DNA from: Lachnospiraceae bacterium
GTDB taxonomy: Bacteria > Bacillota > Clostridia > Lachnospirales > Lachnospiraceae
Direction of reading: 5' to 3'
NCBI GenBank assembly: GCA_024690265.1
Contig: JAILCW010000084.1
Location: 1 to 35,265, forward strand
DNA length: 35,265 nt
Shown: one piece after another, positions 1 to 35,265 of the stretch
Position numbering within the stretch: the first letter of the stretch is position 1
Layout: every line of letters begins with the position of its first letter
Position numbers and translations under genes: made by a program
The notes under the pieces: model-generated
What the model saw: only the letters and a program-made list of their open reading frames with translations
Database searches by the model: none
What the model was told of the DNA's origin: nothing

Positions 1-2
1 AG

Positions 3-362
3 AATATGGGCGTTACCATGTATGTGGGACGATTGTATACCCAGGCATTGGGGCGTGGATACGATGTAGATGGTTTGAATGACTGGTGTGCACAGATTAA
101 CGCGAATCCAAGCCGTGATAACATCATTCAGGTTGCAGCCAACGGATTTTTCCATTCTGAGGAGTTCCAGAACAAGGGCTTAAGCAACGAAGAATACGTG
201 AAGGTGCTGTATCATACATTCCTCGGAAGAGATTGGGATGACGCGGGATTAGCTGATTGGGTTGGTCAGTTAGACCGTGGCGAGAAGACTCGTGATGAAA
301 TCCTTCCTGGATTTGCAAACTCTCAGGAGTTTACAGATATTATGGCTCAGTATGGGCTGTAA
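3..362 (+). CDS. DUF4214 domain protein, C-terminal fragment (5' end outside window)
   Basis: The reading frame is open to the left edge, so this is the C-terminus of a larger protein; the ATG at position 6 is probably internal. The visible part contains two copies of the DUF4214 pattern: 'YTQALGRGYDVDGLNDWC' and 'YHTFLGRDWDDAGLADWV', each followed by a segment ending in a 'FxxSxEF' motif. From family knowledge, DUF4214 domains occur as tandem modules near the C-terminus of large secreted or surface proteins in Lachnospiraceae, often after glycoside-binding or Ig-like domains. Their biochemical role is not established. The protein ends naturally ('AQYGL') 30 bp before a strong terminator, so this is the true 3' end of the gene. 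Full length and upstream domains cannot be judged here. Confidence 0.85.
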   Translation, partial: NMGVTMYVGRLYTQALGRGYDVDGLNDWCAQINANPSRDNIIQVAANGFFHSEEFQNKGLSNEEYVKVLYHTFLGRDWDDAGLADWVGQLDRGEKTRDEILPGFANSQEFTDIMAQYGL

Positions 363-391
363 ATTGTTTTAAAAACTTAACTGTTACTATT

Positions 392-429
392 ACAAGTGCT
401 TGTCCTTGTGACAAGCACTTGTTTTCTTT
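392..429 (+). terminator. Rho-independent terminator of the DUF4214 gene
   Basis: A perfect 13-bp stem (arms 392-404 and 410-422, loop CTTGT) is followed by TTTCTTT. It lies 30 bp after the stop codon. Confidence 0.9.
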
Positions 430-456
430 AAAAATGACTTACTAACCCCGTCCCGG
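430..456 (+). repeat. Box copy 1 (CTAACCCCGTCCCGG), forward
   Basis: First of three copies of a ~25-bp box with core AACCCCGTCCCGG. Copy 2 (807-833) is its inverted complement with 26 of 27 positions matching; copy 3 (1048-1072) is direct with 23 of 25 matching. A small hairpin (TGCGCC-GAA-GGCGCA, 464-478) follows copy 1, and a similar GCGCCGAAGACGC follows copy 3, so similarity extends about 20 bp past the box. Confidence 0.8.
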
Positions 457-490
457 GGAGTTATGCGCCGAAGGCGCAGAAAGCCCGGGG

Positions 491-759
491 TTCAGTATAA
501 TTTTGAGAATTCCGGAAATATACTGAATGGATGATGGCTCGGGAGCACGGGAGGAAGGGCAATTCTCAGTACAAACCTCAGAAATCGTTCGTAATACTGA
601 AAAATGAACCAGCTTACGAACGCTCGAACCTTCGTTGATTCAGTAGATATGCAGGAATATAGAAATTGTACTGAATCCGGAACGGATTCTAGGTGGGAGA
701 ATACCACGTGGAGAATGTTTTATTCAGTACATTAGTGGATATTTATGGCTTGTACTGAA
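491..759. repeat. Hairpin array 1: four TTCAGTAC...GTACTGAA inverted repeats, ~74-bp period
   Basis: Four inverted repeats share the arms TTCAGTA(CA) / (TG)TACTGAA: 491-499 with 519-527, 566-571 with 595-600 (weaker), 637-645 with 669-677, and 723-731 with 751-759. Their centres fall near 509, 583, 657 and 741, so the spacing is about 74, 74 and 84 bp. The spacers differ in sequence, but some carry a second small hairpin, e.g. CGTTGG-AAAT-CCAACG near 776-791. The only ORF in the track (492-707, minus) is low quality and crosses these repeats, so I do not call a gene. Confidence 0.75.
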
Positions 760-806
760 AATCGCATTTTTCAAACGTTGGAAATCCAACGAATCACGAT
801 GACTCA

Positions 807-833
807 CCGGGACGGGGTTAGCAAGTCATTTTT
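807..833 (-). repeat. Box copy 2, inverted
   Basis: This sequence (CCGGGACGGGGTTAG...) is the reverse complement of box 1 with one mismatch. With box 1 it forms terminal inverted repeats around hairpin array 1; with box 3 it bounds hairpin array 2. Confidence 0.8.
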
Positions 834-861
834 TTGATGGTTGCGTAGTGGAATAACGTGA

Positions 862-1050
862 TTTGTAACCTTTGGCCTTAAATGCGGAGATCAAAGTCAC
901 AAATTAGGAGCTTCTAAAGCGTTCGAGCAATTCCAATTGTGACTTTTCATCCTGAAATAGGATAGAAGGTCACAACTGATGCGCATTTAACACTTTTGAA
1001 CAGCCAAATATGTGACCTTGCAAATCGAAAATGGGATACAAGGTCACAAA
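862..1050. repeat. Hairpin array 2: three TTGTGACC...GGTCACAA units, ~74-bp period
   Basis: Three units start at 862, 937 and 1011. Each is an imperfect inverted repeat with arms like TTGTGACCTT and AAGGTCACAA around a short GAAAT-type loop. Unit 2 has about 15 of 17 paired positions and unit 3 about 10 perfect outer pairs; unit 1 is the most diverged. The centres lie near 882, 956 and 1030, so the spacing is 74 bp as in array 1, although the arm sequence is different. Confidence 0.75.
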
Positions 1051-1072
1051 TGACTCATTAACCCCGTCCCGG
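1048..1072 (+). repeat. Box copy 3, forward
   Basis: Direct copy of box 1 (23 of 25 identical). It overlaps the last bases of hairpin array 2 and is followed by GCGCCGAAGACGC, resembling the sequence after box 1. Confidence 0.75.
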
Positions 1073-1332
1073 AGACTCACGCGCCGAAGACGCTCGGTTG
1101 CTTGTCACACCTCAAGAGATATGCCTTTACCTTTTCGCAGAACCATTCGAAGCGACGAGGCGCAGAATCCGTGCCACAGCCGTTATAATCGAAGCCTAAG
1201 CTGAGATTATTTTACGGATGTGAGCACTAGTCGGAGCCTCCAAAGCGAGGGTTCGAGAAAAGCGTGAAGGTACATTCGAGAGGTGTCAGACAAGCAATCG
1301 ATATGAAAGTAGTCGCGCGTAGGCCCTTGGAG
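1073..1332. other. Gene-less spacer before the signalling operon
   Basis: I see no supportable gene or clear repeat here. The ORF track extends the downstream reading frame up to 1264, but that extension has no ribosome binding site, and the signal-peptide start at 1417 fits better. A loose inverted repeat (CCGTTATAATC / GATTATTTTACGG, about 1163-1217) is the only structure noticed. Confidence 0.5.
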
Positions 1333-1341
1333 TGCTATAAT
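1333..1341 (+). promoter_or_regulatory. Extended -10 promoter for the signalling operon
   Basis: TGCTATAAT is a perfect extended -10 element (TGnTATAAT) 75 bp before the lipoprotein start. The expected -35 position (TCGCGC) is poor, which is common for extended -10 promoters. It is assigned by sequence match only. Confidence 0.5.
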
Positions 1342-1416
1342 AAATTTGTACAATTATTAGCAAGAGAACGGTATTTGTCGAGGGGAAAACTGAGCAAGAC
1401 CATAGGGAGGACACTT

Positions 1417-2640
1417 ATGAAGAAGTTCCGGGTTTTACTCAGTATCGCGTGTCTATTGTGCTCCATGCTTGGGAGCGTCGGTTGTGGGAAGACCGGCAAT
1501 GAACGAATCACATTGAAGCTCGCTGTGCGCGAAGGCACGTATGGCGAGGTTATCAAGTCATGTCTTGCGGACTTCGAAGAAGAACACCAGGTAAGTTGCG
1601 TGGTGGATGAATATTCGGAGGCCGATCTCAAAGATGCAATCAAGAATAATACAAATAGATATGACGCTTATGACCTGTGTATGGTAGATGGATCCTGGAT
1701 GGCAGAGTTCTGTGAGGAGGATTTGCTGGCGGATTTGTCGGAGTATGGCTATGCCTTGGATAGTGACATTATCGCTGCTACGACCCAGGTGTGCTTCTAT
1801 GAAGGTGATGTTTATCTGGCTCCATTTTATGGGAATGTGACGGTACTGATGTACAACAAGCAGATACTATCGGAGGCGGGATACACCATCAAGGCTGTAA
1901 AAGATCTGACGGATGTGTATAACATTTGCGAATATGCCAAGGAACATGGGAAAAATGGATTTCTATATCGTGGCGATACCAATAATAATCTGGTGGTGGA
2001 TTACTTGCCGATTCTATTGTCCTATGGTGGATGGGTGGTGGATGAGAACTTCCAACCAATATTGACAGAAGACTATGACCTGAGGGCCATGGAGTTCTAT
2101 CAGAAGCTGGTGGCCACCGGAACAGCAATGCCACGAGATGACCTGATGCAGGCCCTTAAGAATGGGGAAGGAGCAATGGCGATTGGTTGGCCGGGATGGT
2201 ATATGGCAGATGATGCGGATACTATTGGTTATTGTGCTCTCAGTGGACGCGCCAATCCTAATGGACCGGCTTATAACTCCAATGTGTATGGTATATGGAC
2301 ATTGGGAGTGCCTAAGAATAGTCCCAATAAAGAGGAAGCAATTGCTTTGTTGGAGCATTTGATGGACCCGCAGAATCAGTTGGAGTCTGTGGCGTACGGC
2401 GGCGTGCCTTGCCGGTATTCGGCATTGTTGAATGAAGACGTGTTAAAAACCAATCCGCATTATGAGGAGATATGTAATGCGTTGGAAAGTGGACAGTATC
2501 GACCGATTATGTCCAATTGGAATGATTTTTCTGAAGTGTTGGGTGGATATATGCGAGAGATTATGGACGGAACTTATGATGTGCCGGAAGGAATGGCTGC
2601 GGCACAAGAGGAACTGTTGGCGCTTACCACGAAGGAATAG
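1417..2640 (+). CDS. Extracellular solute-binding lipoprotein (ABC family 1 type)
   Basis: About 407 residues. I choose the ATG at 1417 over the track start (1264) because AGGGAGG lies 6 bp upstream and the protein then begins with a lipoprotein signal peptide, '[14 protein letters not shown]...' ending at Cys in 'GSVGC'. The mature part has hallmarks of sugar/oligosaccharide-binding proteins of the MalE/UgpB type: '[20 protein letters not shown]' at the N-terminus, '[21 protein letters not shown]', '[13 protein letters not shown]' and '[15 protein letters not shown]'. These proteins bind a ligand outside the membrane. No ABC permease or ATPase genes are adjacent. Instead the gene ends 8 bp before a giant hybrid sensor kinase, so a sensory role is inferred. 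The ligand cannot be told from sequence. It would be lipidated by Lgt, encoded later in the window. Confidence 0.9.
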
Positions 2641-2648
2641 GCGAATAC

Positions 2649-5600
2649 ATGATCAAACGTATACAAGCAAAAATTGAAAAATGGATGTTTCCGCTGACCC
2701 TGAATAATGCCCTGATTATCGCATTGGCTATTTTTATGGATGTGGTTGGTAGATTGGTTGCGACCAAATACCAGTGGCCGATTTTTGCGGATTCCGTGGG
2801 AACATTTTTGGCAGCGATTTTAACGGGACCATTTGGTGGGGCAGTTACGGCCTTTTTTACATTCGTTATATTGGCAAAGTTTGGCATGCGAACGCTGTTT
2901 TTCTTGCCGGTTGGACTTGCAACAGGCATCTATATTGGCCTGTCTTTCCCACATGGCAGCAAGATGAATTTGTACCGCGTATTTACGGTGGCAAACCGCG
3001 CTGCAGCCTTGGCAGCGGGGATGGCCATGTTGACCAACCTGGTTTTTTTTGACGGAAGTATTGGTAATGCGTGGGGTGATGCGCTCATCGAATGGTTTAA
3101 TACTGTGAGTACAATCCCTGTAATCCCGTTATTCTTAGGATATATGCTTGTGCTGTTTCCGGATCGCGTGGTATCGATATGCGTCGTTATGTCGATGATT
3201 GGAATTGGCATGACACTTGGTAAGAAGCGTGAATTCCCCAAGTATTATTCCATTGCCTTAGTGGGATGTGTTATGGCTGGTATCGCATTTGCATCGCCAA
3301 TGAAGGTAAATGCATCCACCAACGACTACAACTATAACGTGGTATCTGACTATGCGCCAAAGATATATGACAAGTCCGAGCAGTTGTCTACGTTGGAAAT
3401 GAATGCCATTGTACAGACACAGGATAATTATATCTGGGTGGGTGGTAACAATGGATTGTATCGTTTTGACGGAACGAGATTTGAATACATTGATTTGGGA
3501 AACGATATCCATAGTATCAATGCCTTGTGCGTGGATAGCAAGGGGTATTTGTGGATTGGAACCAATGATATGGGTGCGGTCAAATACGATACACAGACAC
3601 AAAAAACTTATATCTATGGTACGAGTCAGGGTATGCCTTCGGAATGCGTTCGCTCCATTTCGGAGGGACCGGAGGGGAACATCTTTGTTGGAACTGTATC
3701 CTATAGTGCTCTGATTCGCCCTTATGGTTTGGTTGGTGTATATAGCCAATTGGATAATCTGACTTACATCAATCGATTTACCATTGATGATTTGGGCAAT
3801 TGTGTGTCCATTAACCAAAGCGGTGAGGCAATTATCACCTCCAATCAGGCGGTGAATTTTGCTAAAACCTGTGATATTCCGGATGCCTATTATGTGTCTG
3901 CGGCATGGGGACATGGCGGCGATTTGTGGTTGGGAACATCGACGAACATCATTGAGCATTATCGTATTTCCGGGGATCGTTTAACCCCACGTGGAAGTGT
4001 CGAAACTGATAATTTGACCTATCATAACCAGCTATACTATTCCTCACGTTATGATGGCGTGTTTGTGTGCGCAGAAAATGGAATTGGCTTTGTCAGCAGC
4101 GGTGCACACTGTTTTGATATGTCGTTGCCGGAATTTAGTAATTCCATTAGTGATGTGCTGGTGGATTACCAGGGCGACGTATGGTTTACTTCCTCCAAAT
4201 TAGGCGTGCTGAAGTTTGCGGCCAGCGTATTTACCAGTGTATCCAGCAAATCAAAAGCAGATATTGGAGTGGTTCAGGCGCTGCTTAAGGATGGACGAGA
4301 ATTATATATCGGAACAGAAAACGGTCTGTTTGTCCAGGATACCTTTACCGGGGAACAGAAGGATTATTTTTGGTTAGCGGATTTTGAGGGAGCCCGCATC
4401 AGCCACATTATGAAGGATTCCAAGGGGAATCTGTGGGTTTGTACTCAAGGGGGATATGGTCTGCTCGAACGCAAGGAAAATGGAGAGGTGGTTACCTATC
4501 TCGGTAGCGATGTGGAGAATCCGGAACGTTTCAATATGACCATTGAAATGAGTGATGGAACCATTGCCGCCGCAGGTATGAACGGTGTGTACTATATTCG
4601 TGATGAGGAAATCATAGACCAATACGACGAAGAGGATGGCTTGAAAATTGCGCAGATTTCCTGCTTGCTAGAGACGGAAGATGGAAAGTTACTAGCTTGC
4701 AGTCAGGGTGATGGTGTTTATGTTATCCGTGACGGCGAGATTATAGAACATATTAACAAGCGAGTGGGAATGAATTCTCAGGTGGTACTTCGGGCGATTC
4801 ATTGTGGATATGGATATATCTATGTTACCAGTAATGCACTGTATTACGATGATAGAGATGTCATCCATCGTTTGTCCAACTTCCCATTTAACAATAACTA
4901 TGATGCTTATGTGACGGAAGATAACAAGCTGTGGGTGGCAGGAAGTGCCGGTGTATGCGTTGTGGATGTGGATGACGCCTTGGCAAATCGGGAATCTTAT
5001 CCATACAAATTATATGATGGCAGTCGCGGTTTAGATTCCAACATTTCTTCTTCCGGTTGGAATTTCTACGATGAAACAGGCATGTACCTATGCTGTACCA
5101 ATGGTGTGCGAAGGCTGGATGTGGCAAGGGATACAACGACCTTGTTGGAATACATTGTTGGTATTGATTCGGCATCGATTGATGGGGTTGCCGGCAAGTT
5201 TGAAAATGGCGTGTATGTGTTGCCCGAAGGCTCCGGAAGATTTGAGCTGAAACCGCAGTTATTGAACTACTCCATGACCAATCCTGTGGTACGATACTAT
5301 ATTGATGGCTTGGAAAATACGGAGGTTTATACGACTCAGGATTCTATGGAGAATATCCTGTTGCCGGAATTAAAATATGGAACCTATGATTTTCATTTTC
5401 AGATTTTAGATCAATACGACGGCAATGTGATTCGCGAGGAAATCGTGCCGATATACAAGGCCCCGCGTATGTATGAGCAGAGCTACTTCCGTGCCTATGT
5501 ATTCCTGGTACTATTTGTATTCGTATTCTCCTTGGCATGGGTATCTTCTGAAATGAGTATGCTAACCACTATTGAGGATCAGTACGAGCAGGCCAGAGTT

Positions 5601-7469
5601 GCCAAGGAAGAGGCGGATGTAGCCAATCAGGCCAAGTCCAACTTCCTGGCGAGTATGTCTCATGAAATCCGAACGCCGATCAATGCAGTCCTTGGTATGG
5701 ATGAAATGATTCTTCGGGAGAGTAAGGACGGCAATATCCTAGAGTATGCTTCCGACATTTATTCGGCGGGACAGACGCTGTTGTCCTTGATTAACGAGAT
5801 TTTGGATCAGTCCAAGATTGAATCCGGCAGGATGGAGATTGTGCCGGTGGAGTATGACTTGGGCGAGATGATTCATAACCTGCATAATCTAATCATCCAG
5901 CGCGCATCCGTGGCAGACTTAAGCCTGGTAATGGATATTGACAAGAACCTCCCGCGCAAGCTGCGAGGTGACGATGTACGTATTCGACAAATCATCACCA
6001 ACATGCTATCCAATGCCGTGAAATACACCGAGGAAGGTGGCGTTTGGTTCAGGATCCATGGAACTGTGGATGGAGATATTGTTCACCTGTTGGTTGAAGT
6101 AGAGGATACCGGTGAAGGTATCAAGGAAGAGGATATTCCACAACTGTTTGCTGCATACCGTCGCATGGATTTGGGCAAGAATCATTACGTAGAAGGAACC
6201 GGACTGGGGCTGAATATTGCGATGCATTTGTTGGAATTAATGGGTAGCAAAATGGAGGTATCCAGTGTTTACGGAAAAGGTTCCAAGTTCTACTTCTCTT
6301 TAGATCAGGAAGTGGTGGATGCCACACCTCTGGGAGAGAATTATGATCCAACCAGATCTAAGATGGTTGAGATCCAGAACTCTGGTGGTAGCTTTATGGC
6401 GCCGGATGCCAAGGTCTTGGTGGTAGATGATAACGCGATGAATCGCCGAGTATTCAAGAGCCTGGTGAAGGATATGCAGATGCAGGTGTCAGAGGCGGCC
6501 AGCGGCCCGGAAGCCATTGAGTTTGCCAAGTCGGAGTACTTTGATGTGATTTTTATGGATCATATGATGCCGGAGATGGATGGTGTGGAAGCTATGCAGT
6601 CTATTCGACAACTACCGGATACGCCATGCCGTAATACACCAATCTACGTCTTGACGGCTAACGCGATTACGGGAGCCAGAGAGAGCTACTTGGCAGCAGG
6701 TTTCGACGGATTTGTATCCAAGCCAATCGTATTCGAGAAGTTAGAGGAAGCACTACGTGAGACCATTCCGGGGGAGAAACAGTTACCGATGCCGGAAAAC
6801 ATGGGCCAGGGCAGTGGCGAAGGCGGACCTTCGGTACCGGATGACCTTCCGAGTGTGGAGGGACTGGACTGGAGCTTTGCCTGGTTGCATTTGCCGGGAC
6901 GGGATCTGTTGGAGGAATCTCTGAAGGAGTTCCATACGCTGATACCGGTTCAGAGCAAAAAACTGGAGGCAATGTATCAATCACTGCTGTCGGATGGTGG
7001 AAGCGACGAGAGCTTAGAAAGCTATCGAATTCTGGTTCATGCCATGAAAGGATTGGCTGCAACCGTGGGTATTATTCCACTTGCGGGGCCTGCTAAGATA
7101 TTGGAGTTTGCGGCAAAAGATGGTAAAATAGACACAATTAAACAACTTCATCCGGTGTTTATTCGGGAGTGGGATTCCTATTCGGAGAAGTTGATGGGTG
7201 TATTTGGTATTGGGGAGGCTTCAACGGAAGAAAAGCAATCCGGCAATCTTGCAGTATTGAAGAAATTGTCCGATATTATAGTAGAAGCATTAAATCGTAT
7301 GGACATCGATCGCGCTGACAAGGCGGTGGCCAAGCTACAGCAATTCACCTTCGGTGAAGCAGCGGATGCCTTGGTTCCGACACTGGTAGGTGCGGTCACT
7401 GATATCGATGAACAATCGGCACGAGATACATTATTACAGATGATGGCTGTGATGAAACGAGAGGGATGA
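2649..7469 (+). CDS. Hybrid histidine kinase with polytopic N-terminus, propeller, Y_Y_Y, HK, REC and Hpt domains
   Basis: 1606 residues. Order seen: residues 1-195, a polytopic region with about six membrane segments ('[22 protein letters not shown]'), resembling ECF transporter S-components; 198-220, a signal-peptide-like segment ending '[10 protein letters not shown]'; about 240-810, two-component-regulator propeller repeats such as '[15 protein letters not shown]' and '[15 protein letters not shown]'; about 860-935, a Y_Y_Y-like domain; about 945-965, a membrane helix; then HisKA with 'SHEIRTP' (His1005), HATPase with N-box '[14 protein letters not shown]' and G-box 'GTGLGLNIA'; a receiver with acidic 'VVDDN' and phospho-Asp1304 ('[11 protein letters not shown]'); and a C-terminal Hpt with '[11 protein letters not shown]' (His1464). 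All catalytic residues look intact, so a multistep phosphorelay is likely. It sits 8 bp after the binding-protein gene and 4 bp before a receiver gene. The signal sensed is unknown. Confidence 0.93.
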
Positions 7470-7473
7470 TATT

Positions 7474-7971
7474 ATGAGCGATAAGATGGACTTCGGAATG
7501 GACATGGAAGGGCTGGATGACTTGGATTTGGACCTGGAGGGTCTGGATTTGGATCTGGACATGGACTTTGACCTGGATGGTATGGGGCTGCAGGATTTTC
7601 GCAGTCGCGTGATGGTTGTTGATGATGATGCCGGTACCTTGCGTAATATCAAGAGTTTGCTGGATGGGGCATATGTGGTTTCGGTAGCTAATTCCGGCAA
7701 GAAATGCCTGGATTTATTAGATCAGGAAAAGCCGGATGTTATTCTTTTGGATTATGAGATGCCGATGATGAATGGACCGGAAACCATGGAGCGTATTCGC
7801 GGACGTGCGGCTTATAAGAATACACCGATTATCTTTTTGACCGGTGTCAATGAACGTGCACAAATAGCTAAGGCATTGTCCATGCGACCGGCAGGATATT
7901 TGCTGAAACCGGTGGACCAAAACAAGCTTTTAATGACGATTTTGGACGCGTTAAATGCATCTGCCCAATAA
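7474..7971 (+). CDS. Receiver-only response regulator with Asp/Leu-rich N-terminal leader
   Basis: 165 residues. Residues 1-35 are a low-complexity acidic stretch built from D-L/M-D units ('LDLDLEGLDLDLDMDFDLDG'), encoded by near-repetitive DNA. Residues about 47-163 form a CheY-like receiver with 'VMVVDDDAGT', phospho-acceptor Asp93 in 'VILLDYEMPMMNG', a Thr in 'IIFLTGVNE', and Lys in 'GYLLKPVDQ'. No output domain follows. It starts 4 bp after the hybrid kinase, so it is very likely the final phospho-acceptor of that kinase's Hpt domain, and signals by protein contact. The acidic leader could mediate binding to a basic partner, but this is inference. AGAGGG upstream serves as the ribosome binding site. 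Confidence 0.92.
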   Translation: MSDKMDFGMDMEGLDDLDLDLEGLDLDLDMDFDLDGMGLQDFRSRVMVVDDDAGTLRNIKSLLDGAYVVSVANSGKKCLDLLDQEKPDVILLDYEMPMMNGPETMERIRGRAAYKNTPIIFLTGVNERAQIAKALSMRPAGYLLKPVDQNKLLMTILDALNASAQ

Positions 7972-7977
7972 GCGGGC

Positions 7978-8006
7978 TAGACACTTTTCGAAAGGCAGGT
8001 TATAAT
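7978..8006 (+). promoter_or_regulatory. Sigma-A-type promoter of the structured RNA
   Basis: TAGACA (-35, 7978-7983) and TATAAT (-10, 8001-8006) are separated by exactly 17 bp, predicting a start near 8013. A perfect 7-bp inverted repeat (CAGGTTA 7996-8002 / TAACCTG 8012-8018) brackets the -10 box and could be an operator. Confidence 0.75.
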
Positions 8007-8012
8007 ATAGTT

Positions 8013-8264
8013 AACCTGAAATGTTCGATATAGCCTGTAGTTTTTGAACCTACATTTACTTTAAACGGGATCCCAACATTATCTTTCTGATGTCAGGCCA
8101 AGGTAACAGCCTTTGCTGGAGAGCTTAAGCTCCGTTGGAGGACAGAAGACTGAATTGCGGTAACCCACCTAGCTGTTGCTAGGAGTCAAAAATGCAGGTC
8201 CGGCATTTTGGGCGGCGTGATGATTCGAGTCCTGTGTTACGATGATGCAGGACTCTTTTTTTTT
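8013..8264 (+). ncRNA. Structured non-coding RNA of about 250 nt (family not resolved; 6S- or raiA-type considered)
   Basis: This gene-free stretch has its own promoter and ends in a strong terminator, so a discrete transcript of about 250 nt is expected. Visible helices include GTAG/CTAC (8037-8053), ACAT/ATGT (8077-8095), GAGCTTAAGCTC (8121-8132), CCTAGC-TGTT-GCTAGG (8167-8182) and AAAATGC/GCATTTT (8189-8209). GGTAAC occurs twice. Short matches to 6S RNA ends (ATGTTCG near the 5' end, GGCGGC near the 3' end) are suggestive. However, I could not pair the two halves into the single rod expected of 6S, so a multi-helix RNA such as the raiA motif is an alternative. It could also act as a leader of the HD-GYP gene, because the terminator directly precedes that gene's ribosome binding site. 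I do not see c-di-GMP, SAM, TPP, lysine or cobalamin riboswitch signatures. Confidence 0.65.
8227..8264 (+). terminator. Terminator of the structured RNA
   Basis: An 8-bp perfect stem GAGTCCTG / CAGGACTC (8227-8234, 8248-8255) is followed by nine T residues. It lies 23 bp before the HD-GYP start codon, so it could also attenuate that gene. Confidence 0.9.
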
Positions 8265-8287
8265 CAGGGGAGTTAAAGGGAAAATAT

Positions 8288-9607
8288 ATGGTTGAAATCA
8301 TATTGTTCTACTGGCCGAAACTGGTGGCCGGAGCATGGTTTGCATTATTTAATTTCCTGATGGGAAGGAAGAACGACAATAAGGGGCGTTTACCGGCAGT
8401 TCTTCATTTCCTGGTTCTTTTCTTGTGCTCAAGTGCAGTAGTATCTCTCATTGCTGAACTTTTTTCTTATGAGGTATATTATTACATCTTCATTACGAAA
8501 TTAAATATGGCTCTACAGCCGCTGGCGTATGTGGTACTACAGATTTTTATTGATGGTATCTTTATCGTGATTGGTGGTTTCGTATTCAGTAAGACTTCCA
8601 ATTTACATTCCTTCAAGGGCGCAGCAATTTATATGCAGTTCGTGTGCATCGAGCGGTTGGCAATCATCATTGCTGTGGAACAGTGGGGTTTATTGGTGCT
8701 TTTGATCCTGTTCCAAAGTGTTGTAATCTTCACCCAGTGGAAGTTCATTCCTTTGGTGGAGTCCGTGGACCGTTATAACTGGCGACGGATGTTTATCTAT
8801 CTTACTTTTTTGTTCTATGTACTAGACGTGTTATACGGGGCATTTTACATATTCCCGGAGCTGAAAACCAATGAGATGGATATAACGAACTTGGTGTGGC
8901 TGGATTCTATTGCTTTTGTAAGTAGTGCCTTCGTATTGGGGTTCATTCACTCTAGTCTCAAGGAGATTCAGCAGGAACATACCAAGCTACAGTATCTGGA
9001 AAAATTGCAGCATAATCAGGAAGATTTGGTTGTGGCTTTAACGGAGATTATGGGCGCAAAGTCTGATGAGACGGGGCAGCATATTCGCCGAGTTGCGGAA
9101 TACAGTTGCTGTATGGCAGAACGGTTGTTGAAGGATGAGATGGAGATTCAGATCCTCCGTACAGCAGCTATGATGCATGATATTGGCAAGCTGATGATTC
9201 CACAGGAGATTCTTTTTAAGCCGGAACGATTGTCTATGAAGGACTATGAAGTGGTAAAAAAGCACGCCCGCTATGGCTGGGATTTGTTGGCAAAGTCCAA
9301 GGAGCCTATGATGAAGATGGCTCGGACCATCGCCTATGAACATCATGAGCATTGGGATGGTAATGGATATCCGAAGGGGTTGAAGGGCAATGAGATTTCT
9401 ATCTATGCCCAGATTGTGGCTGTGGCAGATGTATATGATGCGTTGACTAGCAAGCGTTGTTATCGAGAAGCTTGGAAGTCGGAGGATGCTGCGGCGGAGA
9501 TTGTTCAGAATAAGGGCAAGAAGTTTGCTCCACAGGTGGTGGATGTGTTTGTTTCACGCTTTGATGACATTGAAGCAATTCGTTTGCAATATGCGGATGA
9601 AGCATAG
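8288..9607 (+). CDS. Membrane-anchored HD-GYP cyclic-di-GMP phosphodiesterase
   Basis: 439 residues. Residues 1 to about 225 are strongly hydrophobic with roughly seven membrane segments, a possible sensory membrane module. Residues about 225-245 are a charged coiled-coil-like linker ('KEIQQEHTKLQYLEKLQHNQ'). Residues about 245-430 are an HD-GYP domain with 'TGQHIRRVAEYS', metal-binding 'MMHDIGKLMIP' (His297-Asp298), 'HARYGWDLL', and the defining 'HHEHWDGNGYP' (from about 351), then 'VAVADVYDALTSKR'. All metal ligands expected in active HD-GYP enzymes appear present, so c-di-GMP hydrolysis to pGpG/GMP at the membrane is likely. It follows a structured RNA whose terminator ends 23 bp before the start. 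A PilZ receptor is encoded 7 kb downstream. No GGDEF cyclase gene is in the window. Confidence 0.93.
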   Translation: MVEIILFYWPKLVAGAWFALFNFLMGRKNDNKGRLPAVLHFLVLFLCSSAVVSLIAELFSYEVYYYIFITKLNMALQPLAYVVLQIFIDGIFIVIGGFVFSKTSNLHSFKGAAIYMQFVCIERLAIIIAVEQWGLLVLLILFQSVVIFTQWKFIPLVESVDRYNWRRMFIYLTFLFYVLDVLYGAFYIFPELKTNEMDITNLVWLDSIAFVSSAFVLGFIHSSLKEIQQEHTKLQYLEKLQHNQEDLVVALTEIMGAKSDETGQHIRRVAEYSCCMAERLLKDEMEIQILRTAAMMHDIGKLMIPQEILFKPERLSMKDYEVVKKHARYGWDLLAKSKEPMMKMARTIAYEHHEHWDGNGYPKGLKGNEISIYAQIVAVADVYDALTSKRCYREAWKSEDAAAEIVQNKGKKFAPQVVDVFVSRFDDIEAIRLQYADEA

Positions 9608-9626
9608 GTTTTTGACGATTTTTTGG

Positions 9627-9655
9627 TTGTGATTTTTGGCCTGCTGTGATACAAT
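9627..9655 (+). promoter_or_regulatory. Promoter of the pheST T-box leader
   Basis: TTGTGA (9627-9632) and TACAAT (9650-9655) have a 17-bp spacer. The predicted start is near 9662, just before the T-box stem I region. Confidence 0.75.
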
Positions 9656-9661
9656 CATCAG

Positions 9662-9924
9662 CGAACAAAGACTGTGAATGCGCATAGTAGGTCTGTGAGA
9701 TCTTCCAAAGAGAGAGCGGGTGTCGTCGGCTGGAAGCACCGCAGGAAGCACAGAATGAATTTTCACGCAGGAGTCGCATAGCTGATGGAGGGAATCTCAG
9801 TAGGTTATGACGGGTAGCGCACGTTACGCGTACATGAGTGTCGAGAATAGATGATTCTCGGAATCAGGGTGGTAACGCGGATTTTTCATTCGTCCCTAAT
9901 ATAATTAGGGACGAATTTTTTTTG
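9662..9924 (+). promoter_or_regulatory. T-box riboswitch (tRNA-Phe-responsive leader of pheST)
   Basis: The leader contains the T-box signature AGGGTGGTAACGCGG (9866-9880), which pairs with the uncharged tRNA acceptor end to form the antiterminator, followed by an intrinsic terminator. A Phe codon TTC (9762-9764) followed by A lies in the stem I region ('GAATTTTCACGC') and is the likely specifier. By family knowledge, uncharged tRNA-Phe binding stops termination and raises expression of the synthetase genes. The exact stem I boundaries were not folded. Confidence 0.92.
9888..9923 (+). terminator. T-box regulated terminator
   Basis: A 13-bp stem (ATTCGTCCCTAAT 9888-9900 with ATTAGGGACGAAT 9904-9916) is followed by eight T residues. 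It is the terminator arm of the pheST T-box. Confidence 0.92.
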
Positions 9925-9943
9925 TCCCAAAAGGAGTAGAAAG

Positions 9944-10966
9944 ATGAAAGAACAGTTAGAGGCAATCAAAGCAAAAGCTATTGCAGCCATCGAAGCAACG
10001 GATGGCATGGACAAGCTCAATGAAGTTCGTACCGGTATTCTGGGTAAGACCGGCGAGCTGACAGCTGTATTGAAGGGGATGAAGGACGTCTCGCCGGAGG
10101 ATCGCCCGAAGGTTGGCCAGTTAGTGAATGAGACCAGAGAGGCCATTGAGAAGTTACTGGAAGAGAAGAAGGTAGCCTTCGAGGCTGAGGCCCTAAAGCG
10201 CCGTTATGAGTCTGAGAAGGTAGATGTTACAATGCCTGCAGTAAAGCATGAGCAGGGTAACTTACATCCAATTACTCAGGTACGTAATCAGTTGGTTGAT
10301 ATCTTTGGTTCCATGGGATTCGAAGTATACGAGGGTACTGAGATTGAGACCGATTACTATAACTTTACAGCATTGAATACCCCACAAGATCACCCGGCAC
10401 GTGATATGCAGGATACCTTCTACCTGTCTCCAGAGTTCTTGCTTCGTACACAGACTTCTGCAGGTCAGATTCATGTTATGGAGAAGCAGAAGCCACCAAT
10501 CAAGATTATTTCCCCTGGTAAGGTATTCCGTTCTGATGATGATGCCACCCATTCACCAATGTTCTCCCAGATGGAGGGACTGGTTGTAGATAAGGGCATT
10601 ACCCTTTGTGATTTGAAGGGTATGTTGGATGAATTCGTTAAGGAAATCTTTGGTAAGGAGACTACTACACGTCTTCGTCCTTCCTACTTCCCATTTACCG
10701 AGCCATCTGTTGAGGTAGATGTTAGCTGCTTCCAGTGTCACGGCAAGGGTTGCAAGCTTTGCAAGGGTACCGGATGGATTGAGGTTCTTGGTGCCGGTGT
10801 TGTGAACAAGAAGGTATTGGAAGGCTGTGGTATTGATACCAACGAGTACAGCGGTTTTGCATTCGGAATCGGCGTAGAGAGAATCGCTATGTTGAAGTAC
10901 GGCATTAACAACATCAAGTTGTTGTTCGAGTCCGACATGCGTGTCTTAAAGCAGATTAACGACTAA
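9944..10966 (+). CDS. pheS: Phenylalanine--tRNA ligase alpha subunit
   Basis: 340 residues, the usual length. The N-terminal coiled coil (about 1-90) is followed by the class II catalytic core: '[12 protein letters not shown]', '[24 protein letters not shown]' (motif 2 region) and '[17 protein letters not shown]' (motif 3). A four-Cys knuckle '[12 protein letters not shown]' is inserted after '[10 protein letters not shown]', the form typical of Firmicutes PheS. It forms the alpha2beta2 enzyme with PheT, attaching Phe to tRNA-Phe in the cytoplasm. AAAAGGAG lies just before the ATG. pheT starts 22 bp later, and both genes are controlled by the T-box. Confidence 0.99.
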
Positions 10967-10988
10967 TAAGGTAAGGAGGAGAACCGTT

Positions 10989-13409
10989 ATGTTAGCACCA
11001 TTAAGTTGGTTAAAAGAATACGTTGATATTGATGTAACTCCACAGGAGTTAGAAGATAAGTTATTTTCATGTGGTTTCGAAGTTGAGGAGCGTTACGAAG
11101 TAGGTAAGGATATTTCTAACGTGGTTGTAGGTTTGGTTAAGACCTGCGAGGCAATTCCGGACACCCATTTGCATTTGTGCCAGGTAGACGCTGGTAAGGC
11201 TGGCGTTCTTCAGATTTGCTGCGGCGCTGATAATGTTGAGGCTGGTGGCAAGTACCCATTGGCATTGGTTGGAGCTACTGTTTACGCGACTGCCAAGGAT
11301 CATGTTACTATCGAAGGGGTTATGACCATCGGTCAGGGCAAGCTTCGTGGCTATGATTCCTTTGGTATGCTTTGCTCCGGTACTGAGCTTGGTTTGAATG
11401 AAGACTTGTATCCGGGGGCAGGCTACAATGGGCTTTTAGTTCTTCCGGAAGATGCTGAGGTTGGTGCGGATGTGAAGCCAATCCTTGGTTTGGATGATCA
11501 GATTTTTGATATTGCAATCACTGCAAACCGTCCGGACTGCCAGAGCATCTATGGTATCGCCAGAGAAGTTGCTGCAGTTCTTGGTAAGGAGCTCAAGGTT
11601 CCATCCTTGGAGTACACTGAGCATGAAGCGCTTGCTGATAGCTTTTCTGTTTCTGTAGATGCCAAGGACCTTTGCCCTCGTTACTCTGCACACTATGTAT
11701 ATGATGTTAAGATGGGACCTTCCCCAGCGTGGATGAGACGCCGCTTGGCCCTCACCGGAATTGGCTCCATTTCCAACATTGTTGATATTACCAATTATGT
11801 GTTAAAAGAACTGGGACAGCCAATGCACGCATTTGATTATTCTTATCTTGAGGGTGGCAAGATCAATGTTCGTCGAGCCAATAACGGCGAGAAGATCCAG
11901 ACCTTGGATGAGAAGGAATTTGAGCTTACCGACCAGAATCTGGTAATCTGTGATGGCGTGAAGCCAGTTGCACTTGCAGGTATCATGGGTGGTTTGAACT
12001 CTGAGATTAAGGACAACACCACAGCCGTTATGTTTGAGGCTGCTAAGTTTGCTCGTGACAATATCCGTAAGTCTTCCCGTGCCTTGGGACAGGCTTCCGA
12101 TTCTTCTGCACTTTACTCCAAGGGTGTATATGAGTACACCACAGTAATGGCAATGAAGAGAGCATTACACTTAATCGAGGAGCTTGGTTGCGGTACCGTA
12201 TCTTCTTCTCATTTCGAAGATAATACCGGTAACTCCATTGAACCTCATGAGATGAAGGTTAGCATCAACAAGGTCAATGGTGTTCTTGGTATCAAGGTAC
12301 CGGATGAGGATATCGTACGTATCCTGACCAATCTTCAGATGCAGCCAGTTATCAATGGTGATGAGCTGACCTTACAGATTCCTGCATACCGTGAAGATAT
12401 GGAAGATTATCCGGATGTAGCAGAAGAAGTGATTCGTATGTATGGTTATGACCACGTAGAGGGAACATTCATGCCAACGGCTCGTGTGACTATGGGTGGC
12501 TTGAATCTTCGTCAGAAGAACGAGCTTCGTATTAAGAGAGCGCTTTGTGCAGCGGGTGTATATGAAGGTATGCATTATTCCTTCTTCTCTCCAAGCGACT
12601 TAGACTTGATTCGTTTGCCGGAGGATGCAAAGGAACGTCATGCAATCCAGCTCATCAACCCAATCAACGTTGATTTATCCTTGATGAGAACGACCTTGGC
12701 ACCACAGATGTTACGTGCTATGGCAGGAAACCAGAAGAAGGGCATCCTTGAGGGCCGTATCTTTGAGCTGGGTAACATCTTTATTCCTAAGGATTTGCCG
12801 CTGACAGAGTATCCGGATGAGCGTGAGACCATCTGCATCGGTGCCTTCGGCAAGGAAGAAACTTTCTTCACCATGAAGGGTCTTTGCGATGTGGTTGCTG
12901 ATACTTTAGGCGTTACTTTTGAATATTCTGCAGCAGAGAAGACCTTCCTTCATCCATATCAGACTGCAACGATTACCTGCAACGGTGAGGTTGTAGGTTA
13001 TGTTGGTAAGGTATCCTACGAAGTTGCTGACGACTTGGATATGTCCGTTGGCGCATTCGTAGCAGAGCTTGATCTTCGCGTATTGTCTCAGTACTATGGC
13101 AAGCAACAGGTATTCGTACCAATCTCCAAGCATGATGAGGAGAAGAGAGACTTCGCATTCGTGGTAGACAAGAAGATTACGTGCGGTGAGATTGAGAAGT
13201 TAATCTACAATGCATGTGACTACGTAACATCCGTTAAGTTGTTTGACGTATATGAAGGTGGTCAGTTACCTGAAGATAAGAAGAGTATGGCTTTCTCTGT
13301 AGTGTTCACACCAAGAGATGAAAAGATTAAGGGTGAAAAAGTAGAGGGATTTGTTGCTAACATCCTTAAAGATCTTAAGGATAAGCTTGATGCAACCCTG
13401 AGAGCTTAG
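10989..13409 (+). CDS. pheT: Phenylalanine--tRNA ligase beta subunit
   Basis: 806 residues, the full normal length. Order visible: an N-terminal EMAP/tRNA-binding OB domain (about 40-150, 'VVVGLVKTCEAIPDTHLHLCQVD'), the B3/B4 editing region ('ITNYVLKELGQPMHAFDYSYLEGG'), B5 ('DYPDVAEEVIRMYGYDHVEGTF'), a catalytic-like core, and a C-terminal FDX-ACB anticodon-binding domain (about 712-805, 'KRDFAFVVDKKITCGEIEKLI'). It provides tRNA recognition and hydrolyses Tyr-tRNA-Phe. GTAAGGAGGAGAACC before the ATG is a strong ribosome binding site. A long palindromic element follows the gene. Confidence 0.99.
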   Translation: MLAPLSWLKEYVDIDVTPQELEDKLFSCGFEVEERYEVGKDISNVVVGLVKTCEAIPDTHLHLCQVDAGKAGVLQICCGADNVEAGGKYPLALVGATVYATAKDHVTIEGVMTIGQGKLRGYDSFGMLCSGTELGLNEDLYPGAGYNGLLVLPEDAEVGADVKPILGLDDQIFDIAITANRPDCQSIYGIAREVAAVLGKELKVPSLEYTEHEALADSFSVSVDAKDLCPRYSAHYVYDVKMGPSPAWMRRRLALTGIGSISNIVDITNYVLKELGQPMHAFDYSYLEGGKINVRRANNGEKIQTLDEKEFELTDQNLVICDGVKPVALAGIMGGLNSEIKDNTTAVMFEAAKFARDNIRKSSRALGQASDSSALYSKGVYEYTTVMAMKRALHLIEELGCGTVSSSHFEDNTGNSIEPHEMKVSINKVNGVLGIKVPDEDIVRILTNLQMQPVINGDELTLQIPAYREDMEDYPDVAEEVIRMYGYDHVEGTFMPTARVTMGGLNLRQKNELRIKRALCAAGVYEGMHYSFFSPSDLDLIRLPEDAKERHAIQLINPINVDLSLMRTTLAPQMLRAMAGNQKKGILEGRIFELGNIFIPKDLPLTEYPDERETICIGAFGKEETFFTMKGLCDVVADTLGVTFEYSAAEKTFLHPYQTATITCNGEVVGYVGKVSYEVADDLDMSVGAFVAELDLRVLSQYYGKQQVFVPISKHDEEKRDFAFVVDKKITCGEIEKLIYNACDYVTSVKLFDVYEGGQLPEDKKSMAFSVVFTPRDEKIKGEKVEGFVANILKDLKDKLDATLRA

Positions 13410-13424
13410 TTTGCTAACTTAGTG

Positions 13425-13579
13425 GCCCCACCCTTGCGGTGATGCCCGTTCTTTCCCGAGACACGCTCTCGCTCTGCCTCGCACGCAGCGGACACTAAGC
13501 AAGCGAAGCTTGCAAGTGCCGGCGGCTCAACAAGGTCTCTACGGAAAGAAGGACATCCACCTTGCGGGTGGGGATTTTT
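13425..13579. repeat. Long imperfect palindrome after pheT (palindrome family, member 1)
   Basis: The outer arms (about 13426-13462 and 13535-13573) pair from CCCCACCC/GGGTGGGG inward through TTCTTTCCC/GGAAAGAA to GAGAC/GTCTC, with small bulges. The centre is a perfect hairpin GCAAGC-GAA-GCTTGC flanked by CGGACACT / AGTGCCGG. ATTTTTA follows the right arm, so the structure probably also terminates pheST transcription. It is related to the element at 29791-30055 (shared CGCTCTCGCT and CCCG-GAGA segments, same centre design). No ORF is present in this 190-bp gap. Confidence 0.75.
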
Positions 13580-13598
13580 ATTAGATTGGAATTAGATT

Positions 13599-14720
13599 AT
13601 GGATCATATTTATGATGTAAAAGATTATGATTACGAGTTACCGGAAGAGTTGATTGCTCAGGATCCGTTGGAGGATAGAACTAGTTCTAGACTTATGGTT
13701 TTGAATAAGAATTCTGGTGAAGTGAGCCACCATCACTTTTATGACATTAAGAATTACCTCAAGCCTGGTGATTGCCTTGTATTGAATAATACAAAGGTAA
13801 TTCCAGCTAGACTATACGGTGTGAAAGAGGATACTGGTGCAGCAATCGAGATTTTGCTCTTAAAGCGTGAAGAGGATGCCGTTTGGGAGTGCTTGGTTCG
13901 TCCTGGTAAGAAGTGCCGCGTTGGTGCGAAGATTTCCTTTGGTGATGGATTGCTTCATGGTGAGATCATTGAAGTATTGGATGATGGCAACCGCAAGATT
14001 CAGTTTACCTATGAGGGTATCTTCGAGGAAATCTTAGATCAGTTGGGTGAGATGCCGTTACCACCTTATATTACTCATAAGCTTCAGGACAAGAATCGTT
14101 ATCAGACGGTCTATGCCAAGTATGATGGTTCTGCGGCTGCGCCTACTGCTGGTTTGCATTTTACCAAGGAACTATTGGAAGAAGTGAAGGCTATGGGCGT
14201 AAAGATTGCAGAAGTAACCTTGCACGTTGGCCTGGGTACCTTCCGTCCGGTGAAGGTGGACAACATCTTAGAACATCACATGCACTCCGAGTATTATCAG
14301 ATTAGTCAGGAGGCTTGTGATATCATCAACGAGACGAGAGCGAATGGTGGTCGCGTCATCTCCGTTGGTACCACCAGTACCAGAACCTTGGAGTCTGTTG
14401 CTAATGCTATCATGGGCAATGCCAAGGGACTGGTGAACTCCGATGCAGAGGCCAAGCCGGCAGAGTTCATTGAGGTGAATGGCAAGAAGTATGTGAAGTT
14501 AATGCCTCAGACCGGTTGGACGGAGATCTTCATCTATCCGGGCTATGAGTTCCGGGTTATTGATGGACTTATTACCAATTTCCATTTGCCGGAGTCTACC
14601 TTGATTATGCTGGTGTCTGCACTGGCTGGTCGCGAGCATGTATTGGCTGCTTACGAGAAGGCTGTAGAAGAGCGATATCGCTTCTTCTCCTTCGGCGATG
14701 CTATGTTTATCGAACCATAA
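13599..14720 (+). CDS. queA: S-adenosylmethionine:tRNA ribosyltransferase-isomerase
   Basis: 373 residues, somewhat longer than the usual ~345. Family signatures include '[26 protein letters not shown]', '[18 protein letters not shown]', '[23 protein letters not shown]', '[13 protein letters not shown]' and '[22 protein letters not shown]'. The enzyme transfers and rearranges the ribosyl moiety of SAM onto preQ1-modified tRNA to make epoxyqueuosine, the penultimate step of queuosine synthesis. It stands alone here between a palindromic terminator and an MFS gene; no other que gene is present. Confidence 0.98.
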
Positions 14721-14751
14721 TTGTTGGATTTCGAACAATTTAACAATTATG
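14716..14751 (+). terminator. Weak inverted repeat after queA, possible terminator
   Basis: Perfect 10-bp arms CATAATTGTT (14716-14725) and AACAATTATG (14742-14751) overlap the queA stop codon. The stem is AT-rich and followed only by TTTGAATTT, so termination would be inefficient. Confidence 0.35.
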
Positions 14752-14821
14752 TTTGAATTTGGCCATTTTTCATGTTAACCTACAGAAGTAGCTGAATTTG
14801 ACTGACTAGATGAGGGGAAAC

Positions 14822-16078
14822 ATGGAAAAAGGGATTACTACAAACAAACTTTGGACACACGACTTTACAATCATTACCTTTGGTAGTTTGATTTCTATGC
14901 TGGGAAATGCCATGTCTGGCTTTGCCATGAGCCTGATGGTTCTGGATTTCTCGGGATCGACGTTGCTTTATGCACTTTATTTGGCTTCTTATACAGTACC
15001 ACAGTTGGTGGTACCAATCTTTTCCGGGGCGGTTCTTGACCGCTTTTCTCGGAAGAAGACCATCTATACACTGGATTTCTGCTCGGCGGGACTATATCTG
15101 CTGCTGGCGGTTATCCTGTGGAGAGGTTGGTTTTCCTTCCCATTATTCCTTGCATATTCGGTAATACTTGGCTCCATTCAGAGTACCTATATGGTGGCTT
15201 ATGACAGCTTTTATCCGATGTTAATTACGGAGGGTAACTATCAGAAAGCCTATTCGATTGCCGGTTTTTTGGAGAATATGTCGTTCTTTATGATTCCGAT
15301 AGCGACATTCTTATACAAGATGGTTGGAATTACACCGCTTCTGGTATTTGATGCGGCCAGCTTCCTGATTGTAGCTATTATGGAGACACGTATTCGTGCA
15401 GGAGAGGACTACATTGAGAAACAGAAGGCTACCAGAAGAGAAGATGTCCGTTATGGCAAGCAGGTGCTCATTGATTTAAGAGAAGGATTTGACTACTTGT
15501 TGGGAGAACGGGGGCTGTTGGCCATTACCGCCTACTTCTTCTTTTCTTTTATCTCCACGGGAGTGACGGAAGTGATTGGTCTTCCATACTTTAAGGAAAA
15601 CTATCACAACGGAGAATACGTCTACATGCTGGTGTGGGGCATGTCCGTGGTGGGACGAGGCATTGGAGGACTTATTCATTACAAGTTCAAGCTGCCGGCC
15701 AATATGCGATATACCATAGCGCTGATAGTATATGTCTCTGTTAGTTTGTTAGAAGGCTTCTACCTGTTTGTACCGGTTCCGGTGATGATGTTGTTTTTGT
15801 TTGGCAACGGTATCTTGGGCGTGACCAGTTATACCATTCGTATCTCTGCAACCCAAAGCTACGTTCCGGATGAGAAGAAGGGACGCTATAATGGTGTATT
15901 TAACATGTTAGCCAGCGGCGGAATGTTGCTGGGCCAGCTGGTTGCCGGAGGACTAACGGTGGTGATGCCGGAGCGTATCGTCCTTATGGTTGCAATGCTT
16001 GTTACTGCAACTATGGCAGTGGTGATTATCGGTGGAAACAAGAAGGCGGTATCAGAGATTTATAACCGCAAGATGTAG
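14822..16078 (+). CDS. MFS transporter, drug/macrolide-efflux-like
   Basis: About 418 residues. I choose the ATG at 14822 over the track's 14810 because GAGGGG (14812-14816) sits at the right distance before 14822 and overlaps the earlier ATG. About twelve hydrophobic segments are visible. The loop motif 'GAVLDRFSRKKTIYTLDF' between helices 2 and 3 is the MFS signature-A region, and 'PDEKKGRYNGVFNM' is the matching loop in the second half, as in MFS_3/EntS-type exporters. Substrate unknown; export of a small molecule by proton antiport is expected. No regulator is adjacent. Confidence 0.88.
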   Translation: MEKGITTNKLWTHDFTIITFGSLISMLGNAMSGFAMSLMVLDFSGSTLLYALYLASYTVPQLVVPIFSGAVLDRFSRKKTIYTLDFCSAGLYLLLAVILWRGWFSFPLFLAYSVILGSIQSTYMVAYDSFYPMLITEGNYQKAYSIAGFLENMSFFMIPIATFLYKMVGITPLLVFDAASFLIVAIMETRIRAGEDYIEKQKATRREDVRYGKQVLIDLREGFDYLLGERGLLAITAYFFFSFISTGVTEVIGLPYFKENYHNGEYVYMLVWGMSVVGRGIGGLIHYKFKLPANMRYTIALIVYVSVSLLEGFYLFVPVPVMMLFLFGNGILGVTSYTIRISATQSYVPDEKKGRYNGVFNMLASGGMLLGQLVAGGLTVVMPERIVLMVAMLVTATMAVVIIGGNKKAVSEIYNRKM

Positions 16079-16120
16079 TACGAAAAATGTGGAATACTCC
16101 TTTTTATTTCCACTATATTG

Positions 16121-16129
16121 TGCTAGAAT
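16121..16129 (+). promoter_or_regulatory. Extended -10 promoter before the PilZ gene
   Basis: TGCTAGAAT matches the extended -10 consensus, about 43 bp before the PilZ start. The -35 region (TTTTTA) is weak. Confidence 0.45.
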
Positions 16130-16171
16130 CAAGCTAAACATGTTGTTTTATACATTTCAGGGGGTTTTTCT

Positions 16172-16519
16172 ATGGAGGAGAAGAGAAAGAACAAACGAAC
16201 CGATTTACAAGTAACGGCGGAGTTGTCAGTTATTAGTACCAATGGAGAGACTCGAATCGTCCATGCGGAAGTGACCGATTTGTCCCCGACGGGAATTGGT
16301 TTCACTTGTGACGAAGCCTTGGAAATCGGTGAAGTGTACAAGACAAAACTCAAGATTTGGACCGGCGAGACGATTCCGGCAATCCTTAAGGTTGTCCGTG
16401 CGAATGTTTCCGTAGAATACAACATTTACGGCGGTATCTTTGTCGGTATGGAGAATAGTGATATCCTGCGTATTCAGGTATATCAGATGTTTTCCGGTGA
16501 AACGAATGAGGAGGCATAA
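16172..16519 (+). CDS. Single-domain PilZ protein (c-di-GMP receptor)
   Basis: 115 residues, essentially one PilZ domain. The c-di-GMP-binding 'RxxxR' motif is present as 'RKNKR' (residues 5-9), and 'D/NxSxxG' as 'DLSPTG'. The beta-barrel follows ('GEVYKTKLKIWTGETIPAILKVV', 'YGGIFVGM'). Both ligand motifs are intact, so binding is likely. Output is unknown: such single-domain proteins act by contact with motility, secretion or polysaccharide machinery. CAGGGGG upstream is the ribosome binding site. lgt begins 8 bp after its stop codon, so the two are probably cotranscribed. An HD-GYP phosphodiesterase in this window is a candidate to set its ligand level. Confidence 0.93.
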   Translation: MEEKRKNKRTDLQVTAELSVISTNGETRIVHAEVTDLSPTGIGFTCDEALEIGEVYKTKLKIWTGETIPAILKVVRANVSVEYNIYGGIFVGMENSDILRIQVYQMFSGETNEEA

Positions 16520-16527
16520 TTTCTAGC

Positions 16528-17400
16528 ATGAGCGAGCAGAGTATTCTTTTCCCGAACCTGCACATTACGCTGGAACATGTGGGAAAGAATATTACCATCG
16601 GCGGTTTCTCTATTGCTTTTTATGGCATTATTATCGCTTGCGGAATGATTCTTGCGATGTTCCTGTTGTTGCACGAGGCAAAGCGGGTATCTATTTCGGA
16701 GAATGATATGATGGATGTGTTCCTGTTTGCCATTGTGTTTGGTATTGTGGGAGCGCGGCTTTACTATGTGCTTTTTTCCTGGGAACAGTACCGCAACAAT
16801 CTGATTTCCATTTTCTTCCTGCGTCAGGGCGGATTGGCGATTTATGGTGGCGTCATCGGTGGCGTTCTAGCGATTCTTGGAGTATGCAGATTCAAGAAGC
16901 TCAATTTCTGGAAGGTCATAGACTTGGCGGCTATGGGCGTCTTAGTGGGGCAGATTTGCGGTCGTTGGGGCAATTTCTTTAACCGCGAAGTGTTCGGCGG
17001 CTATACCAACGGCTTATTTGCTATGGGTCTACCTCTTACGGCGATTCGTTCTTTGGATGATGTAACTCCGGAGATGATGCAGAATTTGTTGGAGGTGGAT
17101 GGGGTGCAGTTTATCCTGGTACACCCGACGTTTTTGTATGAATCACTTTGGAATCTTGGGGTACTACTGTTTATTCTTTGGTATCGCAAGCGCCAGAAGT
17201 TCTACGGCGAATTGTTTGCTCTTTACCTGATGCTGTATGGTATTGGCAGATTCTGGATTGAGGGCATTCGTACCGATCAGTTAAAGCTGATTGGAACATC
17301 CATTCCGGTTTCTCAGGTAGTTGCAGTAGCGATGGTTTTATTTGCTATTGTCTATATGGTCTATATGCGCCGTACCCACAAGCAGGATATTGCACACTAA
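16528..17400 (+). CDS. lgt: Prolipoprotein diacylglyceryl transferase
   Basis: 290 residues, polytopic (about seven membrane segments). The Lgt signature is present as 'GRWGNFFNREVFGG', with 'GLAIYGGVIGGVLA' and 'HPTFLYESLWN' and a C-terminal 'GRFWIEGIRTDQL'. It transfers diacylglycerol from phosphatidylglycerol to the lipobox Cys of prolipoproteins, the first step in lipoprotein maturation at the membrane. GAGGAGG ends 13 bp before the ATG, a rather long spacing, but no better start is visible. A strong terminator follows. Confidence 0.97.
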   Translation: MSEQSILFPNLHITLEHVGKNITIGGFSIAFYGIIIACGMILAMFLLLHEAKRVSISENDMMDVFLFAIVFGIVGARLYYVLFSWEQYRNNLISIFFLRQGGLAIYGGVIGGVLAILGVCRFKKLNFWKVIDLAAMGVLVGQICGRWGNFFNREVFGGYTNGLFAMGLPLTAIRSLDDVTPEMMQNLLEVDGVQFILVHPTFLYESLWNLGVLLFILWYRKRQKFYGELFALYLMLYGIGRFWIEGIRTDQLKLIGTSIPVSQVVAVAMVLFAIVYMVYMRRTHKQDIAH

Positions 17401-17413
17401 TATGATGAATGTT

Positions 17414-17445
17414 AGAGTTACGCGTTTTTGCGTAACTCTTTTCTA
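17414..17445 (+). terminator. Terminator after lgt
   Basis: A perfect 10-bp stem AGAGTTACGC / GCGTAACTCT (17414-17423, 17430-17439) with loop GTTTTT is followed by TTTCT. It ends about 24 bp before the MBOAT start. Confidence 0.85.
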
Positions 17446-17468
17446 ACTAAGGAAAGATTGAGAGTTTT

Positions 17469-18866
17469 ATGGTTTTTAGTTCAGCGATTTTCTTATTCGG
17501 TTTTTTGCCCATTGTTTTTTTGTTGAACTGGGTAATTCCTTCCAAGTACTCAAATGTTCTTTTGCTCCTTGCCAGTTTATTGTTTTATGCCTGGGGCGAA
17601 CCGGTGATGGTGCTACTGATGGTGGTATCGATTTTACTGAACTGGGGAGTTGGTTTGTTGCTTACAAGATATGAGGGGCGACTGCGTGGCGGGATTCTTG
17701 CAGCCGGTATCGTGGCTGACTTGGGCTTGCTGGGATATTACAAGTATGCGGGATTTTTGGCTCGTAGCTTGAATGCTATTGTGCACCGTGAGTTGATTAC
17801 GGTTCCACAGATTGCGTTGCCTATTGGTATTTCTTTTTTTACGTTCCAGGCCATGTCCTACATTATCGATGTTTACCGAAGAAATACCGAGGCGTCTAAG
17901 TGTCTGGTGAATGTGGCACTTTACATTTCCTTCTTCCCACAGCTGATTGCGGGACCTATTGTAAAGTATCGGGATATTAATGAGCAGATTGTGAATCGTT
18001 CCGTCACGTGGAGAGATACTTCTGCGGGATTCAAACGATTTATCTATGGACTGGGCAAGAAGGTTCTAATTGCTAATGTGCTTGGTAGTTGTGTAGATAC
18101 AGTTTTTGCATACGATGTTTCCATGATTGACTGGAAAACGGCTTGGGTTGCTTCTTTGGCCTACAGTTTGCAGATTTACTTTGACTTTTCCGGTTATTCA
18201 GATATGGCCATTGGTTTGGGCCGGATGTTTGGATTTGTGATTCCGGAGAACTTCCGTTACCCATATCTGTCTCGTTCCATTACGGAGTTTTGGCGCAGAT
18301 GGCATATTTCACTTGGCTCCTGGTTCCGGGAATACGTCTACATTCCTCTTGGCGGTAATCGAAGAGGGGGGATGAGAACCTATGTGAACTTGGGCATAGT
18401 ATTCCTGTTAACCGGCTTGTGGCATGGAGCCAATGTTTCCTTTATTCTATGGGGCATTTATCACGGATTCTTTATAGTACTTGAACGTGCAGGCCTGAAG
18501 AAGTACTTGGAGCGTGTTCCTGTGGTGGCAGTTCTCTATACGGATTTGGTGGTGAACTTTGGCTGGGTGCTGTTTCGTGCCAATGATACGGCCAAGGGCC
18601 TTGGAATGATTGGGCAGATGATTCTTCCATGGCGTCAGCCGGTTGTGCCGATCTTTTCCTGGAATTATATGCAGATGAAGGGATGGTGCATGCTGATTAT
18701 TGGTGCTATTGGCATGGGCTTGCTACAACGTTTTGTTCCGAGCAAGCTTCGGGATAGATGGAATGGATCCGTTATTGAGGCGGTTTATTGCACCATCATT
18801 CTGATATTGAGCATCGCCTCCATTGCCAGCAATACTTACAACCCGTTTATTTATTATCAGTTTTAG
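17469..18866 (+). CDS. MBOAT O-acyltransferase (AlgI/DltB-like)
   Basis: 465 residues with about ten to twelve membrane segments. MBOAT features include 'LPIGISFFTFQAMSYIIDVYR', 'FFPQLIAGPIVKYRDI', 'FSGYSDMAIGLGRMFGF', 'ITEFWRRWHISLGSWFREYVYIPLGGN' and the catalytic-His motif 'LTGLWHGA' (His about 319). AlgI-type members move acyl groups, usually acetyl, across the membrane to partners that O-acetylate extracellular polysaccharide. The next gene, 10 bp downstream, encodes a DHHW/AlgJ-X-like protein, the usual partner. The polymer modified is unknown, and no glycan synthase gene is adjacent. Confidence 0.94.
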   Translation: MVFSSAIFLFGFLPIVFLLNWVIPSKYSNVLLLLASLLFYAWGEPVMVLLMVVSILLNWGVGLLLTRYEGRLRGGILAAGIVADLGLLGYYKYAGFLARSLNAIVHRELITVPQIALPIGISFFTFQAMSYIIDVYRRNTEASKCLVNVALYISFFPQLIAGPIVKYRDINEQIVNRSVTWRDTSAGFKRFIYGLGKKVLIANVLGSCVDTVFAYDVSMIDWKTAWVASLAYSLQIYFDFSGYSDMAIGLGRMFGFVIPENFRYPYLSRSITEFWRRWHISLGSWFREYVYIPLGGNRRGGMRTYVNLGIVFLLTGLWHGANVSFILWGIYHGFFIVLERAGLKKYLERVPVVAVLYTDLVVNFGWVLFRANDTAKGLGMIGQMILPWRQPVVPIFSWNYMQMKGWCMLIIGAIGMGLLQRFVPSKLRDRWNGSVIEAVYCTIILILSIASIASNTYNPFIYYQF

Positions 18867-18876
18867 GAGATAACTT

Positions 18877-20004
18877 TTGAAAAATAAGGAAACCGGTGCA
18901 AAGATTATCTTCGGTGTTTTTCTTGCAGTGATTTGTTTCTCTTGGGTTTGGTGGTTGGTTTTCCAACGTTTTACGGATACCACCAATTACGAAAACAGAG
19001 AACTGGCTGCAGCTCCGAGTCTATCCTTGGAGTCTTACACAACCTTTGCATCCGACTTTACGGACTATTTTAATGATCGCATTCCTTTTCGAAATGCCCT
19101 CATTCGACTAAACAATAGCATTGACTACTTTGTGGCAAATCAATCCTCCAATCCCAATGTAATTAAGGGAGAGGATGGGTGGCTGTTCTATACCGACCCG
19201 GATCAAGGTGATTCCCTTGGGGCATACCAGGGGATGAACCTTTATACGGAAGATGAACTGGCAATCATCGCAGCGAATTGTGTTGCCCAGAAGGACTTTT
19301 TGGCTGCCCAAGGCAAGGAATTCGTCCTTTTTATTGCGCCAAACAAGATGCGAGTCTACAGCGAATATATGCCGCTGATGTATGGTGAGTCGGCAGATTT
19401 ATATCCGGCCTTACAGGTATACGAATATTTGAAATCCAACACCGATGTTAGAGTGGTATACCCGAATGAAGCGTTGATAGATGCTAAGTCCATGGTTTCG
19501 GAAAACCTATATTTTCATACCGACACCCACTGGAATCAGATTGGTGCCTACGTTGGTGCGCGAGAGCTTCTTACAGAGCTGGGTGTGGATATTCCAGCCG
19601 TCAATGATTCGGCATTATCCATCATGCCCTTATCGGATTACTACGGCGATCTGGCCAATATGCTGGGGCTTGGCCATGAGCTGCAGGGCAGTGATTATGT
19701 TTACCACGTGGAAGGCTACGACCTCCACAATTGCGAGATTCTAACCCAGAACCCATTTGGACGCAGTGCGTATCACAGCAGTGGTGGCGATCCCCGTAGC
19801 TGCTATATGATTTGCGATTCCTATGGACCGTACATGTCAGAATACATCGGAAGCCAATTCTCCGACACAGTGGTTCAATACGCTAACAGTTTTGATTATG
19901 CGGACCTATCCTCCGGCAACCCTGACATCGTTGTCTATGAAGTGGTGGAGCGATTCGTGGAGCGACTGGCCACTTTTTCTATTGAAAACTCTAATGTTAA
20001 CTAA
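18877..20004 (+). CDS. DHHW/AlgJ-AlgX-like exported O-acetyltransferase partner
   Basis: 375 residues. It uses a TTG start with TAGGAGA 6 bp upstream. Residues about 9-31 form an uncleaved membrane anchor ('IIFGVFLAVICFSWVWWLVF'). The extracellular part has 'DYFNDRIPFRNALIRLNN', 'GEDGWLFYTD', the SGNH/DHHW-type 'HTDTHWNQIGAY' (His218) and 'CDSYGPYMSEYI', the probable nucleophile Ser block. By comparison with AlgJ/AlgX and DHHW proteins it likely receives acetyl groups from the MBOAT protein and places them on a surface glycan. The pair forms a two-gene operon closed by a strong terminator. Confidence 0.9.
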   Translation: MKNKETGAKIIFGVFLAVICFSWVWWLVFQRFTDTTNYENRELAAAPSLSLESYTTFASDFTDYFNDRIPFRNALIRLNNSIDYFVANQSSNPNVIKGEDGWLFYTDPDQGDSLGAYQGMNLYTEDELAIIAANCVAQKDFLAAQGKEFVLFIAPNKMRVYSEYMPLMYGESADLYPALQVYEYLKSNTDVRVVYPNEALIDAKSMVSENLYFHTDTHWNQIGAYVGARELLTELGVDIPAVNDSALSIMPLSDYYGDLANMLGLGHELQGSDYVYHVEGYDLHNCEILTQNPFGRSAYHSSGGDPRSCYMICDSYGPYMSEYIGSQFSDTVVQYANSFDYADLSSGNPDIVVYEVVERFVERLATFSIENSNVN

Positions 20005-20012
20005 TTTATGAG

Positions 20013-20040
20013 GACACCTCCTGATGGAGGTGTCTTTTTT
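20013..20040 (+). terminator. Terminator after the MBOAT-DHHW operon
   Basis: A perfect 9-bp stem GACACCTCC-TGAT-GGAGGTGTC (20013-20034) is followed by six T residues, 8 bp after the stop codon. Confidence 0.95.
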
Positions 20041-20113
20041 GTGCCATAATTTGTGGGATGACACTCCACCTAGCCCCACCACGAGAAAATGGCGTAAAAT
20101 CAACGAAAAGTCC

Positions 20114-20142
20114 TTGCAATTAGCGCAAAAGGGGGGTAAAAT
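20114..20142 (+). promoter_or_regulatory. Promoter of the dcw cluster (Pmra)
   Basis: TTGCAA (20114-20119) and TAAAAT (20137-20142) are separated by 17 bp, with a predicted start near 20149. The TGG repeat operator lies immediately downstream. Confidence 0.7.
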
Positions 20143-20150
20143 GTAATCAA

Positions 20151-20190
20151 AGGTGGGGGAAAGTGGTTAATAATGGAGCAAAGTGGTACG
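20151..20190 (+). promoter_or_regulatory. MraZ operator: four TGG direct repeats at 10-bp spacing
   Basis: TGG occurs at 20154, 20164, 20174 and 20184, exactly one helical turn apart, in (A)AAGTGG-like or related contexts (GGTGGGGG, AAGTGGTT, AATGGAGC, AAGTGGTA). Known MraZ operators are direct repeats with about 10-bp period (TGGGN-N5 in E. coli, AAAGTGG in mollicutes). The site lies between the promoter and mraZ, consistent with autoregulation of the cluster. Confidence 0.8.
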
Positions 20191-20224
20191 ATATATACCA
20201 CAGGAGAAAGGAGGTGTTCTGCAG

Positions 20225-20656
20225 ATGTTCATGGGCGAGTACAGCCACAGCATAGATGCCAAGGGCAGATTGATTATGCCGGCAAAGTATCGTGAGCAGT
20301 TGGGAAGCGAGTTTGTCGTGACCAAGGGCTTGGATGGATGCTTGTTTGTATATCCCCAGGAAGAGTGGCAGAGCATCGAGACAAAGTTCCGTGAGGTACC
20401 GCTGACCACCAAGGACGCACGTAAGTTTTCACGATTCTTCTTTGCAGGCGCAGCAAGTTGCGAGCTTGATAAGCAGGGACGAATCTTACTGCCTTCAGTG
20501 TTGCGTGAGTTCGCTGGATTAGAAAAGGATGTAGTTTTGGTTGGTGTGCTGAATCGAATCGAGATTTGGGACAAGACCAAGTGGGAAGAGACCAGTGGCT
20601 ATGACGACATGGATGAGATTGCAGAACATATGGCAGATCTGGGACTGAGCATTTAA
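20225..20656 (+). CDS. mraZ: Transcriptional regulator MraZ
   Basis: 143 residues from the ATG at 20225, the normal MraZ length. The track start at 20183 is rejected because AAAGGAGGTG ends about 9 bp before 20225 and the family starts '[16 protein letters not shown]'. Two SpoVT/AbrB-type halves are visible, each with the DxxGR motif: '[16 protein letters not shown]' and '[16 protein letters not shown]'. MraZ forms ring-shaped oligomers that bind repeated TGG motifs in its own promoter and control the division and wall cluster. Four such repeats lie just upstream. rsmH starts 16 bp downstream. Confidence 0.98.
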
Positions 20657-20672
20657 TAGGAACGGATTTTAG

Positions 20673-21617
20673 ATGGAAGAATTCAATCATTACTCTGTGT
20701 TATTACAGGAAACAATAGACGAACTACATATTAAGCCGAATGGGATATATTGCGATGGAACATTGGGCGGGGGCGGTCATTCCTTCCAGATTGCTTCTCG
20801 CCTAGAGGACGGACGTCTCATCGGCTTTGATCAAGATCAGGATGCCATCGCTGCAGCAAGCAAGCGACTGGAACCTGTTAGCGATAGAGTCACCATAGTA
20901 AAGAGCAATTACGAGAACATGGTAACGAAGGTTCATGAGCTTGGTATCCAGGGCGTGGACGGTATCGTACTGGATTTGGGTGTTTCATCCTATCAGTTGG
21001 ATGATAAGAATCGCGGATTCTCCTATATGCAAGAGGATGCGCCGTTGGATATGCGTATGGACCAAGATGGTGGCATGACAGCAGCAGATATTCTGAATAC
21101 TTATCCAGAGGAGGAGTTGGTACGAATCCTGAGGGAGTACGGCGAAGAGAAGTTCGCAGTTAATATTGCTAAGAATATTTGCAAGGTAAGAGAGACGGAA
21201 CCTTTTGCAACGGCAGGACAGCTGAATGCAGTGGTTCGGGATTCCATTCCGAAGAAGGCACAAGTGACGGGAGGACATCCTTCCAAGAGAACCTATCAAG
21301 CCCTTCGGATTGAGCTGAATCGAGAGCTTACCGTATTAGAAGACAGTTTGAATGGTATGATTGATTTGCTGAATGAAGATGGTCGTATTTGTATTATTAC
21401 GTTCCATTCATTAGAAGATCGTATCGTTAAGAACATATTTAAGAAGGCAGAGGACCCATGTACATGCCCGAAATCATTTCCGGTTTGTGTTTGTGGGAAC
21501 AAGTCTAAGGGTAAGGTAATTACCAGAAAACCAATCCTTCCAAGTGAGGAAGAGTTAGAACAAAATTCAAGATCAAAGAGTGCGAAGCTTCGAGTATTTG
21601 AAAAGCATATCTCTTAA
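20673..21617 (+). CDS. rsmH: 16S rRNA (cytosine(1402)-N(4))-methyltransferase
   Basis: 314 residues, standard length. It has the start pattern '[15 protein letters not shown]', the SAM-binding '[13 protein letters not shown]', '[33 protein letters not shown]', and '[12 protein letters not shown]'-like '[17 protein letters not shown]'. The enzyme N4-methylates C1402 of 16S rRNA in the decoding centre. It is the second gene of the dcw cluster. A 109-bp gap without a convincing gene separates it from ftsL. Confidence 0.98.
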
Positions 21618-21726
21618 TCGGTCACAGTGGTGTGTGCAGCCGAGATGTGGGTGGGGACCCTAGAGATTTTTCGATGCTTGGGGTAGTAGCTTTTAGTGTT
21701 ACATATAGTAATGCGGGGAGAGTCAC

Positions 21727-22206
21727 ATGCAGGAATATAGAACTTTTGATATACAATCTTTTAACTATCAGTATAGCGCAGCAGCTCCACAGGTGGTTCC
21801 GGGGTTTGACCGTGAACAGCGACTTCGTGAGAAGCAGGAGCGTGAGCGTAGACTGAGACAGAAGCGCTTACAGCAGCATAAGAAGGAATTGCGTCGCCAT
21901 CGTTTGCACGCATTTTATCTGACCCTGGGCCTCATTATTTTTGGCTCCTTGTGCACCAGCTACATTCATTTGCAGAATAGTATCACAACCAGCATGCATA
22001 ATATTGCTGATTTAGAGAGCCAGATTACAGACTTGAAGGCACAGAATGCAGCAACAGAGAGCCGTATTCATACATCCACCAATCTAAGCGCAGTGAAGAG
22101 CCGCGCGGTTAACGATTTGGGAATGGTCTATGCAACGAGTGACCAAATAGTGTATTATGATATGCAGGATGAGGACTACATGAATCAGTATGACAGCGTT
22201 CCGTAG
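21727..22206 (+). CDS. ftsL: FtsL-like cell division protein
   Basis: 159 residues. A basic, charged cytoplasmic segment (about 28-60, 'REKQERERRLRQKRLQQHKKELRR') precedes one membrane helix (about 60-82) and an extracellular coiled coil ('NIADLESQITDLKAQNAATESRIH'), then a short tail. Sequence conservation of FtsL is low, so the call rests on topology, size and position between rsmH and the septal PBP. FtsL joins DivIB/FtsQ and DivIC in the septal subcomplex that activates FtsW-FtsI. GGGGAGAG upstream is the ribosome binding site. The cytoplasmic part is longer than in classical FtsL. Confidence 0.85.
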   Translation: MQEYRTFDIQSFNYQYSAAAPQVVPGFDREQRLREKQERERRLRQKRLQQHKKELRRHRLHAFYLTLGLIIFGSLCTSYIHLQNSITTSMHNIADLESQITDLKAQNAATESRIHTSTNLSAVKSRAVNDLGMVYATSDQIVYYDMQDEDYMNQYDSVP

Positions 22207-22222
22207 GAAGCGTGGATGAACA

Positions 22223-24091
22223 TTGGTTAGAAATAGAAACAACAAAAAGCGAATAACGAAAATGACAAGAAGAATGCAGGGTAGACTATGGATCGTATTC
22301 AGTCTCATCTGCGTTCTTTTTGTGGTTCTGATTGGTCGTCTGATGTATATTCAGTACACCAGTGGTAAAAGATATGAGAAAATTGTGCTGTCTCAGCAGG
22401 AATACGACAGCTCCATTATTCCCTTCCAACGTGGTAATATAACCGACTCTAAGGGAACGGTGTTAGCAACCAGTATTGATGTTTACAATGTTATTTTGGA
22501 TTGTAGCGTTCTTACTGCCAAGGAGAAGCACGTGGATTCCACCATTGCATTGGTGACTACATGTTTTCCGGAGATTACCGGCGAGACAATTCGCAAGCAG
22601 TTATCAGAGCATCCGGATAGTCGTTATGTGAAGCTGGCGAAGCGTGTGAGTTACGAAGCTAAGAGTAATTTTGTGACATTAGCAGATTCTGAAGAATACG
22701 AGGACAAGATTTCTGGTATCTGGTTTGAGAAGGAATATATCCGTAGCTATCCATATGGCTCTTTGGCTTCAGCTGTGATTGGATTCTCTACTTCCGGTAA
22801 TCTGGGTGTCATTGGTTTGGAGAATGAGTATAACAGTTACCTGAATGGTGTGAATGGTCGTTCCTATGGTTATCTCAATGATGACAGCAACATGGAGCAG
22901 ACCGTTATCGAGCCTGAGAATGGATACACGCTGGTTACTTCCATTGATGTGAATATCCAGAGCATTGTGGAGCAGGAGATTCTGAATTGGAACAATAGTT
23001 GCTTGGATGAGGAACATGTTATCGGTAGTGAACACACGGCTGTATTGGTGATGAATCCGCAGACCGGTGAGATTCTTGCTATGGCAACATACCCATTCTT
23101 CGATTTAAATAATCCAAGGGATTTGGTGGCTTCCGGCCTTTACAAGCAGGAGGAAGTGGATGCCATGACAGAGGATGAGAAGCTGGAGAAGCTGAACCAG
23201 TTATGGCAGAACTATCCAGTAACTTATACCTATGAGCCGGGTTCTACTTTTAAGCCTTTTACCTTAGCAACCGGATTAGAGACCGGAACATTGTTGGATG
23301 GAGATACCTTCTTCTGCGATGGTGGCGAAGAGGTAAGCGGTTACTTCGTTCGTTGTACCGGTATTACCAAGGGTGGACATGGTGAGGAGTCCCTGCAGAA
23401 GGCTTTGGAGGATTCCTGTAATGATGCGTTGATGCAGATGTCTTTCCGTATCGGTGGGGATAATTTTGCGAAGTTCCAGCACATCTTCGGATTTGGTCAG
23501 CGTACCAACGTTGATTTGCCGGGCGAAGCTCGTACTGATAGCTTGCTCTATGGTGCAGAGGATTTGAACCGAACAGCAGTCAACCTTGCAACCAACTCTT
23601 TTGGACAGAACTTTAACACCACAATGGTTCAGCTAGGCGCAGCGTTTTGTTCCTTGATTAACGGTGGTGATTTGTATCAGCCTCATGTGGTAACAACCAT
23701 TACGGATAGAACGGGTCATATCGTTAAGAATATTGATCCGGTGGTTGAGAAAAAGACTATTTCCAAAGAGGTTTCCGATCAGTTGAAGACCTTTATGCGA
23801 GGTGTTGTTGTGGAAGGGACCGGTAAGTCTGTTGAAATCGAAGGCTATGATATCGGCGGTAAGACTGGTACAGCGGAGAAACAGCCGCGTGGTACCAACA
23901 ATTATTTGGTTTCTTTTATCGGTTATGCACCGCAGGAGAATCCGCAGGTTATGGTATATACCATAGTGGATGTTCCAAATGTAGAGGACCAGGAGCATTG
24001 CCAGGGACCGAAAGAGATTACACGTAATGTTTTCAATCAGGTATTGCCGTACTTGGGAATCGAGCGCGCGGCAGTTGAGCCTGCAGAGTAA
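22223..24091 (+). CDS. ftsI: Septal class B penicillin-binding protein (FtsI/PBP2B-like)
   Basis: 622 residues from a TTG start at 22223 (AGGAAGCG upstream); an ATG at 22262 is the alternative but lacks a good ribosome binding site. A basic N-terminus and one membrane helix (about 22-45) lead to the PBP dimerisation domain ('GRLMYIQYTSGKRYEKI'; 'QRGNITDSKGTVLATSIDVYNV') and the transpeptidase domain with 'STFK' (Ser341), 'SCN' and 'KTGT'. The catalytic triad motifs are complete. It cross-links septal peptidoglycan and works with FtsW. No PASTA domains follow, so it differs from sporulation- and division-type PBPs that end in PASTA repeats. mraY begins 18 bp later. Confidence 0.97.
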   Translation: MVRNRNNKKRITKMTRRMQGRLWIVFSLICVLFVVLIGRLMYIQYTSGKRYEKIVLSQQEYDSSIIPFQRGNITDSKGTVLATSIDVYNVILDCSVLTAKEKHVDSTIALVTTCFPEITGETIRKQLSEHPDSRYVKLAKRVSYEAKSNFVTLADSEEYEDKISGIWFEKEYIRSYPYGSLASAVIGFSTSGNLGVIGLENEYNSYLNGVNGRSYGYLNDDSNMEQTVIEPENGYTLVTSIDVNIQSIVEQEILNWNNSCLDEEHVIGSEHTAVLVMNPQTGEILAMATYPFFDLNNPRDLVASGLYKQEEVDAMTEDEKLEKLNQLWQNYPVTYTYEPGSTFKPFTLATGLETGTLLDGDTFFCDGGEEVSGYFVRCTGITKGGHGEESLQKALEDSCNDALMQMSFRIGGDNFAKFQHIFGFGQRTNVDLPGEARTDSLLYGAEDLNRTAVNLATNSFGQNFNTTMVQLGAAFCSLINGGDLYQPHVVTTITDRTGHIVKNIDPVVEKKTISKEVSDQLKTFMRGVVVEGTGKSVEIEGYDIGGKTGTAEKQPRGTNNYLVSFIGYAPQENPQVMVYTIVDVPNVEDQEHCQGPKEITRNVFNQVLPYLGIERAAVEPAE

Positions 24092-24109
24092 GAGAGAAGA
24101 GGTAGTCGT

Positions 24110-25075
24110 ATGTTTATATATGGAAGCGTAGTAGATATTATTGCATTGGCTGTTAGCTTTGTGTTGGCAGTATTGTTGGGACATCAGGTAATTCCTGTAT
24201 TGCAGCGCTTGAAGGCTAGCCAGACGGAGCGTAATATTATGGAGTCTCATGTGGCCAAGACCGGAACACCTACCATGGGTGGCGTTATTTTCTTAATCTC
24301 TATGCTGATTACCGGCTTGGCGCTTGTACGTGTACAGCCTGCCATGATTCCGGTTATGATTCTTACCATGGGATTTGGTTTGATTGGATTCTTGGATGAT
24401 TATCTCAAAGTTGTATTAAAGCGAAGCGACGGATTGATTGCATGGCAGAAGATGTTGCTGCAAATCGCAGTAACTACCGTATTTGCAGTTTACATTGTAA
24501 AGCAGTCCGGAATTGAACTGACCATGCGCCTTCCTTTTACCGGTGGCAAGATGTGGGATTTGGGATGGCTTGCAATTCCGCTTTTGTACTTTGCAGTAAT
24601 TGGAACCGTGAATGGAACCAACTTTACAGATGGCTTGGATGGCCTAGCTACCAGTGTGACCATCGTCGTTGTAGCGTTCTTTACCGTAGCAGCATTCAAA
24701 CTTGGAGTTCCGGTAGATATCTTGGGATTCATCATGATTGGTGCACTTCTTGGATTTTTAGTGTATAATCGTCATCCGGCGAAGGTATTCATGGGAGATA
24801 CCGGTTCGTTGGCACTTGGCGGATTCGTTGCCGGTATGGCATATATGCTTCAGATGCCATTGTACATTATTGTTGTTGGCATTATTTATCTGGTGGAGGT
24901 GTTGTCTGTTATCCTTCAGGTTGGCTCCTTTAAGTTAAGACATGGCAAGCGAATTTTCCGTATGGCTCCAATTCATCATCACTTTGAGTTGGGTGGATGG
25001 AGTGAAGTTAAGATTGTAATTGTATTTACCATTGTAACTTTGGTAGCTAGTATCATAATGTTTTTTGGAATTTAA
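24110..25075 (+). CDS. mraY: Phospho-N-acetylmuramoyl-pentapeptide transferase
   Basis: 321 residues with about ten membrane helices. Signatures are 'ESHVAKTGTPTMGGVIFL', 'GFLDDYLKVVLKRSDGL' (the acidic pair of the active site), 'NGTNFTDGLDGLA' and the C-terminal 'RMAPIHHHFEL'. It transfers phospho-MurNAc-pentapeptide from UDP to undecaprenyl phosphate, forming lipid I at the inner face of the membrane. murD follows with only 6 bp between. Confidence 0.99.
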   Translation: MFIYGSVVDIIALAVSFVLAVLLGHQVIPVLQRLKASQTERNIMESHVAKTGTPTMGGVIFLISMLITGLALVRVQPAMIPVMILTMGFGLIGFLDDYLKVVLKRSDGLIAWQKMLLQIAVTTVFAVYIVKQSGIELTMRLPFTGGKMWDLGWLAIPLLYFAVIGTVNGTNFTDGLDGLATSVTIVVVAFFTVAAFKLGVPVDILGFIMIGALLGFLVYNRHPAKVFMGDTGSLALGGFVAGMAYMLQMPLYIIVVGIIYLVEVLSVILQVGSFKLRHGKRIFRMAPIHHHFELGGWSEVKIVIVFTIVTLVASIIMFFGI

Positions 25076-25081
25076 GAAAGC

Positions 25082-26443
25082 GTGACAAGAGTGGCAGAGA
25101 AGTATTTAGTTATTGGAACCGGAATCAGTGGAATTGCAGCATGTAATCTATTGCAGAAGCATCAGGAGAAGGTGGTTCTTTTTGATGGTAATGAGCAGTT
25201 GGATATGGTTGCTTTCAAGTCCAAGAACCCGTCATTGGCGGATGTGGAAATGTATGTGGGACAGTTGCCGGAAACGGTATTAAAGAGTGTTACCACTGCT
25301 GTACTTAGCCCGGGAGTTCCAACGGACTTGCCAATGATTAACGACATGCGTGCTCGTGGAGTTAAGATTTCCGGCGAGATTCAGTTGGCTTATGAAATGG
25401 GCGCCGGTCAGGTGGTTGCCATTACGGGAACCAATGGCAAGACCACAACGACAGCATTAACCGGTGAGATTATGCGTCGCCATTTTGCGGATGTGCGTGT
25501 AGTTGGTAACATTGGTATTCCATACACCAAGGAAGCCGAGACTATGACAGTGGAGACCGTAACCGTTGCTGAGATTTCCAGCTTCCAGTTAGAGACCATT
25601 TCTACTTTTGCGCCACATGTCAGCGCGATTTTGAACATTACTCCGGACCATTTGAATCGTCATCATACCATGGAGAATTACATTCAGGCCAAGGAAGATA
25701 TTACCAAGTATCAGGGCGTGAATGATGTGACGGTATTGAATTATGAGGATCAGGTGTTGCGTGAGTTTGGCAAGACCCTGAAGCACAAGGTGGTATTTTT
25801 CTCCAGTGCACAGAAGTTAGAGAATGGTCTGTATTATCAGGATGGACATATCTATTGGAACAGAGACGGCCAGACAGAAGAAATCATCGCTGTTGATCAG
25901 TTGCAGATTTTAGGCTTACACAATTACGAGAATGTTATGGCTGCTGTTGCTATGGCTGATGCCATGGGCGTATCTATGGATGAGATTCGTGAGGCACTTC
26001 GTGCATTCACCGCAGTTGAGCATCGTATCGAGTATGTTTGTGAGAAGCGTGGCGTGCGTTTCTACAATGATTCCAAAGGTACTAACCCGGATGCAGCAAT
26101 CAAAGGCATCCAGGCGATGGACCGCAAGACTTGCCTCATTGGTGGTGGATATGATAAGGAATCTACCTACGATGAGTGGATTGAGAGTTTTGATGGCAAA
26201 GTCAAGCTTTTGGTTCTGATTGGACAGACCAGAGAGAAGATTGCAGAATGTTGTAAAAACCACGGATTTACCAATTATGTTTTTGCTGAGACATTCGAAG
26301 AAGCTATTGATAAATGCTATGCCAAAGCTGAGAAAGGTGATGCGGTTCTGTTGTCGCCGGCATGTGCTAGCTGGGGTATGTTCCCGAACTATGAGGAGCG
26401 TGGACGTATTTTCAAAGAATATGTTCGCAATCTCCCAGAATAA
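25082..26443 (+). CDS. murD: UDP-N-acetylmuramoyl-L-alanine--D-glutamate ligase
   Basis: 453 residues. The start is GTG at 25082; a second GTG at 25091 is equally close to family starts and cannot be excluded. The N-terminal Rossmann-like domain begins 'YLVIGTGISGIAACNLL'. The ATP-binding P-loop is 'ITGTNGKTTTT' (about 114-124), followed by 'EISSFQLETI', 'NITPDHLNRH' and 'HRIEYVCEKRGVRFYNDSKGTNPDAA' at the hinge to the C-terminal domain. It adds D-Glu to UDP-MurNAc-L-Ala in the cytoplasm. ftsW starts 33 bp downstream with a strong AAAGGAGGAG site. Confidence 0.98.
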   Translation: MTRVAEKYLVIGTGISGIAACNLLQKHQEKVVLFDGNEQLDMVAFKSKNPSLADVEMYVGQLPETVLKSVTTAVLSPGVPTDLPMINDMRARGVKISGEIQLAYEMGAGQVVAITGTNGKTTTTALTGEIMRRHFADVRVVGNIGIPYTKEAETMTVETVTVAEISSFQLETISTFAPHVSAILNITPDHLNRHHTMENYIQAKEDITKYQGVNDVTVLNYEDQVLREFGKTLKHKVVFFSSAQKLENGLYYQDGHIYWNRDGQTEEIIAVDQLQILGLHNYENVMAAVAMADAMGVSMDEIREALRAFTAVEHRIEYVCEKRGVRFYNDSKGTNPDAAIKGIQAMDRKTCLIGGGYDKESTYDEWIESFDGKVKLLVLIGQTREKIAECCKNHGFTNYVFAETFEEAIDKCYAKAEKGDAVLLSPACASWGMFPNYEERGRIFKEYVRNLPE

Positions 26444-26476
26444 TTACGACGATTTATTATAAGAAAGGAGGAGCCT

Positions 26477-27589
26477 ATGGCGCGTAAGAGTAAGAATAAA
26501 GCACCGAGCAAACCGCATATTCAATATTTTGATTACAATTTATTGGCCATTGTGGTCCTCCTTCTGATTTTTGGTATGGTTATGATGTATAGCGCCAGTG
26601 CCTATATGTCTACTGTTAAGTTCAATAATCCGGTTTATTGGCTCCGCAAGCAGGCATTTGCTGCAGGATTAGGTATGGCGGCGTTGATTGTTGCGATTCG
26701 TTTGGATTATCACATTGTACGTCCTTTGGCCTTTCCGTTTTACTGTGCGTCCTTAGTGCTTTGCATATACGTATTGTTTACGGAATCTATTAACGGTTCC
26801 AGCCGTTGGATTTACATCGGCAAGGTTTCCGTTCAGCCTTCTGAGCTTGCCAAGGTGGCGGTTATTGTGTTAGTGGCACATTTGATTGCCAAGATTCCTC
26901 GTGAGCTTAGGGATACCAAGCAGGTCATTAAGTGCTTTTTGATTGTTTCTCCGATTCTAGGGGCAGTTGCTCTGGCGAATCTTAGTACCGCAGTCATTAT
27001 TGCGGGAATTGCATTTATCATGTTGTTTATTGCCAGCCCGGATAAGAAGGCCTTCGCCGGACTTATGGCTTTGGGTGCTGTGGCATTGTTTGTTTTCGTT
27101 ACAGCATTTAGTTATCGAAGTGAGCGTATCAGTGTGTGGTTGCACCCGGAGGATTACGATAAGGGATTCCAGACATTGCAGGGTTTGTATGCCATTGGAT
27201 CCGGGGGCTTGTTTGGCCGTGGTTTGGGTGAGAGCATCCAGAAGATGGGATATGTTCCTGAGGCGCAGAATGATATGATTTTCTCCATTATCTGTGAGGA
27301 GCTAGGTATCTTTGGCGCCGTATGTATTCTGGTTCTGTATTTGCTTTTGATTTGGAGATTAATGATTATTGCGATGAATGCCAAGGATTTGTTTGGCAGC
27401 TATATTGCTATTGGAATACTTAGCCATATTGCATTGCAGGTCATTTTAAATATCGCAGTTGTTACCAACACCATTCCTAATACCGGTGTTATTTTGCCGT
27501 TTATTAGCTATGGTGGAACATCTATGTCCATTCTTGTAGCAGAGATGGGACTGGCACTGAGTGTGTCCAAGGGTATCGAACTGACTTAG
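26477..27589 (+). CDS. ftsW: SEDS glycosyltransferase FtsW
   Basis: 370 residues with about ten membrane helices. SEDS signatures are 'GMVMMYSASAYMS', 'WIYIGKVSVQPSELAKVAVIVLVA', 'GLYAIGSGGLFGRGLGES', 'QNDMIFSIICEELG' and 'TGVILPFISYGGTSM'. Location with a class B PBP identifies it as the septal member (FtsW) rather than RodA. It polymerises lipid II into septal glycan together with FtsI. In many relatives murG follows; here the next gene is divIB, 14 bp away. Confidence 0.97.
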   Translation: MARKSKNKAPSKPHIQYFDYNLLAIVVLLLIFGMVMMYSASAYMSTVKFNNPVYWLRKQAFAAGLGMAALIVAIRLDYHIVRPLAFPFYCASLVLCIYVLFTESINGSSRWIYIGKVSVQPSELAKVAVIVLVAHLIAKIPRELRDTKQVIKCFLIVSPILGAVALANLSTAVIIAGIAFIMLFIASPDKKAFAGLMALGAVALFVFVTAFSYRSERISVWLHPEDYDKGFQTLQGLYAIGSGGLFGRGLGESIQKMGYVPEAQNDMIFSIICEELGIFGAVCILVLYLLLIWRLMIIAMNAKDLFGSYIAIGILSHIALQVILNIAVVTNTIPNTGVILPFISYGGTSMSILVAEMGLALSVSKGIELT

Positions 27590-27603
27590 AGATTGAGGAT
27601 ACT

Positions 27604-28386
27604 ATGAGCAAAACCAAGAAAAAAGCTAAGGCGGATTTGGCCAGGGTCGCCAAGGAAAAGCGAACCTCCAAATTCCGTTTTTATTTGTTGAATATTATAT
27701 TGGGACTCATCATACTAATTGTTTTTGCGGCCTTGTTTATCTATTTTTTCTGCCGTGTGGAAAAGGTGACGGTTGAAGGTAGTGTGGTCAATGATGATGC
27801 GATTATTCAGGCATACATTATGAATGATGAGTACTCGGTGAATGCAGTATATGATGTGTTTATTAACACAATTAAGCCTAAGAAGAATATTCCCTTTGTA
27901 GAGTCGTACAAAGTTCGGATGACGGGACTTAACGACCTTCTGATTACCGTTAAGGAAAAGGAGAGAGTGGGCGTTATCCCGGATGAGGCCAATGGACGAT
28001 ATGTTTACTACAATGAGAGTGGCGTGGTGACGGAATTGTCCGAGATGCTGCTAGATAATTTGGTGATGATTAATGGCGTCACCCTGGAGGATTCGGCTAT
28101 TGGAGAGCGTTTGCCGATGGATAGTACCCAGCGGCGAAATCTGTTGTCTATTCAGAAACAGCTGCGTCAAGTGGACGTGGAGGTTTCTGCGATTAATTTC
28201 CAGGAGGATGGTTCTGTTAATATGAACTATCAGAATGTGATTATTAGCCTGGGAACCACTACGAATCTGGCACAGAAAGTGAAGCGTTTGCCGTACATAT
28301 TACCTAAGCTGGAAGGTATGAGCGGAACACTACATCTTGAGGAGTGGACAGAAGAAAACACAGATATTGTATTTGAAAAAACGTAA
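27604..28386 (+). CDS. divIB: Cell division protein DivIB/FtsQ
   Basis: 260 residues. A basic cytoplasmic tail (1-25, 'KTKKKAKADLARVAKEKR') precedes one membrane helix (about 27-50), then a POTRA domain ('FCRVEKVTVEGSVVNDDAIIQAYIM') and a beta domain ('DLLITVKEKERVGVI...GRYVYYNESGVVTEL'). FtsQ/DivIB scaffolds the septal complex with FtsL and DivIC. It sits between ftsW and ftsZ as in other Clostridia. The 151-bp gap to ftsZ contains a likely promoter. Confidence 0.93.
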   Translation: MSKTKKKAKADLARVAKEKRTSKFRFYLLNIILGLIILIVFAALFIYFFCRVEKVTVEGSVVNDDAIIQAYIMNDEYSVNAVYDVFINTIKPKKNIPFVESYKVRMTGLNDLLITVKEKERVGVIPDEANGRYVYYNESGVVTELSEMLLDNLVMINGVTLEDSAIGERLPMDSTQRRNLLSIQKQLRQVDVEVSAINFQEDGSVNMNYQNVIISLGTTTNLAQKVKRLPYILPKLEGMSGTLHLEEWTEENTDIVFEKT

Positions 28387-28426
28387 CACTTCATGTTGAA
28401 AAATCCTCATTTTTTTGGAAAATGGG

Positions 28427-28455
28427 TTGATAAATACCTTGAAAAACTATATCAT
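28427..28455 (+). promoter_or_regulatory. Probable dedicated ftsZ promoter
   Basis: TTGATA (28427-28432) and TATCAT (28450-28455) are spaced 17 bp. An overlapping pair, TTGAAA/TAGTAT, has a less ideal 15-bp spacer. It lies in the 151-bp gap between divIB and ftsZ, so ftsZ can be expressed apart from the cluster. Confidence 0.6.
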
Positions 28456-28537
28456 ATGGTAGTATGAATGGAAAAAGAGAGATTAACTGTACACGATTTG
28501 TGCAAGCAGTTTCGAGATAGAAGAGGAGGAGCGAACC

Positions 28538-29752
28538 GTGCTTGAACTTAATAGAAATGAAGTAGATGCCGGAGCAAAAATCATTGTCATCGGAGTCGGC
28601 GGCGGTGGAAACAACGCCATCAACCGAATGATTGATGAGAACATCGGGGGCGTTGAGTTTATCGGCATCAACACAGATAAGCAGGCTTTGACTCTGTGCA
28701 AGGCACCGACCTTGTTACAGATTGGCGATAAATTGACCAAGGGACTTGGAGCTGGCGCTAAGCCAGAGATTGGTCAGAAAGCAGCGGAGGAAAACGCAGA
28801 GGATATCTCAGCAGCCATCAAGGGTGCTGACATGGTTTTCGTAACCTGTGGTATGGGTGGCGGAACCGGTACAGGTGCTGCACCTGTCGTAGCTCAGATT
28901 GCGAAGGAGCAGGGCATTCTTACTGTTGGTGTTGTAACCAAGCCTTTCAAGTTCGAAGCTAAGACACGTATGAACAATGCATTGGCTGGTATTGAGAACC
29001 TGAAGGAGTTCGTTGATACTCTGATTGTTATTCCAAATGATCGTCTGTTAGAATTAGTTGATCGCAGAACCTCTATCGAGGATAGCTTGAAGAAGGCTGA
29101 TGAAGTTCTTCAGCAGTCTGTTCAGGGTATTACTGATTTGATTAACGTTCCTGGATTGATTAACCTTGACTTTGCAGATATTCAGACCGTTATGCGTGAT
29201 AAGGGTATGGCTCATATCGGTATTGGTGCTGCTAAGGGTGATGATAAGGCTATGGAGGCTGTTCAGCAGGCAGTATCCTCTCCATTGTTGGAGACTACCA
29301 TCAATGGTGCAAGCGATGTTATTGTTAACATCTCTGGTGATATTTCCTTGATGGATGCCAACGAAGCAGTTGGATATGTTGAGAGTCTTGTTGGTGAGTC
29401 TTCTAACGTTATCTTCGGTGCGAAGTTTGATGAGAAGATGACGGATGAGGTTACCATCACTGTTATTGCTACCGGATTGGAAGAGACTTCTGTTGCTGGT
29501 GGTGTATTAGGCGGTATGCGTTATGCATCTACTCCTCGTGTAACACCTACTTTTAACGCAACTCGTCCTGTAGCACCTACTCCTCAGCAGGTTCGTCCTA
29601 CCGAGGTTAGCATCAATGTTCCTACACAGCCAGTTGGTTCTGCAGCAACCGCTCCTGCATTCGCCGGAATCCAGAAGCCACAGCAGCCAGCTAGCACAAT
29701 CAAGGAGCAGGACATCAAGATTCCTGATTTCTTGAAGAACACACATAAGTAA
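28538..29752 (+). CDS. ftsZ: Cell division GTPase FtsZ
   Basis: 404 residues. The annotated start has GAGGAGG upstream; the codon at 28538 is GTG. The tubulin GTP-binding signature '[11 protein letters not shown]' begins near residue 106, preceded by '[17 protein letters not shown]'. The T7 loop '[11 protein letters not shown]' is intact. A Pro/Thr/Gln-rich linker (about 320-385) leads to the conserved C-terminal tail '[10 protein letters not shown]', which binds membrane anchors and regulators. FtsZ polymerises into the Z-ring. ftsA, its usual anchor, is not adjacent. The gene ends 7 bp before a strong terminator that closes the dcw cluster. Confidence 0.99.
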
Positions 29753-29759
29753 TTATTAG

Positions 29760-29790
29760 GCCCCACGCGATTGCGTGGGGCTTATTTTTT
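29760..29790 (+). terminator. Terminator after ftsZ
   Basis: A 9-bp stem GCCCCACGC-GATT-GCGTGGGGC (29760-29781) is followed by TTATTTTTT. It is also the outer left part of the long palindrome that follows. Confidence 0.93.
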
Positions 29791-30055
29791 ATGAGGATAC
29801 TACCTGCTAGTGTTGCCTATTTAATTTTCATTGAGCTTGTGTGGATGTATATTTCCCGCGAGATCGCTCTCGCTGCCGCTACGGACGTAGCAGATACTAC
29901 AAAGCCTGCTTCGCAGCCTTTTAGTACTGACGTCCGCAGAGGCTCGCTACAGAAATACACATCTACACAAACTCTGGACTTTAGATTGATGATGGCAACA
30001 CTAGCGGGTAGTTTCGTATTAAAAGCACCGCGAATCGCGTGTGTACAATGTGTTT
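29791..30055. repeat. Giant imperfect palindrome after ftsZ (palindrome family, member 2)
   Basis: Paired arms seen from outside inward: CACGCGATTGCGTGGGGCTT (terminator) with AAGCACCGCGAATCGCGTG (30022-30041); 29800-29817 with 29994-30011 (17 of 18 complementary); 29833-29854 with 29953-29974 (19 of 22, the rest wobble-compatible); CGGACGT with ACGTCCG; centre AAAGCCTGC-TTC-GCAGCCTTT. The whole is close to 290 bp including the terminator. The 122-aa ORF in the track (29791-30159) merely reads through this structure and is not called. It shares CCCG.GAGA, CGCTCTCGCT and GCC segments with the element after pheT. Confidence 0.75.
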
Positions 30056-30085
30056 TTTTGAAATCAGGGAGACCTTTTGGTCCTT

Positions 30086-30114
30086 TTGCCTTTCAATTAC
30101 TACACAGTTATTAT
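30086..30114 (+). promoter_or_regulatory. Promoter before the alpha/beta hydrolase
   Basis: TTGCCT (30086-30091) and TATTAT (30109-30114) have a 17-bp spacer, about 49 bp before the start codon. Confidence 0.45.
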
Positions 30115-30162
30115 AAGATGGTAATTGTTAGACTTTTCTTTAGGGGAGAGCGGGTTTGAAGA

Positions 30163-30966
30163 ATGACAATGCATAAAAATGGATGTGTGAAGGTTGGCAA
30201 TACAGACATGTATTATGCGGCCTTCGGTGAAGGAAAAAAGAATCTGATTGTATTGCCGGGATTATCAGATGGTCTATGGACGGTGAAGGGGAAAGCATGG
30301 CTGTTGGCAGGCTCCTACAAGCCGTTTTTCGAGGATTACACGGTGTATATGTTCAGTCGAAAGAACGAGCTGCCGGAGGGTTATTCCATCGAGGATATGG
30401 CGGATGACCAAGCAGAAGCGTTGAAGAATCTTAGTATCGAGAAAACCATGGTTATGGGTGTATCGCAAGGTGGTATGATTGCGCAATACCTAGCTGCGAA
30501 GTATCCGGAGCTGGTGGAGAAGCTGATTCTTGTGGTAACGGCGCCCTACGCCAATGAGACGATTCGTTCTGTTGTTACCAAGTGGATTGAGATGACGAAA
30601 TCCGGTACCCACACAGAGCTTATGCTAGATACAGCAGAAAAGGTATATACGAAGAAGTTTCTTGAGAAGAATAAGCGATATCTTTCTTATGTTGCCGGAC
30701 TTACGAAACCGTCGAACTACGATAGATTCTGCAAGAATGCTCATGCGATTCTTGGTTTCGATGCAAGAGACGAGTTAAGTAAGATTCAATGTCCGACCTA
30801 TATCTTATCCGGTAATTGTGACAATACGGTAGGCAATGATGCTCCTTATGAATTACAGCAGGGCATCACGCAGAGCGAAGTCATGATATTCGATGGATTA
30901 GGGCACGGACTGTTTGAAGAAGATCGGGATTTCTATAAAAAAGTGTACGAGATTTGTGAACGCTGA
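30163..30966 (+). CDS. Alpha/beta hydrolase
   Basis: 267 residues. The fold is indicated by 'NLIVLPGLSDG' (oxyanion region), the nucleophile elbow 'GVSQGGM' (Ser101), 'PTYILSGNCDNTVGND' (acid residue) and 'GLGHGLFEED' (His). The triad is complete. No signal peptide is visible, so it is cytoplasmic. The substrate cannot be predicted; relatives include esterases and C-C bond hydrolases. The ribosome binding site is not ideal (AGGGGAG about 14 bp upstream), and the ATG at 30169 is an alternative. It is followed by the remains of a second hydrolase gene, suggesting a former pair. Confidence 0.9.
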   Translation: MTMHKNGCVKVGNTDMYYAAFGEGKKNLIVLPGLSDGLWTVKGKAWLLAGSYKPFFEDYTVYMFSRKNELPEGYSIEDMADDQAEALKNLSIEKTMVMGVSQGGMIAQYLAAKYPELVEKLILVVTAPYANETIRSVVTKWIEMTKSGTHTELMLDTAEKVYTKKFLEKNKRYLSYVAGLTKPSNYDRFCKNAHAILGFDARDELSKIQCPTYILSGNCDNTVGNDAPYELQQGITQSEVMIFDGLGHGLFEEDRDFYKKVYEICER

Positions 30967-31017
30967 ATGACAAGGCGAAGATTACTTGGACTTGAAATCA
31001 CGACATGGAGGAATCAA

Positions 31018-31190
31018 ATGACAGAAAAGATTTATGAAACATCCCATGGAAATATCCATTATTGGGTGAATGATGGGTTGGCAAAGACATCGGTTCAGTT
31101 GGTGTTCTTGCCGGCCTTAATTCTAATACCGATGCTCTGGAAGTAGTGAATGCTGTGATTGAGCGCATGGTTGGGATGGTAGAAGGATAA
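31018..31190 (+). pseudogene. Deletion remnant of a second alpha/beta hydrolase gene
   Basis: GGAGGAATCAA precedes an ATG that opens 'MTEKIYETSHGNIHYWVNDG', then 'QLVFLPAL', a normal hydrolase N-terminus reaching the 'LVFLPGL' strand; a stop follows at 31144. In another frame the same DNA reads 'AGLNSNTDALEVVNAVIERMVG' and stops at 31190, which looks like the C-terminal His region of the same family ('AGHNSNTDxPExVNxxIExF'). The middle, about 200 codons including the nucleophile, is missing and the two ends are joined out of frame. I infer a decayed gene with a large internal deletion. Confidence 0.75.
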
Positions 31191-31219
31191 GAGAATCGGG
31201 AATTATTAAGAGGAAAACT

Positions 31220-32302
31220 ATGAATAAGAAATTAAAAACAGGACTACTCTATGCCGCGCTTACAATCATTGGCGCCATCGGAGGTGGAATCTTAGGAAAA
31301 TATATTATGCAGAATGAGCATTCCATTATGGAACTCATCTATGCGCTTGTATGGCTTTTTGTAGCGAACTTGGTAGGCGTTGTTGTACACGAAAGTGGGC
31401 ACCTGGTGTGTGGGCGTAAGACGGGATACGAGTTCGTGTCTTTTCGTATCGGATCGATGACTTGGATTCGTGAGAATGGGAAGCTTGTGCGAAAGAAATT
31501 CAGCATTCATGGAACAGCCGGTCAATGTATTTTAATGCCACCGGAAGTGGAGCATCCGGAGGATATGCCTTTTGCTTTGTATTTTCTGGGTGGTGGATTG
31601 TTTAATCTGATTTCAGCCGCAATCTTTCTACCAATTGGAATTCTGATACCGAACTACTATGTCTCTATACCGGTAGTTTTCTTCGGAGGATTTTCGCTGC
31701 TGCAAGGAATCATCAACTTGGTGCCGCTTCAGTTGACAGTACCGAATGACGGATATCAGATTCTAAATCTTTGTCGCCATAAGGAAGAGCGTGTGTTGAT
31801 TTATAAGCAGCTTCGCTTCAATGGTTTGTTATATCAGGGTTTGACACCGTCTGAGATTCCGGAAGAATTATATGATTTCGGCGAAGATAGTCGCGGACTT
31901 AGTGAGCTGATACAGGCAACTCGTTATCTGGATTGCAAGGATTTCCAGACAGCAGAGCGGCTAGTTGCTTCTTCTATCGATAGTGGCAAGATGATCAGTC
32001 TACACGAATTGGAAGCGAAGTCAGAATTACTATTCTGCAAAATCATGAATGGAGCATCCGAGTCCGAAATTAATGCTTTGTATGACAAGGAACTGAAAAA
32101 ATACATCGCAGCTTCGGCAAAAACGCAGATTGCAAAACGCCGCACCATGTATGCGTATGACTTAATGATTACCAAAGATATGGAAGCTGCTGGGAAGGAA
32201 TACGATGCAGCCATGGCCATGAAACAGACCTATCCATGTGCAGGTGAATTAAAGTCTGAGTTGGCCCTTATTGAGTACGTTGGAACGAAGTGTGCAGCAT
32301 AG
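31220..32302 (+). CDS. M50-type membrane zinc metalloprotease
   Basis: 360 residues. An N-terminal membrane segment (about 7-30) and a second (about 37-58) run into 'VVHESGHLVCG', an HExxH motif (His57, Glu58, His61). Two more hydrophobic segments follow, and the second M50 motif appears as 'NLVPLQLTVPNDGYQIL' with Asp177 as third ligand. From about residue 185 the protein is soluble and helical, without a recognised domain. M50/site-2 proteases cut membrane-embedded substrates; the target is unknown. It stands 10 bp before the start of the next track ORF, so it is likely cotranscribed with the ASCH-GNAT fusion. Confidence 0.85.
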   Translation: MNKKLKTGLLYAALTIIGAIGGGILGKYIMQNEHSIMELIYALVWLFVANLVGVVVHESGHLVCGRKTGYEFVSFRIGSMTWIRENGKLVRKKFSIHGTAGQCILMPPEVEHPEDMPFALYFLGGGLFNLISAAIFLPIGILIPNYYVSIPVVFFGGFSLLQGIINLVPLQLTVPNDGYQILNLCRHKEERVLIYKQLRFNGLLYQGLTPSEIPEELYDFGEDSRGLSELIQATRYLDCKDFQTAERLVASSIDSGKMISLHELEAKSELLFCKIMNGASESEINALYDKELKKYIAASAKTQIAKRRTMYAYDLMITKDMEAAGKEYDAAMAMKQTYPCAGELKSELALIEYVGTKCAA

Positions 32303-32332
32303 AGAAACGGGATGTTATTTGGAGGCGAAGAA

Positions 32333-33697
32333 GTGAAGGCAGAAGAGTTATGGGCAGAGTTTTGCTCCAAAAGAGGAATTGATAAAGATACGCCTTATGA
32401 GGCGTGGGGCTTCGGCAGAGATGGAGAGGAATCAGACCAGTTGGCGAAGTTGGTGGTAGAAGGAAAGAAGTTCGGTACAGCTAGTCTGTATGATGTGTAT
32501 GAAGCTGAGGATGCGCTGGATGAACTTCCGAAGGTTGGCGGGTACAGCGTGATTTTGGATAGTCATGAAGAGGCGGTATGTATCATTCGAGATTATGATG
32601 TGTATATTCGACCGTTTCGTGAGGTTTCACCCTTTCACGCATATTCTGAAGGCGAAGGAGACCGTTCATTAGAACACTGGAGGGGCGTTCACAAAGAGTT
32701 CTTCGAAGGAGAAGCCAAAGAATGCGGAGTAACTTTTAGTGAAGAATCCAAAGTTGTATGTGAGAAGTTTACGCTGGAATATGTTGCAGGATGCGATGTT
32801 CCGGAGGGCGAACTGCTTTTCGTGGAACCTACCATGAACTATGCAGATGAGATTGTGGCATACCGACAGGAGATGCTGGATGTGAACTCGTCCTTTGATG
32901 GATGCTTCTCCATGAAGCGGATGCCGGATCCACAGGAATACGTGGATTATTGTATCGGATGGGCAAATCCAAGCCGTGAGGCGGATGTACATGGAGCATG
33001 GGGCAACGTACTTCTGGTAATCCGAAAAGCAGATAACAAGATGGTGGGATGCATGCAAGTGCATAACGTACTTACTCAGCGAATGAAAGATTGCACCGGA
33101 CATGTGGGATACTCGGTACGTCCGGCTGAACGTAGACGTGGATATGCTACGAAGATGTTGGCCAAGGGCTTAGATTTCTTATCTTCCTTTGGGTTCAAAG
33201 AAGTGGTAGCGAGTTGCTTGCCAGAGAATACGGGAAGCAAGAAAACGATTCTGGCGAACGGTGGAGAGTATATTGATATCAGGTATCTCGAGAGTGATGA
33301 TGTGAATCTGGAGAGGAATCTGATGCGTAACGTGATAAGACCACACCATGGTATGTGCTTTCAGTTCTATGAGGGCAAGGGGTATGATGAGAATTTTACG
33401 GACCACATGGGCCAAATCATTCATAAGATGGAAGCGAATCCATCCGGTAAGATTGTTGTATCTGCAACAACGGATATGGTATGTGCCAACTGTCCGAACA
33501 ACCAGGGCGGTGTTTGCGAGTCCCAGGAGAAGGTTCTACGGTATGATACTGCCGTACTAGAGGCTTGTGAAATAGAGGATGGAGCAACTATAAACTACGA
33601 AGATTTTATCAGCTTAGTTCGTCATCGCGTGATAGATGCTGGACTACGCGAGCAAATCTGTGGTGACTGCGAGTGGAATGAATTGTGCAGGAGATAG
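32333..33697 (+). CDS. ASCH - GNAT acetyltransferase - DUF1284 fusion protein
   Basis: About 454 residues from the GTG at 32333, which has GGAGG 7 bp upstream; the track start (32312) lacks a site. Residues 1 to about 135 match an ASCH (DUF984-type) domain: 'DTPYEAWGFG', 'GKKFGTASLYDVYE', 'VGGYSVILDSHEEAVCII', 'HAYSEGEGDRSLEHWRGVHKEFF'. About 150-320 is a GNAT domain with acetyl-CoA loop 'VRPAERRRGYATKML'. From about 330 to the end is DUF1284: 'HHGMCFQFYEGKGYDENF', 'CANCPNNQGGVC' and 'ICGDCEWNELC', with paired Cys likely to bind metal. ASCH domains bind RNA or nucleic-acid-derived ligands. The combined function is unknown. It precedes the isochorismatase-like gene by 3 bp. Confidence 0.85.
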   Translation: MKAEELWAEFCSKRGIDKDTPYEAWGFGRDGEESDQLAKLVVEGKKFGTASLYDVYEAEDALDELPKVGGYSVILDSHEEAVCIIRDYDVYIRPFREVSPFHAYSEGEGDRSLEHWRGVHKEFFEGEAKECGVTFSEESKVVCEKFTLEYVAGCDVPEGELLFVEPTMNYADEIVAYRQEMLDVNSSFDGCFSMKRMPDPQEYVDYCIGWANPSREADVHGAWGNVLLVIRKADNKMVGCMQVHNVLTQRMKDCTGHVGYSVRPAERRRGYATKMLAKGLDFLSSFGFKEVVASCLPENTGSKKTILANGGEYIDIRYLESDDVNLERNLMRNVIRPHHGMCFQFYEGKGYDENFTDHMGQIIHKMEANPSGKIVVSATTDMVCANCPNNQGGVCESQEKVLRYDTAVLEACEIEDGATINYEDFISLVRHRVIDAGLREQICGDCEWNELCRR

Positions 33698-33700
33698 CAT

Positions 33701-34234
33701 ATGATTTTATTAGTAATCGACATACAAAAAGGAATTACAGATAGCAGACTCTACAATTTCGAAGAGTTTGTTGATAACACAACAAAAATCATAGATACAG
33801 CAAGAGCGAATGGCGTAGAAGTCATCTATGTACAGCACGATGATGGCCCTGGAACCGGATTCTCTGTTGGCGATGTAGATTTTGAAATCGCAGATGAGGT
33901 TGCACCGCAGGATGGGGAGAAGATTTACTATAAGACAATCAACACCTGCTTTGGCAACGCAGAACTTGTAGATTACTTGAATCAGCATGCGAATAAGCAG
34001 TTGATGATAGTTGGGCTGCAGACAAACTTCTGTATTGATGCAACGGTGAAGTCAGCGTTTGAGCGAGGATATGAGGTCATCATTCCTGAGGGGACCAACT
34101 CAACCTTCGATAATGACTACATGGATGCCAAGACTACTTACGAGTACTATAACCACATGATGTGGCCGGAGCGGTTTGCAAAGTGTGTCTCTATGGATGA
34201 GGCAATTGCGATACTGGGGCAAAAGGACAAATAA
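33701..34234 (+). CDS. Isochorismatase-like cysteine hydrolase
   Basis: 177 residues, the usual length. The catalytic triad of the family is visible: Asp7 ('LLVIDIQKG'), Lys78 ('YYKTINTCFGN') and Cys111 ('GLQTNFCIDATV'), with the cis-peptide region just before the Cys. Relatives hydrolyse amides, nicotinamide or isochorismate; the exact substrate is not determined by these motifs. Its start lies 3 bp after the previous stop, so it is in the same operon. The cytidine-deaminase-like gene follows after 28 bp. Confidence 0.93.
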   Translation: MILLVIDIQKGITDSRLYNFEEFVDNTTKIIDTARANGVEVIYVQHDDGPGTGFSVGDVDFEIADEVAPQDGEKIYYKTINTCFGNAELVDYLNQHANKQLMIVGLQTNFCIDATVKSAFERGYEVIIPEGTNSTFDNDYMDAKTTYEYYNHMMWPERFAKCVSMDEAIAILGQKDK

Positions 34235-34262
34235 GAAAGACAAGAGGATTAAGGAAAAAGAT

Positions 34263-34700
34263 ATGGATATTTGGCAAAAAATGTATGAACAAGCAAAGGC
34301 GCAGTACCACCCGGAGGAGGTATCGCCTTTTATATATGCACACAATGTAGTGGCAGCAGTAGAGGCCGAGAATGGCGACATCTACACAGGATTCTGCATT
34401 GAGAGCTGCAGTGGTGTGATGAACATGTGCGCGGATCGTATGGCAGCTTTGAACATGTATATGAATAGTGGTCAGACTAAGATAAAACGTTTTATTGCTT
34501 TTCGAGATGAGGCACCATCCGGCGGTGGTAGTGGCATGCCATGTGGGGCTTGCCGGGAGTTCTTTTACCAGTTGAATGAAGAGAACGAAGATATGGAGAT
34601 TATGGTGGATTTTGCAACCCGTGAGACCATCACACTGAAGGAACTGATGCCGAACTGGTGGGGCAAAGAACGCTATGCGGAGGCTAAAAATGAGACTTGA
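34263..34700 (+). CDS. Cytidine-deaminase-like protein with Glu-to-Asp change at the catalytic position
   Basis: 145 residues from the ATG at 34263; the track start at 34176 lies inside the previous gene. Zinc ligands of the CDA fold are present: Cys56 in 'NMCADRMAAL', and Cys94 and Cys97 in 'MPCGACREFF'. The usual motif is CAE, where Glu shuttles protons; here the codon is GAT (Asp58). The N-terminal substrate region reads 'YAHNVVAAVEAENGDIYTGFCIES', similar to 'VGAALLxxdGxixxGxNVE'. It may be a slow or altered deaminase, or a member of a blasticidin-deaminase-like branch. The gene overlaps the following GNAT gene by 11 bp. Confidence 0.85.
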   Translation: MDIWQKMYEQAKAQYHPEEVSPFIYAHNVVAAVEAENGDIYTGFCIESCSGVMNMCADRMAALNMYMNSGQTKIKRFIAFRDEAPSGGGSGMPCGACREFFYQLNEENEDMEIMVDFATRETITLKELMPNWWGKERYAEAKNET

Positions 34701-35199
34701 GACAGAACGATTACTGATTACAGAGATGACGATGGATATGGCAATGGATGTCCATAAGAATTCTCTAGATGACGATATTCGGAGATTTGTTCCGGATGAA
34801 GTGTTTGAAACACTGGAAGAAGCACAGGAGACAATTGATTTTATCATGTCTCAATATGGAGCCACGGAGGGACCGCTTATTTACGCTGTACTTACGAAGG
34901 AGAATAATACCAACATCGGTTACGTACAGCTAGTGCCGATTGGCGATGGTAAGTGGGAGATTGGTTATCACGTAGCAAAGGCATATACCTGCAAGGGATA
35001 TGCAACGGAGGCTGTGAAAGCGTTCTTGCCGGTGATTACAGAGCTGGTTGGCGTGACTGAAGTGTATGGAATTCGCCTTCTTGAGAATGTGGCTTCCGGT
35101 CGCGTACTTGAGAAGTGTGGATTTGAGACGTTCTTCACAGGAGAAGGATCATATCATGACGGTGTATATGAAATCAGCAAAAGTGTTTGGAAGAGATAA
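34690..35199 (+). CDS. GNAT family N-acetyltransferase
   Basis: 169 residues from the ATG at 34690, with GGAGG 6 bp upstream; the first 15 bp of the track ORF are dropped. It begins 'MRLETERLLITEMTMDMA', typical of the RimJ/RimL-type acetyltransferase_3 group. It has 'IGYVQLVPIGDGKWEIGYHVAKAYTCKGYATEAVKAFL', where the acetyl-CoA loop is the weaker 'YTCKGYATEA' instead of the usual R/QxxGxG/A, and 'RLLENVASGRVLEKCGFE' near the end. The acceptor is unknown. It overlaps the deaminase-like gene by 11 bp, so translation is probably coupled. Confidence 0.92.
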   Translation: MRLETERLLITEMTMDMAMDVHKNSLDDDIRRFVPDEVFETLEEAQETIDFIMSQYGATEGPLIYAVLTKENNTNIGYVQLVPIGDGKWEIGYHVAKAYTCKGYATEAVKAFLPVITELVGVTEVYGIRLLENVASGRVLEKCGFETFFTGEGSYHDGVYEISKSVWKR

Positions 35200-35260
35200 G
35201 TAGCGAATAATGGAAAAAGAATATACGAAATCATGAATAGGAATTGACAGAGGGTATTGT

Positions 35261-35265
35261 ATGGA
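35261..35265 (+). CDS. Possible start of the next gene (cut by window edge)
   Basis: An ATG at 35261 follows GAGGG with a 6-bp spacing. Only five bases are visible, so nothing can be said about the product. Confidence 0.25.

Follow-up and report, generated by a model that had tools for sequence, protein, structure and literature searches.

A palindrome downstream of ftsZ and a mobile repeat family of Lachnospiraceae with a conserved core and locus-specific complementary arms

A long palindrome follows ftsZ in the 35,265-nt stretch of Lachnospiraceae DNA analyzed here (the window), and it raises the question of what keeps two such arms complementary. The initial annotation offered three guesses, an RNA element, a non-autonomous mobile unit or a structure for nucleoid organization, and read the differences between the arms as a sign of selection for pairing at the RNA level.

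The palindrome after ftsZ and its relatives in the genus

The palindrome covers ~240 bp (29786-30025) on the 3' side of ftsZ. Both strands fold with a minimum free energy of -110 kcal/mol, compared with a shuffled mean of about -60 (z ~ -12), and none of 200 shuffles folds equally well. In the fold, the left outer arm (29786-29817) makes 28 bp with the right outer arm (29994-30025), a short middle arm (29821-29829) makes 9 bp with 29977-29989, and the left inner arm (29833-29855) makes 21 bp with the right inner arm (29952-29974). The center is a branched core with two hairpins, 29858-29873 and 29875-29943. The first contains a two-base-pair hairpin, GC-GAGA-GC (29866-29873), whose loop is of the GNRA type when read on the minus strand. 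The second, given on the plus strand, is a bulged helix with an apical hairpin and carries the conserved ACGTAGCRG ... CYGACGT. The family core as defined by covariance model R1 (117 positions) covers 29846-29961 on the plus strand with 117.5 bits (E = 5.7e-36); this core is one of the sequences from which R1 was built, so the score holds by construction, while the BLAST matches are independent.

The native intrinsic terminator of ftsZ (29757-29786, plus strand) is recognized by its sequence and by a homologous terminator after ftsZ in three congeners, where another gene follows and no element is present. The gene after ftsZ is an alpha/beta hydrolase here and a different gene in all three congeners (window 29752-30163 against L077-L079), which means that the DNA has been rearranged at the junction next to the element. 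No target duplication is found at the ftsZ copy. A weaker outer extension pairs 29763-29780 with 30025-30041 (10 of 5000 random windows score equally), so that the ~290-bp span proposed in the initial annotation is defensible. The first of these segments is an 18-nt half of the ftsZ terminator and the second a partial inverted copy of it. The G-U-compatible character ascribed to the arm differences does not hold up, as the 31-nt outer arm has five mismatches and only one of them is G.T; two are T.T, one is G.A and one is G.G. A coding explanation was rejected: the 122-aa ORF that overlaps the palindrome (29791-30159) has no Pfam match.

A second copy (13424-13573, plus strand; core 13445-13554) sits inside the loop of the pheT terminator. 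Its core scores 69.5 bits (E = 6e-20) with the covariance model, again by construction, since this copy is among the 29 model-building sequences; the conserved motifs are visible in the alignment. With these motifs in both copies, the suspected kinship of the two is confirmed. The pheT element is common to the window genome and congener G003 at an orthologous site, where comparison of G000 with G003 shows that the outer terminator arms are kept and the inner arms have changed with compensation. The ftsZ core has further matches elsewhere in its own genome (by BLAST) and in each of the three congeners examined. Throughout the genus the outer arms are locus-specific, yet complementary within each locus, and the consensus is TTTCCCGCGAG-RTC-GCTCTCGC ... 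ACGTAGCRG-[apical hairpin]-CYGACGT ... CTCGCTACAGAAA. At the C11 site, only fragments are left in two congeners. The family has multiple copies per genome, each with a ~115-bp conserved branched hairpin core and long, locus-specific complementary arms.

Individual copies show features of their own. L028 (1498-1670) and L063 (G000:C77:41949-42115) carry an extra ~50-bp GC-rich hairpin, GGTCGTTGCTAAGCGAACGTCCCCCGGACGTTCAGCAACG, in the core's small loop, which looks like the insertion of another palindrome at this point. Outside the window's genus, apical loops (L042-L055, L370-L391) are often GTNYTTT-like while the stem is variable, hinting at recognition of the loop.

Distribution, mobility and arrangement

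For the family-level search we used a covariance model built from 29 copies. The core is present in all four genomes examined of the window's genus, and at the level of the taxonomic family the model matches 56 of 150 genomes, with at least 24 copies in a genome among the matches scored. None of ~375 genomes of other Clostridia has the element. A broader model applied across the class matches 11 of 391 genomes, and all 11 belong to the same family. Titled contigs with the core pattern are from Lachnospiraceae or from MAGs with broad labels (Clostridia, Eubacteriaceae, uncultured bacterium); isolates with the pattern include Butyrivibrio hungatei DSM 14810, Oribacterium parvum and strain GAM79. 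Viral contigs, plasmids and phages give no match, and carriage by phage or plasmid was rejected on this ground. Rfam returns no relevant match to the element at gathering or permissive thresholds, only sub-threshold and mostly terminator-like ones, and among open-licence papers we found none on such a Lachnospiraceae family. Elsewhere in the window, 6S RNA (8010-8218) and a T-box leader (9665-9900) both exceed their Rfam gathering scores.

The family is mobile. At one site in Butyrivibrio genome G193 there is a clean 183-bp insertion, arms included. Its congener G346 is empty at this site, with flanks 92-96% identical, and its two sides join exactly between ...TTTAAACC and AAAAAG...; three further congeners are also without the insertion. 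The empty site has no hairpin, so the arms came with or after the insertion, and a donor for its arm is absent from every other copy examined. In genome G076, which belongs to a related genus, the core is the center of 216-218-bp elements with the terminal inverted repeat (TIR) GTAACAGTTCAGCC and 8-bp target duplications, for example GCGCCTTT, TTTATCCT and CCGTTGGA. This TIR occurs 114 times in G076, and it also bounds core-less derivatives. Three arm/TIR types within G076 carry a near-identical core; the second and third of them indicate that core and arms come in different combinations. Conserved TIRs are not seen in the window's genus or in Butyrivibrio. Insertion features thus differ by genus: the target-site duplications suggested as a check are present, at 8 bp, in G076 and absent from the clean Butyrivibrio insertion and from the ftsZ copy. 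Of the three original guesses, the non-autonomous mobile unit is the best supported, given the empty and occupied sites and the core inside palindromic MITEs. Loci L190, L192 and L197 of G076 hold an unrelated 165-bp two-hairpin element with the same ends GTAACAGTTCAGCC and 8-bp duplications.

Two candidate sources of transposase were rejected. IS66 transposase is absent from five of six genomes tested, including G076, with one fragment in G003. An autonomous version with its gene between paired copies was considered as well, and no transposase is recognized by eye in the interiors, which are short non-coding DNA or small genes.

Neighboring copies are arranged in a consistent way. All 24 pairs within 1.1 kb (25 pairs in all) are in the same inverted arrangement, none in the opposite one, and the broader-model search adds three more pairs of this kind. 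Gene direction was rejected as the cause, because gene strands are mixed, and the orientation of copies relative to neighboring genes is not fixed. In several copies the end is formed by a GC-rich stem and a T-run directly after a stop codon, and many copies have no T-run. T-runs lie on the plus-strand side in 35 of 125 cases and on the other side in 11 of 125, in line with service as terminators of upstream genes.

Pairing at the level of DNA or RNA

In an alignment of 66 family-wide sequences, which is fitted to the model and leans towards structure, 95% of cells pair, and both sides change in 35 of 37 pairs. Two-sided changes are seen in 695 cells, far more than have one-sided changes, and no shuffled or slid control is near the observed pairing (slid controls reach 35-44%). 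The covariation sought across copies is strong, so the family passes the refutation check set in the initial annotation, though the covariation is DNA-level in appearance. Watson-Crick combinations make up 2063 cells, G.T 28, A.C 40 and others 41. The share of G.U among folded pairs is 3.6-5.0% in the element, against 12.7% in 26 6S RNAs of related genomes (by single-sequence folds), 15% in the window's T-box and 14% in shuffled sequences, so that the tolerated G.U pairs expected of a structured functional RNA are depleted despite the covariation. Since G.U is rare and no commoner than A.C, the palindrome appears to be maintained at the DNA level and not through RNA pairing. This speaks against selection on RNA as the reason for the pairing, and the same counts do not support the selection that the initial annotation had deduced from G-U-compatible differences.

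The outer arms of 162 copies contain 196 G.U and 164 A.C, with no clear strand preference overall. Within the window's genus, where the copies are related and not independent, one strand (minus) has 126 G.U and 50 A.C. On the minus strand, ~156 of 162 copies have a GNRA-compatible loop in the two-base-pair hairpin, with the variants GAGA, GAAA, GCGA, GGGA, GGAA and GCAA, and the bulges and internal-loop bases of the core are strongly conserved. C-GNNA-G loops are stable in DNA too, which leaves the purine preference at the third loop position unexplained. Conservation of the core bases and the GNRA-type loop exceeds the need of simple arm copying and suggests protein recognition or an RNA role; the conserved GNRA-like loop leaves room for the latter.

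The GNRA fit, the conserved unpaired bases and the G.U excess on the minus strand within the genus are what favors a functional structured RNA, a 3'-UTR element or small RNA made from the minus strand, spread by transposition and kept for its RNA function. We regard this as unlikely. G.U pairs are rare for an RNA, the outer arms have no clear strand preference, the core is inverted at one orthologous site (see below), and copies are decayed in congeners and lacking from many Lachnospiraceae members. Furthermore, orientation to neighboring genes is not fixed, T-runs are commoner on the opposite strand, and the loop itself would also be stable as DNA.

Origin of the arms and relation to known repeats

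G193 and G346 share eight element sites, and at most of these the flanks are 91-97% identical. The arms are kept at five of these sites, replaced at two and intermediate at one (the arms of L434 were judged the same by eye). At the replaced sites, L371/L383 and L374/L381, arm identity is 0.58-0.69, near the shuffled level of 0.58, whereas the cores are 88% and 100% identical, and each pair of replaced arms is still self-complementary. Between G000:C40 and G003:C8:373654, the core is inverted relative to the homologous flanks. Template switching between inverted repeats has been documented to homogenize their arms and to invert the spacer (PMC8604942), and it is proposed to create and maintain hairpins (PMC8794818). 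Because homogenized arms and spacer inversion are its documented products, replication template switching is our preferred account and would explain both the arm replacement and the core inversion. A point against it is that wholesale replacement of both arms needs several template-switch events or recombination between copies. Template switching is a mutational process and not an element family, and published spacer inversions involve much shorter repeats; it predicts homogenized arms, two-sided changes without G.U intermediates, and core inversion.

The ftsZ palindrome is thus probably a copy of a non-autonomous, palindromic, mostly intergenic mobile DNA family that is confined to Lachnospiraceae and whose arms are maintained by template switching. 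The unit would move as DNA with the help of host or carrier transposases. After insertion, replication forks would switch template between the two arms and copy one onto the other, so that the two arms stay complementary even as they change in sequence; now and then this may flip the core. Covariation would then arise mainly from DNA replication and not from selection for pairing as RNA. Where a copy stands at a gene end, as at pheT, the arms could double as a transcription terminator.

Other histories of the arms have to be weighed. The element might write its own arms: the core would insert and the adjacent target would be copied in inverted form on the other side, giving a private palindrome that could be rewritten later. 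The ftsZ copy, with the partial inverted ftsZ terminator on its far side, would be an example, but we hold this scheme to be quite unlikely. Very unlikely is a core that acts as an independent element and inserts into pre-existing hairpins (terminators, MITEs), with the arms being target sequence. The pheT copy does sit in a terminator loop, the same core is found within different carriers, and the plain terminator of a congener at the C13 site, ACGCTCCATGCC-ACCA-GGCATGGAGCTT, corresponds to ACGCCCCTGGCC-element-CCAGGGGCTT in the window genome. However, the clean Butyrivibrio empty site has no hairpin, and orthologous copies whose cores are nearly identical have different arms. An assembly artefact or a palindrome arising by chance might be suspected because several copies are located at the ends of contigs and contig G000:C187 ends in a fold-back; the folding z of -12 and copies in isolates with gene flanks on both sides make such an origin almost certainly wrong.

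A REP/BIME-type repeat mobilized by a Y1 tyrosine transposase (RAYT) is highly improbable. In common with REPs, which are GTAG- or CGTC-tagged palindromes mainly downstream of genes (PMC3733652), the element lies downstream of genes, has GTAG- and CGTC-like motifs flanking its conserved helix and forms inverted dimers. However, its unit of 180-290 bp is far longer than 20-40 bp, its GTAG is partly paired, in place of the unpaired tag of REPs, and GTAG repeats are not reported from Firmicutes (PMC3733652). Only 5 of 15 element-rich genomes have Y1_Tnp (PF01797), which is absent from G000, G062, G076, G089, G113 and others; of the 10 negative genomes some are incomplete MAGs and several are 96-100% complete. 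Y1/RAYT is not required for the element and shows no association with it.

Closest among described systems are prokaryotic MITEs such as QMITE2, ERIC and Chunjie (reviewed in PMC10969869). The element is likewise short, palindromic, multi-copy, intergenic, non-coding (its ORF has no Pfam match) and mobile by empty and occupied sites, its transcript would fold as one long hairpin, and in G076 it has terminal inverted repeats and 8-bp duplications. The conserved part of MITEs is the terminal repeats, whereas outside G076 the element has a conserved center and locus-specific arms, and its core occurs in many genera, all of a single family, and in several unrelated carriers. Intrinsic terminators resemble the several copies with a GC-rich stem and T-run after a stop codon, but the element has a ~115-bp conserved insert in the loop and many copies without a T-run. 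Bcr1-type and stem-loop repeats are dispersed bacterial repeats with conserved secondary structure whose whole sequence is conserved; by this description they are set apart from the element, in which only the core is. The family, so far unnamed, is a variant of palindromic MITE/REP-like repeats with a conserved center and variable complementary arms.

Covariation is usually taken to prove a functional RNA. In this family it is accompanied by a scarcity of G.U intermediates, by inversion of the core and by paired replacement of the arms between close relatives. The family is thus a caution for RNA discovery from covariation and a testing ground for replication template switching, a replicated natural experiment on the old question of how long stems stay paired as they change in sequence. 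The repeats also form a large family that has gone unannotated; about one third of the genomes sampled from a major family of gut bacteria have it, and it sits in terminators and may break assemblies. At G000:C187:8537-8692, the contig end is a near-perfect ~120-bp fold-back around the element, a possible assembly artefact at palindromes.
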